Of a stretch of DNA of 64,000 nucleotides, positions 1 to 64,000 are shown in pieces (the first letter of the stretch is position 1; the number at the start of each line of letters is the position of its first letter). The notes beneath the pieces were generated by a model. That model was not told where the DNA came from and did no database searches. It saw nothing but the letters and a program-made list of their open reading frames with translations. The position numbers and the translations under genes are program-made. Source of the DNA: Anaerolineae bacterium (lineage in GTDB: Bacteria > Chloroflexota > Anaerolineae > Caldilineales > Caldilineaceae); assembly GCA_030432295.1 (NCBI GenBank), contig JAUIHI010000026.1, forward strand, positions 1-64,000, written 5' to 3'.

Positions 1-134
1 CCAAGCCTTTCTGCGTCGTCGGCCTGCCACCAAAACCACCGTCTTCCCGGCGTAAAGATGCTCTGCTATCCGTTTCTATTCTATTTTTATCCACCATTTC
101 TCTGTCAACATATTTCAGGACTTGACACCTGTTC

Positions 135-1256
135 ATGCCCATACTAATTGCCTGTCTGGCATTCACTGTAGACTTTGGCAACGTTTATGTCCGCCACCGG
201 ATGGTCCAAAACGCCGCGGATTCAGCCTCTTCTGCAGGCGTAACCGTATTGGTAGAAGAGGGGGAGAGTGCGTCAGAGGCTGTAGCCCACCACTATGCCA
301 ATGCAAATGGATTCGATAACAATGGCACGACCAATACAGTCGATGTTGCCTTTCCAGGTGATTGTGTGCGCGCTACGGTCACTGAATTCGTGCCCCCCCT
401 TCTTGCCAGGGTGATTTGGAACGGTACATTCACGGTAAGGGCAGTAGCCGCTGCCTGTACTGTCCAGGAATCGTTGCCCTATTCGGTCATTGTGCTGGAT
501 CCCACCGCATCCAAGGCGCTGGAACTCAGCGGCGGATCCGAACTGCTGACACCGAATGGCAATGTTCACGTCAATTCCAATGATTCAAAGGCCGTGAATA
601 CCAGCGGTGGAGCCGGTATTGTCACGGATACCCCAATGACCATTGTGGGCGGATTTAGCGGTTCTGGGATCAGCCCGGAACCCATCACCGGGGCCGCCAG
701 CCTGCCGGACCCACTGGCTGCGCTGCCCGAACCTTCTACGGCTTCTTGCCCATCCAAGGGTAAGGTGAAGCTAAGTGGAAGTGAAACGGAAACGCTCTCG
801 CCCGGTTGTTATATGGAGGGCATTGAGCTAAGCGGTTCGTCCTTTGCAACCTTTCTGCCGGGTATGTATCTGATCGGGGGCAAAGGGCTGAAAGTATCCG
901 GCAGCGCCAGTATATCGGCTTCCAATGTCACCTTCTTTGTTGAGGATGGGAAAGTTGAACTCTCTGGCGGAAGTTCACTCAGCATTACGCCGCCCAGTTC
1001 AGGTGTCTATGAGGGTATTTCTATTTTTCAAGCCCGCAGCAACACCGAAAAGATGAAGATCACAGGAGGGGCTTCCCTGGCAGGAATTCAGGGAACCATC
1101 TATTGTGCCAACGGAGATGTCGAAATGTCGGGGGGATCATCTATGCAGGCAAATCTGGCTGTACGAACGCTCAAACTTAGTGGCAGCGCGGCCCTGTCGG
1201 TAGCTGGCTTTGCCAATCCAAACTGGGCCCAGACGAGCTATATATTGAGCGAGTAG
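135..1256 (+). CDS. TadG-like Tad pilus-associated protein (N-terminus short)
   Basis: Probably an envelope protein of the Tad (Flp) pilus machinery, anchored by one N-terminal membrane helix. Residues 1-20 form a hydrophobic segment running into the TadE/TadG-type pattern DFGNVYVRHRMVQNAADSAS, typical just after that helix. The rest is Ser/Gly-rich with recurring LSGS or VSGS units (about residues 140-360), as in TadG-like proteins with a beta-rich extracellular part. An in-frame stop at 123-125 leaves ATG 135 as practically the only start, so the usual Arg-Gly-Gln leader and first half of the helix are missing; the 5' end may be damaged or the family start atypical. It precedes the flp pilin genes on the same strand. 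Family assignment is fairly secure, the exact role is not. Confidence 0.75.
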   Translation: MPILIACLAFTVDFGNVYVRHRMVQNAADSASSAGVTVLVEEGESASEAVAHHYANANGFDNNGTTNTVDVAFPGDCVRATVTEFVPPLLARVIWNGTFTVRAVAAACTVQESLPYSVIVLDPTASKALELSGGSELLTPNGNVHVNSNDSKAVNTSGGAGIVTDTPMTIVGGFSGSGISPEPITGAASLPDPLAALPEPSTASCPSKGKVKLSGSETETLSPGCYMEGIELSGSSFATFLPGMYLIGGKGLKVSGSASISASNVTFFVEDGKVELSGGSSLSITPPSSGVYEGISIFQARSNTEKMKITGGASLAGIQGTIYCANGDVEMSGGSSMQANLAVRTLKLSGSAALSVAGFANPNWAQTSYILSE

Positions 1257-1304
1257 TGAGTGCTTGCTCAGCCCTCCTTAGCCGTTGGGTACCATAGGGA
1301 TACA

Positions 1305-1370
1305 GGAAAAGCGTACCATTGTAATCCAACCGAAGCAGGGTTATTCTGGGGGCACACAGAAAATAACACA
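1305..1370 (+). promoter_or_regulatory. Repeated sigma70-type promoter, copy A (pilin 1)
   Basis: First of three copies of one regulatory block in this locus. The -35-like hexamer TTGTAA (1319-1324) lies 17 bases from the -10-like TATTCT (1342-1347). The conserved CGTACCA directly precedes and abuts the -35, and a GGC..ACA..AA tract follows the -10. Predicted transcription would leave a leader of about 170 bases before the first flp gene. Spacing and conservation across the three copies support a promoter; no direct evidence of transcription. Confidence 0.65.
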
Positions 1371-1521
1371 CCCGGCATTACAGGGTAGCCAATGGAGACA
1401 AAGCCAATGAACAAAATTTGAATCGTTCTTCCCGAAGCAACTTTTTAGTACCCAGTTCTTTCCGTAGCAATCTAGTCAAACCAATTCATTCTATCGAACC
1501 ACTTTCAGGAGAAAATCACCC

Positions 1522-1731
1522 ATGTCTTACTCTAGCCTGCTCTACAAATATCTCTATGTCAAGAACCTGTTCACCATTGCCAAGGACGAAGAAGGCCAGG
1601 GCATGGTCGAATATGCCATCATCGTGGTGGCTATTGCAGCCGTCGCCCTTACAGCCGTCGCTGCTCTGGGTGACCAGATTACGTCCTTCATGAGTAGCAT
1701 CGATTTTGGCTCCATTGAAGCAGCTCAATAA
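1522..1731 (+). CDS. flp: Flp family type IVb pilin 1
   Basis: Major structural subunit of the Flp/Tad pilus, made as a precursor and cut by the prepilin peptidase encoded at 4913-5590. The 69-residue product has the Flp signature: a charged leader, then DEEGQGMVEYAIIVVAIAAV with the conserved Gly, Glu and Tyr at the start of the hydrophobic helix that packs the filament core. Processing is expected near the GQG-MVEY junction. ATG 1522 has a clear AGGAG at 1507-1511. The gene is monocistronic: its own promoter copy A upstream and a strong intrinsic terminator right after it. A paralogue lies at 2098-2289. Confidence 0.93.
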   Translation: MSYSSLLYKYLYVKNLFTIAKDEEGQGMVEYAIIVVAIAAVALTAVAALGDQITSFMSSIDFGSIEAAQ

Positions 1732-1777
1732 GTCAGTATCCTCAAACAGACTTTCATTTGGGTTGAATCCAGTAACA

Positions 1778-1812
1778 CAAAAAGGGAGGGCACATTGTGC
1801 CCTCCCTTTTTG
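1778..1812 (+). terminator. Intrinsic terminator after pilin 1
   Basis: Perfect inverted repeat: 1778-1793 pairs with 1797-1812 (16 bp, 3-base loop). The G+C-rich core is AGGGAGGGCAC, and the right arm ends in a run of T on the plus strand. It isolates the highly expressed pilin gene from pilin 2. Confidence 0.93.
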
Positions 1813-1889
1813 TATGGGTTGAGACGCTTCGAAAGCGTAGCAACGATAAGAATGAACAGCTATTTGGACCTCAGAACTGCATAAAAGCA

Positions 1890-1955
1890 GGGTAAGCGTA
1901 CCATTGTGGTCAAACCAAAGTAGGAATATTCTGAAGGCATACAAGAATCAACGAT
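1890..1955 (+). promoter_or_regulatory. Repeated sigma70-type promoter, copy B (pilin 2)
   Basis: Second copy of the block. TTGTGG (1904-1909), 17-base spacer, TATTCT (1927-1932), with the same CGTACCA before the -35 and GGC..ACA after the -10. The predicted leader to the second pilin start is about 160 bases. The 366-base gap between the two pilin genes holds only the pilin 1 terminator, this promoter and the leader. Confidence 0.65.
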
Positions 1956-2097
1956 GTCCGCACTTTCCAAGCGTTTGAGGAATAGAGCGTACCGACCAAA
2001 CATGAACAGATGTTCGTTATGTGCGTCGAAGCGCAGTGGGCTCTTACATAAACCAACTGAAATCGATTCACTCGATCTGGACCCAAAGGGGATACAA

Positions 2098-2289
2098 ATG
2101 TCGCAATGGATGAAACACTATTTCTACGCCAAGAATTTTGCCCTCGTTGCCGAGGACGAAAAAGGCCAGGGCATGGTCGAATATGCTTTTATCGTGGTGG
2201 GAATTGCAGCGGTTGCCGTGGCCGTCGTAGCGGCCCTGGACACGCAACTCACCGCTTTCCTGAACGGCATCTCATTCGACGGCTCGTAG
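2098..2289 (+). CDS. flp: Flp family type IVb pilin 2
   Basis: Second Flp pilin, 63 residues, closely similar to pilin 1: same charged leader ending in DEKGQGMVEYAFIVVGIAAV and a short C-terminal tail. I chose ATG 2098, preceded by AAAGGGG at 2086-2092, because it gives a leader matching pilin 1; a longer frame opening at 1954 overlaps promoter copy B and is unlikely. The residue after the Glu-Tyr helix start and the tail differ from pilin 1, so this may be a minor or alternative subunit. It has its own promoter and its own terminator. Confidence 0.92.
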   Translation: MSQWMKHYFYAKNFALVAEDEKGQGMVEYAFIVVGIAAVAVAVVAALDTQLTAFLNGISFDGS

Positions 2290-2337
2290 CGCAGCAGCCG
2301 TTGTTGCGCAGGTCCCACCGTGGGCTGAATTGGATAC

Positions 2338-2380
2338 AAGGAAAGGGGGAAGCACTTAGTGTTTCCCCCTTTCCTTTTTT
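2338..2380 (+). terminator. Intrinsic terminator after pilin 2
   Basis: Stem of about 16 bp (left arm 2340-2355, right arm 2359-2374, one G-T wobble, TTA loop) followed by TTTTTT. Core GGAAAGGGGGAA. Confidence 0.92.
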
Positions 2381-2400
2381 GCGGTAGATTGTGTACTGGT

Positions 2401-2520
2401 CAACGGGATGGTGGAACGGCTATTTCTTAACGCAAAGATGCAAAGAGGCAAAGGCACAGAGAGAAAAGCGATTTCTTTGCGTCTCTGCTCCTTTGCGTCA
2501 TTGCGTTGAAACTTCCACCA
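2401..2520. repeat. Dispersed hairpin repeat, GCAAAG type, copy 1
   Basis: Long imperfect inverted repeat. The left part carries AACGCAAAGATGCAAAG, the right part CTTTGCGTCATTGCGTT, with outer GGTGGAA / TTCCACC arms. A second copy with the same ACGGGATRGTGGAA lead-in lies at 33131-33240. It fills most of the 405-base gap between pilin 2 and cpaB together with the terminator and promoter copy C. It could fold in RNA; function unknown. Confidence 0.75.
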
Positions 2521-2584
2521 TCTTCTTGGCTACTACATTTTGCGGCAGATTGGCATCCCCTTGTTCAGGAACCACTGCGACACC

Positions 2585-2655
2585 AGAGCAGGATAAACGT
2601 ACCATTGTGGCTGAAGCAAAGCAGCGATATTCTGAAGGCGTACAGAAAATAATGC
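2585..2655 (+). promoter_or_regulatory. Repeated sigma70-type promoter, copy C (Tad assembly operon)
   Basis: Third copy: TTGTGG (2605-2610), 17-base spacer, TATTCT (2628-2633), the same CGTACCA before the -35 and GGC..ACA downstream. The leader to cpaB is only about 55 bases, shorter than for the pilins. It likely starts the cpaB-to-cpaF transcript, giving pilins and assembly machinery one shared control. Confidence 0.65.
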
Positions 2656-2694
2656 TCTGGGCTTATGTAACGGAAAGAGAAGGCAGAGAACACA

Positions 2695-3600
2695 ATGAAG
2701 AATCGACGGGGTTTCTTGTGGTTGACAACGGGCATCCTTCTGGCATTGCTGGCTGGACTGATGACCTTTCAGATCATTAATGAACTCGACACCGCATCCA
2801 AGGCTGCGGAGAACCGAGATGTGTCGACAGTATCAGTGATTGTGGCAGTTGCCGACATTGCGCCTTATGTTGTCATCAATACGGGTATGGTCACATTGAT
2901 GGATGTGCCTGCCACAATGGCTCCCCAGGAGCATGTGGCGAATATCGAAGATGTGATTGGCAAAATGACACTGGCCCCCGTCACTCTGGGCGAAATATTG
3001 GTCACACCCCGGCTGGCTGATCCAACGGACCCAGACGCTCCCGTTCTTTATACAATGAACCAAAACGAAGTATTGGTCGCTGTACCTTCGATAACCCTGG
3101 CAGGCCAGTTGGGGCTACTCAGCGTCGGCCAGCACATCGACATCGTCTATACCGGCGAGTTTTCTCAGCAGGACGAGAATGATGAAGTAAGCAACAGGAT
3201 GACCCCAACCACATTCCTGAGTCTGCAAAACCTTGAAATCAAGGGAATGTTGAGTCGTCAAATTTCAGCGGATGGGATCGCTTCCTCCCCAGATGCGATT
3301 TTGTTGGCCGTTGCTCCCCAAGAGGCGCTGATTCTTAAGTATCTCATCGACGCTGGCGCTCCTATGGATATTCTGCTGCGTTCACCCGGCAACAATGCCC
3401 GTATGACGGTTGCGCCTGTAGACGAACAATTTCTGCTCGACTACTTCCAGCTTGATCTTGACACGTCCTTCGATTTCGCTGCCGGCCGTGGCATACGAAC
3501 GCTGGAAGATGGAGCTGTTCAGAACAATAGTGATGTTTCCCAGATTCAATCTTTGATTCAAGGCCAGTCGGACGCTCCCGCGACAACCAGCGGCAACTGA
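2695..3600 (+). CDS. cpaB: Flp pilus assembly protein CpaB/RcpC
   Basis: Envelope component of the Tad machine. The 301-residue product has an N-terminal membrane anchor (about residues 8-27), then an SAF-like domain (VSVIVAVADIAPYVVINTGM, about residues 46-65) and the CpaB/RcpC domain (about 120-260) with VLVAVPSITLAGQLGLLSVG and the IDIVYTGEF strand. In diderm bacteria CpaB works with the CpaC/RcpA secretin; no secretin is seen here, so the protein may act at the cell wall or membrane of a monoderm-like envelope. First gene behind promoter copy C; cpaE follows after 21 bases. Confidence 0.85.
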   Translation: MKNRRGFLWLTTGILLALLAGLMTFQIINELDTASKAAENRDVSTVSVIVAVADIAPYVVINTGMVTLMDVPATMAPQEHVANIEDVIGKMTLAPVTLGEILVTPRLADPTDPDAPVLYTMNQNEVLVAVPSITLAGQLGLLSVGQHIDIVYTGEFSQQDENDEVSNRMTPTTFLSLQNLEIKGMLSRQISADGIASSPDAILLAVAPQEALILKYLIDAGAPMDILLRSPGNNARMTVAPVDEQFLLDYFQLDLDTSFDFAAGRGIRTLEDGAVQNNSDVSQIQSLIQGQSDAPATTSGN

Positions 3601-3621
3601 ACTATAGCGATTAGGTGACCT

Positions 3622-4860
3622 ATGAAAAGCGATGAAATTTATGTGCTTGTCGTCAGTAGCGGACATGAGACCGTAAGTCAAATCCAGCGCATCTATGCTG
3701 TGGAGCGAGGCTATACACTTCAGTTTGTCGACACCTCTCACGAGGCCCTGAAAATTGTAGGCCAGCACAATCAAGAGATAGATATTATCCTCGTCGATAA
3801 CAAGATCGCCGATGCTTCGTCCTTGGAGACTGTCCGACGTTTGGCGATTCTGGTTCCTTCTGTGCCGATTGTGGCTATGACCGAACAATCGGCTGTGAAT
3901 TACGTGCAGGAGGTATTGTTAGCCGGCGCACGGACTTTTTTGACCAAACCGCTCAATGACCCGGATGTAATCGACACCGTTAGCCAGCTTCTTCAGTTGG
4001 AATCAATTCGACGCAGCCGTCAGGCCCAGATCGATATCAACGCCTATCTGCCCCAATGCGAGATCATCACAATCGTCAGCCCAAAGGGCGGGGCGGGGAC
4101 AACTACACTGGCCGTCAATATGGCCGCGGCAATCCGGGAGCGGACAGGAAAAGGGGTGGTTCTGGTGGATGGACAGGGCAGCTTTGGCGATCTGACCACA
4201 GCGCTCAATCTACAGGCGGATTTCAGCCTGGCCGATATTCTGGAGCACGGCACAGCGATGGATGCAGACCTGGTGGTGGGCGTCCTTTCGATGCATTCCA
4301 GCGGCATTCGCGTGCTGCCCAGCAGCCAGCACCTGGATGATGCGGATAATTTTACGCCAGAAATCTTTGAAAAATTGTTGGGCATTCTTGCCCAATACAA
4401 CGATGTAATTATCATCGACGCAGGCTCCATCTTTGAAAGCCAGACCTCGGTGGCCCTTATCAAAGCGAGTAAAATTTTCCTGGTTACAACCCCAGAGATG
4501 ACTTCCTTGCGCCGCTGTGTGCAATTTCTGCGCACGGCGGAAGAGAGTGGTTTCCCTCGCGAAAAAATCCAATTGATTGTCAACCGGGACGGCTTGGCAG
4601 GTGGTCTTGCTTTGGAAGACATCAGCCAGAGCCTGAATATGCAGGTGGCGCTGGCTGTACCTGACGATCCAGGTTTGGTCACATATTCATTGAACCGGGG
4701 AATACCGTTTGTGATTAGCAACCCCAGGAGTGTGGCATCCAAACGTTTGTATACATTGACAGAGAAAATTTATCCTAACAAACAGGACGCGTCGGAAGGC
4801 GAGCCAGCCAGAAATCTCCTGGGCCGTCTCTCTTTGCGGTTGCGTGGCAATTCCGCTTAG
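3622..4860 (+). CDS. cpaE: CpaE/TadZ-like pilus localisation ATPase
   Basis: Directs assembly of the Tad pilus to its cell site. Two domains: an atypical receiver-like N-terminal domain (about residues 5-125, with an Asp in IIILVDN-type context and Lys in FLTKPL), and a MinD/ParA-type ATPase from about residue 150 with the deviant Walker A SPKGGAGTTTLA (about 153-164), a DGQGSFGDLT switch segment and a VTTPE motif. Lacks membrane helices, so cytoplasmic or peripheral. Good AGGTGA ribosome site before ATG 3622. Sits in the usual CpaB-CpaE-peptidase-TadB-TadC order. Confidence 0.88.
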   Translation: MKSDEIYVLVVSSGHETVSQIQRIYAVERGYTLQFVDTSHEALKIVGQHNQEIDIILVDNKIADASSLETVRRLAILVPSVPIVAMTEQSAVNYVQEVLLAGARTFLTKPLNDPDVIDTVSQLLQLESIRRSRQAQIDINAYLPQCEIITIVSPKGGAGTTTLAVNMAAAIRERTGKGVVLVDGQGSFGDLTTALNLQADFSLADILEHGTAMDADLVVGVLSMHSSGIRVLPSSQHLDDADNFTPEIFEKLLGILAQYNDVIIIDAGSIFESQTSVALIKASKIFLVTTPEMTSLRRCVQFLRTAEESGFPREKIQLIVNRDGLAGGLALEDISQSLNMQVALAVPDDPGLVTYSLNRGIPFVISNPRSVASKRLYTLTEKIYPNKQDASEGEPARNLLGRLSLRLRGNSA

Positions 4861-4912
4861 GTACTCTCCTGGGCGTTTGGACAGGTTTGGTTGGAGTTAA
4901 GTTGAGGAGCAA

Positions 4913-5590
4913 ATGGACGAAAATGGATTGGTTATCAATCTCATCCTGGGCCTAGTGGTGGGACTTAGTGTGAACTGGCTGGCCGACTGGTTGCCCGCCC
5001 ACGGGCGCACCGATTCTTCTGCCTTGCCTGTGCGCAACGGGTGGCGATGGGGTGGCGTGCTTGTGACCGCACTTCTATTTGCTGGCTATCTCTCCGCATT
5101 TGGCGTGGATGCGCCGGTGGGACCCGGTTCCTATCCGTGGGTGCAGTGGATGTTTTTTGCTCTCTTCCTGCTGATTCTGGTGGTAGACCTGGAACACCGG
5201 CGTGTATTGAATATCGTGGTCTATCCAATGGCCTGTGTTGGTCTGCTCTTGGTTTTTGTAAGACCAGAGCTTTCTCTTCTCCGAGCTTGCCTCGGTGGTC
5301 TCTTTGGCTTTTTTGCCTTCTTTCTGCTTTTTCGCCTGCGTCCTGGTGCGCTGGGCGCTGGCGACGTAAAGCTGGCTGGATTGATCGGTCTGCTGCTTGG
5401 CTTTCCTGGGGTGCTGGTGGCCCTCGCTGCCGGGATCGGACTGGGAGGGTTGGGTGCAACATTTTTGCTTCTCTTCCGGCGGGTAGGCCGGCGAGGCACA
5501 ATGGCCTACGCCCCTTATCTTTCGGTGGGCGCGATGATCGCATTGCTCTATGGGCCAACGATTATTTCCTGGTATGTAGGACGTTTTTGA
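4913..5590 (+). CDS. cpaA: Type IV prepilin peptidase (A24 family), CpaA/TadV-like
   Basis: Aspartic protease of the inner membrane that removes the leader of the Flp prepilins. Several hydrophobic helices cover the 225-residue product. The two catalytic aspartates are visible: VDLEHRRVLNIV (first Asp, loop after a helix) and the GAGDVKLAGLIG motif (second Asp, GxGD-type). There is no Cys-rich N-terminal domain or methyltransferase region, which is normal for the short Tad peptidases. Strong GAGGAG ribosome site before ATG 4913. Substrates are most likely the two pilins at 1522-2289 and possibly the TadG-like protein. Confidence 0.9.
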   Translation: MDENGLVINLILGLVVGLSVNWLADWLPAHGRTDSSALPVRNGWRWGGVLVTALLFAGYLSAFGVDAPVGPGSYPWVQWMFFALFLLILVVDLEHRRVLNIVVYPMACVGLLLVFVRPELSLLRACLGGLFGFFAFFLLFRLRPGALGAGDVKLAGLIGLLLGFPGVLVALAAGIGLGGLGATFLLLFRRVGRRGTMAYAPYLSVGAMIALLYGPTIISWYVGRF

Positions 5591-5685
5591 ATCCACGATA
5601 ATTTCTCAAGCAATCAGCTATCTGGCAACGTTTTTTATGAAGCCGCCGAGATTTGAACCGTTGAAGTGGTGGGAGAATTGAGTCG

Positions 5686-6612
5686 ATGTCCATACTAATT
5701 ACCCTAAGTGTGATTGCGGCGATTATCGTCATATTTGCCGGGATATTGCAGATCATCGGGCCTGATAAGGATGTGGAAGGCAGGCTGGGCCATGATGAGT
5801 TTGAAGGCGATGAAATGCACGCTTCAGACGGGCTGGGAGATCGGCTGAACCGCCAATTTACCCAAGCTGGCTTTGGCTCCAAGCTGGCCCTGGAACTTGC
5901 CCAGGCCGGTGCTCAGGTGACTGCCACCGAGTTTATGGCAATCAACCTGGGACTTGTAGTTGGTTCGTTTTTCCTCGGTATGTTGCTTGGCAAGACAATT
6001 GTGGCTGGCCTGGCGCTTTCTGTATTGACTGCTTTTGGGCCACGGTTTTGGCTGAAACGCAAGAAGGACAAGCGGATCAGCCAGTTCCAGCAGCAATTGC
6101 CCGATGTACTAAGTCTGGTTGTCGGCAGTCTGCGCGCCGGGTATGGGTTGATCCAGGCCCTGAAACTGGTCTCTCAGGAAATGCCATCTCCCAGCAAGGA
6201 TGAATATACCCGGGTCGTCAACGAAATCTCCCTGGGCTATTCCCTGCACCAGGCACTGGCCCATTTGGTGGAGCGAATGGAGAGCGAAGACCTGATGATG
6301 GTAGTAACCGCTATCAACATTCAGAACGAAGTGGGTGGTAATTTGGGCAATATCCTCGAATCCATCGCCTCGACGATTCGGGATCGGGTGAAACTTCAGG
6401 GTGACATTCGCACGATGACCGGTATGCCACGGATGACTGGCTATATGCTGGCGGCCATGCCCTTCTTTGTTGCAGTGATTATGTTCTTTCTGGACCCGGA
6501 GTACATGATGGCATTGTTTGTCTTTCCTTGGTACATCATCCCAATCTGTTCTGTGATCAGCATGGCTATTGGGCTGGTGCTGATGAACAAGCTGACCAAA
6601 ATGGATACCTAA
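5686..6612 (+). CDS. tadB: Tad secretion inner-membrane protein TadB
   Basis: Polytopic platform protein of the Tad pilus, with a type II secretion F (GspF) domain at about residues 140-265. An N-terminal helix (2-24), a central helix pair (about 85-120) and two C-terminal helices (about 245-300) bracket the cytoplasmic domain. The latter has LPDVLSLVVGSLRAGYGLIQAL and the NEVGGNLGNILESIA motif typical of TadB. Length of 308 is normal. It is followed one base later by tadC, so the two are almost certainly co-translated and form a heteromeric platform. Confidence 0.92.
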   Translation: MSILITLSVIAAIIVIFAGILQIIGPDKDVEGRLGHDEFEGDEMHASDGLGDRLNRQFTQAGFGSKLALELAQAGAQVTATEFMAINLGLVVGSFFLGMLLGKTIVAGLALSVLTAFGPRFWLKRKKDKRISQFQQQLPDVLSLVVGSLRAGYGLIQALKLVSQEMPSPSKDEYTRVVNEISLGYSLHQALAHLVERMESEDLMMVVTAINIQNEVGGNLGNILESIASTIRDRVKLQGDIRTMTGMPRMTGYMLAAMPFFVAVIMFFLDPEYMMALFVFPWYIIPICSVISMAIGLVLMNKLTKMDT

Positions 6613-6613
6613 T

Positions 6614-7570
6614 ATGTCACTATCCTCTTTGTCCCTTATGAACCCAACACTTCTTTTCGGCTTGGTATCAGCCCTGGTCAGCCTCGCCGTGCTTGCCATC
6701 GTTTTTGGCATCTATCGAGAGCGGCGTTTCGGAGAGATAAAGGCACGCTTGCGCAATGTGAACTTGACCCAACAGTCGGGTGGCTACGATGGCGAGGAGA
6801 TCATCAGTTTTCAAGAGCGGGTGCTGCGTCCCCTGGCGCGTGATCTGCTGACCCGATTGGGACGGTTGACCCCCAGCAGCAATCTGGGAATGCTCCGTCA
6901 ACAGTTGCGACAGGCAGGCAACCCAGGCAATCTGGCTGTGATCGATTTCTTGGGGATCAAGATGTTGTCCGCCGTAGGCGTCGCCATCCTCTCGGCAGTC
7001 TATCTGATTTCCATGCGCGGAATGGCAAGTACTTCTGCCATCCTCTTCTCGCTGTTGGGCGGGATAATCGGCCTCTATCTGCCCAACTTCTGGCTCAATG
7101 GTCGTATTAGCAAACGCCAGGCGGAGATCAGCAAAGCCCTACCCGATGCCTTGGATATGTTGACCACAATGGTGGATGCGGGCCTGGGGTTCGACATCGC
7201 TCTTCTGCGTCTGTGTGATCGCTGGGACAACCCACTTACCCATGAATTAGGGCGGGTTGTCCACGAGATGCAGATGGGTGTTCGGCGAATCGACGCTTTG
7301 CGCAATTTGGGTGAGCGGGTCGATGTGTCGGAGCTACGCACGTTCATTGCCGTGCTGATCCAGGCGGATCAATTGGGCATCTCGATTGGCAACATTCTTC
7401 ATGCCCAAAGCGACCAGATTCGTCAACTGCGACGACAAAAAATGGAGGAGATGGCGGCGAAGATGCCTCTCAAGATGATGCCGATCATCGCTATCTTTAT
7501 TTTTCCGGCACTATTTGCGGTTCTGCTCGGCCCGGCCATACCTGCGGCGCTTGCTGCATTCGGTGGGTAG
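6614..7570 (+). CDS. tadC: Tad secretion inner-membrane protein TadC
   Basis: Second GspF-type platform subunit, partner of TadB. 318 residues, N-terminal helix (about 14-36), a helix pair near 110-155, the cytoplasmic GspF domain with LPDALDMLTTMVDAGLGFD and a QADQLGISIGNIL motif, and a C-terminal hydrophobic pair with IIAIFIFPALFAVLLGPA. These are family hallmarks. It starts one base after the tadB stop codon. Confidence 0.92.
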   Translation: MSLSSLSLMNPTLLFGLVSALVSLAVLAIVFGIYRERRFGEIKARLRNVNLTQQSGGYDGEEIISFQERVLRPLARDLLTRLGRLTPSSNLGMLRQQLRQAGNPGNLAVIDFLGIKMLSAVGVAILSAVYLISMRGMASTSAILFSLLGGIIGLYLPNFWLNGRISKRQAEISKALPDALDMLTTMVDAGLGFDIALLRLCDRWDNPLTHELGRVVHEMQMGVRRIDALRNLGERVDVSELRTFIAVLIQADQLGISIGNILHAQSDQIRQLRRQKMEEMAAKMPLKMMPIIAIFIFPALFAVLLGPAIPAALAAFGG

Positions 7571-7600
7571 TCTGCTCAGGATTGTATTCGAGAAGGAGTT

Positions 7601-9583
7601 ATGACGATGGTTGCTCATTCAACCGATCTGGACTTTCAGGAAGCGGCGCGTTGTATACAGGAAGGCTCCTGGAAACAGGCCGCCAAAATACTAGAAGATA
7701 TGCTGGCTCAAAATCCAGAACATCAATCCTCCATTATGCCCTTATTGGATGATGTCCGGTTGAAGGCCAACATCAACACCAGAGGAACCCAGGGGCGTTC
7801 CTGGCTGAGTCTCCTGGTCACGCGCAAGCGGATCACCTATGTGTTGGTTGCACTTTTGGTCGTGGTTCTGGTGGTCGGCGTTCGCGGTGTCTACACCACA
7901 GTGGTTGTCCCTGCTCGAAACTTGCAGTTGCAACGTTCTCTGGCCGAAAGTCTGATTGACCAGGCGCGCACCGCATTGAGCAGTGCAAACTATGCGGTAG
8001 CGGCGGAACTGTACACCCAGGCATTGGAAAAGGTCCCAGACTCCCCCGAAGCTGAGAAGGGACAGCGGGAATCCCATCGTCAGATCGAGTTGGCAAACTC
8101 CTACGATAATGCGCTGTCGTTGCTCGCCGCGGGGGAGACAGAAGCCGCCCTGAAAGCGATGAAGTCGCTCCTGTCCGAGGCTCCCGGCTATCGGGATGTG
8201 CAGCGGCAGATCGACCAGATTTATGCCCAGAGTACACTGGGCAAACTCTTTCTGCAGGCAGAAACTGCGTTTCAAGAGCAGAAGTGGGAAGACGCGATTC
8301 CTGTCTATGTGGAAGTCCGCCAGAGCAACCAGGGGTACGAAGCGGATATGGTAGACCAGCACCTCTATGAAAGTTATGTAGCGTTGGCTGATCAGCGCTC
8401 TGTGATCAGCGGTCAGAGTGCCATAGAGGTAGACGAGATCGCCCAACTCTATCGCCTGGCCCTCAGTCTGCGCCCCAAGGACCGGAACAGCCGTCTGCAC
8501 GAACAGATGATGAACCAGTATCTCCAGGCCGGGATACTGATGGATGTGGCACGCTATAACGAAGCAATCGGGCTGCTGGATGAACTCTATCAGATCGACC
8601 CTGGGATGTTGGGCGGAGATGCTGTTCAGCTTTTCTACAACGCCCGCCTTGCCTACGGCCAGCAGTTGGAACAGAGCGGCAGCTACTTTTCTGCCCTGGC
8701 CCAATACGCCGCGGCCCAGGACCTGCCTGTGGCAGATACCAGCCAGGCAAAACTGCGTGCCTTAACTGTCTCGCTGGCCCTGACGCCTACGCCCACGCCT
8801 ACTCCGGAACCGACACCCACGCCCACGCCTGATCCTTTCCAGGACTATCTGGCTGCGCTGCCTCCCCAGCCCTCGCCGCTGGAAGACTTTCCGGGCTGGA
8901 TCGTCTTTCAAAGCGACCGCCCCTATGGAAGCCGCTACGGTTTATGGGTGATGAGTCCTGACGGCAGCCAGCAACTTCCTGTGGATGATCCCGATGGCCG
9001 CTATGAGTTTCTGAAGAAGCAGGCCACGTGGACGAACGACAATGTGCGCCGGATTTGGGTAGAAGATGACGGCAGCGGTAAGTCGGTTGCCCTCTATATG
9101 TGGCGCTATGATATTCCCGTCAACTGGCTGGATGCCCGGGTGGAACTGCTCAACAACAGCGGCATCAACTACCAACCGGCCCTGTCGCCGGACAACAACG
9201 CTATCGCCTTTACATCTCAGCGCACTGACGGCCCGTTAGGGAGCAATTACGGCGATGAAATCTTCATTCTCTACTTTTCTGAATACAACTCCTCTGGCTA
9301 TGTCACCCCTCATCGCCTGACCAAAAACGATTGGGAGTGGGACAAACACCCAACGTTCAGCCCCGACAGCAAAACCGTCGTCTTTTGGAGCAATCGGGAG
9401 ACGGGACGTGCCCAAATCTGGGCAACGAATACAGATGGCACAAATCAGCGCAATCTGAGCAACAACGAGTGGAACGATTGGGACCCGGTTTATATCCTTC
9501 CGTTTCGCGAACTTCCCCAATTGGAGAAGGATGGCCAGTTGGCCCCGCTCTTTGACCCCAGCAAATACACCGGGAACAAGTAG
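7601..9583 (+). CDS. Membrane protein with TPR-like and TolB/PD40 beta-propeller repeats
   Basis: Unknown role, encoded inside the Tad operon between TadC and the CpaF ATPase. Residues 1-75 form a small helical cytoplasmic region (FQEAARCIQEGSWKQAAKIL, TPR-like), one membrane helix follows at about 78-100, then a long TPR-like helical domain outside (about 110-385; ALSSANYAVAAELYTQALEK and similar units), a Thr/Pro-rich linker (about 390-410) and a C-terminal part with at least two PD40/TolB-like motifs (PALSPDNNAIAFTSQR, PTFSPDSKTVVFWSNR). Such architecture suggests a scaffold that binds surface proteins. It is not a standard Tad component. Start ATG 7601 or ATG 7607; an AAGGAG-type site precedes both. 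Confidence 0.75.
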   Translation: MTMVAHSTDLDFQEAARCIQEGSWKQAAKILEDMLAQNPEHQSSIMPLLDDVRLKANINTRGTQGRSWLSLLVTRKRITYVLVALLVVVLVVGVRGVYTTVVVPARNLQLQRSLAESLIDQARTALSSANYAVAAELYTQALEKVPDSPEAEKGQRESHRQIELANSYDNALSLLAAGETEAALKAMKSLLSEAPGYRDVQRQIDQIYAQSTLGKLFLQAETAFQEQKWEDAIPVYVEVRQSNQGYEADMVDQHLYESYVALADQRSVISGQSAIEVDEIAQLYRLALSLRPKDRNSRLHEQMMNQYLQAGILMDVARYNEAIGLLDELYQIDPGMLGGDAVQLFYNARLAYGQQLEQSGSYFSALAQYAAAQDLPVADTSQAKLRALTVSLALTPTPTPTPEPTPTPTPDPFQDYLAALPPQPSPLEDFPGWIVFQSDRPYGSRYGLWVMSPDGSQQLPVDDPDGRYEFLKKQATWTNDNVRRIWVEDDGSGKSVALYMWRYDIPVNWLDARVELLNNSGINYQPALSPDNNAIAFTSQRTDGPLGSNYGDEIFILYFSEYNSSGYVTPHRLTKNDWEWDKHPTFSPDSKTVVFWSNRETGRAQIWATNTDGTNQRNLSNNEWNDWDPVYILPFRELPQLEKDGQLAPLFDPSKYTGNK

Positions 9584-9600
9584 TCCAGGAGTAATTTTCT

Positions 9601-11049
9601 ATGAGCCTCTTTAACCGCAGCAAACCGACCGAGACGCCCGTACTTGCGTCGGTGGGAACAGACACCCTACGCGAAGCACCGGTCAAGCCGATTCCGGTGG
9701 TAGCACCGCCTCCGCCGGTGATCAAGAAACCGATCAAACCGATTTCGTCCAATGGGCGCAACGGCAAGAACACGCCTGAGCAATCTTCGACCTATCTGCT
9801 CATCAAAGATAAGGTGCAGCAGGAGTTGATCAACGATCTCAACCAGAATCCTGCCGCGTTGGATAAAGACAGTGGGCGGCAGATCATCGAGCCGATCTTT
9901 GGCCGGGCGGTTGTCTCTGCCGGGCTGGTACTCAGCCGCACAGAGCGCCAGAGTCTCTTTGATATGATTGTGGCCGATATTCTCGGTTTTGGTCCGTTGG
10001 AGCCATTGCTCACCGATGAGAGTGTCTCGGAAATTATGGTGAATGGCCCTTTCCAAATCTATGTGGAACGTAGCGGCAGGCTGGTACTCAGTGATGTCAC
10101 ATTCCAGGACAACGCCCATGTCCTGCGCATCATCGAGCGTATCCTGGCCCCTCTGGGCCGCCGTGTGGACGAGAGCAGCCCGATGGTGGACGCTCGTCTA
10201 CCCGACGGAAGCCGTGTCAACGCTATCATTCCCCCCCTGGCAATCGATGGACCCGGCATCACTATTCGTAAGTTCAGCAAAAAGCCTTTGACCATTGACG
10301 ATCTGATTCGCTTTGGCAGTTTTACCGAGGAGTTTGCTAAGTTTATTGAAGCCTGTGTGATCTCCCATCTGAATATCATCGTCAGTGGCGGCACAGGTTC
10401 TGGTAAGACAACCCTCCTCAATGTGCTGAGCAGCTTCATCCCCGATACGGATCGGATCGTGACGATTGAAGATAGCGCTGAGTTACAATTGCGCCAGGAG
10501 CACGTTGTGCGTCTGGAAACCCGCCCTGCCAATATCGAGGGCAAAGGTGCCATCCACATCCGGGAGTTGGTGATCAACAGCTTGCGGATGCGCCCGGACC
10601 GGCTGGTGATCGGCGAGTGTCGCGGCGGCGAGGCCCTGGATATGTTGCAGGCCATGAACACCGGCCACGACGGATCCCTCTCCACGGCCCATAGCAACAG
10701 CCCGCGGGATACGCTCACTCGCCTGGAAACAATGGTCCTGATGGCGGGTATGGACCTGCCCCTGCGGGCCATCCGCCAACAGATTGCGTCGGCCATCGAT
10801 CTGATTGTACACATCGAACGGATGCGCGATGGCAGCCGGCGGGTGGTCTATTGTACCGAAGTGCAGAATATGGAAGGGGAGACAATCCTGGCCCAGGACA
10901 TCTTCAAATTTGAGGAAACGGGTTTTGAGAATGGCAAAATTGTGGGCAAGCTACAGCCCACGGGCATTCGCCCCAAAGTCTTGGATAAGATGAAAGCTGA
11001 TCAGGTCTCTCTGCCGCCTAACCTCTTCCAGCGTACCCGAACCCGCTAA
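9601..11049 (+). CDS. cpaF: Tad pilus assembly ATPase CpaF/TadA
   Basis: Hexameric secretion ATPase that powers Flp pilus extension from the cytoplasmic face of TadB/TadC. The 482-residue protein has a Pro-rich N-terminal tail, the N-terminal domain with DILGFGPLEPLLTDESVSEI, the Walker A VSGGTGSGKTTLLN (about 261-274), an Asp box around RIVTIEDSAELQL, a Walker B-like RMRPDRLVIGECRG and a His box with MNTGHDGSLSTAHSNS. All catalytic motifs are present. AGGAG lies 9 bases before ATG 9601. Last core gene of the Tad operon. Confidence 0.95.
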   Translation: MSLFNRSKPTETPVLASVGTDTLREAPVKPIPVVAPPPPVIKKPIKPISSNGRNGKNTPEQSSTYLLIKDKVQQELINDLNQNPAALDKDSGRQIIEPIFGRAVVSAGLVLSRTERQSLFDMIVADILGFGPLEPLLTDESVSEIMVNGPFQIYVERSGRLVLSDVTFQDNAHVLRIIERILAPLGRRVDESSPMVDARLPDGSRVNAIIPPLAIDGPGITIRKFSKKPLTIDDLIRFGSFTEEFAKFIEACVISHLNIIVSGGTGSGKTTLLNVLSSFIPDTDRIVTIEDSAELQLRQEHVVRLETRPANIEGKGAIHIRELVINSLRMRPDRLVIGECRGGEALDMLQAMNTGHDGSLSTAHSNSPRDTLTRLETMVLMAGMDLPLRAIRQQIASAIDLIVHIERMRDGSRRVVYCTEVQNMEGETILAQDIFKFEETGFENGKIVGKLQPTGIRPKVLDKMKADQVSLPPNLFQRTRTR

Positions 11050-11052
11050 GAT

Positions 11053-11120
11053 TAACCACGAAACCACAAAGGAAGATAAGTCAGTATTTTCTTCGTCTCT
11101 TTGTGGCTTTGTGATTGAGC
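11053..11120. repeat. Imperfect inverted repeat after cpaF
   Basis: Left arm with CCACGAAACCACAAAG, right arm with CTTTGTGGCTTTGTG, separated by about 25 bases. It can form a hairpin in the 96-base gap between cpaF and the DUF192 gene. It resembles widespread dispersed repeats in this group of bacteria. No T run follows, so it is not a classic terminator. Confidence 0.6.
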
Positions 11121-11145
11121 GATGATTTGAGCATCGGAGATAGAA

Positions 11146-11496
11146 ATGCTTACTATTTACAACCAGAACCGAGAATGCCAGGTCGTCTCCCACGGGCGGG
11201 CCGCCACCAATTTTTGGACCAGAGGAAAGGGCCTGATCGGCTCCGCCCCATTGGCCGAAGGCGAAGGACTGTTCATCGAACCCTGCAACAGCGTCCACTG
11301 CTTCTTTATGTCTTTCCCGATCGATGTTCTCTACGTGGACAAAGAAAACCGGGTCGTGGGAATCGACCCGGTCATGCGCCCGTGGAAGATGGGCAAAATC
11401 TATTGGAAGGCCCACGCCGTCATCGAACTCCCCGCGGGCACACTGGAACGCACAGGCACGGAAGTGGGGGACAGTCTCACCATTCAAATACTGTAG
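11146..11496 (+). CDS. DUF192 family protein
   Basis: Small 116-residue protein of the DUF192 family (COG1430), function unknown. It shows the family core: RGKGLIGSAPLAEGEGLFIE, then CNSVHCFFMSFPIDVLYVD with the conserved FMSFPID-like strand, and a C-terminal VIELPAGTLERTGTEVGD. No signal peptide, unlike many members. Its position right behind a Tad operon suggests a link to pilus or surface biogenesis. Separated from cpaF by an inverted repeat, so it may have separate expression. Confidence 0.85.
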   Translation: MLTIYNQNRECQVVSHGRAATNFWTRGKGLIGSAPLAEGEGLFIEPCNSVHCFFMSFPIDVLYVDKENRVVGIDPVMRPWKMGKIYWKAHAVIELPAGTLERTGTEVGDSLTIQIL

Positions 11497-11551
11497 GGCA
11501 TACGCCTTTTGAACGGAAAGCGCTACAAGAAGCCGACTAAGGAGTAGCTCT

Positions 11552-13153
11552 ATGCAAGTTCGAGTTTCCACCCATCTCTCCGCCCCAACTCCGCTGAACA
11601 AAGACCCCGATGCCCAGATTCGTACAAGGTGGTCCGACAAATTCTTGAGCCTGTCCACAATCTGGTGGTTGATAGCACCTGTGGGCATCTTCTGTATCGC
11701 CATCATGTCCCCGGTGCAACCCAACGACTTTTGGTGGCACATGCGTACCGGACAGATTATCTTGAGCACCGGCTATGTTCCCACTATTGACGCCTTTTCG
11801 TTTACCCAGGCTGGTGCGGTTTGGATAAATCAATCGTGGCTAATGCAGATTGTTCTGTACCTGATCTACAGACTTGGGGCAGGGCCTATCGATCTCTCTA
11901 CAAATCCGGTCAGTAGTAGCGGACTGGCTTTGGTGCTGCTGGCCCACTCCGTGTGGATTACGTCAGGGTACAGCCTCGTATTGTTCAGCGTGGGCCGCAA
12001 CCGGGGGGTCCGGGTTGCGGCCTTGGCCACGCTGATGGGCGCAACGCTGGGCCTACTCAATTGGGCAGTGCGTCCCCAGTCAGTCTCCTTCCTCTTTTTC
12101 GGACTGTTGATTTATCTGATCGAGGAGCACGGGGCCGGACGTACCCGGAGGTTATGGTGGACGATACCCATCTTTGCCCTGTGGGCGAACAGCCATGGCG
12201 GTTTTATTTTTGGGTTGGGTGCTCTAGGTTTCTACGTGGTGGGGCAACTCTGGGTATTCTGGCGGGCTGGGATGCCGGCTTCGGAATGGCGGTCAAAGCC
12301 AGAACTGATCGCTATTGGGTTGTTGGCCTTAGCCGCCCCAGCCCTCAACCCTCAAGGACCCATCGGCATTGTCACTTACGTGCTGGGCTTCTTTCGCAGT
12401 GATGTCACCTTCCAAAGAAATGTTGAGTTTGCCCCCCTTACGATACGTCACTTTGACGGCGGTTTGCTTTTTGGGGTACTACTGTTTATGGTCTTTTGTC
12501 TGCTTCGCACCCGGTGGCGGCTACAACCCCATCAGGTTGTTAGCCTGTTGGCTTTTCTTGCCTTGTCGTTGTGGACCCGACGGGGTATCCCATGGTTAGG
12601 TATGATATTGATCCCGATCTTGGCTGACGGATTGGATCATCTATGGACGAGACAAAGGACAGTTCCTTTGGGCAAGATCAGATTGAATGGCCTGCTTCTG
12701 GGAATACTTGGTACTTTTCTGCTCCTGGTCTTGCCCTGGTGGCGCGGTAGCCTGCCCCTTGAGCCGGAAAAACGTAGTTTGCCCAGTTATAATACCCCCC
12801 AGGCGGCCACGACTTTCCTTTGTCGTCGTACAGGGTCTGGTGAAAACAGCCCTCGAGTCTTTCAGTATTCTGTCTTTGCCAGCTATCATATCTGGGCATG
12901 CCCAGATATTCCAGTCTTCGCAGATACCCGCATCGAGTTATTCGATGGTCGCGTCTGGTCGGATTACATAGCTATCGATCAGGGTCGGTTCGATTGGGAA
13001 AATGTGGCTAAGAGATACGGTATCACCCATCTCTTCCTCGATCCTCAAGAACAACCCCAGGCTGTTCGAGCAGCCCGTACCTCCGCTTGCTGGGCTAACA
13101 TCTATCAAGATGATCGAGCGATGATATTTGAACGGAGGGTCGATTGTCCATAG
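11552..13153 (+). CDS. Polytopic membrane protein, glycosyltransferase C-like
   Basis: Integral membrane protein of 533 residues with about ten hydrophobic helices after a short cytoplasmic tail. Early in the sequence NDFWWHMRTGQIILSTGYV is followed by FSFTQAGAVWINQSWL, a pattern I associate with a family of uncharacterised polytopic proteins distantly like GT-C glycosyltransferases. A C-terminal soluble part (about residues 410-533) has PDIPVFADTRIELFDG and RYGITHLFLDP. Substrate unknown; if it is a GT-C enzyme it would use a lipid-linked sugar at the outer face. AAGGAG precedes ATG 11552. Converges with the minus-strand cluster, 54 bases apart, with no obvious terminator between. Confidence 0.6.
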   Translation: MQVRVSTHLSAPTPLNKDPDAQIRTRWSDKFLSLSTIWWLIAPVGIFCIAIMSPVQPNDFWWHMRTGQIILSTGYVPTIDAFSFTQAGAVWINQSWLMQIVLYLIYRLGAGPIDLSTNPVSSSGLALVLLAHSVWITSGYSLVLFSVGRNRGVRVAALATLMGATLGLLNWAVRPQSVSFLFFGLLIYLIEEHGAGRTRRLWWTIPIFALWANSHGGFIFGLGALGFYVVGQLWVFWRAGMPASEWRSKPELIAIGLLALAAPALNPQGPIGIVTYVLGFFRSDVTFQRNVEFAPLTIRHFDGGLLFGVLLFMVFCLLRTRWRLQPHQVVSLLAFLALSLWTRRGIPWLGMILIPILADGLDHLWTRQRTVPLGKIRLNGLLLGILGTFLLLVLPWWRGSLPLEPEKRSLPSYNTPQAATTFLCRRTGSGENSPRVFQYSVFASYHIWACPDIPVFADTRIELFDGRVWSDYIAIDQGRFDWENVAKRYGITHLFLDPQEQPQAVRAARTSACWANIYQDDRAMIFERRVDCP

Positions 13154-13207
13154 AATATGCTTTCTGTTTCCTTTGTTTTAGCGTTTTCTGTAACCACTGC
13201 CTATCTT

Positions 13208-16200
13208 TTATTTCCACGCCCCTTGCACGTGTCGAGTCTCTTCCTCCACCCCGTAGACATCCGCCGCGCCATTCTCCGTCAACAGCACCTGCCGCCGTCC
13301 GTTTGCGCCCAGCCGGGCCAACTCTTGCCGGTAGCGCTGAATGCTGCCCAGATCGGCCAGACTCAGCCCGTGGACTGTACGCACAAATGTGACCTGAAAC
13401 GGGTCGCCGTTGGGCAGACCCACCACCCGGAAATCCCGCAAAATTGATTCTGTCAGATCGCTTTCCGAGCTACCAGAGACCGCCGCAAAATCCACAGTAA
13501 TTCCGTGGCTTGCCAGCCGATCCGATACGTCGTAGTTGGCCGCGGGCTTGGCGTTGCTCCACAGGGATTCCAGATAGCGATAAACGGTGCTTTGGATCGA
13601 TTTCTGTACGTCGGACTGGTAGTCCGACCCGGCTTCGCTGTTCGCCCCATCCCGCCAGAGCAGATGCTCCAGATTGTACTCCTCGGCCAGGCGGCCCACC
13701 AGCAGAGAGCGCACGGAACGCTCGTTGGGCGTGTTCGTCGTCGTCACCGCCTGCTGCACCAATTCCCGAATCCGGGTGGAGAGGGACTGGGCCAGAGAAT
13801 CGTCATCCACCGGCCCGGACAGCAGTTGGGTGATCCGTCGCCGCCATCCCGGCGCGGCCCACAGGCCGGCTAGCCGCTCCTCGCTGCGCCGTCCCTCCCG
13901 GTCCTGTCGGCTGCGCAAATAGCCCTGACATCGCTCCCACAGTTTGGGGTTCATATGCGCTCGGTAGAGATGGCTGGTACGCACGCCCGATGGGGGCACA
14001 GGCGGCGGACCCTCGGCAATCGACCAGCTTTCGAGAGAGGCCAGGGCATCCTCCACCGCGTCGGATAGCTGGCGCACCAATTGGCCCAAATGGTCATAGA
14101 CCCGGCCCAAACCTTGCTGCACCTGCTGTTGCAGGGCAATCGTCAGTTCCTGTTGGGCCAACGCCACCCGTTCCCGGCGCAGCTTTTGAATGCGCTGCAT
14201 CTGGCGTCGGTAGGCGGCCAGCCCCCCCGCAAAGAGGCCCATCACCAGCCCGGCCAACACGCCCCCGTCCATTTCCAGGCTGATAGAGCGGCTGAAGAGC
14301 AGCAAATAGCCCAACGCCACAATCAGCACCCCCCCGGCCACCAGCGCCGAACGGAGCAACGCGCCCCCAATCGACGGGCTGTTGCCCGCGGATCGGACGT
14401 AGCGTCCCTGCCAATCGCGCAGGGCAATCTGGTGTTGGGTCTGCATCGTATGCTGTTGGCCGCTGCTGGAAAGGGAAAGGGCGTGGCGCTGCTCGTCGAT
14501 CTCCTCCCGCCAGCGGCGCAGTTGACGTCGGGCCGCGGGTAGGCTGTTGGGTCGACCCGCCAGCAGTTCGCCCATTTCGGCGCGCAGACGGGCCGCGGTG
14601 GCGGGCAGCAGACGCCGGTCGCCGGGCCGTGCGGGCAGGCCGTCGTCGTTCAGTCCATCCAGCCCCCAGGCTTCGTCCAGTTTCGGCGCACCGGCCACTT
14701 CATCGAACTGGGCCTGCAACGCGTCCGCGTGCTCCTCAAAAGCCGTCTGCCACTGGGCTGGGGAAAGGGAGCGCAGGGCCAGGGCTGTGGCTGGTGGCAG
14801 CACAAAATCCGGGTGGATCGTCAGATCAGAAAGCTGGTTGGGCGCGACATTGGCAAAAAGTTCGGGTCGCTCCATCACCAGTTGGGCGAGTACCTGCGCC
14901 CGATCTGCGCCCAAATCGGCCAGAGAACGCAGGGCGCTAGGATCACCGCCATCTCTGGCGGCCTCCCCTGTCTGGCGCAGAAGCACCTCCCGCACCAGCC
15001 GCTTCTCCTCCTGCTGATGCACTGCCTGGAAGAGATAGTCCAGGGGCACGTAATCTGCCGACGCGCCGAGCAGACTGTAGGGGCGTTCGTGGGCGTTGCG
15101 CAGATCGATGCCCAACTGCTCCTCGACAAAGTGGCCGCCGTCCGCAGTCACCAGCGATTGGAGCGCATTGCCCACCAGCACCGAAAGTTCGTAGCTGCTC
15201 TGGGCCAGCCCCTGATTGCTCTTTTCCCGGTCCACCAGATAGACCCGGTTGAAAAGCGGCTCGCCGATCCACTCGTCCAGCAAGCCCTGCTGGCCGGGTA
15301 CAGCCTCCACCCCGTCACCCCGCACCAGACCCGCCAATCCAGCCCGTCCTTCCGGGCGCAAACCGGTCAGCGCTTCCATCTCAGCCAACGCGGCGTAGGC
15401 CGAGGCGTCCTCGTAGACCCGGCTGCGGTCCGCGGCGTAGCTGCCCGTGGCGAAGATCGCCACCACTTGCGAGATGTGGCGGCGTCCCAAATAGCGCAAC
15501 AGATGGGCCACCGTCGGCCAGACCAGCGCGGCAGTGAGGGGTTCGTAGAGGGGCGCGACGACGTAAAGCGTCGTCTGCACAAAGGGGTCGCCGGGGACCA
15601 GATTGTCCTGGCGGATGGGATCGACGATATGCGCTTCCAGCAGGCGGGCAATGCGTTCGCCCTCGCGCAGGGCCGCGCCAAAGGCATCCCGGCGGCTGGC
15701 GGCCAGACGGCGTTCATTGCGGCCCGGCTGGGCGTCCAAGTCCTGGGCCTGCCAGTGGAGGGGCGTCAAAACCGGCTCAGCCATTTGCAGGAGTGCTTCG
15801 GCCCGCTGGCTGGCCTGGCTGCCCGCCACCTCCACCTCCCCGTTCTGGAACATCCGCGCCGCCCGTCCAAAGGACCATTTGCTGCCGTTGCCTTCGTCTG
15901 TACCGGGTGTGCCAGGGGGCGTCCACAGAGAAGCGTCCAGCCGGGTGAGCTGCCGTTCCAGATAGAAGGGGGGTAGCGGGTCGTTGCCCAGTTTGCGCAG
16001 GTGCAGGGCCAAATTGTGGTTGGCGTCTACGAATTGGTCGGGGAGCAGGCTGGCAAAGCTGGTGATGCGGGTCAGGTCCGGGCCGTCCACGCCACGCGCG
16101 GCCCGCTGTTCCTGGGCCGCGGCCAGGCGCGGGGCCAGGTGGAGCATTGTCTGCAAGCCCCAACCACCAAAACATAGAATTGCTGCACGACTGCGTGTGA

Positions 16201-16213
16201 CGCCTGTGATCAT
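13208..16213 (-). CDS. Degenerate tubulin-like protein fused to transmembrane and coiled-coil region
   Basis: 1001 residues, no assigned function. The N-terminus (AAILCFGGWGLQTMLHLAPR, about residues 9-28) lines up with the GVGGMG Rossmann start of the adjacent tubulin-like protein, and LYVVAPLYEPLTAALVWPT followed by VVAIFATG and SAYAALAEME (about 218-280) lines up with that protein's YVVSSLCGGTGSG, VVGIFYLP and NAYAALKEL. The tubulin signature loop GGTGSG is absent here, so GTP binding is probably lost or altered. Two membrane helices follow at about 620-643 and 650-668, then a likely coiled coil. It may be a membrane-bound partner of the active GTPase. Similarity is by eye. Last gene of the minus-strand cluster; ATG 16213 has a poor ribosome site. 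Confidence 0.7.
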   Translation of the reverse strand: MITGVTRSRAAILCFGGWGLQTMLHLAPRLAAAQEQRAARGVDGPDLTRITSFASLLPDQFVDANHNLALHLRKLGNDPLPPFYLERQLTRLDASLWTPPGTPGTDEGNGSKWSFGRAARMFQNGEVEVAGSQASQRAEALLQMAEPVLTPLHWQAQDLDAQPGRNERRLAASRRDAFGAALREGERIARLLEAHIVDPIRQDNLVPGDPFVQTTLYVVAPLYEPLTAALVWPTVAHLLRYLGRRHISQVVAIFATGSYAADRSRVYEDASAYAALAEMEALTGLRPEGRAGLAGLVRGDGVEAVPGQQGLLDEWIGEPLFNRVYLVDREKSNQGLAQSSYELSVLVGNALQSLVTADGGHFVEEQLGIDLRNAHERPYSLLGASADYVPLDYLFQAVHQQEEKRLVREVLLRQTGEAARDGGDPSALRSLADLGADRAQVLAQLVMERPELFANVAPNQLSDLTIHPDFVLPPATALALRSLSPAQWQTAFEEHADALQAQFDEVAGAPKLDEAWGLDGLNDDGLPARPGDRRLLPATAARLRAEMGELLAGRPNSLPAARRQLRRWREEIDEQRHALSLSSSGQQHTMQTQHQIALRDWQGRYVRSAGNSPSIGGALLRSALVAGGVLIVALGYLLLFSRSISLEMDGGVLAGLVMGLFAGGLAAYRRQMQRIQKLRRERVALAQQELTIALQQQVQQGLGRVYDHLGQLVRQLSDAVEDALASLESWSIAEGPPPVPPSGVRTSHLYRAHMNPKLWERCQGYLRSRQDREGRRSEERLAGLWAAPGWRRRITQLLSGPVDDDSLAQSLSTRIRELVQQAVTTTNTPNERSVRSLLVGRLAEEYNLEHLLWRDGANSEAGSDYQSDVQKSIQSTVYRYLESLWSNAKPAANYDVSDRLASHGITVDFAAVSGSSESDLTESILRDFRVVGLPNGDPFQVTFVRTVHGLSLADLGSIQRYRQELARLGANGRRQVLLTENGAADVYGVEEETRHVQGAWK

Positions 16214-16261
16214 AGGAATAGAACGCGGATTACGCGGAAAGGAAGGATTTGCACGGATTCT

Positions 16262-16297
16262 AGACCTGCCAGGTTTCTAAAACCTGGCAGGTCTGAC
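16262..16297. repeat. Palindromic repeat, ACCTGCCAGGTTT type, copy 1
   Basis: Near-perfect hairpin: AGACCTGCCAGGTTT, short TCT loop, then AAACCTGGCAGGTCT. Same element at 39481-39517. It fills the gap between the tubulin-like gene and the degenerate tubulin-like gene. Confidence 0.85.
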
Positions 16298-16299
16298 GA

Positions 16300-18846
16300 C
16301 TATCGGTTTGAGCGCCCCGCCGACACGCCCCAACTGCGATAGGTGTCGCCCGTGGCAGGTCGGGCCGCGGGCGCAGGGGTAGAGCGGGGCGAAGTGATCT
16401 CCGGTAGATTGACCCAGGCCGGGTTCAGGTGAAATTCTTCGGTATTGGGAAAATCGTGGGTGTTCTCGTATTGGGCCTGAAACTCGTCCAGATTCTCCAG
16501 CAGCGTCACCGGCAGGCCGTGGACAATCCAGACTGCGTCCATGCGGCTGGTGTCGCCCGTGGGAACCCATTTGATGTCCTCCTGGCCGATCATAGCCATT
16601 GCCAGCCCGCTGTCGTCCTCACGGCTGGCGGGGGTGGCGGCCAGGCGGATGTGCTCCAAATCCCCGTCGTGGAAGCTGAAGCGGTCCGCGTCCCAGCGGA
16701 TGTAGGGGTTGAGCCGGTCCAGCCACTGATGCACCCGGTTGTTGGGCAGGGGGCGAGACTGGTCCACCTCCGTGCCGTACTGGACGCCGATGACGTGGCG
16801 GATGTCCACCAGCCGGCTGACCCGGTTGAGCAGGCCCGCGCTCTGGCTGATGCCCTCGGCCAGCAGATTGAAGACCTGATCCGCGGGCAGGGCGATGGCG
16901 TGGTGGAGCAGATTGTCGGTCAGTTTGCCCAGCAATGTCTGCCAGTCGTCGGGATAGACCGCTTGGGCCGCGCGCTGGTAGAAGTGCTGTAAATAGTCCC
17001 GGCCCACCACACCCGTCTCCAGCTCGTAATAGGTGCTGGTGCTGGGGCTGCCGTCGGGGATGCGGGGATCAATGCGGTCCGCGGCCCGGCTGGCCTCCTG
17101 ATTGGCCTGCACCAGCGCAGCCGCGGCGTTGTTCATTTGATTGCGGAAGACCTCGCGCATACGCTGGGCGTACTTGCCCAACTCATCCACCAGCACCCGT
17201 TCCAATGCGTCCCGGCGCTGGTAGAGACGGGCGCGGGCCTTGCGGGTGGAGAGGTCTTTGGACCGCTCCCTGGCCTGGCGGGGACTGAAGGCGGAGAGGA
17301 GCAGATCGCCGAAGCCACCGGCCAGTTGACCCACCCGTTCCGACGCGCCACCCTCCTGAGCCAGGAGTGAGCGCCAGCGGCCCCGGTCGTCCTCGTCCAC
17401 GGGCTGGTTATTGAGCAAGAAAAGCCGCTGGCGGCTGAGTGCTTCCTGGGGCGCGGTGGCCGGATTCAGTGGTCCCAGCAGTTCGGCCAGGGCAATCGCC
17501 CCGCGTAGACCGGTCTCAGTCATAGCCTGGCGGAAGGCGTTGTCCACAGCCTCTCGGAAGCCAAGCCACGCGCCCCGCTGCTCCTCGACTTCTGCCTCCA
17601 TCTCCTCCAGCCGGTCGTTGTCCAACGCCAGATAGCGGGAGCGCATAAAGGCCAGCAGCCCCTGCCAGATGGTCATCACCTGCTGGCGTTCGGCTGCGGT
17701 CATGGGCTGGCGGGGATCGCCCAGGCCTGGGCCGGAGGCGAAGCGGCGGATCACATCGGCCAGAAAGGCCCGTTGCCAGAAGGAAGTGATCGACTCATTG
17801 GGGGTGACCAGCGCTGATGCGGCAAAGCTGCTATAGACCAGATAGTTGCCGCTCTTGGGTTTGGGCTTCTCGCCCACCACTTCGGCAGAGGGGCCGCTAC
17901 CGCTCATTCGCTCACGCACGACGTTGACTTCCAACCCCAGAATTTCGCTGCTCAGGTGGCTGATGGCGGTCAGTTGGATCAGATGCGCGGCCAACTGCTC
18001 GGCGTCGGACTTGCGGGTCAGGCTGCGCCCGTCCCGGTTGGTGCGCCCGACCAGAAAGATGAAGTCGAAGGGTGCGTAGGGGGTGTCGGGGAGGGCGCGC
18101 TGCTCGCTGGGATAGAGTTCCTGGAACTGTTGGGTCTCTTGGAAATAGTTGAGTTCTTTGAGCGCGGCGTAGGCGTTGGCTTTGATGCGCCGCCGCTGCA
18201 AGTCGCTGCTGATTTCCTCTTCCAGCACATCGGGCAGGTAGAAGATACCCACAACCCGGGCATTGCTGCGCACCAGCGCCCGCACCCGGTGGGCCACATC
18301 CATAAACATCCCGGAGCCGGTTCCACCGCACAGGCTGCTGACGACGTAGACGAGCTGGTAGTTGCCCATCACCGGGAAGCCCCGATTCTGGGCCATTTCG
18401 TTGTCGCGGATTTTGTCCAGCCCCGCGTATTTTGTCTCCAGCAGCCGCTTGAAGTTGACGTAATTGCGGAAGAAGGAGAGGCGTCCAATCGGGCGCAACT
18501 GCTTGGCCCCGTTGTGGATATAGCCCAGGGGGATCGACGGGTAGTTCCACCAACTGGCGATCTCCGGGTGATTTTCCAGATTGTCCACCAGCCGGGTGGC
18601 GTCGAATTTGCCCATATAGGCGAACTCATCCGCGTAGAGGGGTTCCTGATCCAGCCGGTTGACCAGTGGCTCCGTGTCCAGGGCCAGGAGTTGGATCATT
18701 CCGGGCAGGGCGTCGCTGCCCCAGACGTTGCGCAGGCGGCGTTTGACCGCGCGCACGGTATTTGTACCCATCCCGCCCACGCCGATGACGAGGGTGGGGT
18801 AGATGGTGGGCTTTTCGCCGATAAGTTTCGCGCCGTTTAGATTCAT
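16300..18846 (-). CDS. Tubulin-like (FtsZ/tubulin superfamily) GTPase
   Basis: Large cytoplasmic protein of 848 residues. The N-terminal GTPase domain has the Rossmann start LVIGVGGMGTNTVRAVKRR (about 20-38) and the tubulin signature loop SLCGGTGSGMFMDVAHRV (about 172-189), which binds GTP phosphates in FtsZ and tubulin. A NAYAALKEL helix follows. The C-terminal 500 residues are helical and specific to this family (Tubulin_2-like). Members are predicted to polymerise and to act in membrane remodelling with a vWA protein, and such a gene lies upstream here. No membrane helix, so it probably acts on the inner membrane face. The intact GTPase motif contrasts with its downstream neighbour. Confidence 0.85.
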   Translation of the reverse strand: MNLNGAKLIGEKPTIYPTLVIGVGGMGTNTVRAVKRRLRNVWGSDALPGMIQLLALDTEPLVNRLDQEPLYADEFAYMGKFDATRLVDNLENHPEIASWWNYPSIPLGYIHNGAKQLRPIGRLSFFRNYVNFKRLLETKYAGLDKIRDNEMAQNRGFPVMGNYQLVYVVSSLCGGTGSGMFMDVAHRVRALVRSNARVVGIFYLPDVLEEEISSDLQRRRIKANAYAALKELNYFQETQQFQELYPSEQRALPDTPYAPFDFIFLVGRTNRDGRSLTRKSDAEQLAAHLIQLTAISHLSSEILGLEVNVVRERMSGSGPSAEVVGEKPKPKSGNYLVYSSFAASALVTPNESITSFWQRAFLADVIRRFASGPGLGDPRQPMTAAERQQVMTIWQGLLAFMRSRYLALDNDRLEEMEAEVEEQRGAWLGFREAVDNAFRQAMTETGLRGAIALAELLGPLNPATAPQEALSRQRLFLLNNQPVDEDDRGRWRSLLAQEGGASERVGQLAGGFGDLLLSAFSPRQARERSKDLSTRKARARLYQRRDALERVLVDELGKYAQRMREVFRNQMNNAAAALVQANQEASRAADRIDPRIPDGSPSTSTYYELETGVVGRDYLQHFYQRAAQAVYPDDWQTLLGKLTDNLLHHAIALPADQVFNLLAEGISQSAGLLNRVSRLVDIRHVIGVQYGTEVDQSRPLPNNRVHQWLDRLNPYIRWDADRFSFHDGDLEHIRLAATPASREDDSGLAMAMIGQEDIKWVPTGDTSRMDAVWIVHGLPVTLLENLDEFQAQYENTHDFPNTEEFHLNPAWVNLPEITSPRSTPAPAARPATGDTYRSWGVSAGRSNR

Positions 18847-18859
18847 TCAACTTTCCTAA

Positions 18860-19030
18860 CAAAAGAACACGGATTTGCACAGATGCAAGGGATTGTCACG
18901 GATTTGGAAGAAACGCAGATTGCGCAGCTATGCCCTGAGCCTGTCGAAGGGAAAGCGCTGATTTACGCAGATGATCACTCGTTCCCATCGCTCCGCGTGG
19001 GAATGGGCTGTGGACGCTCCGCGTCCTGCT
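18860..19030. repeat. Mosaic of short dispersed repeats
   Basis: The 185-base gap upstream of the tubulin-like gene holds pieces of several repeat families. These include CACGGATTTGCACAGA and CACGGATTTGGAAG (18869-18908), CTGAGCCTGTCGAAGG (18937-18952), and hairpins CGTTCCCATCGCTCCGCGTGGG (split around 18981-19001) and GGACGCTCCGCGTCC (19013-19027). No clear promoter seen. Confidence 0.6.
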
Positions 19031-19031
19031 T

Positions 19032-19616
19032 CTACCAATCGTCATCTTCCTCAGCAATTTCCTGGGCGACCAGTTCCCGCCACATATCCATCACTGGGGT
19101 GTCAGCCTCACTGCTTTGCAGCAGGAGAGCGACCGGCCCAACTTCCCGTTTAAGTTCAGGAAATGCAAGCAGCAGCAGCGCCAAATCTCGCCAGTCTGTG
19201 CCCGATTTGGGCTGTCCTCGCCGCTGGCAATAGGATATGACTTTGCTGGCGATCAGTTCCTCCGGTGTCAGAACGAGAATTTGCTCGATGCGCTGAGTCT
19301 GGGGCAAAGTCTCGACTTCCCGAATGTCCACCAGATGGCGGTTGCCAGATTTTTGCGTCTGAAATACCCGATGGCCGCGCCCACCAGCGACCTGACGGAC
19401 GCGCACAGCGATATGGAAACGGTCGTGCAGATACTCTTGCAATTCGGCTGCCAGCTCTGCGGCTCTGGGCGAGAGTAAGTCCACGTCCTGGGTCATGCGC
19501 GGCTCGTCCACGTAGGCGTTGACCGCCTGAGCGCCGAAGAGCACAGCGTCGTCCCGGTCGCGCAGGAATTCCAGCACGGCCTGATGGATCGAGGAGAGTG
19601 GCACTGTTTCAGCCAT
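19032..19616 (-). CDS. Nucleotidyltransferase-fold protein (AbiEii-like)
   Basis: 194-residue protein with the substrate-binding half of a polymerase-beta-type nucleotidyltransferase. VLFGAQAVNAYVDEPRMTQDVDLL shows the glycine turn, the Arg-x-Thr and the DVD metal-binding pair, followed by a helical region (LTPEELIASKVISY, DWRDLALLLLAF) as in AbiEii/AbiGii-type proteins. Those are often toxins of type IV toxin-antitoxin systems, but no AbiEi antitoxin gene is adjacent. I chose ATG 19616 because GGGAG lies 6 bases upstream; an in-frame ATG at 19655 would add 13 residues. It sits between the vWA and tubulin-like genes on the same strand. Confidence 0.75.
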   Translation of the reverse strand: MAETVPLSSIHQAVLEFLRDRDDAVLFGAQAVNAYVDEPRMTQDVDLLSPRAAELAAELQEYLHDRFHIAVRVRQVAGGRGHRVFQTQKSGNRHLVDIREVETLPQTQRIEQILVLTPEELIASKVISYCQRRGQPKSGTDWRDLALLLLAFPELKREVGPVALLLQSSEADTPVMDMWRELVAQEIAEEDDDW

Positions 19617-19697
19617 CACAAACTCCCGGAAGGTGAGTACATCCGCGTTCAACATTAATTTTTCTCATTTCGTTCCAGCGCAAGCGAACAGCCTGCG

Positions 19698-22600
19698 TTA
19701 CCACCCACTCTTCCACGGATCACCCGCGCCGCTGGCAGTGCCATTCGTGGCGGCGGGCGACGGAGCAGGCGTGCGCTCGCTGTTGCCACCGAATCCCCAG
19801 TCGGTGTTGCCCCATTGGCTCTCCCAGTTCGTCTCCGACGAATTTGCTTCGGCGCTGGCCGCGTCCACAAAGGACGCATTGATGAAGGCATTGGCCGGCT
19901 CTGGCAAGAAGTCGGGTTGGGGCAGGGTGACCACCGGCTCTTCGTCCTCTGCATAGCCCCGGTTGCGGGCACGGGCCACAAAAATCAGCAGGAGCAGCAG
20001 CGTCAACGGGCCGGTGCAAAGGAGCAGAGGCAGGCTGTAGATCGGGCGCAGCCACCACTCCACATAGCGCTGGTAGGCCGTCGGGCTGCGGAAGCTGATG
20101 GGCACAGAGCGCCCCTCTCCCGGCAGCCCTTCGATGCCCAGAACGATGTCCCCGCTGTAGAAGCTGCCCCGCAGCGGATCCTGGGGAATGCTCTTGCGGG
20201 CCACCAGCGCCACGGGAATTTCGTAGAATCCGTCGGCGTTTGGCGCACCGTTGACCTCAATCGACGCGCTCTCCAAAAAGCTCTCGTCCAGTTCGGTGAT
20301 GCCGTCGCCGGTCTCGCCCGCGGCGGCAATCCCCTCCACTTGTACCACAAAAGGCGTACTCCCGTCGAAACGGAGCAGGAGCGGTTGGGTCGAACGCTCT
20401 CCGGCCTGGCCCACGTCGCCGAAGTTGAGATCACCCACGACGCTCCACTCTACGCCCCGGATTTGCAGCCGCCACTCCACCGATGACGGGAAGATGTCAA
20501 AATCTTCGCTCGGCCCGCTCAGGCTGATCTGACCGAAGCAACCGCCGGGCAGCACAGGCGTCTGGCTGACCAGTTGCACAGGCAGCAGCCAGCGGTCGCC
20601 CTCGGCCCGCAGATCGCCGGATGTGAGGGAAAGGCCCACACAACTGCTCTCGGCCAGGGACGCGGTCAGGCGGAAAGGCTTGCCCGCGTCGAAGGTGACG
20701 GGCAGGAGCGTCTCTTCGTTGATGCGGAAGTTGGGCGACGTATTGAATTTGACTTCGCCAAAATCGGCCACCTGACTCTGGACCCGGGCCGCAGAACGGG
20801 CCACGGACAGGGCGACGGGCAGCACCGGCGACGGGCGAATCTTCACATCCATCGGCAGGCCGTTGGGAGTGGTCGCGGCCAGTTCGATCTCGCCGCTGTA
20901 ATCGCCGGGACGCAGCAGGTCCAGCCCGTCTACCCGTAGGTAGCCGGTGGCTGTATCGCTCTCCGGCACGTCAATTGCAAAGTTGAGCGCGGCCTGGCTG
21001 ACCGCTTCGCCTGTGTCGGCCCGGCGCAGGACCAGACGGGCGGTGAGTTGACCGATCTCCTCGGCAGTCCCCGCGCCGACGGTAATCGGCCAGCCCTCCG
21101 CGGGCATCCGGTTCAGGTCGATGGGGCTGGGCAGGCCGCGCAGATAGACCGCGGGCTCCACATTCAGATTCGCTTCGGCCCAATCCCCAAAGCGTACGCC
21201 ATCCGCGACAGCGCTGACCAGATAGGTGACCCGATAGCTGCGCCCATCTGCCGGAGTAAAGTCGGCGTTGATGCAGAGACGGGACACACAGGTCATCGCG
21301 GCCTGAAAGACAGGGACGCCATTTTCATCGTCGGTAATATCAGAAACGTAGGCCGTCGCCACCAGCCCTTCCACGGGCAGACCGGGGCCGAATCCCGCTT
21401 GCAGCCGGGCGCGGCCGTCGTCCAACAGGCCGGGGTCGTCGGGCCGGGGGGTGAAGACCTCCAGACGGGGCAGATCGGCCCGCCCTTCCAGCCGAAAAGT
21501 GCGGCGCAGTTGCAGGGGCGTGGCGTCGTCGCCCAACTGAATCACCACTTCGTTGGATGCGGTGGAGTAGGGAATCGCGCCCAGCGCGTCCACCCCGCCC
21601 GCGTCTTTGCCAAAGGTGGGGATGGGCGTGCGTCCGTCCAACAGCAGCGCTTCCCCCGCGGCGGGACCGGCCCCGCGCACAACGAGGAGCGGCTGCTTGC
21701 CCGCCGGATAGTAGCGGGTGGAAGCCGGACTGCTGAGAGCGCTGGGGGGCGGGAAGATCAGTTCCGGGTAGCTGGCGGCGCGGATGACCGCGAAAGCGCT
21801 CAGGTCGCTGGTCTCCGCACTCCAATTGCCAGGGGTGACGCTGCCGGCGATGGCGTTCAACTCCACATTGCCGTCGTTGAGCAGGCTGGCGGTCAGGGCC
21901 GGGTTGCCGTCCTGGCGCACGGCACTGAGTGCGGCCCGGGGACTGACGACGGCGATCTCCTGCACGCCCTGGCTCTGGCGGGTGGTGAAGGCGATGCTGC
22001 CGTTGGCGTCCCGACTGGTGACGACGGAACGGTCCGATTTCATCTCGGCGAAGAGTTCGCTGAAGACCCGCAGCAGTTCGGGCGCGTTGGCCGCGTCCCG
22101 CACAAGGGCGGTGCTGCTCTGATCCTTCAAAAATTCGCCGGAGCAACCGGATGTAGGGTTGCAGAGGACAACAGGAAAGACGAGAACCCCCGCAGCCTGC
22201 AACTGCTCGAACTGATCCCGAATGGTCTCCTTCTGGGCGGCCAGGGGCAGGGTTCCATCGGCGGTGGGTTCGCCGTCGGTCAGGAGCAGGACGTACTGGC
22301 TGCGGTTGGGCTGGCGGTTGGCCTCCAACAGGCGGATGGCCTCGGCCAGACCCAAATCCATACGGGTGTAGCCCCGGGGATAGTAGTTGGTGGGGGCTTC
22401 CAACGACGCGGCCAGACGGCGACGGTTTTCACTGCCGCCTGCGCTCTGCATTGCGCCCAACGCGCCCACGCCCTCGGCCTGGCTGTCGAAGCGCACGACT
22501 GCGATGCGATCTTCCTCGTCGGCCAGATGGATGAGGAGCCGGGCCGCGCTGTAGCGCAGTTCGTCCGGGTCGCTGGGCTGGTTGACGCTGGGAAAGTTGC

Positions 22601-22826
22601 AGGGCGGGGTTGTGGGCAGCCCTTCTCGGGGCCAGGGCCAGCAGGTCGCCATACTGCCAGAGTCGTCGAGCAGCACCACCACATCAATCGGCTCGGTGGC
22701 TGGGCCAGTGGGGACGGATGTCTGGGCGCTGTCCGCGGCAAAGAGGGGTGCGGCGCTGCCCAGGCTTGCCAGGAGCAGCGCGAACCCCAGAATCACTTTG
22801 AAAAGGTGCGAGAATGTTGCATTCAT
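19698..22826 (-). CDS. von Willebrand factor A domain membrane protein
   Basis: Exported, membrane-anchored protein of 1042 residues. A signal peptide (about 1-31) is followed by a vWA domain at about 46-260 with the metal-ion site VVVLLDDSGSMA (Asp54-Ser58) and VLLLTDGEPTADG. Then come several beta-rich, Ig-like extracellular modules, one membrane helix at about 926-950 (LPLLLCTGPLTLLLLLIFVA) and an acidic cytoplasmic tail of about 90 residues. The layout suggests an outside sensor or adhesive part connected through the membrane to a tail that could contact the tubulin-like protein. First gene of the minus-strand cluster. A TACAAT (minus strand, 22835-22840) lies just upstream but no -35 is evident. 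Confidence 0.85.
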   Translation of the reverse strand: MNATFSHLFKVILGFALLLASLGSAAPLFAADSAQTSVPTGPATEPIDVVVLLDDSGSMATCWPWPREGLPTTPPCNFPSVNQPSDPDELRYSAARLLIHLADEEDRIAVVRFDSQAEGVGALGAMQSAGGSENRRRLAASLEAPTNYYPRGYTRMDLGLAEAIRLLEANRQPNRSQYVLLLTDGEPTADGTLPLAAQKETIRDQFEQLQAAGVLVFPVVLCNPTSGCSGEFLKDQSSTALVRDAANAPELLRVFSELFAEMKSDRSVVTSRDANGSIAFTTRQSQGVQEIAVVSPRAALSAVRQDGNPALTASLLNDGNVELNAIAGSVTPGNWSAETSDLSAFAVIRAASYPELIFPPPSALSSPASTRYYPAGKQPLLVVRGAGPAAGEALLLDGRTPIPTFGKDAGGVDALGAIPYSTASNEVVIQLGDDATPLQLRRTFRLEGRADLPRLEVFTPRPDDPGLLDDGRARLQAGFGPGLPVEGLVATAYVSDITDDENGVPVFQAAMTCVSRLCINADFTPADGRSYRVTYLVSAVADGVRFGDWAEANLNVEPAVYLRGLPSPIDLNRMPAEGWPITVGAGTAEEIGQLTARLVLRRADTGEAVSQAALNFAIDVPESDTATGYLRVDGLDLLRPGDYSGEIELAATTPNGLPMDVKIRPSPVLPVALSVARSAARVQSQVADFGEVKFNTSPNFRINEETLLPVTFDAGKPFRLTASLAESSCVGLSLTSGDLRAEGDRWLLPVQLVSQTPVLPGGCFGQISLSGPSEDFDIFPSSVEWRLQIRGVEWSVVGDLNFGDVGQAGERSTQPLLLRFDGSTPFVVQVEGIAAAGETGDGITELDESFLESASIEVNGAPNADGFYEIPVALVARKSIPQDPLRGSFYSGDIVLGIEGLPGEGRSVPISFRSPTAYQRYVEWWLRPIYSLPLLLCTGPLTLLLLLIFVARARNRGYAEDEEPVVTLPQPDFLPEPANAFINASFVDAASAEANSSETNWESQWGNTDWGFGGNSERTPAPSPAATNGTASGAGDPWKSGW

Positions 22827-22857
22827 ACGCTACTATTGTATCACAAAGATAAGAACT

Positions 22858-22986
22858 AGCGCCGGTTGAGTAGGCGGGTGCTTTTTCCCGCCGTATCGAA
22901 ACCAAGCGAGTTATATTCGAGATTGTCTGTAGACCCGCTCGCTTGGTTTCGATACGCCTCGAAGACTCGGCACTCAACCGGCGCTC
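22858..22986. repeat. Long palindrome, GCGCCGGTTGAG type
   Basis: Outer arms AGCGCCGGTTGAGT and ACTCAACCGGCGCT, inner arms CGTATCGAAACCAAGCGAG and CTCGCTTGGTTTCGATACG. It forms a long cruciform-capable repeat upstream of the vWA gene. A partial copy (GCGCCGGTTGAGCC ... GAAACCAAGCGGG) is at about 40794-40853. Confidence 0.8.
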
Positions 22987-22990
22987 ACTG

Positions 22991-23035
22991 GACTAAAAAA
23001 GGTGACAGTCACTTTCAGCAGTGACTGTCACCGGA
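22991..23035 (-). terminator. Intrinsic terminator of the DsbA operon (minus strand)
   Basis: Perfect 13-bp stem GGTGACAGTCACT / AGTGACTGTCACC (23001-23013 with 23020-23032) and 6-base loop. On the minus strand it is followed by TTTTTT (22995-23000). It ends transcription coming from the DsbA-like genes before the vWA gene. Confidence 0.92.
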
Positions 23036-23068
23036 AACGCTTGGGAGCAGAGTGAAGTTCCAGTGTAG

Positions 23069-23875
23069 CTATTGCGCCAGCAGCCTATCGAACAGTTGGG
23101 CAAAAGAATCGTAGGGAATCGCGCCCTGGATAATCTGCCCATTTGCATCGAAAGAGGGGCGCAGACGGATGCCCGCGGCCCGGCGTTCCTGGTCCATGTG
23201 GGCGATTTTGTCGATGACCGATTGGTCGCTCAGGCAGCCTTCGAAGGCGGCTGTGTCCAGCCCCAGTTCCCCGGCAAAGGCGACGAGGGTAGCATTTTCC
23301 AGACTCCAGAGTTCGCCCTGACGCTCGAAGATAGTGTCGTGCATACGCCAGAAGGCGATGGGAGACTGCTGTCCCGCGCACTCCGCGGCCTGGTGGGCCT
23401 GGGCAGATTGGCGGTGGTCGAGCACATGCCAGAAGGCCAACTGCACTTCGCCAGCGGCGACTTCGTTTTGCATAATTTCCGGTTCAACACGCAGCACGTG
23501 CGTGCGACAGGCACTTCAGAAAAAGTCCGAATAGTCGATGAGCCGGATGGGCGCCTCTGGATTACCCAATATATACAGCCCATCCACCAGCGCGGCGACT
23601 TGGGTCCAGTCTGGTTCGGGTTCCGGCGTACTGGTTGGCGCGGGTTCGACGACGGGCTGGGCAGTCGCAGTTGGCTCTGCGGCTGCGGGCACGGGTTCGG
23701 GTGTATCCGTCGGCGCGGGCGTATCCACCGGAAGCGGCGTCGCTGTCGCTTCTTCCGCAGCCACCGGGGCCGGGTTTTCGCTGGCGGCAGGCTGTGGCGG
23801 CGTAGCCGGACCACACCCTGCCATCAGCAGAAGGAGAAGCGCAAGGGGCGCTGCAAGTCGATGGGCGAAGGTCAT
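23069..23875 (-). CDS. DsbA-like lipoprotein, candidate selenoprotein with in-frame UGA
   Basis: Thioredoxin-fold oxidoreductase predicted to act outside the membrane. Read through a single UGA (minus strand 23518-23516) it is one frame of 268 residues: lipoprotein signal ending LLMAGC, Thr/Pro-rich linker, then a DsbA domain from about residue 93. The stop falls inside IDYSDFF-UGA-SACRTHVLR. The tandem DsbA upstream has FSDFQCPFCQRHT at the same place, so UGA replaces the first catalytic Cys (residue 120) while the second (Cys123) is kept. The rest is intact: FWRMHDTIFERQ, cis-Pro segment RLRPSFDANGQ and QGAIPYDSF. A SECIS-like hairpin follows the UGA. ATG 23875 overlaps the upstream stop (ATGA). 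Alternatives: nonsense mutation or sequencing error. Other genes here use UGA as a normal stop. Confidence 0.75.
23488..23504 (-). promoter_or_regulatory. Candidate bacterial SECIS hairpin
   Basis: On the minus strand, 11 bases after the in-frame UGA, CACGCA pairs with TGCGTG across the loop CGTGC; one further G-U pair extends the stem to 7 bp. The apical loop starts 17 bases after the UGA and has G as its second base. These values fit the usual bacterial SECIS pattern (short stem just downstream of UGA, G near the start of the loop). Evidence is by inspection only. Confidence 0.5.
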
Positions 23876-25326
23876 TCCTGACTTCCTTGGGCCTCAGCCA
23901 GAAGCTGGTTCAGTGCATCGCTGAACTGGTCTACGGGCAGTGCGCCGGGGATCAGTCGGCCCTGATTGTTGTAGATGACGACGAATGTGGGCGTGCCCTG
24001 GACAAACTGGGAGCCTTCGATAAGATCGTTTTGGACCTTCTGTTCCGTCGCCGGGTCAGCCCGACAGGCGGCCAACTGCTCGGCGTCCACGTCCAATTCG
24101 GCTGCGATTTCGCCAAAGACCGTTTCCAAATTGGGACCGGACCAGTCGTTCATCCGCTCGAAAAGGAGGTTGTGAGCTTCCCAGAACTGGCCCTGCTCTC
24201 CCACGCACTGGGCGAAAATGGCCGCGGTCGGCGCAAAGGGGTGGGTGGATTGAACGGGAAAGTTCTTGAAAATCCAGCGCACATCGCCGGTGTCCACAAA
24301 CTGCTCATCCAGAATGGGCTGGGTGTTGAGGGTGTGGCGCTGGCAGAAGGGGCACTGGAAGTCACTGAATTCGACGACTGTAATCGGTGCGTCCGGGTTG
24401 CCCCGCCAGAAGTCACCGGCCAGATTGGTGCCCGGCTGTTCGGGATCGTCGGCCCAATTCTCTGGGATTGCCCAGTTGGGAATCTGGCCCTGCTCCTGGG
24501 CCTGGGCCGCGGCCGGGTCTACAGGCGCGCCACCGTCGGCAATTGTTGTGAACCAATTGCTAAAGGTGTCATAGGGCTGGGCGCCGACCAACTGGTAGGC
24601 TTCGCCGGTTGCTTCGTCCACGAAATTAAAACTGGGCGTGCCCGTGAAGCCCAGGGCTTCGCCTTCGCTCAGGCTGGCTTTCACCTGGTCGGCAACGACG
24701 CTGTCGGATAGACAGGCGTTGTAGGCGGCAGCATCCGCGCCCGCTTCCCCAGCCAGACGGACGAAGACATCCGCGGGGTCGGGCAGATTGGCCCATTCGT
24801 CCTGGGTGCGGAAGAGCAGGTCGTGCATCCGCCAGAAGGGAACGACACCCTGTTCCATCACACAGTTAGCGGCGATAGAAGCGGGCGTAGCGTTAGGGTG
24901 GAGGGAGTCCAGCGGGAAGTCCCGGAAGACGAATTTGACCTGGCCGGGACGGACAAAGCTACTGGTCAGGGCTGGCTCTGTCTGCAGGACGTGGCGCTGG
25001 CAGAAGGGGCACTGGTAGTCGCTGTATTCGTAGACCGTGACCGGTGCATCGGCATTGCCCCGGTAGGGGTAGCCTTCGGCGGTGAAGCCAACAGGAATGC
25101 CGTCGAGGGTTTCCTGGTCGCTGGCTGGTTCGGCGGCAGCTGGTTCTTCTGCGGTTAGGGCAGGCGCAGTGGAGACGGCTGTGTCCACTGCTGTCTCCTC
25201 TGTCCCTGCTTGTGGGGATTGCAGAATGGGGGTCTGGCAGGCCGTTAGGATGAATAGGAGTCCAATGAGAAGGGAGATGCCCTTCCATCGGGCAATGGAC
25301 CATTTGGAAATGGGACCAAAAAACAT
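23872..25326 (-). CDS. Tandem DsbA-domain lipoprotein
   Basis: Exported thiol oxidoreductase with two DsbA/thioredoxin-fold domains in one 484-residue chain. A lipoprotein signal (LLFILTACQTP, lipid Cys about residue 30) is followed by domain 1 (about 85-265) with EYSDYQCPFCQRH, Cys106 and Cys109, and domain 2 (about 300-480) with EFSDFQCPFCQRH, Cys325 and Cys328. Each domain keeps a cis-Pro segment (TGTPSFNFVD; QGTPTFVVIYNNQG) and the HDLLF / HNLLF helix. It probably forms or isomerises disulfides in surface proteins. Transcribed with the downstream UGA-containing DsbA gene (4-base ATGA overlap). A sigma70-like promoter lies upstream. Confidence 0.92.
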   Translation of the reverse strand: MFFGPISKWSIARWKGISLLIGLLFILTACQTPILQSPQAGTEETAVDTAVSTAPALTAEEPAAAEPASDQETLDGIPVGFTAEGYPYRGNADAPVTVYEYSDYQCPFCQRHVLQTEPALTSSFVRPGQVKFVFRDFPLDSLHPNATPASIAANCVMEQGVVPFWRMHDLLFRTQDEWANLPDPADVFVRLAGEAGADAAAYNACLSDSVVADQVKASLSEGEALGFTGTPSFNFVDEATGEAYQLVGAQPYDTFSNWFTTIADGGAPVDPAAAQAQEQGQIPNWAIPENWADDPEQPGTNLAGDFWRGNPDAPITVVEFSDFQCPFCQRHTLNTQPILDEQFVDTGDVRWIFKNFPVQSTHPFAPTAAIFAQCVGEQGQFWEAHNLLFERMNDWSGPNLETVFGEIAAELDVDAEQLAACRADPATEQKVQNDLIEGSQFVQGTPTFVVIYNNQGRLIPGALPVDQFSDALNQLLAEAQGSQE

Positions 25327-25473
25327 AGGGTACTTGCCTCCGCTGTTATATATCCAATGCCCGACAATCGTTGATGCCTGCCTGGATAGGGTGCGATTCG
25401 CTGGTCAGCCCGCGCAGAACTGGTGTCACACAGTATGCGTGCTACTTCTATGTAACACAGTCTGCACAATTTT

Positions 25474-25503
25474 ATTGTAATCGCTGGGACAATTACGGGT
25501 CAA
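25474..25503 (-). promoter_or_regulatory. Predicted sigma70-type promoter for the DsbA operon
   Basis: Minus strand: TTGACC (25503-25498), 18-base spacer, TACAAT (25479-25474). It would give a leader of about 140 bases before ATG 25326. Positioned just after the stop of the cohesin-domain gene, so the DsbA genes need not depend on read-through. Confidence 0.55.
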
Positions 25504-25524
25504 TTTGTTCGGTGGGTTTGCTCG

Positions 25525-26751
25525 CTACCGATCCTCGCGACGACTCAGCTGCCAAAAGGCCAGAGCCAGAGTAAAGGCACCGAACAGCGCGACCACAGCC
25601 AGCAGCCCGTAGGGCTGGGGGCGTCTTGTTGCCGATGGTGCTTCGTCTTGGCGGGCCACCTGGATTGTTGTATCGATTTGACGATCTGTTTGAGCGATTG
25701 CCGTAGGCGTGGCCAGGCGGACAGGGGCGAGTGTCGCTGGTGTCGCGGTTGGCGGTTCCGGCAACGGGGTCGGCGTTGGCGTTGGCTCCGGTTCCGGGGT
25801 GTCGGTGGGTATTTCAGTGGGGGTGTCCGTGATTGTCGGCGTATCGGTCGGCAATTCAACAGGCACAGGTGTCTCGGTTTCCACAGGCAGAGGGGTTTCG
25901 GTGAGTAGTTGTGCCTCGGCAGCCTGATTGACCGGTGTGGAAAAGACAATTTCGGTGGGCGTGGCTGTTTCGGTAGGTGTCTCGGTGACTGTGGGCGTGT
26001 CGGTCGGTGTGTCGGTCGGAACCGGCGTCCATGTAAAGGTTGGCGTTGCTGTGTTCTCTGGCGTGGGCAGGGGCGAGGTGGGGGCAGGGGTGAAGGTCGA
26101 TGTCTCTGTCGGTGTGAATATGGGCGTTGGTGGAACGGATGTGTGGCCAACCGGTGTGGGCGTGGGCGAGATGAGGGGTGACAGTGTATTGACGGTGGCT
26201 GTGGGTATGGGCGTCGGCGAGCCGGAGTCGCCAATCTCGACGAAACAGTCTTGGAGCGCATAGGCGCTCGGCTGCATCAGCGCGCCGTTTTGATCGTTCA
26301 GAGTCGCCTGGGATATGTGAAAAGCAACGATTGTGTCGGATACACCTGCGATGGTTGTTGTGGCCAGGATATCAAAATGACCGGAGAGCGAAGACGCAGT
26401 AGTCTGGGACGCGGCAAGCTGGATTTTGCCGCCGGGCTGGTCGACAAGATTTTGTGTGATCGATTCTGCATCGAATGCCTGGCTGGGAAGGAGATTGGTT
26501 CCTTCTCGTTCCACGTCCTGGTCTTGAATGTTTAGCGCAAATGGGTCGTTGAAGGTGATTGTCAGATTGTAGGCGGTGAGGGGAGGAAGCTGGTCCGCAA
26601 AGATTGTGAAGGTGGCTTGCTCACCGGTGGTGATTTTTGGTTGTTCAATCCGACAACCGATTCGGGGTGCTGGGACTTGGCTATAGAGCGCGGCCAGTCC
26701 ACTCCAGGCAAAGGCAAATGTGAAGATCAGCACAGCGATACGACGGGTCAT
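25525..26751 (-). CDS. Cohesin-domain surface protein with Thr/Pro linker and C-terminal membrane helix
   Basis: Exported protein of 408 residues. An N-terminal signal or anchor (about 5-22) is followed by one cohesin-like domain (about 32-175): [21 protein letters not shown], then [18 protein letters not shown] and [15 protein letters not shown]. Next is a very long Thr/Pro/Glu-rich linker (about 180-350, TPTPTP and TDTPT units), then a membrane helix (about 380-400) and an Arg-rich tail, a cell-surface anchoring layout. Cohesins bind dockerin modules; no dockerin gene is seen in the window, so the partner may be elsewhere or the fold may serve another role. Confidence 0.75.
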
Positions 26752-26884
26752 TTTGGGTATGGCAGGTGGAGCGGACGGTAGATACAGACTGTGGATACGG
26801 ACTTGCCTGGATTATATCACCACTCTGGTCTCTGGCTGGAATTTGTTGGAATGGGGTGGAGACGGTAGAATCAAGTTTTGACAG

Positions 26885-26958
26885 TCGTTTGCGCCTGATT
26901 GCTGGGGCAAGCCAAATTCGCACCGGCGCGGAGACAAATGGTGTCTCCGTCTTTTTTT
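26885..26958 (+). promoter_or_regulatory. Structured leader with terminator hairpin before cysD
   Basis: A perfect 8-bp stem CGGAGACA / TGTCTCCG (26929-26936 with 26942-26949) followed by TCTTTTTTT forms a plus-strand intrinsic terminator. It lies only about 40 bases before cysD and has no plus-strand gene upstream to end. GCGCC (26891-26895) can pair with GGCGC (26925-26929), which would compete with the base of the terminator stem. This looks like a transcription attenuator. I do not recognise a known riboswitch class. The rest of the 244-base divergent gap shows no clear feature. Confidence 0.5.
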
Positions 26959-26995
26959 GATAAATCGTTATCTACTACTGAATGTCATATACCTT

Positions 26996-27901
26996 ATGGA
27001 CAGCATCAGCAACCGCCATTTACGCCATCTGGAAGCCGAAGCCATCTATGTGCTGCGAGAAGTGGCGGCCCAATTTGAACGCCCACACCTCCTCTTTTCT
27101 GGCGGTAAAGATTCGATTGTTCTCACCCACTTGTCCCAAAAAGCTTTCCATCCGGGCAAAATCCCCTTTACGCTGCTCCACATTGACACCGGCCATAACT
27201 TCCCCGAGACGCTCCAGTTCCGCGACGATCTGGTGCAGCGGTTGGGCGTGCGGCTGCTGGTACGTTATGTGCAGGACTCGATCGATCGGGGGCGGGTGGT
27301 GGAAGAGACGGGACCCACGGCCAGCCGCAACGGTTTGCAGACCGTCACGTTGCTCGATGCGCTGACAGAACTGCGGGTTGACGCAGCGATGGGCGGCGCA
27401 CGGCGGGACGAGGAGAAAGCACGGGCCAAGGAGCGCTTTTTTTCCCATCGGGACTCCTTTGGCCAGTGGGACCCGAAGAATCAGCGCCCGGAACTCTGGA
27501 ACCTGTACAACGGGCGCAAAAACAGCGGCGAGCATTTCCGCATCTTTCCCATCAGCAACTGGACCGAACTGGATGTCTGGCAGTATATCGCCCACGAGGA
27601 GATTCCCCTACCCAATCTCTACTTTTCCCATACCCGCGAGATCATCGACCGGGGCGGGATTCTGTTGGCCGCGTCGGATGTGGTGCCGCCACTGCCCGGT
27701 GAAAACGTCGCCGACCGGGTCGTCCGCTTCCGCACCATCGGCGATATGACCTGCACCGGCGCTGTGGAATCCCACGCATCCACCATCGACGACATCATCG
27801 AAGAAGTCGCCGCGGCCCGTGTCACCGAACGGGGAACCCGCTCGGATGATCGCCGCTCGGAGGCCGCGATGGAAGATCGCAAGCGGCAGGGCTATTTTTA
27901 G
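26996..27901 (+). CDS. cysD: Sulfate adenylyltransferase subunit 2 (CysD)
   Basis: Catalytic subunit that makes adenosine 5'-phosphosulfate (APS) from ATP and sulfate, driven by the GTPase CysN. The 301-residue product has the PP-motif FSGGKDSIVLTHL (about 35-47), DTGHNFPETLQFRD, and AMGGARRDEEKARAKER, all diagnostic for CysD, and the C-terminal SDDRRSEAAMEDRKRQGYF. ATG 26996 gives the normal N-terminus (MDSISNRHLRHLEAEAI); an upstream TTG at 26957 would overlap the terminator hairpin and is unlikely. It is separated from cysN by a four-helix-bundle gene, an unusual interruption of the cysDN pair. Confidence 0.95.
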   Translation: MDSISNRHLRHLEAEAIYVLREVAAQFERPHLLFSGGKDSIVLTHLSQKAFHPGKIPFTLLHIDTGHNFPETLQFRDDLVQRLGVRLLVRYVQDSIDRGRVVEETGPTASRNGLQTVTLLDALTELRVDAAMGGARRDEEKARAKERFFSHRDSFGQWDPKNQRPELWNLYNGRKNSGEHFRIFPISNWTELDVWQYIAHEEIPLPNLYFSHTREIIDRGGILLAASDVVPPLPGENVADRVVRFRTIGDMTCTGAVESHASTIDDIIEEVAAARVTERGTRSDDRRSEAAMEDRKRQGYF

Positions 27902-27904
27902 GGA

Positions 27905-28495
27905 GGCTGGGGACTGGGGATCGGGGATCGGGGACTGGGTGTTTGTTTGCCGGTAACACCGAAGCATTGGGAAAATGGAGAGGTGGGATGTCTGAGCGTG
28001 GATTTGAGGGATTGGATTTTTATCGGGATAGCCTGAAATTATTGAAGGCGGCTTATCGGCTGGCTGGCTCTTTGCCCGATTTTGAGCGGTACAATTTGGC
28101 CGATCAACTGCGGCGGGCGGTGGTCAGCATCGGTCTGAATATCGCCGAGGGGTATGGGCGATATCACTTTTTGGACCGACTGCGTTTTATGTACATTGCG
28201 AGGGGATCACTCAATGAGACATTGAGTTGCTTTGTGATTGCCGAGCAACTGGAATACTGCGATGCCACCCAATTGGAGTGGACACGACAGTTGGTCGGTA
28301 CTATTGAGAAAAACCTCAACGGATATTGCCGCTCCATTCGCCAGCTACAGCAGGGCGGCGATGAATTCGGTGCCCGCTATATCTCTGAAGAACACGAATC
28401 CTATATTGTCCCCAATCAAGAAATGGCAGAATGACGATGAATCTTCCAATCCCCAGTCTCCAATCCCCAATCCCCAATCCCCAATCCCCACTCTC
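27905..28495 (+). mobile_element. Putative element: four-helix-bundle gene flanked by inverted G-rich/C-rich repeats
   Basis: Left flank (27907-27938) is GGGGACTGGGGATCGGGG-type repeats; right flank (28447-28491) is the complementary CCCCAGTCTCCAATCCCC-type repeats. Together they enclose the four-helix-bundle gene between cysD and cysN. The same paired arms without a gene occur at 30372-30455 and twice inside the dehydrogenase gene. This suggests a mobile or expanding repeat family with one gene-bearing member. No transposase or target duplication was found, so mobility is inference. Confidence 0.45.
27988..28434 (+). CDS. Four-helix-bundle protein (S23/Avd-like)
   Basis: 148-residue all-helical protein of the family found in 23S rRNA intervening sequences and in Avd-like proteins. 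Visible family features: FEGLDFYRDSLKLLKAAYRL, FERYNLADQLRRAVVSIGLNIAEGYG (split here across about residues 33-58) and RFMYIARGSLNETLSCFVIAEQL. Function in the cell is unclear; members form pentamers and may bind nucleic acid. I chose ATG 27988, preceded by GGAGAGGTGGG, over an upstream start in the repeat arm. Its stop overlaps the cysN start (ATGA). It is out of place in a sulfate operon and flanked by inverted repeats, suggesting insertion. Confidence 0.85.
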   Translation: MSERGFEGLDFYRDSLKLLKAAYRLAGSLPDFERYNLADQLRRAVVSIGLNIAEGYGRYHFLDRLRFMYIARGSLNETLSCFVIAEQLEYCDATQLEWTRQLVGTIEKNLNGYCRSIRQLQQGGDEFGARYISEEHESYIVPNQEMAE

Positions 28496-30377
28496 TTCCG
28501 ACCTCCTCCGCTTCACCACCGCGGGGAGTGTGGACGATGGCAAGAGCACCCTCATCGGGCGGCTGCTCTACGACGCCAAGTCGATCTTTGAAGATCAGAT
28601 GGAAGCGGTGGAGCAGGCCAGCCAGGGACGGGGCGATCCCTATGTGGATCTGGCCCTGCTTACCGACGGGCTGCGGGCCGAGCGGGAGCAGGGCATTACC
28701 ATCGATGTGGCCTATCGCTATTTCGCCACACCCCGGCGCAAATTTATTATCGCGGACACGCCGGGGCACATCCAATACACCCGCAATATGGTGACAGGCG
28801 CATCCACTGCCGAATTGGCGATTATTCTGGTGGACGCCCGCAAAGGGGTGTTGACCCAATCCAAACGCCACGCCTTTCTTTCCACGCTGTTGCAAATCCC
28901 CCATCTGGTGGTGGCCATCAACAAAATGGATCTGGTGGAGTACCGGGAGGATGTCTATGACCGCATTGTTGAGGACTTTCGGGAGTTCTCGGCCAAGCTG
29001 GACGTGCAGGATGTGGTCTATATTCCGATGTCTGCGCTGCTGGGCGACAATGTGGTGGAGAAGAGCGAGCAGATGCCCTGGTACGACGGCTCTACGCTCC
29101 TCCACCATTTGGAGACGGTGAACACCGGTGCCACCCGCAATTCGGTCGATTTCCGCTTTCCCGTCCAATACGTCATCCGTCCCACCCAGGATTTTCGCGG
29201 TTACGCCGGGCAAGTGGCATCCGGGCGGGTTTCCGTGGGCGAAGAAGTGGTTGTCCTGCCCTCGGGCCTGAGCAGCCGGGTGGCTTCTCTGGTCACATTC
29301 GACGGTGAGCAGGAAGAGGCCAACGCGGGCGAGTCGATTGTCATTACACTCGAAGACGACATCGATGTGAGCCGGGGCAATATGCTGGTGCGTACCCGCA
29401 ATCTGCCCCACAAATCCAACCGGCTGGATGTCACCCTCTGCTGGATGAGCGAGACCCCCCTGGACCCCAAAGCCAGCTATTGGCTGCAACACACCACCCG
29501 CAGCGTGCGCGCCCTGGTCTCCGAATTGAACTACCGGATCGATGTGGATACAATGCACCGGGAGGAGACGGATACGCTCCAACTGAACGAGATCGGGCGT
29601 GTGCAACTGACCACCACCGAGCCGCTCTTTTTCGATCCCTATCAGCTCAACCGCACGACGGGCAACTTTATTCTGATCGATCCCTACACCAACAGCACAG
29701 TGGCTGCTGGGATGATCCGCGATCGCTCCCGACAGGTGGACGAACTGGTGGATGTGACCAGCCGGGGCGAGCGGCCTGCTTCCGAAAATGTGGTCTGGGA
29801 GCAAGGAACCATCAGCCGGGCCATGCGCGAGACGCTCAACGGCCACAAAGCCGCAGTGCTGTGGATGACCGGCCTCTCTGGTTCGGGCAAATCGACGGTC
29901 AGCCGGCTGTTGGAGCAGCGACTCTATCGGATGGGGTGCCACACCTTCTATCTGGACGGGGACAATCTGCGCCACGGTTTGAACGGGGATTTGGGCTTTG
30001 CGCCGGAAGATCGCAAAGAGAATATCCGGCGGGTGGGAGAAGTGGCGAAACTGGCCTTTGATCACGCCAATCTGGTGCTCTGTACGTTCATTTCTCCCTA
30101 CGCGGCGGATCGGGATTTTGCCCGCTCTCTGCTGCCGGAGGGACGTTTCTTCGAGATTTATGTAAAATGTGATATTGAAGTGGTCAAGCGCAGGGATCCC
30201 AAAGGTCTCTATGCCAAGGCGTTGGCTGGGGAGATCAAAGGTTTTACGGGTATTGACGCCCCCTACGAGGAACCTGTCCAGCCGGAACTGGTGGTGGAGA
30301 CCGATCTGCACAGCGCGGACGAACTAGTAGAGCAGATTCTGGACGCACTGCGCCGGGCGGGGATTGTGGGAGAGTAG
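28431..30377 (+). CDS. cysNC: Bifunctional sulfate adenylyltransferase subunit 1 / adenylylsulfate kinase (CysNC)
   Basis: Fusion of the CysN GTPase and the CysC kinase, 648 residues, converting sulfate to APS with CysD and then to PAPS. The GTPase part has G1 GSVDDGKST (about 32-40), the ADTPGHIQYTRNMVTGAST segment (about 109) and NKMD (about 164). The kinase part starts near 465 with the P-loop GLSGSGKST (about 481) and FYLDGDNLRHGLNGDLGF. The first 25 residues are encoded by the C-rich repeat arm (PIPNPQSP units) and are not part of the normal enzyme, whose usual start corresponds to LLRFTTAGSVDDGK. The start overlaps the four-helix-bundle stop codon, so translation is probably coupled. 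Confidence 0.95.
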   Translation: MTMNLPIPSLQSPIPNPQSPLSSDLLRFTTAGSVDDGKSTLIGRLLYDAKSIFEDQMEAVEQASQGRGDPYVDLALLTDGLRAEREQGITIDVAYRYFATPRRKFIIADTPGHIQYTRNMVTGASTAELAIILVDARKGVLTQSKRHAFLSTLLQIPHLVVAINKMDLVEYREDVYDRIVEDFREFSAKLDVQDVVYIPMSALLGDNVVEKSEQMPWYDGSTLLHHLETVNTGATRNSVDFRFPVQYVIRPTQDFRGYAGQVASGRVSVGEEVVVLPSGLSSRVASLVTFDGEQEEANAGESIVITLEDDIDVSRGNMLVRTRNLPHKSNRLDVTLCWMSETPLDPKASYWLQHTTRSVRALVSELNYRIDVDTMHREETDTLQLNEIGRVQLTTTEPLFFDPYQLNRTTGNFILIDPYTNSTVAAGMIRDRSRQVDELVDVTSRGERPASENVVWEQGTISRAMRETLNGHKAAVLWMTGLSGSGKSTVSRLLEQRLYRMGCHTFYLDGDNLRHGLNGDLGFAPEDRKENIRRVGEVAKLAFDHANLVLCTFISPYAADRDFARSLLPEGRFFEIYVKCDIEVVKRRDPKGLYAKALAGEIKGFTGIDAPYEEPVQPELVVETDLHSADELVEQILDALRRAGIVGE

Positions 30378-30455
30378 AGGATCGGGGATCGGGGATTGGG
30401 GACTGGGGACTGGGGATCGGATTGTCCCAGTCCCCAATCCCCGATCCCCGCTTAT
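30372..30455. repeat. G-rich/C-rich hairpin repeat, intergenic copy
   Basis: Left arm of GGGGATCGGGGATTGGGG-type units, right arm the complementary CCCCAATCCCCGATCCCC units, short loop near 30422. A long near-perfect hairpin between cysNC and the dehydrogenase gene. Same family as the flanks at 27905-28495. Confidence 0.9.
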
Positions 30456-30472
30456 TGAATGGAGATCGACCG

Positions 30473-31825
30473 ATGTTAACTGATGCCATCGCGAAATTCA
30501 CCTCCCGCCAGGCCCACGTGGCTGTGATTGGCCTGGGCTATGTGGGGCTGCCCCTGGCGGTCATCCTGGCTGAGGCAGGCTATCGGGTCACCGGAATCGA
30601 TCTGGACAAGACAAAAGTCGCGGCCATCAACCAGGGCGAGAGTTATATCGAGGATGTGCCGTCGGTGAGGCTGCGGAAGGTGATTAGAGACAGGAGACTG
30701 GGGATTGGAGATGGGGATAGCCCGATTCCCGATCCCCAATCCCTACTTTCGGCCACCACCGACTTTTCCGTGCTGGCCGAATGCGATGCGGTTTCTATCT
30801 GCGTGCCCACGCCGCTGAACAAAACCGGCGATCCCGACATCGCCTATATTGTGGCGGCCAGCGAGCAGATCGCCCGCTATCTGCATCCCGGAATGGTGGT
30901 GGTGCTGGAATCGACTACCTATCCCGGCACGACGACGGAAGTAGTGCTACCGATTTTGGAGAGAGGAGATTGGGGAGTAGGGACTGGGGAACGGAATTTT
31001 CAATCTCCAATCCCCGGTCACGATTTCTTTCTCGCCTTTTCGCCAGAACGGGTGGACCCGGGGCGGACAGACTGGACGACCCGCAACACACCGAAGGTCA
31101 TTGGCGGGGTGACACCGGCCTGCCTGCAAGCGGCCAGCGCCTATTACGGCAGCGCGATGGAGACGCTCATCCCTGTCTCGTCGCCGGAGGCAGCCGAATT
31201 GACGAAACTATTCGAGAACACCTTCCGTTCGGTCAATATCGGCCTTGCCAACGAATTGCAACTGATGTGCGACAAACTGGGGCTGGACGCCTGGGAGGTC
31301 ATCGACGCCGCAGCCACCAAACCCTTCGGCTTTATGAAATTCACACCGGGGCCGGGGCTGGGCGGCCACTGTATCCCTATCGACCCCGAATACCTCTCGT
31401 GGAAGATGCGCACCCTGCGCTACAAGACCCGCTTTATCGAGCTGGCCAGCGAAATCAACACGGATATGCCCCGCTATTGGGTGCAGAAGGTGCAGGATGC
31501 GTTGAATGAAGCGGGTAAATCGGTGAAGGGAAGCCGGGTACTGGTGCTGGGTGTCGCCTATAAAAAGAATGTGAGCGATATGCGCGAGTCGCCCGCACTT
31601 GACATCATTCATCTGCTGGAAGAGAAGGGCGCGCTGGTGGAGTATCACGACCCCCACGTGCCTAGCTTTGCCGCTGATGGTATGCGCAAACAGTGCGTGG
31701 CCGATCTCGACGCCGCGATTGGAACTGCCGATTGTGTGGTGGTGGCGACAGATCATTCGGCGTATGATTGGGTGGAGATCGGTTCTCTGGCGCGGCTGGT
31801 GGTGGATACCCGTCACGTTCTTTAG
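30473..31825 (+). CDS. wbpA: Nucleotide-sugar 6-dehydrogenase, WbpA-like (UDP-GlcNAc dehydrogenase type)
   Basis: NAD-dependent oxidation of a UDP-HexNAc to the uronic acid, likely the first step for a diacetamido-uronic acid. Rossmann start VAVIGLGYVGLPLAVILAE (about 17-35), AVSICVPTPLNKTGDPD, AFSPERVDPG, and catalytic Cys in GPGLGGHCIPIDPEYLSW; the C-terminal VAYKKNVSDMRESPALDI is typical of the WbpA/WecC group. ATG 30473 has GGAG 8 bases upstream. Two stretches (near LGIGDGDSPIPDPQSL and GDWGVGTGERNFQSPIP) are extra relative to the family and are encoded by copies of the G-rich/C-rich repeat inserted in frame. The enzyme core is otherwise intact. wbpB, wbpD and wbpE homologues follow. Confidence 0.9.
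   Translation: MLTDAIAKFTSRQAHVAVIGLGYVGLPLAVILAEAGYRVTGIDLDKTKVAAINQGESYIEDVPSVRLRKVIRDRRLGIGDGDSPIPDPQSLLSATTDFSVLAECDAVSICVPTPLNKTGDPDIAYIVAASEQIARYLHPGMVVVLESTTYPGTTTEVVLPILERGDWGVGTGERNFQSPIPGHDFFLAFSPERVDPGRTDWTTRNTPKVIGGVTPACLQAASAYYGSAMETLIPVSSPEAAELTKLFENTFRSVNIGLANELQLMCDKLGLDAWEVIDAAATKPFGFMKFTPGPGLGGHCIPIDPEYLSWKMRTLRYKTRFIELASEINTDMPRYWVQKVQDALNEAGKSVKGSRVLVLGVAYKKNVSDMRESPALDIIHLLEEKGALVEYHDPHVPSFAADGMRKQCVADLDAAIGTADCVVVATDHSAYDWVEIGSLARLVVDTRHVL
30690..30755. repeat. G-rich/C-rich repeat inserted in frame in wbpA, copy 1
   Basis: GACTGGGGATTGGAGATGGG then GATTCCCGATCCCCAATCCC form an imperfect hairpin entirely within the coding frame. It encodes about 17 extra residues (LGIGDGDSPIPDPQS) between the NAD-binding core and the TTDFS strand, where relatives have a short loop. 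Confidence 0.85.
30957..31022. repeat. G-rich/C-rich repeat inserted in frame in wbpA, copy 2
   Basis: GGAGATTGGGGAGTAGGGAC then CAATCTCCAATCCCCGG. More diverged than copy 1, still capable of a hairpin. It encodes about 14 extra residues just before DFFLAFSPERVDPG. Confidence 0.75.
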
Positions 31826-31849
31826 CGAGTGGTTGGGGGCAGAGAAGGA

Positions 31850-32073
31850 ATGATTGAGTTGGAGTTGACAGATAATTCTCGTGTGGTCGATCTGCTTCGA
31901 CGGATTGACGGGTTCGAGTCAAAATGGGCGATGACTTTTGTCGACTTTGCCAATGCCTGCAAAGTGATACTCTGGGGCAAGATTCATGCAGCTATGAGGT
32001 CGAGAGCGACTATTGGGAATGGGAAGCGGCGGTAACGCTTCTGGCAGACGAGCAGGAAAGCGAGAGCAATTGA
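31850..32073 (+). pseudogene. Small frameshifted gene between wbpA and wbpB
   Basis: From ATG 31850 one frame reads a plausible small acidic protein (MIELELTDNSRVVDLLRRID ... MTFVDFANACK). Around 31960-31970 the protein-like reading moves by one base into a second frame giving SDTLGQDSCSYEVESDYWEW and AAVTLLADEQESESN, ending at TGA 32071. The combined product (about 74 residues) resembles small antitoxin-like proteins with a Tyr-x-Glu-Trp-Glu motif. A one-base indel or programmed shift would explain it. No toxin gene was seen next to it. Confidence 0.5.
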
Positions 32074-33080
32074 ACCATTCACCAACGCAGGTTTCAGTGA
32101 TCGGCTGTGGCTATTGGGGCAAGAATCTGGTGCGCAACTTCCACGCGCTGGGCGCGCTGGCCGCGGTCTGCGATGCCACACCCCAGGGCCGAGAATTGGC
32201 CGCGTCCCTGGCTCCCGGTATTCCAATATATAGCGATGCCGATGCGCTCCTGTCCACGGACGTATCGGGTGTTGTAATTGCGACTCCAGCCGAAACCCAT
32301 TTTGACCTGGCCCGGCAGGCGCTGCTGGCGGGCAAAGATATTTTTGTGGAAAAGCCTCTGGCCCTTGCCTACGAGCAGGGCAGTCAACTGGTGCGGCTGG
32401 CAGGCGAGCGCAAGCGGATGTTGATGGTGGGCCACGTGCTGGAATATCATCCAGGGGTGGTGGCGCTCTACGATCTGGTGCAGCGGGGCGTGCTGGGGAC
32501 AATACAATACATCTACTCCAACCGGCTCAGCCTGGGCATCTTCCGCCGGGAGGAGAATATCCTGTGGAGTTTTGCCCCCCACGACATCGCGGTCATTTTG
32601 CGGCTGGTCGGGTCCCTGCCCTTCGAGGTGGTCTGCACCGGCGGCACATACATCCGGCCCAACATCGCCGATGTCACGATGACCAATCTGCTCTTTGACA
32701 ACGGCGTGCGTGCCCACATCCATGTCTCCTGGCTGCATCCTTTCAAAGAGCAGCGGCTGGTGGTGATCGGCAGCCGCAAGATGGCTGTCTTTGACGACGT
32801 AGCCAAACAATTGGTTCTCTACGACCAGCGGGTGGAATGGCAGGAGGGGCAGCCTGTGCCAGTACGCGGCGAAGGGGAGCGGGTGGACTACACCAGCGAC
32901 GAACCGTTGCGGCTGGAATGTCAAGCGTTTCTGGACGCCATCGCGCAACGCCATCCGGCCATCACCGACGGGCCGAGTGGTCTCCGCGTGCTGCGGGTCT
33001 TGCAGGCGGCCCAGCGCTCTCTGGTGATGAATGGTGAGCCGGTGCATCTGCCGATGGACGCGTCGGACAGTCTGGTATAG
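32070..33080 (+). CDS. wbpB: Gfo/Idh/MocA oxidoreductase, WbpB-like
   Basis: NAD-dependent 3-dehydrogenase acting on UDP-GlcNAcA in the WbpA-B-E-D pathway. N-terminal Rossmann motif VSVIGCGYWGKNLVRNFHAL, then the family signature DIFVEKPLALAYEQG (Glu-Lys-Pro catalytic lysine) and LMVGHVLEYHPGVVALYDLV. The product is about 336 residues. I chose TTG 32070, with AGGAAAGCGAG upstream, because the upstream frame to 32013 lies in the preceding small gene; the start overlaps that gene's stop (TTGA). Co-directional with wbpA, wbpD and wbpE. Confidence 0.9.
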   Translation: MNHSPTQVSVIGCGYWGKNLVRNFHALGALAAVCDATPQGRELAASLAPGIPIYSDADALLSTDVSGVVIATPAETHFDLARQALLAGKDIFVEKPLALAYEQGSQLVRLAGERKRMLMVGHVLEYHPGVVALYDLVQRGVLGTIQYIYSNRLSLGIFRREENILWSFAPHDIAVILRLVGSLPFEVVCTGGTYIRPNIADVTMTNLLFDNGVRAHIHVSWLHPFKEQRLVVIGSRKMAVFDDVAKQLVLYDQRVEWQEGQPVPVRGEGERVDYTSDEPLRLECQAFLDAIAQRHPAITDGPSGLRVLRVLQAAQRSLVMNGEPVHLPMDASDSLV

Positions 33081-33130
33081 GAGAGAACGCAGATGACGCC
33101 GAAACAACAGACTTCCGCAGATTATGTAAT

Positions 33131-33240
33131 TGTTAACGGGATAGTGGAATTTTCAACGCAAAGATGCAAAGGAGCAGAGATGCAAAGATTTGTGGGTTCT
33201 CCTCTGCGTCTTTGCATCTTTGCGCCTTTGCGTTAGAAAG
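33131..33240. repeat. Dispersed hairpin repeat, GCAAAG type, copy 2
   Basis: Starts TTAACGGGATAGTGGAA, then CAACGCAAAGATGCAAAGG and the complementary CTTTGCATCTTTGCGCCTTTG. Same family as 2401-2520. Ends just before the wbpD start. Confidence 0.8.
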
Positions 33241-33249
33241 TCGTAGTCT

Positions 33250-33894
33250 ATGGCGGAGCCAAACTTCTACGTCCACCCCAGCGCATATGTGGATGAACCG
33301 TGCGAGATTGGGCAGGGAACGAAAATATGGCACTTTTGTCACGTGCTGGCCAATGCCCGTATTGGCGAAGGCTGTGTATTGGGTCAGAATGTGATGGTGG
33401 CCGGGAGCGCGGTCATCGGCAACAACGTAAAGATTCAAAATAATGTGGCTGTCTACGACGGGGTTGTGCTGGAGGATGACGTTTTCTGTGGCCCCAGTTG
33501 CGTCTTCACAAATGTGATCAATCCTCGCTCCCAGATTGTGCGCCGCCACCAATACCAGCCCACATTGGTCAAACGGGGCGCGACGATTGGGGCCAACGCC
33601 ACGATTGTCTGTGGGGCCACAATTGGGCGCTATGCCTTCATCGGCGCGGGCGCGGTTGTGCGGGGCGATGTGGCCGACTATGCGCTGATGCTAGGCGTAC
33701 CCGCTGTGCAGAAGGGTTGGATGAGCCGTCACGGCCATCGACTCGTGACACAAAACGCGGTGGGTGAATGGCTTTGCCCGGAGAGCGGCTGGCGCTATCG
33801 GGAAGAGTCGCCCGGTCTGCTCCGTTGTCTGGATTGGCCGGAGGAGCAGCCACTTACAGAAAAGCAGGACACAGATTCTTATGATTTGGCTTGA
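33250..33894 (+). CDS. wbpD: Hexapeptide-repeat N-acetyltransferase, WbpD-like
   Basis: Acetyl-CoA-dependent 3-N-acetylation of UDP-GlcNAc3NA, the last step to the diacetamido-uronic acid nucleotide. 214 residues with left-handed beta-helix hexapeptide repeats ([60 protein letters not shown]). The family's asparagine-rich NNVKIQNN segment is present. A longer C-terminal tail (about 160-214) is less conserved. It starts 10 bases after the repeat at 33131-33240. Confidence 0.9.
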
Positions 33895-33994
33895 TTCGCG
33901 CTGATATGGGCGCGTGTGACACGGATTGGTTCAGCATAAATCCATCGTTTCCGCGTAGTCTGCGTCCCTCCATTTTCTCCTGATAGGAATTTCA

Positions 33995-35146
33995 ATGAAC
34001 TCCGTACCTCTGCTTGACCTGAAAGCTCAATACGCCACCATCCGGGCAGAAGTGCGGGCCGCGGTGGATCGGGTGCTGGAATCCCAGTACTTTATCCTCG
34101 GCCCGGAGGTGGAGGCACTGGAAGCCGAAGTGGCTGCCTATTGTCACTGCCAATACGGAATTGGCGTATCCTCTGGCAGCGATGCCCTGTTGGTGGCGCT
34201 GATGGCAATCGATCTCCAGCCCGGCGAGGAAGTGATCACTACCCCCTACACATTCTTTGCCACTGCTGGCGCGATTGCGCGGCTGGGAGCAAAGCCGGTC
34301 TTTGTCGACATCGACCCGCTTACCTACAACCTGGACCCAGCGCGGCTGGAAGCTGCGGTCACGCCCCGGACCCGGGCAATCATCCCCGTGCATCTGTATG
34401 GGCAGATGGCTGATATGGATCCGGTGATGGCGGTGGCTGAACGTCACAGCTTGTATGTGATCGAGGATGCTGCTCAGGCCATTGGCGCAGAGTATAAGGG
34501 GCAGCGGGCTGGCTCTATTGGCCATCTCGGTTGCTTCAGCTTCTTCCCTTCGAAAAATCTGGGCGGTGTGGGCGATGGGGGGATGGTGACCAGCAACGAC
34601 GCGGCCCTGGCAGACAAAGTGCGACTGCTGCGGGGACACGGCGCACGGCCCAAATATCATCACAGCGTGGTGGGCGGCAACTTCCGTCTGGATGCGTTGC
34701 AGGCCGCTGTGCTGCGGGTGAAGCTGCCCTATCTGGACGGCTGGACTACGGCCCGCCAGCACAATGCGGATACCTACCGGCGGCTCTTTATCGAGAGCGG
34801 GCTGGTGGCCGATGAACAGATCGTTCTACCGGTGGATGCCGGTAATGGGCGCCACATCTACAATCAGTTCGTGATTCGGGTCGAGCAGCGGGATGCGTTG
34901 GCTGCTTATCTAAACGAACGGGGGATTGGGACAGAGGTTTACTATCCTGTGCCTATGCACCGGTTGGAATGTTTTGCCGAAATGGAACTGGCTGTTGGTG
35001 CGTTCCCCGAGAGCGAAGCCGCCGCGCTGGAAACGTTGGCCCTGCCTATCTATCCGGAACTGAGCGAGGCGATGTTGGCGCAAGTGGTGCAAGCTATCAC
35101 TGCGTTCTATGGCGGGAGCGCCTCTTGGCGCGCTTCTTTCTGTTGA
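33995..35146 (+). CDS. wbpE: DegT/DnrJ/EryC1 aminotransferase, WbpE-like
   Basis: PLP-dependent 3-aminotransferase that makes UDP-GlcNAc3NA from the 3-keto intermediate of WbpB. Family motifs: [13 protein letters not shown]-like start, [33 protein letters not shown], and the PLP lysine in [17 protein letters not shown]. Length of 383 is typical. With 30473, 32070 and 33250 it completes a pathway set, although gene order is A-B-D-E. Confidence 0.9.
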
Positions 35147-35156
35147 TGCCTGAAAT

Positions 35157-35214
35157 TTGCCGCCACTGTTGCCTGTGGTATAGTGGATTCTCAGTTCTGA
35201 GTATGAATCTACTA
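35157..35214 (+). promoter_or_regulatory. Promoter with overlapping palindrome before wzz-like gene
   Basis: TTGCCG (35157-35162), 16-base spacer, TATAGT (35179-35184). A palindrome begins inside the -10: TAGTGGATTC (35181-35190) with GAATCTACTA (35205-35214), and inner TCAG/CTGA arms. This could be an operator or a hairpin at the 5' end of the transcript. Confidence 0.5.
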
Positions 35215-35272
35215 TAAAAGAAATGCTGCTGGACAGATTGATGCAGCACACAGACAATTTTGCGTACCCTCT

Positions 35273-38200
35273 ATGACCGTCAGCAATCCTGAAATTCCCA
35301 ACCGACCTGCTACTCCCTCCCCTGATACATGGATGCCTGAAGACGAGATCGACCTGCGCCAATATGTGCTGGTGCTGGTGGCTTGGTGGCGGGAGATTGT
35401 ACTGATTGCTCTGCTCACCGCTGTTGTTGCAGCTACACTCGTGCTGCTCAGCCGTTTTGTCTTGCCTCCGGTCTATGAGGCATCGGCCACAGTTGCGATT
35501 GCCCGCACCCAGAGCAACATCAACTTTGACGATCGTTTCCAGACGACGGTGGCCCAAGGTGACACCACTGCTAATTCACGGGTGATCGACTACAATGCCC
35601 GGCGTTCCGCTCTGCTCGGTCTGGTGGCAAGTGGCAATGTAGCCCAGGCAGTCATCGCGCAAATAGGCGATCAACTGGAAGAAGAGGAAAGGCAACCCGC
35701 TCGATTGCTAGAGTTGGTCAGTGCTGAGTTGGTCACGCCCGAAGGTAGTAACGCTAATATATCCAGCGATTTGATCCTGATTGCAGTTGAAGCTCCTGAA
35801 GCCCCATTGGCCGCTGCGATTGCCAATGCCTGGGCTGAAAATTATGTGGCCCTGATCAACAAACTCTACGGCGAAGTACCTGCAGAGTTGGTGGCTTCGG
35901 TCGAGGTGGAGATGGCCCAATCCCAGACCACCTATGAGCAAGCGCAGCAGGCACTGGAAGCGTTTATCGCTCAGAATGATATCGACCGTCTGAATCGTCT
36001 GATCGCCGAGAAGCAGGACATTATCCAAAGCCTGCAGCAGGGGCGCCAGACTGCCATCACCACCATTGTTGATGAAGAGCTGGCCGCACGCAGGCAGATT
36101 ATCTCGGCCTATATCAACGCCCAGGCAAGCAACCGGCTGCTGGCCTTCAACAAAGAACAGGACGGCAAGCAAACCTTTCTTTCTGCCTTGATTGAGACTG
36201 AATCCGCTAATCGGCTCAACGCATTTACCAGCGATCAGGCGGCTCGGCGGAAGCTTTTTGACCAGTATGTCGACACGCAGACACAGAATCAGCTGTTGGC
36301 CTTGACCAAAGATCAGGAAGCGCGCAGGCAGATTTTTTCCCAATACAGCGATGCGCAGATTGCAAATACTCTGGTAGCCTTTGCCAGAGACCAGGAAGCG
36401 CGCACGAGGCTGTTTAATCAATATACGTCCACCCAGATTGACAACCAGTTGTTGGCTCTGGCCAAAGATCAGGAAGTTCGCCAACGTCTCTTCGATCAAT
36501 ATACAAATGCGCAACTGGACAATCAACTCCTGGCTCTTTCCAAGGATCAGGAGATTCGGCGCAAGCTCTTCGAGACGTATGTTGATAACCTAGTCAGCAA
36601 TCGGTTGGTGGCTGTCAACAAGGATCAAGAGGGCCGTGCCAGGCTCTTTGCCCAATATGTCAACACAGAGATCGAAAACCGACTCAAAGCTTTTGCCCAG
36701 GAACAAGACACCAAAAGCCAGGTCTTCCAGGCCTATGCCAATGCAGACAGCCGAGCCAAGGTCTCTGTCTTCAACGAGCAGGTCGATGAGAAGTTGACCA
36801 CATTGGGCTATGCCTACGAAAGTCGGCGCAAGTTGGACCGCCTGTTGCAGGAAGCCCAGGGCCTCTGGTTGCAGACGACTCTGGCTGGGGAGGCTGGGGC
36901 CGCAACCAATGGGCTGGCGCTGCTGCTGCTCAAGGCGGAAGTCTTCGCTTCATCCAGCAGTCTGCCGGGCGATCTACAGTTGCGGCTCGACAATGCAGAC
37001 CTCAGTGGTGCCGATGCCAGCACCCAGAGCGCGGACCTGGACGCCTTGATATCGGTGTTGAAGGCGCGTATCGCCGAACTTGACCAGCAAATTGCAGCCC
37101 AGTCCCGTTCTGTCTTGAACAATGAAGGCTATGACCTGCTTGCAACCGATCGACCTGTGGACGATCCGCTTTTTGCTGCCCTGCAGAAGCAGTATCAAGA
37201 CCTCTTCGCGGTGGGGCCGCTGGCCCAGGCTGCCGACGGGGTTGGTGGCGCGTCCCTGTCCACGGCGATTTTGCAGAAATACGAATCTCTCTTTGCTGTG
37301 GACGCATTGGCCCAGGCTTCCGACAGTGTTTGGCAGGATAGCGCTCTGCTGAATCAGGCATTGGCCAAGTATCAGGAACTCTTCAAGGCTGGCGATTTTG
37401 TAGGACTGACCGACACGTTGCCTCAAGACCTCACCGATGCCATTACGATCAGGTATCAGGACCTTTTCCAACTGGGCAATCTCTCTTCTGCGCAAGCCGT
37501 CGTTGATGAGAACCAATTGTCAACTGCAATTCTGGCCAAGTACGCTGAGCTTTTCAACCTGGGCGAACTGGCGTCACAGGCTGACGCACCAGACCAGGGC
37601 GAACTTTCTGCTGCTATCTTAGCCAAATATCAGGAGCTTTTTGCGCTGGGTGAACTGACTACAACCCAGGCGAACACCGTCGAGAGCGATCTCTCCACCG
37701 CGATTCTCTCCCGCTATCAGGAATTGTTTGGGTTAGGCGCGTTGGCTTCCGCTTCCACGGTGATCTCTTCAACCACACCGCTCTTCGAAGCTATCCAGAC
37801 CGAATACCCGGACCTTTTTGTCCCCGGCGACCTCTCGGCACTGACGGAATCCATTGCAGAGAACAATGCCCTGGCCTTGCTTGGAGCGGAGCGGGCCAAG
37901 GAACTGTTGCAGTTGCAGGGGTTGGAAGATTTGCCCGCCTTTTCGTCTGCCAGCGAGCCTCTGAACCAAGCCATCGATAAATTGGAGAAAGAAATCCAGT
38001 CCTTACAGGCGCAACGGGAAAACCAAGTTGCTGAGCAGGGACAGCTAACACGGCGTCGGGACTTGGCCCAGAGTACGCTGAATACCCTGCGTAACAAGAG
38101 TGCCGAGTTGAATCTGACCCGTACGGTGACCAACAGCGAGCTACGTTTTGCCTCGCCCGCTGTGGAGCCGATGAAGCCGATGGCGCGGCAGGGTCTGATT

Positions 38201-38320
38201 ACAACCACAGCTTTGGCTGGGATTGTGGGGCTGATGCTGGCGGTCTTTGTCGTCTTCTTTGCCAACTTTATGGGCGCCCACCCCTGGTTGGAAAAGAGAG
38301 AACTTGGATTGCAGAATTGA
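35273..38320 (+). CDS. Giant Wzz-like polysaccharide co-polymerase with two internal repeat arrays
   Basis: Probably regulates polysaccharide chain length or export. 1015 residues, about twice to three times the usual Wzz length. It has the Wzz layout: cytoplasmic start with EIDLRQYVLVLVAWWREIVL, membrane helix at about 35-62, periplasmic helical region, second membrane helix near 975-1000 and a short tail. No tyrosine-kinase domain is attached. The interior holds about nine copies of a 26-residue unit (LLALTKDQEARRQIFSQY-like) and about eight copies of a 29-residue unit (LSTAILAKYQELFALGEL-like). It lies between the WbpA-B-D-E genes and a pentapeptide-repeat gene. Confidence 0.8.
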   Translation: MTVSNPEIPNRPATPSPDTWMPEDEIDLRQYVLVLVAWWREIVLIALLTAVVAATLVLLSRFVLPPVYEASATVAIARTQSNINFDDRFQTTVAQGDTTANSRVIDYNARRSALLGLVASGNVAQAVIAQIGDQLEEEERQPARLLELVSAELVTPEGSNANISSDLILIAVEAPEAPLAAAIANAWAENYVALINKLYGEVPAELVASVEVEMAQSQTTYEQAQQALEAFIAQNDIDRLNRLIAEKQDIIQSLQQGRQTAITTIVDEELAARRQIISAYINAQASNRLLAFNKEQDGKQTFLSALIETESANRLNAFTSDQAARRKLFDQYVDTQTQNQLLALTKDQEARRQIFSQYSDAQIANTLVAFARDQEARTRLFNQYTSTQIDNQLLALAKDQEVRQRLFDQYTNAQLDNQLLALSKDQEIRRKLFETYVDNLVSNRLVAVNKDQEGRARLFAQYVNTEIENRLKAFAQEQDTKSQVFQAYANADSRAKVSVFNEQVDEKLTTLGYAYESRRKLDRLLQEAQGLWLQTTLAGEAGAATNGLALLLLKAEVFASSSSLPGDLQLRLDNADLSGADASTQSADLDALISVLKARIAELDQQIAAQSRSVLNNEGYDLLATDRPVDDPLFAALQKQYQDLFAVGPLAQAADGVGGASLSTAILQKYESLFAVDALAQASDSVWQDSALLNQALAKYQELFKAGDFVGLTDTLPQDLTDAITIRYQDLFQLGNLSSAQAVVDENQLSTAILAKYAELFNLGELASQADAPDQGELSAAILAKYQELFALGELTTTQANTVESDLSTAILSRYQELFGLGALASASTVISSTTPLFEAIQTEYPDLFVPGDLSALTESIAENNALALLGAERAKELLQLQGLEDLPAFSSASEPLNQAIDKLEKEIQSLQAQRENQVAEQGQLTRRRDLAQSTLNTLRNKSAELNLTRTVTNSELRFASPAVEPMKPMARQGLITTTALAGIVGLMLAVFVVFFANFMGAHPWLEKRELGLQN
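36137..36840 (+). repeat. Tandem 78-base coding repeats in the wzz-like gene
   Basis: About nine units of 26 codons with the core KDQEARRxLFxQY and a closing IxNQ. Copies differ by several residues, so the array is old rather than freshly duplicated. It would make a long regular helix. Confidence 0.8.
37165..37865 (+). repeat. Tandem 87-base coding repeats in the wzz-like gene
   Basis: About eight units of 29 codons with the core AIxxKYQELFxLGELA. Distinct in period and sequence from the 78-base array upstream. Confidence 0.8.
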
Positions 38321-38454
38321 CGCATGTATGAAGAAAATGGGCGTAGATTTGTAACTTTGTCATCGTCAATGAGATGGCAGCGCATCAATGTAGCGCAATC
38401 TGTTAAATTGCGTCTGGACAATCTGTCAGCTTGTGTTACAAGGGAGTATTTGTT

Positions 38455-39141
38455 ATGTGGCGAATGCGCTATGGGGTTGTAATTGTGGGGTTGGCTTTGG
38501 CTTTGGGGTTTGTAGCCTATGGCCGTTTTTCTTCACCGTCCGCAATGGCGGCTCCAGCCCAACAGGGCATCAACCAGTTGCCCCTGGAATTGTATGTGCT
38601 GCTCAACCAGCCCGGCCCGCTTTGGCTGGCTCGCATCGATCTGGAAGGTGTGGACCTGGCGGGAGCACGGCTGACCGGGGCCAATTTGCGTCAGGCCCGG
38701 CTCAATTCGACGAGTCTCGTTGGGACGAATCTGGTGGGGGCGAATCTGGAACGGGCCAATCTGGTCAGTGCCAATTTGAGCGGCGCATCCTTGCAGGGAG
38801 CCAGTCTACTCAGCACATCCCTGCAGAACAGCGATCTGCGCGGCGCAGACCTGTCTCTAGCTAATCTGGCTGGGGCTAATGTAACTGGTGCGAAGTATGA
38901 CGTCACCACTATCTGGCCCGCAGGTTTCGATCCGGTGGCGGGCAAGGCCAGTCTGATCGAGCCAACGCCGACCCCTGCACCACCAACGGCCACACCTGTG
39001 CCACCGACCGCTACGCCGGTTCCGCCCACGGCCACGCCCGTGCCACCGACACCGGAACCGCCTACGCCAGAGCCACCGACACCGGTGCCTCCCACACCCG
39101 AACCAGCGGAAGAAGAGGCGACGGCTACACCGGTTCCCTGA
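38455..39141 (+). CDS. Exported pentapeptide-repeat protein with Pro/Thr tail
   Basis: 228 residues. N-terminal signal or membrane anchor (about 5-24), then a run of pentapeptide repeats of A(N/D)LxX type ([28 protein letters not shown], about 60-150), which fold into a right-handed quadrilateral helix, then a Pro/Thr-rich tail with [12 protein letters not shown] units. Start ATG 38455 has AGGGAG 8 bases upstream; an upstream in-frame start lacks a site. Function unknown; the linker suggests cell-surface display. Neighbour of the wzz-like gene. Confidence 0.85.
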
Positions 39142-39540
39142 TGCCTAGGACGCAGATTTTTATGATCCGGATTGATGGCCGCTGATGAGATGACTCCAGT
39201 GCGGCTCAACAGGAATTCAGGGGGTAACCCGCTTGAATTCAATACGGCTGGAAACAGCACCCGCTTTCTTAAGCGTCACCTACTCAATCAGCGCTGATTT
39301 GGGCGGTTGATTCCTAACCCACTGAGTTTCCAAAGAACCAAGGTTTCCCAGCCACTGATAAACACGGATGCTTCTCCTGTATTTCTTTGTGATCTCTGTG
39401 GTTCAAATGGCTTTTTGCAGTTGATTCAATGAAATGCGAGACTGATAGTTTGTAGGATGCACCTTTCTAACTGAATGAACGAGACCTGCCAGGTTTCAGA
39501 AAACCTGGCAGGTCTTGACACTCATCTTGGCGTTGACGGG
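39142..39540. other. Intergenic region with small inverted repeats
   Basis: 399 bases without a supported gene. It holds an inverted repeat around GAATTCAGGGGG / CGCTTGAATTC (39211-39241), pieces of dispersed GTTTCTTTGTGATCTCTGTGG-like repeat near 39380-39405, and the palindrome at 39481-39517. No promoter or terminator is convincing. Confidence 0.6.
39481..39517. repeat. Palindromic repeat, ACCTGCCAGGTTT type, copy 2
   Basis: AGACCTGCCAGGTTTCAG and AAAACCTGGCAGGTCT form a hairpin nearly identical to the one at 16262-16297. Confidence 0.85.
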
Positions 39541-40326
39541 CTAACCCTCAACCGGGACCGGATCGGGCTGCAACTGCCAGCCGGCAACCTCTGCCTGGTG
39601 GCGTGGGGCCACCGAGCGGCTGACAGACGCGGGCTGCGCTTGCTCGTCGACCGGTTGGGTGAACGTACGCTGGAAGTGGACACCGTAGGTGCGCATGATC
39701 TGTTGTTGGTCGGTGGCTGACTGGTCGCGCAGGGCGTGACGCAGGTCGCCGACCAGATGGCGGATCAGGCGATCACTGCTACGACGTACAGCCCGACCCG
39801 TTTGCCGAGCGCTGTGTAGCTGCTGTTTGGTCTCGTTGAGATCGTCCAGGGCTGCCTGCAGGGCGTCACGGGCCGCGGGCAGGGCAACCGGATCGATGGC
39901 CGACGCATAGCCTGCCTCCACCGCGGCCTGGTCGCCCTGCACCAGACGGTCGGCCATCTCCAGCCAGGCCGCACGGTTTTGGAGCCGGGGGATGCGGCGG
40001 GCACGCAGATGGTAGTAGGGCAGAACTGCGGGGGAGACCCCTTGCCAACGTACCTGCCAGCGCACAGTGTTCCAGGTGTGGCGAACCTGGCCCTGGAGCA
40101 CCTCTACCGCGGCAGCCGTCTGGGCCAGGGCCTGTTGATGGGCGGCTTGGGCCTGGGCGATAGTCTGCACGGTTGCCTCCAACTGGGTGGCCTGGCTATC
40201 CAGGGCGTCAGCGGTGGCTTCGGCCAGATAGGTGCGACCGGCAGTTTGCCCGCGCAAATGGCTCTCCAGGGCCGTGCGCAGCAGGCTGATGCGGTGGCTG
40301 TCATTCGTGGGGTGTAAGATTGTCAT
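39541..40326 (-). CDS. Hypothetical helical protein
   Basis: I do not recognise this family. 261 residues, no signal peptide or membrane helix. Residues 30-80 are Ala/Gln-rich and likely a coiled coil (LEATVQTIAQAQAAHQQALA), a middle segment carries VRWQVRWQGVSPAVLPYYHL, and 150-200 is again helical with DALQAALDDLNETKQQLHSA. The tail is Gln/Pro-rich. AAGGAAG precedes the ATG at 40326 on the minus strand. It is the only minus-strand gene in the 27-64 kb part, between repeats, so its transcription is independent. Confidence 0.6.
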   Translation of the reverse strand: MTILHPTNDSHRISLLRTALESHLRGQTAGRTYLAEATADALDSQATQLEATVQTIAQAQAAHQQALAQTAAAVEVLQGQVRHTWNTVRWQVRWQGVSPAVLPYYHLRARRIPRLQNRAAWLEMADRLVQGDQAAVEAGYASAIDPVALPAARDALQAALDDLNETKQQLHSARQTGRAVRRSSDRLIRHLVGDLRHALRDQSATDQQQIMRTYGVHFQRTFTQPVDEQAQPASVSRSVAPRHQAEVAGWQLQPDPVPVEG

Positions 40327-40642
40327 GCTATACTTCCTTTCTTGAATCGCGAAGTCATTTTGCGAATGGATGACTTCTCTTTTCGAACGTGATGCGTCAC
40401 TTCCCTTGCGGAAAGTTTCCAGTAAAGCGCGCTTATGCTTACAATAAAGGGACTCTTTTTGGTTGGCAATAGGACAATGGTCCTGAACAAATAGGGAAAC
40501 ACGAAGACATAGAAGTACGGCTGCACACGGAAAGGACGGATTGACACGGCCATCTCCTTAGCTTTCCGAATCGAAAGCAGGCGGACGAGTACGGCCAAAA
40601 ATGGTGTTGGCAATCTATGCAGAGACTCCACTGCAAAAAGGC

Positions 40643-40714
40643 TAAAAACCGAGTTTTTAAGGCCGACTCACTCCTGGGATTTCCGGTCACTTTCGCAAAA
40701 AACTCGGTTTTTTA
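40643..40714. repeat. Inverted repeat AAAAACCGAGTTTTT type
   Basis: Left arm AAAAACCGAGTTTTT (40643-40657), right arm AAAAAACTCGGTTTTTT (40697-40713), about 40 bases apart. Each arm is itself near-palindromic, so each can also fold alone. Confidence 0.75.
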
Positions 40715-41501
40715 CTGGACTCATGCAGAGCAAATCCAAAAAGTCTTGGTTCTGCGAGATTTTATCTGGTGAGACAAGACGGCCAATACCAGCGCCGGTT
40801 GAGCCAGTCGCTTGTACTGAGTTTGTCGAAGTGAAACCAAGCGGGTTTACCCAATTGGTCAAGATGAGGGAGGAAAAAACTGGACGCGGATAAACGTAGC
40901 GGAGCGCGGATTTTTGCCTCTGCATCAGCGTCTATCCGCGTAAATCAGCGTCCCATCTCTTTTTTAGCATCCTTTTGGCCAGGGCAAAAAAAGGTCAGAT
41001 TCTCCCGCAGAGTCATAGGGGCGCAAAGAAATTCAGGAGAGAGTTCTGCTTTTATCAGCGTTTATCCGTGGCTCAAATGGCTTTTGCAGGATGTGTCATC
41101 TGTGGCTACAACAGCATTATGAGGTGGGTTTATCTGCAATAGCAGATATCGTGGGAATCACCAAGAATAGCTGAGTTCTACCCTAGGACGGTCATTTTTT
41201 GTAGCGAAGGCCGATCTCATGTAGACCAACGGCTATTTTTCTGTGATACACACCGATAGAGGGTGCGAGAACAGGCTTTGCCGTAAATAAAGGACATACT
41301 TGGCCACGCGTACACCCTTTATTCTGTGAAAAAGGCCGTCAACCCGGTGGAAGATGGCTAATACGACTTGTATAACAGGCGAACGGCGCCCACAGACGGT
41401 CTTTACACGCCGTCCGCGGCCAGGAAACCATTGGAAATACGATTCTATTGAGAGCTGCTATGCAATTTGTCCATCAAACATGTCCTACCTGATAAACTTG
41501 C

Positions 41502-41582
41502 TGCTCACAGCGCGCTTGTGGCTACAACTGGCCTGGGCTATGTGGGCTTGCGCCTGGCTATGACCATCTATGCTGGTCATTT
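41502..41582 (+). pseudogene. Remnant of a nucleotide-sugar dehydrogenase N-terminus
   Basis: One frame reads AHSALVATTGLGYVGLRLAM then TIYAGH, matching the start of wbpA at 30473 (AHVAVIGLGYVGLPLAVIL). DNA around GGCCTGGGCTATGTGGG is identical in both. Nothing of the remaining enzyme follows before gmd, so this is a decayed fragment. Confidence 0.6.
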
Positions 41583-41639
41583 CCATATTAGTGAGATACC
41601 CAGATACACCACCGCGATTCGCAAGGCACGATATCCCGT

Positions 41640-43681
<2,042 letters not shown>

Positions 43682-43687
43682 AAAACG

Positions 43688-44374
43688 ATGGCAGGTCTAC
43701 TTATCGCTTTTAGTGGCTTGGATGGCGCAGGCAAGTCCACACAAATCGAAAGATTAACTGTTAGATTGCGAGATGGTAGGCAGCAACCTGTTACGCTGTG
43801 GACCCGGGGCGGCTACACGCCATTCTTCAACGCGTTGAAGAATGGCGTGCGTCGTATAGGGCGGGGAAGCGTGTTGCCTGAGTCCGGGCATAGCCAACAG
43901 CGCAATCAAAGTTTCACTAATCCGCAAGTGCGCCGCCTCTGGCTAATACTGGCCATCTTTGATTTGATTTGGGTGTATGGCGTGTACGTGCGCTGGAGGT
44001 GTTGGCGGGGACGTATAGTGATCTGTGATCGTTATCTGTGGGATACGTTGATCGACTTTCGTCTGAATTTTCCTCAAGAGCATGTGGAAAGGTGGTGGTT
44101 ATGGCGGTTGCTGAAATGGGTGACACCCAAGCCGGATGTGTCCTGGGCGTTGCTGATTTCAGTGGAAGAGTCGCTGCGTAGATCAAAACAGAAGAACGAA
44201 CCTTTTCCCGATTTACCACAGATATTAGAGCAACGGTTAAGCCAATACGAAGGGTTGACGCCTATAGCTGGTTGGCAAGTGCTTGATGGACGACAACCTT
44301 TGGAGGAGTTAGCTACCAGAATTTGGACTGAGGTGGCAGTTCACGGACAAATATCGAATGTGGGGTCTGCCTGA
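43688..44374 (+). CDS. Thymidylate kinase-like P-loop protein
   Basis: 228 residues with a dTMP-kinase-type P-loop LIAFSGLDGAGKSTQIERL, a RGGYTPF segment, VICDRYLWDTLIDF (the DR motif) and a helical C-terminus. It is probably not the housekeeping dTMP kinase, as it sits in a polysaccharide locus directly before an APH-like kinase gene whose start overlaps its stop. Substrate unknown; a phosphoryl transfer to a sugar or lipid-linked intermediate is possible. Confidence 0.75.
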   Translation: MAGLLIAFSGLDGAGKSTQIERLTVRLRDGRQQPVTLWTRGGYTPFFNALKNGVRRIGRGSVLPESGHSQQRNQSFTNPQVRRLWLILAIFDLIWVYGVYVRWRCWRGRIVICDRYLWDTLIDFRLNFPQEHVERWWLWRLLKWVTPKPDVSWALLISVEESLRRSKQKNEPFPDLPQILEQRLSQYEGLTPIAGWQVLDGRQPLEELATRIWTEVAVHGQISNVGSA

Positions 44375-45621
44375 TGCGGATCAGTCTCCTGCTTGGACGG
44401 GAGCCTTTTGGAACTATTTTGGAGCGAACGCTGACTGGATATTGGAGCGAATATTACAATCAGCCAGTCACAGTAAAATGGCGACCTGGAAAACCCCGGT
44501 TGGGGAATATGCGAGGTGATAGCGGGCAGCGATGGCTGGTTAATATTTACCTCAATGCCATTTTTTCAACAAATGCCGCTCCAGAAATTTTCGATCCGAT
44601 TCGTCGGGAATTTAGCCGTAGCACGGTCTGGTGGAAGCGCCCGTTACAGCACAATTACGTGTCAGCGGCTTTGGCCAAATGGAGTGCGCCCCTATTGGCC
44701 CAAGCTAGTTTGATGGTTTCACCGGCAATCGAGGATGCCCAGCAAAAGTTGATCGTGGCGGGAAACCATAAAATCCGCTTGCTGGATCGACAGGCAGGTC
44801 TCGCCTACGGCATCCTCAAGCAGGGTTTCCATGCAGATTTCATGCGGCGGGAGCTTGCAACCCGTCAGCAGGCGGCTGAACTTGGTTTACCCTTGCCCGA
44901 ATTGATCCAGGTGGCTCCAGACCAACGTTGGTTTGCTGAACGCTACATCAGTGGCACACCGATTAACCGTATTGCAGATCAGATTCAAGCTCGAGGGGCC
45001 GTCAAGCAGGCAGCGAAGATGTTGTACACGTTGATTGATCGGACGGCCCAAGAAGACGATCTTAATTTCTACCTGACTAGCCTGTTGGAGCGAGTCAAGG
45101 CATGTGTTACACAGAATCACATGTTGAAGCCAGATGAGCAGAGTCGATTATGTCACTTTGCTGATCAATTGTGTGAGCTGGCAAAACGTCGTGAACCTAG
45201 CCAAGGATGGAGTATCACGACAGCACTAACCCATGGTGACTTTCAGCCGGCTAACATACTGGTCAAAGAGAATAATGTGTGGTTGATTGACTGGGAGTAT
45301 TCGGATCGGCGTCAAGCAGGCTATGATTTATTGGTTTTGGCCACAAATGCACGTTCTCCGAGTAACCTAGCCAGAAGATTACAACGTTTTGTGGAAGACG
45401 ACACCTTTTATTACGATCTTGTGGATGCAAATTCATGGCATAGCCTCACAACTGATTCTCATTCTGTTCGGCAATCACTAGCGACTATATTCCTAATGGA
45501 AGAATTATTGCTGCATCTGGAAGAGAATACTCAACCACTCCTCACAGAGATTGGGCGTGGACTAAATCTGTTAAGTAGGGAGATCGAGTCTTGGTTGGAG
45601 AAGAACCTGTATGAGTCATGA
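44374..45621 (+). CDS. Aminoglycoside phosphotransferase (APH)-like kinase
   Basis: 415 residues. The APH/choline-kinase catalytic loop LTHGDFQPANILVKENN (HGDFxxxN) and the metal-binding LIDWEYSDRRQAGYDLLVLA are intact, with an N-lobe from about residue 120. The first 100 residues are not part of the common family. It probably phosphorylates a sugar or small molecule for the polysaccharide. Overlaps the previous gene by one base and the next glycosyltransferase by 11. Confidence 0.8.
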   Translation: MRISLLLGREPFGTILERTLTGYWSEYYNQPVTVKWRPGKPRLGNMRGDSGQRWLVNIYLNAIFSTNAAPEIFDPIRREFSRSTVWWKRPLQHNYVSAALAKWSAPLLAQASLMVSPAIEDAQQKLIVAGNHKIRLLDRQAGLAYGILKQGFHADFMRRELATRQQAAELGLPLPELIQVAPDQRWFAERYISGTPINRIADQIQARGAVKQAAKMLYTLIDRTAQEDDLNFYLTSLLERVKACVTQNHMLKPDEQSRLCHFADQLCELAKRREPSQGWSITTALTHGDFQPANILVKENNVWLIDWEYSDRRQAGYDLLVLATNARSPSNLARRLQRFVEDDTFYYDLVDANSWHSLTTDSHSVRQSLATIFLMEELLLHLEENTQPLLTEIGRGLNLLSREIESWLEKNLYES

Positions 45622-46813
45622 TAATCCTCAACCCGTACTGCTAATTTTGAATCAAATGGCCGGTCCTATGACCTGGGAACTGGCAGAGGATGCAGGGAAT
45701 GTACTTGGCTGCGTGGCTCTTTTTACTGGCCATCCGGACACCTTACAGAAATCCCATGATAGGGTATTGCTCTATCCGGCGGCACACTATCAACGAGGAA
45801 ACCTTTTCCGCCGGACACTCTCATGGGTCTACTATTGGTTACAGGCTTTCACCTGGTTGTGGGGCTGGCCAAAGGAAATACCACTGTTGCTCTTTTCCAA
45901 TCCGCCGATATTGTGTTGGCTGGGTTGGCTGATGAGACGGTTACGGGGAATCCATTATAGTGTAATGGTACACGATATTTACCCAGATGTATTGGTACAG
46001 ATGAGCAGTTTTAGTGAGAAACATCTACTGATTCGTCTCTGGCGTTGGCTGAATCGACAAGCTTACGAACAGGCGGACTTGGTGATGACGCTGGGCGAAC
46101 ACATGGCGGTGGCACTTGAACACCAGTTTGATTCGACACAAACCAAACATGGAAAGGTTGAAGTGATTTTCCCATGGGTTGATACTGAGCAAATCATACC
46201 TATTCCCAAATACGAAAACTGGTTTGCCCAGAAACACGATCAAATTGGCAAGCTAACGGTAATGTATTCGGGTAATTTAGGATTGGGCCACGACATTGAA
46301 ACGATTTTGGAAGCAGCAATTAAGTTGCGGAATAAGCCTAATATTCACTTCATGTTCATTGGTGCGGGTCCAAAATGGGAGTTAGTACAGAATACTATCG
46401 TTCTAAATAGGCTGAACAACGTGACGTTATTGCCTTGGCAACCAGAGAAACAACTCCGCTATCAGCTTGCAGCGGCAGATGTAGGCCTTGTTTCATTGGA
46501 ACCTGATCTTTGGAATCTCGCAATTCCGAGTAAGGCTCTTTATATGATGGCGGCAGGTAGCGCTATCGTCGCATTGGCACCTATCCCTAGCGATTTGGAA
46601 CAAATTGTTGAAAAATGTTCCGCTGGAGTAACGATACCTGTTGATGATACTAGACATGATGCTCTGTGCCAACAACTTGATTCGGTATTTACAGATAGGA
46701 GCCTGCTAAATACAATGAAATCCTCCGCTAGGCAGGGTGCAAACGTATACTGTTCGCGTAGGGAAAATAGTCGACATTTTCTGGCTCTTGTGTCTGGTAG
46801 AGATGATTTGTGA
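45611..46813 (+). CDS. Glycosyltransferase family 4 (WcaI/WbuB-like)
   Basis: 400-residue GT-B enzyme. The N-terminal half has YSVMVHDIYPDVLVQM and a long membrane-associated helix; the C-terminal half has VMYSGNLGLGHDIETILEA, FIGAGPKWELVQ and LWNLAIPSKALYMMAAGSAI. Adds one sugar to a lipid-linked repeat unit. Donor cannot be told from sequence; fucose or HexNAc are possibilities. Confidence 0.88.
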   Translation: MSHDNPQPVLLILNQMAGPMTWELAEDAGNVLGCVALFTGHPDTLQKSHDRVLLYPAAHYQRGNLFRRTLSWVYYWLQAFTWLWGWPKEIPLLLFSNPPILCWLGWLMRRLRGIHYSVMVHDIYPDVLVQMSSFSEKHLLIRLWRWLNRQAYEQADLVMTLGEHMAVALEHQFDSTQTKHGKVEVIFPWVDTEQIIPIPKYENWFAQKHDQIGKLTVMYSGNLGLGHDIETILEAAIKLRNKPNIHFMFIGAGPKWELVQNTIVLNRLNNVTLLPWQPEKQLRYQLAAADVGLVSLEPDLWNLAIPSKALYMMAAGSAIVALAPIPSDLEQIVEKCSAGVTIPVDDTRHDALCQQLDSVFTDRSLLNTMKSSARQGANVYCSRRENSRHFLALVSGRDDL

Positions 46814-46940
46814 AAAATCAATGTGGTTGGCAAAAAGAGCAAATTCGCAACACAAATTGACATGCCATGAGGATTCGGAGTCAGGTTAATTCAAAGAAGC
46901 TTTCCAACAAACTTCAGCGGATCGGTTGGGAGATATGGGT

Positions 46941-47855
46941 ATGGGGCTGTTTCGCAAAATTATGAATCGAATATCTTCCCACGGTTTGATTTTTGTTTTT
47001 TGGGCAGCAATTCGCAAATACTATTTAGCTAAGTATAAGAAACAATTTGGCGATCAATTGCTAGTGCAAACGACAGACTTTTGTCAAGTCAATGTCGGAA
47101 CTTTATCCATGTCAGTGCCTTTTAGTCCGAGTGGTTTAGCGAACACTTTGTTGAAATTTGGAGTTCATGAACCGCTCTCTAGCGAAAAATATATTAGCAT
47201 GTTGTTACCTGGAGAACATGTTTTAGAGATTGGAGCTAACATAGGTTATTACGCATTACTGGCATATGACCGTATTGGTCCATCGGGAACCATAATGTGC
47301 CTCGAACCAGTATCAGCTAATTTTGAGACTTTGTGTTTTAATATCGAAAAATATGGTCAGATCAAACCCTTCGCTTTGGCAGCTGGAAGTAAAAACGGAC
47401 AAACGGCGTTTTATCAGTCAGAGATTTCTAACTTGGGTAGTTTGATCCATCATAAAGCGACAAAACCAAAAGCGGTAGAGTATATTGATGTCGTACGGAT
47501 TGATGATTTTCTGATGCATCATACCGACTTTTGTCCTACAGCAGTTCGTATGGATCTTGAGGGAGGCGAAATAGTTGTATTTGATGGGGCGTGGAATACA
47601 ATTCGAACTTATAAGCCGAAACTTTTCATAGAGTTTCATATTTTTATTGTTGGTGAAGAACCAATACTGAGAATCTTGGAAAGACTGTTGGAAATCGGAT
47701 ATGACCAAGTCACCCTTGTGGATCGCAGTTTTGATGAGCCATGGTTACCCGCTTGGGTAAGGGAGCGAAAAAAACAGGATACTACGATCCAACAAATCCT
47801 GGATACTTCTATTAATAAGATTCCATCGAATTTTTGTCTGATAGCGGAGTTTTAG
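46941..47855 (+). CDS. FkbM family methyltransferase
   Basis: SAM-dependent methyltransferase of about 304 residues that O-methylates sugars. Motif I LEIGANIGYYALLAYDRIG, then MCLEPVSANFETLCFNIE, VRIDDFL and AVRMDLEGGEIVVFDG, matching FkbM. ATG 46941 lies 8 bases after GGGAG; an ATG at 46935 and a TTG at 46926 are alternatives. Base composition drops here: this gene and the next several are AT-rich. Confidence 0.85.
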   Translation: MGLFRKIMNRISSHGLIFVFWAAIRKYYLAKYKKQFGDQLLVQTTDFCQVNVGTLSMSVPFSPSGLANTLLKFGVHEPLSSEKYISMLLPGEHVLEIGANIGYYALLAYDRIGPSGTIMCLEPVSANFETLCFNIEKYGQIKPFALAAGSKNGQTAFYQSEISNLGSLIHHKATKPKAVEYIDVVRIDDFLMHHTDFCPTAVRMDLEGGEIVVFDGAWNTIRTYKPKLFIEFHIFIVGEEPILRILERLLEIGYDQVTLVDRSFDEPWLPAWVRERKKQDTTIQQILDTSINKIPSNFCLIAEF

Positions 47856-47883
47856 ATATGTTCACACTACTGGATGCACAAGC

Positions 47884-49176
47884 TTGAAGCTTAACTTTCG
47901 ATTAACTTCTGACATAGGACATGTATTTTCTAACATTGCTCAAGCGTATATTCTGAAAATCCTTGGTGCTGCACTTGGGTTTTCTTTTAATGTGCTTTTG
48001 GCACGACTTCTGGGGGTGGAAGGATCAGGCGTCTATTATCTTGCTTTTTCGGTGATTACTATTTCGACTGTTATCGGGCGTTTAGGGCTTGATAATGTGG
48101 TCCTGCGTTTTGTATCGGCAGAGTTTTCCAAACAGAATTGGTCGGGCGTTGCAGGCGTATATAAATTAGCTATAATTTTCTCTTTCGTAGCGTCCTCGGT
48201 TGTTACGTGTTTGGTTATAGTACTTTCATCTTGGATCTCTAACTCGGTTTTTTCAACCCCCAATATGGTTATTCCATTACGTATCATTGCGTTCACCATT
48301 GTTCCGTTGAGCTTGTTAACTTTGCAAGGTGAAATGCTCAAGGCCGTGGGACGTGTCCAAGCAGCGATAATTCTCCAAGGGCTACTAATGCCTCTTGTGT
48401 CCGTTGCTTTTATTTTCCCATTGGTTTATCTTTATGGAGTAGGAGGAGCAAGTCTAGCGTATGTATTGTCATGTGGATTGACCCTTCTTGTGAGCCAGGC
48501 TATTTGGAGAAAGGCAACTCCGCAAGTCGGAAAGGCGGAAAGTTTCTTTGAAAAGAGGTTATTGCTTTCAACCAGTTTTCCTCTGTTTGTCGTTGCACTC
48601 ATGAATCTAGTCATTGATACGAGTGACACAGTTATGGTGGGGATTTTCTTGGACAGTAGATTTGTCGGGATCTACGGAGTAGCGCAGAGAATTGCCCTTA
48701 CAAGCAGTATTTTAGTTATCGCTGTGAACAGCGTTGTCGCTCCCAGATTCGCTGCTCTTTGGGCAGAAAGAAACATACGTGAACTCAGTACCCTTGCCCA
48801 AACAGTAACGCGCGTTATGGCTTTGGTTGCATTATTTCCTTTGATCTTGTTTACAGTATTTCCAACGAATGTTCTGGGTATATTTGGAATTGACTTTATT
48901 GCTGGTAAGAATGTTCTAATTGCGCTTTCCATTGGACAATTTATCGCTTTGGCAACGGGGCCGGTTGCCATGCTATTAGTTATGACTGGTCATCAAAGAT
49001 TTCACCGCAATAATGTTGTGGCAAGTGCGGTACTTAATGTTGTATTGAATATACTTTTCATACCATTGTGGGGGATTTTAGGCGTTGCCATTGCAACATT
49101 ACTTTCGCTGACCGTCAAAAATATCCTAACGGTACTCTATGTCAGAAGCCAGATTGGGATAAAAGTTTTTCTGTGA
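47884..49176 (+). CDS. wzx: Oligosaccharide flippase (Wzx-like)
   Basis: Moves the undecaprenyl-linked repeat unit across the membrane. 430 residues, about twelve hydrophobic helices over the whole length, with family patterns KILGAALGFSFNVLLARLLG and SGVYYLAFSVITISTVIGRL. TTG 47884 is the apparent start. Low G+C like its neighbours. With the polymerase at 50459 and the Wzz-like protein at 35273 it points to a Wzx/Wzy pathway. Confidence 0.88.
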   Translation: MKLNFRLTSDIGHVFSNIAQAYILKILGAALGFSFNVLLARLLGVEGSGVYYLAFSVITISTVIGRLGLDNVVLRFVSAEFSKQNWSGVAGVYKLAIIFSFVASSVVTCLVIVLSSWISNSVFSTPNMVIPLRIIAFTIVPLSLLTLQGEMLKAVGRVQAAIILQGLLMPLVSVAFIFPLVYLYGVGGASLAYVLSCGLTLLVSQAIWRKATPQVGKAESFFEKRLLLSTSFPLFVVALMNLVIDTSDTVMVGIFLDSRFVGIYGVAQRIALTSSILVIAVNSVVAPRFAALWAERNIRELSTLAQTVTRVMALVALFPLILFTVFPTNVLGIFGIDFIAGKNVLIALSIGQFIALATGPVAMLLVMTGHQRFHRNNVVASAVLNVVLNILFIPLWGILGVAIATLLSLTVKNILTVLYVRSQIGIKVFL

Positions 49177-49264
49177 TCTGTGCCATATTATCTGGACGTT
49201 TTTCCTGGCGAAATTGGACAACAAAAGCAAGATTGATGACACACGTCAGTTATGGAGGTTGTAG

Positions 49265-50446
49265 GTGAAGAGCGAGTTGCACTTAGTGATCATATGGGAA
49301 AAAGCAGCCCATTATCGAGAAGAAATCATTGCAGATTTAAGGGTGCACTTCGAGGTTTTGCAGGTGTATGAAGTTGTCTGGAGCAGAGAACGATTTTCCA
49401 GGAACCTTTCTCGGTTTTATGGTAAAAAGTTGCCCAATGGTTCAGAAAAGGAGACTCATTGTGGAACTGGGCCTTTTACCCTGATTGTTTTTCGCGATCA
49501 CAAAGTCAATTATGGCGAGCGAAAAACAAGTGCTGGCTTGGTTCACGTTAACACTAATGTCTTTGATGCGAAAACTTCCTACAGAACATGGACTGGGGGT
49601 GGGCACAAAGTTCATGCCACTAATTCACAGGATGAAACAATTCATGATTTACTCTTGTTGCTGGGCATGGATTTATACCAATTTGAATCAGAACATTCAC
49701 ATACATGGGATGGCTCAGTTGAAAAGCTGTCAACAGATTTGATTGGTACACAAGGGTGGCCGAATCTTGAATCTCTTTTTTCCGTATTGAACAAGCTAGT
49801 TAAATATGTGGTCTTACGCAATTTTGACTACTTGCCAGTAGAATATCACATCGGAGATCACGGTGACATTGATATTCTTACTGATAACTATGAGGATATT
49901 TGCCACATTGCAAACGCTCAAAAGGTGTTCAGAAAGGGGTGTCGCGTTCACTATACTGTTGACGTGAATGGTCAGAGAATTCCATTTGACTTTCGTTATG
50001 TCGGTGACGGTTATTATGACACCATGTGGCAGCGTAATATCCTAGAGAGTCGTGAACTTTCACCCCATGGGATTTATGTACCTAATGACGAAAATTACTT
50101 TTACTCGCTTTTTTATCATGCTACTGTACATAAACGAAAAATAGCTACCGATTACGAGGAAAGACTTCAAAAGTTGGCTCATGCATCGGGAATAGAAATC
50201 CCTTCTGACATTTTTGAAGATCACAATAAAATACGCTCCTTTTTGTGGGCTTTCTTGCAGGCACGGGGATATGAATTTACTTCACCGTCTGACTTATCAG
50301 TTTTCTATAATGAAGATATTGTTGATAAAAAAACGATCTCATTTCGACGTAAATTGAGTAATGTGCTTGGAAGAATAAGGCATATAGTAAAACGGAAAAT
50401 ATTGAGGGTCGCAGGCGTGAAATCACTTGCTATCGAGAACGAGTAG
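49265..50446 (+). CDS. Uncharacterised polysaccharide-locus protein, possible nucleotidyltransferase fold
   Basis: 393 residues, family not recognised with confidence. The N-terminal half starts LHLVIIWEKAAHYREEIIAD, like enzymes in teichoic-type polysaccharide loci. The middle has YLPVEYHIGDHGDIDILTDN, where GDHGDIDIL resembles the Asp-x-Asp metal site of nucleotidyltransferases, followed by IPFDFRYVGDGYYDTMWQ. No membrane helix. GTG 49265 with GGAGG upstream. It may attach a phospho-linked substituent; this is inference. Confidence 0.5.
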   Translation: MKSELHLVIIWEKAAHYREEIIADLRVHFEVLQVYEVVWSRERFSRNLSRFYGKKLPNGSEKETHCGTGPFTLIVFRDHKVNYGERKTSAGLVHVNTNVFDAKTSYRTWTGGGHKVHATNSQDETIHDLLLLLGMDLYQFESEHSHTWDGSVEKLSTDLIGTQGWPNLESLFSVLNKLVKYVVLRNFDYLPVEYHIGDHGDIDILTDNYEDICHIANAQKVFRKGCRVHYTVDVNGQRIPFDFRYVGDGYYDTMWQRNILESRELSPHGIYVPNDENYFYSLFYHATVHKRKIATDYEERLQKLAHASGIEIPSDIFEDHNKIRSFLWAFLQARGYEFTSPSDLSVFYNEDIVDKKTISFRRKLSNVLGRIRHIVKRKILRVAGVKSLAIENE

Positions 50447-50458
50447 AGGACCAGCCAA

Positions 50459-51958
50459 TTGGTACATGCAAACACTGGATACTCGAAATTCAGATATTTC
50501 TTTGCTATCTTCATCCTCATTGGTGTAACTCTAATTGCAATTGCTAGTGCTGTAGTCGGTGAGCAGTTCTTCATTGCAGTAATTATGGCTGTAGTGATAT
50601 GTGTTGTACTTTCCCTCTTTAGTTCGAGCCAGCTAGCATTTATGGCGATCTTTTTTAGTACTTTGATAGTATATAGATGGGATATCGGGTTATTTCAGCT
50701 TAGCCTGTATCGGATTTTTCTTGGCCTGGCAATACTCCGGATGTTCATCGAGCGCCGGCGCCTGTTTGTGGATAGAATGTTTGTCCTTATTAGCGTATTG
50801 ATTCTATGGGATATTGTTGGTATTCTTGCTTCCGAAAATACTAGGAGTGGAATACAGTTTGTGGTTCAGGAGTTGGAATTTCTATTGGCGTATTTCATCC
50901 TTCTGAACACAGCAACGAATTTGGCTACTATAAATAGATACCTCAAGGCATTTGTTGCTTCTACGGGTATTGCAATTGCGTTGGGATATTGGCAGTGGTT
51001 AAACGCATTCGTTTTGCATCGACCTTTTCAATGGCCATTATGGCAATATACACGTTTAGCTGAAGATGCGAAATGGCTAGGTGTCATGGGTGCTTGGTCA
51101 GTTGGCGTAGAACGCGTCACTTCAGTTATTGGTGATCCGGCAAACTTTGCTATATTGCTAGGACTAAGTATTTCTATTGTTTTTGGTTTATTGATTGGCC
51201 CATCTCAGCCTCGGAGTATGTCTCTGTTCTTATATGTGTATTTGTGTCTTGCTTTGGGAATACTCGTGGCAACCGGTGGACGCATAGGTCAGGCAAGCAC
51301 CATACTTAGTTTTGGTATTTTTGGATTATTGGCGTTACAAAAAAAATGGGTTTCAGTATTTCGACGCAGAAAACTTGCAAGAATCGCAATACTGACCATT
51401 GTGGGTGCGGCCATTTTGCTCTATGTGTCACAAGTATTCTTCAACTACAATCTTGTTGGGCAGGTTTGGACCCGAATTGTGGGGGATGTACTTAACTTTG
51501 GCGTGTCATCTGAAGGTTATGGCTCATCAATAGGACGCAGGTTCTATCAGATCAAAGAAGGGCTTTTGGCTTGGTCTTTATCACCCATATGGGGTGTTGG
51601 GACGGGTGGGATATCATCCCGTGTTGATGTTTTGGGCGTACACAACACATGGATTTTGCGTTTAGCTCAAAATGGGGTGATTGGCTTTTTGATTGTAAGC
51701 CTAATAACTCTGGAAATAGTGCGTATCCCCTCTCAAATTGCAAGAAAGTTGTCTGTTGTAGACAAGTTGTCTTTGCAGCAATATAGCTGGACGTTTGTAT
51801 TTGTCAACATTTTGCCAATTCTTGTTTTTCAATTGCTTATAGCGTGGATGTTTTGGGGATATTGGTGGCAACCGTTTTATATTATCGTAATGGCACTAAT
51901 TGGCGCTTCATATCGAGTGATTCAGAGAATCGACACGGTTCAATTTGCTCCAGAATGA
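50459..51958 (+). CDS. wzy: O-antigen polymerase/ligase-like protein (Wzy)
   Basis: 499 residues with about twelve membrane helices and a large outer loop (about 345-410) containing SSIGRRFYQIKEGLLAWSLS then GVGTGGISSRVDVLGVHNTW, the pattern of the Wzy_C / O-antigen ligase domain with its conserved VHNTW. It polymerises repeat units outside the membrane. TTG 50459 start. Confidence 0.8.
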   Translation: MVHANTGYSKFRYFFAIFILIGVTLIAIASAVVGEQFFIAVIMAVVICVVLSLFSSSQLAFMAIFFSTLIVYRWDIGLFQLSLYRIFLGLAILRMFIERRRLFVDRMFVLISVLILWDIVGILASENTRSGIQFVVQELEFLLAYFILLNTATNLATINRYLKAFVASTGIAIALGYWQWLNAFVLHRPFQWPLWQYTRLAEDAKWLGVMGAWSVGVERVTSVIGDPANFAILLGLSISIVFGLLIGPSQPRSMSLFLYVYLCLALGILVATGGRIGQASTILSFGIFGLLALQKKWVSVFRRRKLARIAILTIVGAAILLYVSQVFFNYNLVGQVWTRIVGDVLNFGVSSEGYGSSIGRRFYQIKEGLLAWSLSPIWGVGTGGISSRVDVLGVHNTWILRLAQNGVIGFLIVSLITLEIVRIPSQIARKLSVVDKLSLQQYSWTFVFVNILPILVFQLLIAWMFWGYWWQPFYIIVMALIGASYRVIQRIDTVQFAPE

Positions 51959-52182
51959 TACCAAATGCCTCTGCAAGCGCCATGAATCCTCAGGCCTGTC
52001 TATCCAGAAAAAAGGATGACCCTTTCATGGTCCTTGTACCCGCAGATGGTATGACTTTACAATTCTCGTCGACAGAGTAAGACCGATGAATCCGTATTCA
52101 TGGCTAAATAGAACTCTTTGGGACGTTAGAAAGATGGTTACTGTTTTCTAGCCTACCCAAATGTATAGCATGGGAGTATGTA

Positions 52183-53736
52183 ATGACTGAAAATCGAGCA
52201 AGCATCTTCAGGCTATTTCTTTTTATTTTAATGTTTTTCTTTTTCTCTCCGACTCATGTGTCAGGCACTGAAGAACCACTATCGACCATTCCAAGAATTA
52301 TCCGAGTACCCGAAGATTGGTCGCTTATTCAGAGCGCAATTGATCAGGCTGAAGATGGCGATGTGGTTTTGGTAAGCCCTGGTTTATACCATGAGAACAT
52401 TGAGTTGTCGGGGAAAACCATTACTCTTGCATCACTTTACTATACCAGCGGCAATTCGGAATATATCGATCAAACAGTCATTGACGGAGGCGGTGGGTCG
52501 GCTGTAGTGAGTGTCATGAGTTCAGTGGGAGCGGAGACTGCAATTATCGGTTTTACGATTCAGAATGGTGATGATGGTGTTTCTGCTTGGGCTGATTTCT
52601 ACTTCACAAATAACCGAGTCATCAACAATAATGATGGGATCGACTATGAAGGCGGCGGCGGTATATGTCAATCAAATATATTCGAGAACAATCGAGACGA
52701 TGGAATTGACCTGGATGGTTCCACAGCTATTGTGATTGAGGATAATATTATAACTACCAATGGTGACGATGGAATTGAAATTCGTCTTCACCAATATAGT
52801 GGTCCAATTCTTAATATTGCAATTTTGAATAATCGTATTACTTTCAATGGGGAGGATGGTATTCAGTTAATAGATTACCCTGATATCTCTGACCGGATTT
52901 TTCGCATTGAGCGCAATCTGATTCAGGGGAATTCAATGGCTGGGTTCGGAGCCATGAGTGATGGGAATACGATTGAGAATTTTGAGGGTGCAAGTATTCC
53001 TGAGAGAGTCTTCTTTCTTAATAATACGGTTGTAGATAATGATCATGGTGTGTCGGGTGGTGATAACATGATCACCCTTAATAATATTGTTTCCGGATCA
53101 ACAAATATCGCATTGAAGAATGTCGATGGTGATTCGGCTGTATCTCATAATCTTTTTTGGGGAAATGGAACAGATATCCAAGGCTCAAACTTTGTTTCTT
53201 CTACAACAATTCTGGCGGATCCCTTGTTGGATGAGAATTACCGGTTAGCTGAGGGTAGCCCAGCCATTGACATTGGAACAGATTTGTTTGTGTGGGATTC
53301 AGAAGTTGTATTCGTTCTTCAGCCGGATGCCTACTCGGGTGTGGCACCTGACTTAGGTGCCTATGAGATCGGGGTGCCTACCACACCCCTTCTGGTTGCT
53401 ACACGTGATGGACAAGATTTGAGACTCGATTGGTCAGAGGTTGATCAAGATATCTGGGGCAATCCCATCACGATCGAAAATTATGAGGTTTGGCGTAGTA
53501 GTGAGTCATATTTTGATCCAATGGATTCTCAGTGTAACTGTATAAATATTGCTACACTCAATGAACGTAAATATTCTGATATGAATGTTTTTGGTGATAC
53601 CTCCAATTATTTCTATCGTGTGATTGCTGTGAATTTTGGTGGCAGGTCAGATGGTTCAAATATAGTTGGCAAGTTTGATTTTTCTCTTATGTTACCTCTG
53701 ATACTATTGGATTCTGTTGACAGGAACGAGATTTGA
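52183..53736 (+). CDS. Exported right-handed beta-helix protein
   Basis: 517 residues. Signal peptide (about 8-28), then NosD/pectate-lyase-like beta-helix repeats from about 45 to 370 (DGDVVLVSPGLYHENIELSG; NNNDGIDYEGGGG; NNRDDGIDLDG). A choice-of-anchor-like segment DPLLDENYRLAEGSPAIDIG is followed by a fibronectin-III-like part (LRLDWSEVDQD ... NYEVWRSSES). The C-terminus has a hydrophobic FDFSLMLPLILL stretch that may be an anchor or sorting tail. Could be a polysaccharide lyase, epimerase or structural surface protein; catalytic residues cannot be assigned. Confidence 0.8.
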   Translation: MTENRASIFRLFLFILMFFFFSPTHVSGTEEPLSTIPRIIRVPEDWSLIQSAIDQAEDGDVVLVSPGLYHENIELSGKTITLASLYYTSGNSEYIDQTVIDGGGGSAVVSVMSSVGAETAIIGFTIQNGDDGVSAWADFYFTNNRVINNNDGIDYEGGGGICQSNIFENNRDDGIDLDGSTAIVIEDNIITTNGDDGIEIRLHQYSGPILNIAILNNRITFNGEDGIQLIDYPDISDRIFRIERNLIQGNSMAGFGAMSDGNTIENFEGASIPERVFFLNNTVVDNDHGVSGGDNMITLNNIVSGSTNIALKNVDGDSAVSHNLFWGNGTDIQGSNFVSSTTILADPLLDENYRLAEGSPAIDIGTDLFVWDSEVVFVLQPDAYSGVAPDLGAYEIGVPTTPLLVATRDGQDLRLDWSEVDQDIWGNPITIENYEVWRSSESYFDPMDSQCNCINIATLNERKYSDMNVFGDTSNYFYRVIAVNFGGRSDGSNIVGKFDFSLMLPLILLDSVDRNEI

Positions 53737-54105
53737 CCATAGAAGAAGTCATGAGAAAATAGTGAAGCTAACTTGCATACCTTTGGTAAATGTCTCGTCC
53801 GCTACTGCCCGAAAAGTGTTCGGCTCTCGCCACAACTTCATATAGACTTCTTGTCCTATGGAGAGACAGATCATTCCGCTGTGTCTGGATTGTTATGGCA
53901 ATTTCTGTCGAATCATATCCCTTGTCTGACTCCGTTTTACCCTTGTTGCCTTATCTGGCTTTCCATTCGGTTTCTCTCTTAGTTTGGCGATGACCAGAAA
54001 AGAATATGGTATCTCTCTTTCTCTGTCTACTTCAATATCCTGGATTGGCGATCACAGAATCCGTTTGTACCATATATTTGTTTGTACGAAATGAGAGTTG
54101 TAGTG
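53737..54105. other. Intergenic region, no gene seen
   Basis: 369 bases. Short open frames near 53773-53993 lack ribosome sites and protein-like composition. No hairpin or clear promoter noticed. Confidence 0.5.
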
Positions 54106-55149
54106 ATGATAAAGATTCGGTTACACTTTTTTCTTTTTGTTTGCGTTTTGCTCTTAATGACCATCTTCGGGATGTTGGATAGAAATTCTATGTTTGTTTT
54201 TGTTCAGCCACGTTTGTTGGATGCTTTTCTAGAACGTGACACAAGTATCTGTTCCGATTTTAATGAGTCGACTCCAAAGTTTCAAAAGAGCAATCTAAAT
54301 AATAGTTTGATAGCCGGACTCGTGATCATTTGTGCCGCACCTGAAGCTGCTGATCACTTTTTTGCGGGAGTTCAAGCACCACATTTGCTGTTTCTGTTCG
54401 GGCAGGCGAAATACCTTTCTGGCGATAATGATGGTGCGATTGCCGAATGGAAAAAAGCAGATGCGTTACCTTATTTTGTGCGCAACGGTGAGGAAGCTCT
54501 CCATTATGAAAAATGGTCAGACGCAATTCGTTGGTATTCAATTGCGATTCAACTCAATTCGGGTGTAGCTGAGTACTGGTACGAAAGATCTCAAGCCAAC
54601 AGCGAACTGGGGAATTTACAAGCTGCTATACCTGACGCAATAGAAGCTATCCAACGCAATGAAGACCTGGAGGATGCCTATATACTTCTTGGTCAAACAT
54701 ATCGTCATCTTGGTGAATTGGATGAAGCAGAACAGTGGCTCTTTTCTGCTTTTGATCGCTTCGGTACAAGTAGATCTTCTTTATATCTAGGAAGCTTTCT
54801 TCTTGAAACGCGAGATGGTCGCGCCGAACGGGTGATTAGAGCGGGGTTAACAGTAGACCCCATGAACTTGACGTTGAACTATCAAATGGCAGTGCTTCTG
54901 TACAGTCGAGGAAATCTTCAAGAAGCAGTCATCTATTTAGAAAAAGCAGTGGAGCCGCTGCGATCCTTGGCTCCGCACCAACGGGCGCTCTATGTTGCCT
55001 ATGCTTCACGTTTGGCAAGTTGGTATGTGGAATTGGGCGAGAGGGAGAAGGCAGTGAGCGAAGCATGCAAAGTACTAAATGTATCCACTGATAACGAGCG
55101 AGCGCTCAGTGTGCTAACATTGCTCAGTGAAAACTGTGAGGGCGAATAA
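54106..55149 (+). CDS. Membrane-anchored TPR protein
   Basis: About 347 residues. N-terminal membrane helix (about 5-22, LHFFLFVCVLLLMTIFG), then TPR units from about residue 95 on (LFGQAKYLSGDNDGAIAEWK; ALHYEKWSDAIRWYSIAI; ILLGQTYRHLGELDEAEQWL). Probably a scaffold for polysaccharide assembly or secretion. ATG 54106 is chosen, with GAGAG 8 bases upstream; ATG 54091 is an alternative. AT-rich. The stop overlaps the next start by one base. Confidence 0.8.
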   Translation: MIKIRLHFFLFVCVLLLMTIFGMLDRNSMFVFVQPRLLDAFLERDTSICSDFNESTPKFQKSNLNNSLIAGLVIICAAPEAADHFFAGVQAPHLLFLFGQAKYLSGDNDGAIAEWKKADALPYFVRNGEEALHYEKWSDAIRWYSIAIQLNSGVAEYWYERSQANSELGNLQAAIPDAIEAIQRNEDLEDAYILLGQTYRHLGELDEAEQWLFSAFDRFGTSRSSLYLGSFLLETRDGRAERVIRAGLTVDPMNLTLNYQMAVLLYSRGNLQEAVIYLEKAVEPLRSLAPHQRALYVAYASRLASWYVELGEREKAVSEACKVLNVSTDNERALSVLTLLSENCEGE

Positions 55150-56225
55150 TGAAAGCTGCTTTAATGGATAACGGTAAGCATTCTGTGTCAGAACAGTCAT
55201 GCCAGAATTCTACAAATTATCCCTTGGTGTCAATTATAATTGTCCACTGGAATGGGAGCGATATGCTCCAGGATTGTCTGGAATCAATTGAGAACACCAC
55301 GTATAGGAGCTTACCTATTGAAGTTATTATCATTTTCAATGGTTCCACCGATGGTAGCCAGAAGATGTGTGCGGATAAATTTCCTTGGGTGAATCGAATT
55401 GAAAACGCTGAGAATAATGGCTTTAATGCAGGCAATAACCAGGGAATTGTCGTTAGCCAAGGAAAATTTGTGTTGCTTCTCAACGATGACACAATCGTAT
55501 TTCCCGGTGCAATCGAGAAACTAGTTGCTTATCTGGACTGCAATTCAGACGTTGGTATTGTGGGTCCGAAGTTGTTGAATGTCGATGGCTCGTTGCAGCG
55601 ATCCTGCCATCAGTTCCCATCTTTGGTGCTGCTGTTTACAAATGCGCTGTTTTTCAATAAGCTTTTTCCGAGGTCAAAATGGTTTGGTAAGTCTGGAATG
55701 ACATATTGGAACTACGCAGAAACGCAATCGGTGGATTGGTTGATGGGTGCTTGTATGTTGTTAAGAAAAGATGTCGCACAACAAGTAGGCTTACTGGACA
55801 GTCGGATTAAGGTGGCAGGGGACTACGATTTGTGTTGGCGCTTCTGGAAAGCTGGGTGGAAGGTGGTCTTTGTTCATGATGCGGAGATTATTCATTTGAT
55901 GGGGAAAAGTTCTGTTGCTGCAGAGGGGCCACAAGCTGTGGAGAGGCGAGCTAGTACAATGTACTTGAACTACGAAGCGATGTACTTCTTCTTTAGAGAT
56001 CATTATGGACTTCGCCGTGCACAAGTGGCTGTCGTTATTCGGAAGGTCAGTGTTGCAATAAGAGGGGCAATTTCGGCGGTTGTCTTGACATTTGCCCGGG
56101 ATCCAAACCTTGGCCTAGCAATGAAGGCACAGCGTGATGCAGCAATTAGGATTTTAGCATGCAGCTTGGCCTCACTCGAAGATACCTATCAGCATAGAAA
56201 TCTAGCACGGGATGCCAACGAATGA
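55149..56225 (+). CDS. Glycosyltransferase family 2
   Basis: 358-residue GT-A enzyme. VSIIIVHWNGSDMLQDCLES, NNGFNAGNNQGIVVSQGKFV and LLLNDDTIVFPGA (metal-binding Asp pair), then QSVDWLMGACMLLRKDV and FWKAGWKVVFVHDAEIIHLMG are typical of rhamnosyl- or related transferases. Overlaps both neighbours (TPR gene and GT4), so translationally coupled. Confidence 0.9.
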   Translation: MKAALMDNGKHSVSEQSCQNSTNYPLVSIIIVHWNGSDMLQDCLESIENTTYRSLPIEVIIIFNGSTDGSQKMCADKFPWVNRIENAENNGFNAGNNQGIVVSQGKFVLLLNDDTIVFPGAIEKLVAYLDCNSDVGIVGPKLLNVDGSLQRSCHQFPSLVLLFTNALFFNKLFPRSKWFGKSGMTYWNYAETQSVDWLMGACMLLRKDVAQQVGLLDSRIKVAGDYDLCWRFWKAGWKVVFVHDAEIIHLMGKSSVAAEGPQAVERRASTMYLNYEAMYFFFRDHYGLRRAQVAVVIRKVSVAIRGAISAVVLTFARDPNLGLAMKAQRDAAIRILACSLASLEDTYQHRNLARDANE

Positions 56226-57385
56226 AGATTGTTCAGATCATCTCTCATTATGTCCCGGCAAATCGTTTTGGTGGTCCATTGCGCGTCGCGCACGGCTTGG
56301 CGTGCAGCCTTGTAAAGGCCGGGCATGACGTAACAATTTGTACCACTAACTTACAGGATGAGACAAATGATTTAAGGGTACCCCTCGATCAACCAGTAGA
56401 TGTTGATGGTGTAAATGTTTATTATGAGAAGGTGCCATTGTTGCGATACTGGGGGTTTTCGCCGTCGTTGTATCGCCGAGTGCGAATAGAAGTTGGTAAA
56501 GCAGATATTGTGATAGTTCATGCCCATTACCAGTTTGCGAATTGGGCTGGAGCCTATCTGGCGCGCAAAGGTAATAAACCGTATGTCGTTTTTGCTCATT
56601 CAAGTCTGCATCGTGATGCTGTGGCCCATAGAAACCAGTGGCTGAAGCGTCTTTACTTGTCTTTATGGGAAAATCAGAATCTGCGTCAGGCAGAATTCAT
56701 TGCCTTTAATGCTGAAGAAGAAAAAGAACAATCATTTTTCACAGATCGAGGTGTGGTTATTCCGAGCGGTGTGGATGGGGAGGCATTTGATCATCTGCCC
56801 GCTCCGGGGGCATTTCGTTCACGGCACTTGGAATTACAGGAGAAAGTACTTTTTTTGTTTTTAGGCCGGTTGGATATTCAACAAAAAGGACTCGATTTGC
56901 TCCTTCCTGCCTTTGCACAGATAGTTGCAGTGAGGAATGATGTGCATCTTGTATTGGCCGGACCCGATGAGGATGGCGCTGTGGCTACCTTGCGCAAGAT
57001 GGCGAGTGCGTATGGCATTTCGAAAAACGTGACTTTTACGGGATTAGTATCTGGAGATTTGAAGAAAGCAGTATTGCAAGATTCTGATATCCTTGTTTTA
57101 CCTTCTCGCTTCGAGGGATTGAGTATTGCCTTGTTGGAAGCGCTTTACATGGGATTACCTGTAGTGGTGACTGATCGGGTGGGACTGCATCGTACTATTA
57201 GTCAGTTACAGGCTGGTCTTGTCACGCAGCCTGATGTTCAGTCGCTTGCCCAGGCACTGTTGACTTTGAGTGATCCACAGGCTCGTGCCTGCATGCGAGA
57301 TCGTGCTATTCCATTGGTGCGCGAACAATATACTTGGGATGCCATTTCCGCAAGATTGTTGATTGAGTTAGGAAGGGCGATATGA
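56222..57385 (+). CDS. Glycosyltransferase family 4
   Basis: 387-residue GT-B enzyme. N-terminal VQIISHYVPANRFGGPLRVA, middle GVVIPSGVDGEAFDHLP, and C-terminal FLFLGRLDIQQKGLDLLLPA with the donor-site RFEGLSIALLEALYMGLPVV (E-x7-E). Overlaps the GT2 gene upstream and the nucleotidyltransferase gene downstream (ATGA). Donor sugar unknown. Confidence 0.92.
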   Translation: MKIVQIISHYVPANRFGGPLRVAHGLACSLVKAGHDVTICTTNLQDETNDLRVPLDQPVDVDGVNVYYEKVPLLRYWGFSPSLYRRVRIEVGKADIVIVHAHYQFANWAGAYLARKGNKPYVVFAHSSLHRDAVAHRNQWLKRLYLSLWENQNLRQAEFIAFNAEEEKEQSFFTDRGVVIPSGVDGEAFDHLPAPGAFRSRHLELQEKVLFLFLGRLDIQQKGLDLLLPAFAQIVAVRNDVHLVLAGPDEDGAVATLRKMASAYGISKNVTFTGLVSGDLKKAVLQDSDILVLPSRFEGLSIALLEALYMGLPVVVTDRVGLHRTISQLQAGLVTQPDVQSLAQALLTLSDPQARACMRDRAIPLVREQYTWDAISARLLIELGRAI

Positions 57386-58542
57386 CTGACTGGACCTGGA
57401 AGGGGGATATGGAAGGACTACTGGTTAATGCATTGGGCAATCAAACCAGTGGGCAATCCCGTTGGTGGGATAGTGATCTAGGGAAACAAATCTTCGTAAC
57501 AGCTACAGCGAACGAAGTCGAGACTCTTTTAGCCCATCGACAGGCAGATATCGTCGGCTGGTCGGCCCTGCCTGACGGTTGGAGTCAGGCGCATGAGAAA
57601 ACGCATCAGCAAATTACAGACTATTTGGCCGAACTCGATCGCATTTCTGACCGACTGTGCCAAGAAGGAATACCTCTCGTTGTGTTGAAAAACGGAGGCA
57701 TCGCCCGCGGCATCTACCCCTGCCCTGGTTGCTGTCCCATGGGTGACCTCGACGTACTGGTGGAGAAGCGCCATTTTCGACGGGTCCACGAGATACTGCT
57801 AAAAGAAGGCTATCGGCTATCGATAAAGCCGCCTTTAGCCCCCGATAATTTTGAGGGTGCTGAGAACACTGGTGTCGCTGAGTACAGGAAACCTCTAAAT
57901 AGCCAGTTGGAACTTGAGCTAGAATTGCATTGGCGTCCTGTTACTGGGCGTTGGATACGCCCCGACCAGGAACCATCAGCCGAAGAACTCATGGCCCGCT
58001 CCGTTCCCATCCCCGGTACAGTTGTGCGCCTGCTGGCATCGGAGGATAATCTCTTGCAAGTAGCGTTACACACGGCCAGACATACTTACGTGCGCGCCCC
58101 GGGCTTTCGTCTGCATTTAGACGTAGAACGTATCGTGCGAGCCTACCCGGATCTAGATTGGGACATCTTCGTGCAGCGGGTCAACGCACTGCAAGTCAAG
58201 ACGGCGGTTTACTTCTCGCTCGTCATCCCCCACGATTTGTTCGGTACGCCCATTCCTGCGCCAGTACTAGAGACTCTGCGTCCGCCAGCCTGGAAGGAGC
58301 GACTGATCATCGGATGGCTAAACCGGACGGGGTTGTTCAGTTCCCATAAGCGCAAATTCAGCAAACCGGGCTATATCCTCTTCACCGCCCTGCTCTATGA
58401 CGATTGTCGAGGCCTACTGCGGAGCATGTTCCCGGATCGAACCTGGATGCGCGAGTGCTATGGTTTTCATAACGACCTGCTACTGCCCTACTACTACGGT
58501 CGGCGGCTGTTTGACCTAGCGTTACGACGGGTGAATACGTGA
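57382..58542 (+). CDS. Nucleotidyltransferase family protein (NTP_transf_5-like)
   Basis: 386 residues. LVVLKNGGIARGIYPCPGC and MGDLDVLVEKRHFRRVHEIL carry the gly-rich turn and the DLDVLV Asp pair of the uncharacterised nucleotidyltransferase family found in polysaccharide and peptide loci. ELELELHWRPVTGRW is also typical. Its role in capsule loci is not established. G+C rises again at this gene relative to those before it. Confidence 0.8.
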   Translation: MTDWTWKGDMEGLLVNALGNQTSGQSRWWDSDLGKQIFVTATANEVETLLAHRQADIVGWSALPDGWSQAHEKTHQQITDYLAELDRISDRLCQEGIPLVVLKNGGIARGIYPCPGCCPMGDLDVLVEKRHFRRVHEILLKEGYRLSIKPPLAPDNFEGAENTGVAEYRKPLNSQLELELELHWRPVTGRWIRPDQEPSAEELMARSVPIPGTVVRLLASEDNLLQVALHTARHTYVRAPGFRLHLDVERIVRAYPDLDWDIFVQRVNALQVKTAVYFSLVIPHDLFGTPIPAPVLETLRPPAWKERLIIGWLNRTGLFSSHKRKFSKPGYILFTALLYDDCRGLLRSMFPDRTWMRECYGFHNDLLLPYYYGRRLFDLALRRVNT

Positions 58543-58665
58543 CCTATGGCAGCGGAAGAGGGATTCTCATCGCCTTGTAATCCTGACAAGCTTATGGATG
58601 GAATGTTTAACTGATCACAATTATGCCACTTCTGAACATTGTAGAGAGAGGGACTGAGGAGCTAA

Positions 58666-59481
58666 ATGTACAAGAATACATGTCCAATCTGTGCTTCTGA
58701 TAGAGTAATCAAGTTTATATCTGTTCACCATTTTGATTATTGGACTTGTCAGCGGTGTCGTGCCGCTTTTTTGCCGAATATTGACGTAGTCGAGCAAAAG
58801 AACCGCCATAATGTAAGCGAGTATAAACAGTCACGGATCGCGGTTGAAAGTAAGCACAACCGTCATAATCTATGGCTTGTTCACTCGATGAAATCGTCAA
58901 AGCGGGAGGGAAGGGTACTGGATGTTGGATGTGGTTCAGGATTCTTGGTTCGTGCAATGTGCGATGCTGGATATGATGCAATAGGTGTTGATATCGGAAA
59001 TGCGAACGTCGAATTTGCTAAGAAAGAATTGGGGGTAACTATTCTAGATGAAGATTTTCTGTCTATGTCGGGAATGTATGATGTCATTACAATGCACCAG
59101 TTGATTGAGCATTTGCCCAACCCCCGTGAATACATCTCTCATGCCAAGTCAATGCTGTGCAAAAATGGTTTATTAATCCTAAGCACGCCAAACCTTTTGC
59201 TAGCAAGGACGCTAGCTAGGCTACCAAGGCCGTTCCTGGGTGATGCACTCGGCCATCCGCCAAATCATTGTGTCCTCTTCGAGCCGAAGACTATTAAAAC
59301 CTTGTTGGACTCTTGCGGGTATCAGCTTCAATCGATTCAAAACAATCCTACCGGCCTCAAGACGCAATCAAGAAGCCGGTACCTCGCTGATAAGGTTTTC
59401 TACACTTTTCGGCTTGTCGGTCTCAATATGCTTGTGCATGCTGTGCCGGTGGATATTCCCGGGGCAGGATCAGATGCGTAA
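58666..59481 (+). CDS. Class I SAM-dependent methyltransferase with N-terminal zinc-ribbon
   Basis: 271 residues. A zinc-ribbon-like start (CPICASD ... WTCQRCRAAFLP, four Cys) precedes the methyltransferase core with motif I VLDVGCGSGFLVRAMCDAGY, then IGVDIGNANVEFAKKEL and ITMHQLIEHLPNPREYI. This architecture is common for sugar C- or O-methyltransferases in polysaccharide clusters. AT-richer than the flanking genes. A 123-base gap upstream and an 89-base gap downstream hold nothing distinctive. Confidence 0.88.
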   Translation: MYKNTCPICASDRVIKFISVHHFDYWTCQRCRAAFLPNIDVVEQKNRHNVSEYKQSRIAVESKHNRHNLWLVHSMKSSKREGRVLDVGCGSGFLVRAMCDAGYDAIGVDIGNANVEFAKKELGVTILDEDFLSMSGMYDVITMHQLIEHLPNPREYISHAKSMLCKNGLLILSTPNLLLARTLARLPRPFLGDALGHPPNHCVLFEPKTIKTLLDSCGYQLQSIQNNPTGLKTQSRSRYLADKVFYTFRLVGLNMLVHAVPVDIPGAGSDA

Positions 59482-59570
59482 ATGGGTATGGATTTCAGAA
59501 CAGCTTTCTGTTTCTCCGTTATGCATGATGATCGGAGGCTGTTCGTTATGACGTTGAACGGGGTGAATTT

Positions 59571-60188
59571 GTGATTCTGTACCATCGTGTTGGCAAATGT
59601 TCCATCGATCTTGTACTCAGCGGGCTGGCGCTATTTTTTCTCTCCCCCATTCTGGCTGTGCTGGCGCTCATCGTGCGCCTGTGGCTGGGTTCGCCCGTAC
59701 TCTTTCTTCAGCAACGCCCTGGGTTGCATGGCAAGCCCTTCACCCTGATCAAGTTCCGCACTATGACCGACGTACATGACGCCGAAGGCAACCTGCTCCC
59801 CGATGGTCAGCGGCTGACCTCTCTGGGTCGTTTTCTGCGCAGCACCAGCCTGGACGAACTGCCGGCGTTATGGAACGTGATGCGGGGAGACATGAGTCTC
59901 GTTGGTCCTCGACCATTGCTCATGCGCTACCTGGATCGCTATACCCCGGAGCAGGCTCGTCGCCACGAAGTGTGTCCTGGCATCACCGGCTGGGCGCAGG
60001 TCAACGGGCGCAATGCACTCTCCTGGGAGGAGAAATTCGCCTTAGATATCTGGTATGTCGATAACCTCTCCCTTTGGCTTGACTTGCGAATTGTCGCCAT
60101 GACCGTGTGGAAGATATACAAACGAGAAGGCATCAACCAATCTGGGCAGGCAACCATGGAGGAGTTCTTTGGCAGCGCAGCAGAATAG
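59571..60188 (+). CDS. Initiating sugar-phosphate transferase (PglC-like)
   Basis: Transfers the first sugar phosphate to undecaprenyl phosphate. Short form of 205 residues: one membrane helix or re-entrant segment (about 10-33), then [51 protein letters not shown] and [18 protein letters not shown], all family signatures. GTG 59571. The short size matches PglC-type enzymes with diacetamido-bacillosamine-like donors, in keeping with the aminotransferase and dehydratase downstream. Confidence 0.92.
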
Positions 60189-61182
60189 CTCACCAGTTGT
60201 ATTGTTCACAAGCGTAGGCCGTCGAGTTGAGTTGTTGCGGTCCTTTCTTCGTGCCTACGAATCTTTAGGCATGTCGAGCCGAATTGTCGCACTTGACATC
60301 GATCCATTGGCACCAGCATTACAAGAGGCAGATATTCCGTATCTTGTTCCCCGTGTGACTTCATCGGACTACGTTTCTGTGCTGGTTGAAATTTGTCGGA
60401 ATGAGCGTGTCAGTCTGGTTTTTCCCCTCATTGATCCAGATATTGCTGTTCTAGCTGCTAATCGATCGGTTATCGAAGCAACTGGCGCTCGTGTCGCTGT
60501 CATACCAACAGCAGTAACGGAGATTACCGCTGATAAGTGGCAGACGACTTGCTTCTTTCAAGACTTGAATCTCCCGATACCACAATCGTGGTTGCCTGGT
60601 CAGTTTTTGGAAAGAGATCTGACATATCCGGTTTTTATCAAGCCACGCCGTGGGAGCGCCGCTCAGAACACTTTTAAAGTGCGTAATGAACAAGAGCTAG
60701 CCTTCTTCGTTGACTACGTGCCCGATCCGATTATTCAGGAATACCTGCCCGGTCCCGAGATTACCAACGATGTAATCTGTGATTTAGATGGTGCGGTGCT
60801 GGCAGTCGTCTCTCGTCAGCGTATTGAAGTGCGCTCGGGCGAAGTGTCCAAAGGCGTGACAATCTACAATCCTGCAATCACCGCGGCTTGTGTCAAGATT
60901 GCCCAAGCTTTGCCGGCAGTTGGTCCCATCACCGTACAGTGTATGATGATGGACGGTGTTCCCTACTTTACTGAGATCAACGCTCGCTTGGGTGGCGGCA
61001 TCCCTCTAGGCATTGCTGCCGGTGTAGATGCTCCCCGATGGCTGTTGGCAAAGGCTGCCGGCATATCATTCGATCTTCCTCAGTTGGGAAGTTACCAAAC
61101 CGGTCTGTATTTGACCCGCTATGATGATTCATTTCTTTTGACTGAGAGTGACCGTGAACAGATGGCAAGCCATCGTCTTTGA
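60169..61182 (+). CDS. ATP-grasp ligase
   Basis: 337 residues. N-terminal VVLFTSVGRRVELLRSFLRA, ATP-grasp core with DLTYPVFIKPRRGSAAQNTF, IIQEYLPGPEITNDVICDLD and a metal-site FTEINARLGGGIPLGIAAGV (Glu-x-Asn). It joins a carboxylate to an amine using ATP. In loci like this one it probably acylates the 4-amino group of a sugar with an amino acid or other acid, in place of a PglD acetyltransferase, which is missing. TTG 60169 overlaps the pglC-like gene; its end overlaps the HAD gene by 35 bases. Confidence 0.85.
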   Translation: MAAQQNSSPVVLFTSVGRRVELLRSFLRAYESLGMSSRIVALDIDPLAPALQEADIPYLVPRVTSSDYVSVLVEICRNERVSLVFPLIDPDIAVLAANRSVIEATGARVAVIPTAVTEITADKWQTTCFFQDLNLPIPQSWLPGQFLERDLTYPVFIKPRRGSAAQNTFKVRNEQELAFFVDYVPDPIIQEYLPGPEITNDVICDLDGAVLAVVSRQRIEVRSGEVSKGVTIYNPAITAACVKIAQALPAVGPITVQCMMMDGVPYFTEINARLGGGIPLGIAAGVDAPRWLLAKAAGISFDLPQLGSYQTGLYLTRYDDSFLLTESDREQMASHRL

Positions 61183-61849
61183 TTTAGATGATACGCTCTA
61201 TCCAGAACAACAATATGTGATGAGTGGGTTCAATGCCGTGGCTACCTGGGCGGAAAGTCATTTGGGCATACCCACGAATCAGGGATTCGATGAGTTAGTA
61301 GCTCTTTTTCGTGCTGGTGTGCGTCGTGATACGTTCAATCGCTGGCTGTCTGAGCATAACATATCACCGGATAAAGTGGTGCCCGAACTGGTGAAGATTT
61401 ATCGACTGCATACGCCTAACATTTCTCCATTTCCTGATACACCTGATCTCCTGGCACTGTTGGATGAACAGCACAGGCTTGGTTTGGTGAGCGATGGGTA
61501 TCTGGAAGTTCAGCAAAGGAAGTGGGCAGCTTTGGGGCTTGCGGAACATTTCGACGCCATCGTATTTTCGGATGAACTGGGCCGAGATAATTGGAAGCCG
61601 TCAATAAAGCCATTTTTGACTATTTTGACTCGGCTGGGTATTAAGAATCCTGATTCAGCGGTCTATGTAGGCGATAATCCTCTGAAAGATTTCTGCGGTG
61701 CTCGTCAGATTGGTATGTCAACTGTATGGTTTCAGCGTTCCGATAGCGAATACGGCCATCTAGTTCCTCCTAGTGAAGAGTATGCGCCGGATTTTGAAGT
61801 CAGGACATCTCGCGAATTGATCCAATTGCTCAAAATGACTGAGAAGTGA
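61148..61849 (+). CDS. HAD family hydrolase
   Basis: 233-residue phosphatase with motif I VFDLDDTLYPEQQYV (nucleophile Asp), a helical cap, LVSDG (motif II), KPSIKPFLTIL (motif III Lys) and VYVGDNPLKDFCGAR (motif IV). GTG 61148. Transcribed with the ATP-grasp gene and probably removing phosphate from the same substrate. Confidence 0.85.
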   Translation: MTVNRWQAIVFDLDDTLYPEQQYVMSGFNAVATWAESHLGIPTNQGFDELVALFRAGVRRDTFNRWLSEHNISPDKVVPELVKIYRLHTPNISPFPDTPDLLALLDEQHRLGLVSDGYLEVQQRKWAALGLAEHFDAIVFSDELGRDNWKPSIKPFLTILTRLGIKNPDSAVYVGDNPLKDFCGARQIGMSTVWFQRSDSEYGHLVPPSEEYAPDFEVRTSRELIQLLKMTEK

Positions 61850-61852
61850 CCC

Positions 61853-62992
61853 TTGACCTCTACTCGCATCTACCTCTCCTCTCCTCACATGTCCGGCCTG
61901 GAGCAACAATATGTCAAAGATGCCTTTGATACCAACTGGATTGCCCCCCTTGGCCCCCACGTAAATGCCTTTGAGCAAGAATTTGCCGAGTTGGTAGGGG
62001 CGAAACACGCCGCGGCTCTCAGTTCGGGGACCGCAGCGATTCATTTGGCCTTAATATTGGCCGGTGTAGGGGCTGGGGATGAAGTGCTGGTTTCCTCCCT
62101 CACCTTTTCCGCCAGTGTTAATCCAATTGTCTATGTGGGAGCGAAGCCTGTCCTCATTGACAGCGAACCCAGTTCGTGGAATCTTGACCCTGGGCTTGTG
62201 ATCGAAACTATCGAACGCAAAGTCCGAGAAGGCAAGCTCCCCAAGGCAGTGTTGCCTGTACACCTGTACGGCCAGAGTGCGGACATGGACCCGATCCTGG
62301 ATGTCTGTCAACGCTACGAAATACCCGTGATTGAGGATGCCGCTGAAGCCCTCGGTGCCAGCTACAAGGGACGTTCCCCAGGCACATTGGGCAAAGCAGG
62401 TATTTATTCTTTCAATGGGAATAAGATCATTACAACTTCCAGCGGCGGTATGCTCGTTTCGGATGATGCCGATTTTATCGCTCACGCCCGCAAGCTGGCC
62501 ACCCAGGCTAGAGATACCGCGCCCCACTACCAACACTCCGAAATCGGCTACAATTACCGCATGAGCAATGTCTTGGCTGGTATTGGGCGGGGGCAATTGC
62601 AGGTGTTAGAAGATCGGGTGCTGGCCCGGCGGCGCAACTGTGCATTCTATCAACAAACCATTGGTGATCTTCCCGGGATTGGTTTTATGCCAGAAGCTTC
62701 CTGGGGGAGGCATACACGCTGGTTGACAGTCATCACGGTTGATCCCGAACAGTTCGGTGCCACACGGGAAGACATTCGCCTAGCATTGGAAGCAGAAAAT
62801 ATCGAAGCCCGCCCTGTTTGGAAACCGATGCACTTGCAGCCTGTCTTTGCTGGCTGTGAATATGTCGGTAATGAGATTGCCGAAATGCTCTTTCGGGATG
62901 GTCTTTGTCTGCCTTCTGGCTCAAATCTGTCAATTACAGACCTGGATCGAGTGGCAAACGTAATCCGAATGAGCGGATGTCGACTCTCCTAA
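61853..62992 (+). CDS. DegT/DnrJ/EryC1 aminotransferase, PglE-like
   Basis: 379 residues. Makes a 4-amino-4,6-dideoxy sugar nucleotide from the 4-keto product of the dehydratase at 63142. IYLSSPHMSGLEQQYVKDAF, ALSSGTAAIHLALILAGVG, VIEDAAEALGASYKGRSPGT and the PLP lysine in SFNGNKIITTSSGGM are PglE-type motifs. TTG 61853. Not the same subgroup as WbpE at 33995. Confidence 0.9.
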   Translation: MTSTRIYLSSPHMSGLEQQYVKDAFDTNWIAPLGPHVNAFEQEFAELVGAKHAAALSSGTAAIHLALILAGVGAGDEVLVSSLTFSASVNPIVYVGAKPVLIDSEPSSWNLDPGLVIETIERKVREGKLPKAVLPVHLYGQSADMDPILDVCQRYEIPVIEDAAEALGASYKGRSPGTLGKAGIYSFNGNKIITTSSGGMLVSDDADFIAHARKLATQARDTAPHYQHSEIGYNYRMSNVLAGIGRGQLQVLEDRVLARRRNCAFYQQTIGDLPGIGFMPEASWGRHTRWLTVITVDPEQFGATREDIRLALEAENIEARPVWKPMHLQPVFAGCEYVGNEIAEMLFRDGLCLPSGSNLSITDLDRVANVIRMSGCRLS

Positions 62993-63141
62993 TCTCTATC
63001 TCCCTTTCCTTGGTTGTATGGATTTTGTGTCCACAGGCATCTTGTATATACTTTTGTGCTCTATGGCACAAATTCTCTGCTAACTGCCCGTCCTTGTGAT
63101 ATAATCGGCATAACGTAACAACCGTCGGTCATGAACAAGGA

Positions 63142-64000
63142 ATGCCCTCTGTGTCAACCCCTACCCATCGTTTGATAAATCGCCTCCTCGCGTTGCGCAA
63201 TCGCCATTTTCTGGGTCTCGATCTGCTTTTGCTCGTCTGTAGCCCCTGGCTGGCCTTTGCTGTGCGTACGGACGGTCTGAGCAGCCAGCCTGCCGGATGG
63301 GACAGCCTTCCTCAATTTACAGTTGGCCTGATTGCCTACACTGCGCTTGCCCTGGTTGTGCGCCTGGTCATCTTCTACCGGTTCGGCCTTTATCGACGAT
63401 ATTGGCGTTACGCCAGCATCGAAGAGCTGGATCAGATCGCTTGGGCGGTCTTCTTGTCCAGCGCAATTTTGGTCGCCCTGGTTCTTCTTTCCCGTCTGCC
63501 TGCGGTGGCGGCTACGGGCTTTCCTCTCTGGAACTTTCCTCGCTCGGTGGTACTCATTGATGGATTGCTGGTCCTGCTTCTAGTGGGGGGGGGGCGATTC
63601 AGCGTGCGTCTGGCCACCCGCCGCCAGCCATCGCTTCAGGGTAAGCCGGCACGGCGTGTCTTGATCGTAGGCGCAGGGGATGCCGGCGCTATGGTTGTGC
63701 GCGAGCTTCGTAAGAATGGTGCGCTGGGATTAGAGCCGGTTGGCTTTATCGATGATGACCCTGTCAAGCAACATGTGCATATCCATGATGTACCCGTGCT
63801 TGGAAATCGGAACGATATTGTCGAGATGGTGCGGGAGTATAAGATAAGCCAGGTGATCATCGCCATGCCTACGGCGACGGGCGCTACCATCCGGGATATT
63901 GTACGCATCTGTGACCAGGCCGGTGTCCGGGCGCAAATTGTTCCAGGGCTGGGTGAATTGCTGGATGGTCGGGCCAGTATCAGCAATTTGCGCGATGTAC
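63142..64000 (+). CDS. NDP-sugar 4,6-dehydratase, WbpM/PglF-like (truncated by window end)
   Basis: Open frame running off the window, about 286 residues visible. The N-terminus has four membrane helices (about 24-40, 58-80, 104-120, 140-155), then a Rossmann part with RRVLIVGAGDAGAMVVRELR and GFIDDDPVKQ, as in the membrane-anchored PglF/WbpM/CapD family. The catalytic domain lies beyond the edge. Start ATG 63142 or GTG 63151; AAGGA at 63137-63141 fits GTG 63151 better by spacing. Ends the local PglC-ATP-grasp-HAD-PglE set. Confidence 0.88.
   Translation, partial: MPSVSTPTHRLINRLLALRNRHFLGLDLLLLVCSPWLAFAVRTDGLSSQPAGWDSLPQFTVGLIAYTALALVVRLVIFYRFGLYRRYWRYASIEELDQIAWAVFLSSAILVALVLLSRLPAVAATGFPLWNFPRSVVLIDGLLVLLLVGGGRFSVRLATRRQPSLQGKPARRVLIVGAGDAGAMVVRELRKNGALGLEPVGFIDDDPVKQHVHIHDVPVLGNRNDIVEMVREYKISQVIIAMPTATGATIRDIVRICDQAGVRAQIVPGLGELLDGRASISNLRDV

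Follow-up and report, generated by a model that had tools for sequence, protein, structure and literature searches.

A predicted selenocysteine-containing DsbA-like lipoprotein of the NF041057 family in an Anaerolineae genome, with Sec and Cys forms across Chloroflexota

Selenoproteins of the thiol oxidoreductase type have been known in bacteria for some time. DsbG-like and DsbA-like selenoproteins go back to the surveys of 2005-2006 (PMC1088965, PMC1794560), and the DsbG-like selenoprotein has been placed under the Pfam family Thioredoxin_4 (PMC9312934). A 2026 review lists the NCBIfam family NF041057 as the 'DsbG-like protein', a UxxC selenoprotein (PMC13188914). No tested function for NF041057 was found in the literature. 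The protein described here scores 283.4 bits against the NF041057 profile, for which the cut-off is 190, and covers profile positions 3-246 of 247. Since this score lies above the cut-off and the family has already been listed in selenoproteomes, the protein is of a known kind. Judged by its sequence, it is an added member of an already named selenoprotein family, not the founder of a new one.

The window is the whole stretch of DNA analysed, 64,000 nucleotides of contig JAUIHI010000026.1. On its minus strand, positions 23069-23875 hold a single frame of 268 codons, running from ATG (23875-23873) to TAG (23071-23069) and interrupted solely by a TGA at codon 120 (23518-23516). With TGA translated as U, the 268-aa product matches Pfam Thioredoxin_4 (81.8 bits, residues 102-263), and the match spans the TGA; Pfam DSBA is matched as well. 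The TGA stands at the N-terminal, nucleophilic residue of a U-S-A-C motif, and the resolving cysteine of this UxxC, Cys123 (23507-23509, minus strand), is invariant both in the alignment of the core set of relatives (A3) and in a further alignment (A4). The first-pass annotation had proposed a DsbA-like gene with one UGA in an otherwise continuous frame, placed at the first position of the redox motif, and both points hold. We put the probability at roughly 95% that the gene encodes an extracytoplasmic, lipid-anchored DsbA/Thioredoxin_4 thiol oxidoreductase containing selenocysteine, a figure that covers the selenoprotein reading alone and not the direction of electron flow. For a computational case, the selenoprotein reading appears about as strong as such a reading can be. 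A gene caller that stops translation at the UGA is left with 119 aa and loses the active site.

The gene follows a second Dsb gene on the same strand. This upstream gene (23872-25326, minus strand) encodes a tandem DsbA lipoprotein of 484 aa with two CPFC domains, and its end shares an ATGA (23872-23875) with the start of the Sec gene, which agrees with the coupling to a Cys-type tandem DsbA claimed earlier. A strong intrinsic terminator, a 13-bp stem followed by TTTTTT, lies at 23001-23032 (minus strand), 36 nt past the TAG. Because of the overlap and the terminator, the two genes look like one transcription unit that would cover the entire frame. Among the neighbourhoods examined, the order of tandem Cys DsbA and Sec gene occurs in this genome only.

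Other features surround this unit. At 22855-22994 there is a palindromic repeat, about 140 bp long, with ends ...GCCGGTTGAG / CTCAACCGGC...; it occurs in about 40 copies in the genome at 79-90% identity and resembles a MITE or an element of the REP type. The stretch 26957-30377 (plus strand), divergent from the Dsb unit, encodes a CysD-like protein with a PAPS-reductase domain and a sulfate activation protein that resembles a CysN/CysC fusion. Further away, 16300-18846 (minus strand) encodes an 848-aa tubulin-like protein of the Tubulin_2 family (205 bits), next to a gene whose 1001-aa product matches no Pfam family; a VWA-domain protein is encoded close by.

The protein has the anatomy of an exported DsbA. 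Cys21 (MAG-C; 23813-23815, minus strand) is the predicted lipid anchor at the end of a lipobox, in a column at least 90% conserved. A Pro/Thr/Ala-rich linker follows to about residue 95, modelled with pLDDT mostly 54-83. From residue 101 on, pLDDT in the AlphaFold model is mostly 91-98, and the domain shows the features of DsbA/Thioredoxin_4 proteins: a thioredoxin fold with a helical insert, a redox pair, and a conserved proline at the cis-Pro place. This proline is Pro240 (23156-23158, minus strand), predicted as cis by family and preceded by arginine (R-P). U120 directly precedes helix 121-139, so the U120-x-x-C123 pair would lie at the N-terminal end of the domain's first helix, facing the cis-proline. 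Two more cysteines, Cys166 (23378-23380) and Cys214 (23234-23236), both on the minus strand, are invariant in the core set. By analogy with C97/C146 of Wolbachia alpha-DsbA1, whose spacing is similar, they probably form a second, structural disulfide. The best fold matches in the PDB are alpha-DsbA1, BdbD and a Corynebacterium DsbA.

We searched 400 genomes of the phylum Chloroflexota for relatives, and 136 matched at E<=1e-15. The nearest relative found is just 43% identical to the window protein. In all 28 TGA-bearing sequences examined, the window's included, the TGA opens a U-x-x-C motif. In those of them that were aligned, the TGAs share a single column, occupied by Cys in the other sequences (L057, a protein of two domains, entered the alignment with its other domain), and among close relatives TGA and Cys alternate there. 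The UGA/Cys alternation to be looked for among relatives was thus found, at a single column, and the coding frame beyond the TGA is kept, as had been claimed, with conservation to the C-terminus. Within Chloroflexota, DsbA-like selenoproteins are not the rarity that the first-pass annotation took them for. A scan of genome contigs with the window protein alone found no relatives. The same scan with an alignment found relatives in Chloroflexales, Roseiflexus, Anaerolineae and others, in Cys forms only because its pattern required a Cys codon.

Of 25 genomes with a TGA form, 24 had a SelA hit above the cut-off; of the 38 others, 26 did (Fisher p = 0.0099, kinship ignored). The only TGA genome without such a hit, G217, is 86% complete. 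Close Cys orthologues occur mostly where SelA is missing, in five genomes lacking SelA (G359, G166, G214, G323, G341) and in two that have it (G274, G086). On the tree, eight changes between Sec and Cys are required, at least six of them forced by well-supported branches. The window protein belongs to a core clade (support 98/98) made up of 19 Sec and 7 Cys rows, and it groups there with G372 (97/88). The residue before the cis-proline is Arg or Gln throughout this clade, in Sec and Cys forms alike, and Thr in nearly all outsiders and in both domains of the tandem DsbA. Sec-DsbA proteins are, then, a common feature of Chloroflexota, with frequent switching between Sec and Cys.

Relatives within and outside the core clade differ in their fit to NF041057. 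Five other core-clade relatives were scored, and with the window protein all six lie above the cut-off. Seven more distant UxxC forms were scanned, and all seven fall below it, at 119-182 bits. These distant forms mostly carry Thr before the cis-proline and have hairpins at other positions, and they may represent separate Sec lineages. Other arrangements were also seen. L054 (G294) and L058 (G252) each carry a pair of neighbouring Sec-DsbA genes with a CcdA-like gene after them. In G184, L057 encodes a 599-aa double DsbA whose first domain has Sec (UPYC) and whose second has Cys (CPFC). In several Chloroflexota genomes, a short exported Thr/Pro-rich protein without a Pfam match comes after the Sec gene (L070, 6646-7308; L072, 6948-7712; and relatives).

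The neighbourhoods of the relatives bear on function. In six genomes (G113, G252, G294, G201, G217, G097), a co-directional DsbD_TM/CcdA-like gene lies 4-49 nt downstream of the Sec gene, and in G233 such a gene lies within the same range of distances, on the same strand, downstream of a Cys form. Pfam confirmed the DsbD_TM/CcdA identity for two of these downstream genes. No paper connecting CcdA with such a selenoprotein was found in the literature searched, and the adjacency in the six genomes may be a new observation. It favours a supply of electrons from the cytoplasm and a reducing role. The host genome encodes one CcdA and one VKOR-domain protein, neither near the Sec gene, and no shared neighbour was found by which this copy could be tied either to CcdA or to the short exported protein. 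Since CcdA lies elsewhere in this genome, which way the electrons flow is an inference.

Our preferred mechanism runs in the reducing direction, which we consider the most likely one at about even odds. Cytoplasmic thioredoxin would supply the electrons, and a membrane protein of the CcdA/DsbD type would hand them on to the Sec-Cys pair. The fold and the family suggest that U120 and C123 perform thiol-disulfide exchange in which Sec makes the attack. The reduced pair may then reduce disulfides or oxidised thiols in other envelope proteins, and among the possible targets is the tandem DsbA of Cys type encoded on the same transcript. The opposite direction, in which an oxidase would pass its selenenyl-sulfide bond on to envelope proteins as they fold and be re-oxidised by VKOR, contests this direction only and leaves the selenoprotein reading intact. 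It fits the VKOR-domain protein of the host and the closest structural folds, which include BdbD, alpha-DsbA1 and DsbA and among them oxidases. Against it stand the Sec genes that adjoin CcdA in related genomes and the general chemistry of selenium: the potential of the Se-S bond is lower than that of S-S, which favours use as a reductase or peroxidase. On balance we think an oxidase unlikely, and peroxide or other chemistry less likely still. The CcdA linkage that underlies the reducing mechanism offers an initial clue to function that can be put to the test.

A wider reading, which we offer tentatively and with the odds somewhat against it, is that the Chloroflexota Sec-DsbA lipoproteins form a selenium-based extracytoplasmic reducing pathway fed by CcdA. 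This pathway would have arisen or been kept in several branches, namely the NF041057 core clade with R/Q before the cis-proline and the T-cis-Pro lineages below the cut-off. Sec would have given way to Cys repeatedly, often in genomes without SelA.

Reading UGA 120 as Sec calls for a SECIS element, and a bacterial SECIS hairpin lies at 23487-23505 (minus strand). Its stem CACGCA/TGCGTG has 6 bp, or 7 when an outer G-U pair is counted, and closes a 5-nt loop, CGTGC (23498-23494). The loop begins at base 18 past the UGA, a spacing of 17 nt, exactly as first proposed. The hairpin also fits the general bacterial rule (PMC13188914), which sets a loop of 3-9 nt, a stem of 4-16 bp, a spacing of 16-37 nt and a G in loop bases 1-2. 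With a 4-bp stem, however, 61% of random window positions pass this rule, so it says little on one sequence alone. Six paired positions at exactly that spot occur at 0.34% of window positions, and the folding stability of the 73-nt stretch by itself is ordinary against shuffled sequence (z = 0.33).

The weight comes instead from covariation among the Sec forms. In 18 distinct Sec rows, 93.5% of cells are paired, with 22 cells showing double-sided changes against 5.0 in shuffles. Covariation is 0.637 against 0.201 in shuffles, none of the 500 shuffles reaches as high, and slid versions of the hairpin give at most 0.136. In 14 Cys rows, 45.2% of cells pair in the same structure, which is the shuffle level. 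Throughout the core clade the hairpin keeps one fixed place, with the loop starting at base 18 and mostly reading CGTG-pyrimidine; among the distant Sec forms, several show a CGTG loop of this kind shifted a few bases downstream, and others have a different hairpin. On this comparative evidence the window hairpin appears to be far more than chance. SelB-bound Sec-tRNA would decode UGA 120 as Sec under the guidance of this hairpin 17 nt downstream, a step for which the comparative evidence is strong.

The machinery for this step is encoded in the host. The assembly (G000; 6.7 Mb, 100% complete) holds all four components that the first-pass annotation had named for a search: a tRNA-Sec (66.9 bits; ARAGORN anticodon TCA), SelA (577.9 bits), SelB and SelD (334.9 bits). 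SelD (L020, 1501-2493; G000:C47:64444-65436) has its own in-frame TGA, within MVACAGUASK, and is a probable selenoprotein in its own right, so this genome likely has at least one more besides the DsbA-like one. UGA is also an ordinary stop here, as it terminates the tandem DsbA gene at 23872. This bears on the idea that a changed genetic code or simple readthrough inserts Cys or Trp at codon 120. The alignment of the UGA with Cys would suit such an insertion, but UGA ends ordinary genes, the genome has SelA, SelB and tRNA-Sec, and only UGA forms retain the hairpin. We rejected a changed code on these grounds and regard an ordinary amino acid at this site as very improbable. A nonsense mutation in a recent pseudogene, or a sequencing error, is what a lone TGA in an open frame would look like in one genome, but the same TGA column recurs in many independent genomes, alternates only with Cys, and comes with a covarying hairpin, a conserved downstream frame and Sec machinery, which refutes this account, as first suspected, and leaves it a negligible chance.

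With codon 120 read as Sec, the protein can be set beside its described counterparts. It resembles the 'DsbG-like' UxxC selenoprotein (PMC1088965, PMC1794560, PMC13188914) through the NF041057 mapping and Thioredoxin_4. It is unlike DsbG in the E. coli sense: Pfam gives Thioredoxin_4/DSBA domains only, and the N-terminal dimerisation domain of the E. coli-type DsbG/DsbC isomerases was not found in it, residues 22-95 being a low-complexity linker. With the 'DsbA-like' UxxC selenoprotein, form 1 (PF01323; PMC1088965, PMC13188914), it shares the DSBA fold and UxxC, but that is a separately listed family, and the window protein, which belongs to NF041057, has its higher score as Thioredoxin_4. The same fold is found in Bacillus subtilis BdbD and Wolbachia alpha-DsbA1 (PDB 3eu3, 3f4r), with TM 0.78-0.82 over the solved chain; these two are about 20% identical to the window protein and use Cys, not Sec, and the Arg before the cis-proline is a feature of the window protein. 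The closest counterpart is the NF041057 'Rcas_1661 family thioredoxin-like (seleno)lipoprotein', which is likewise a lipoprotein with UxxC or CxxC, in Sec or Cys form. No family-defining feature differs in the window protein, which adds a well-supported member to NF041057.
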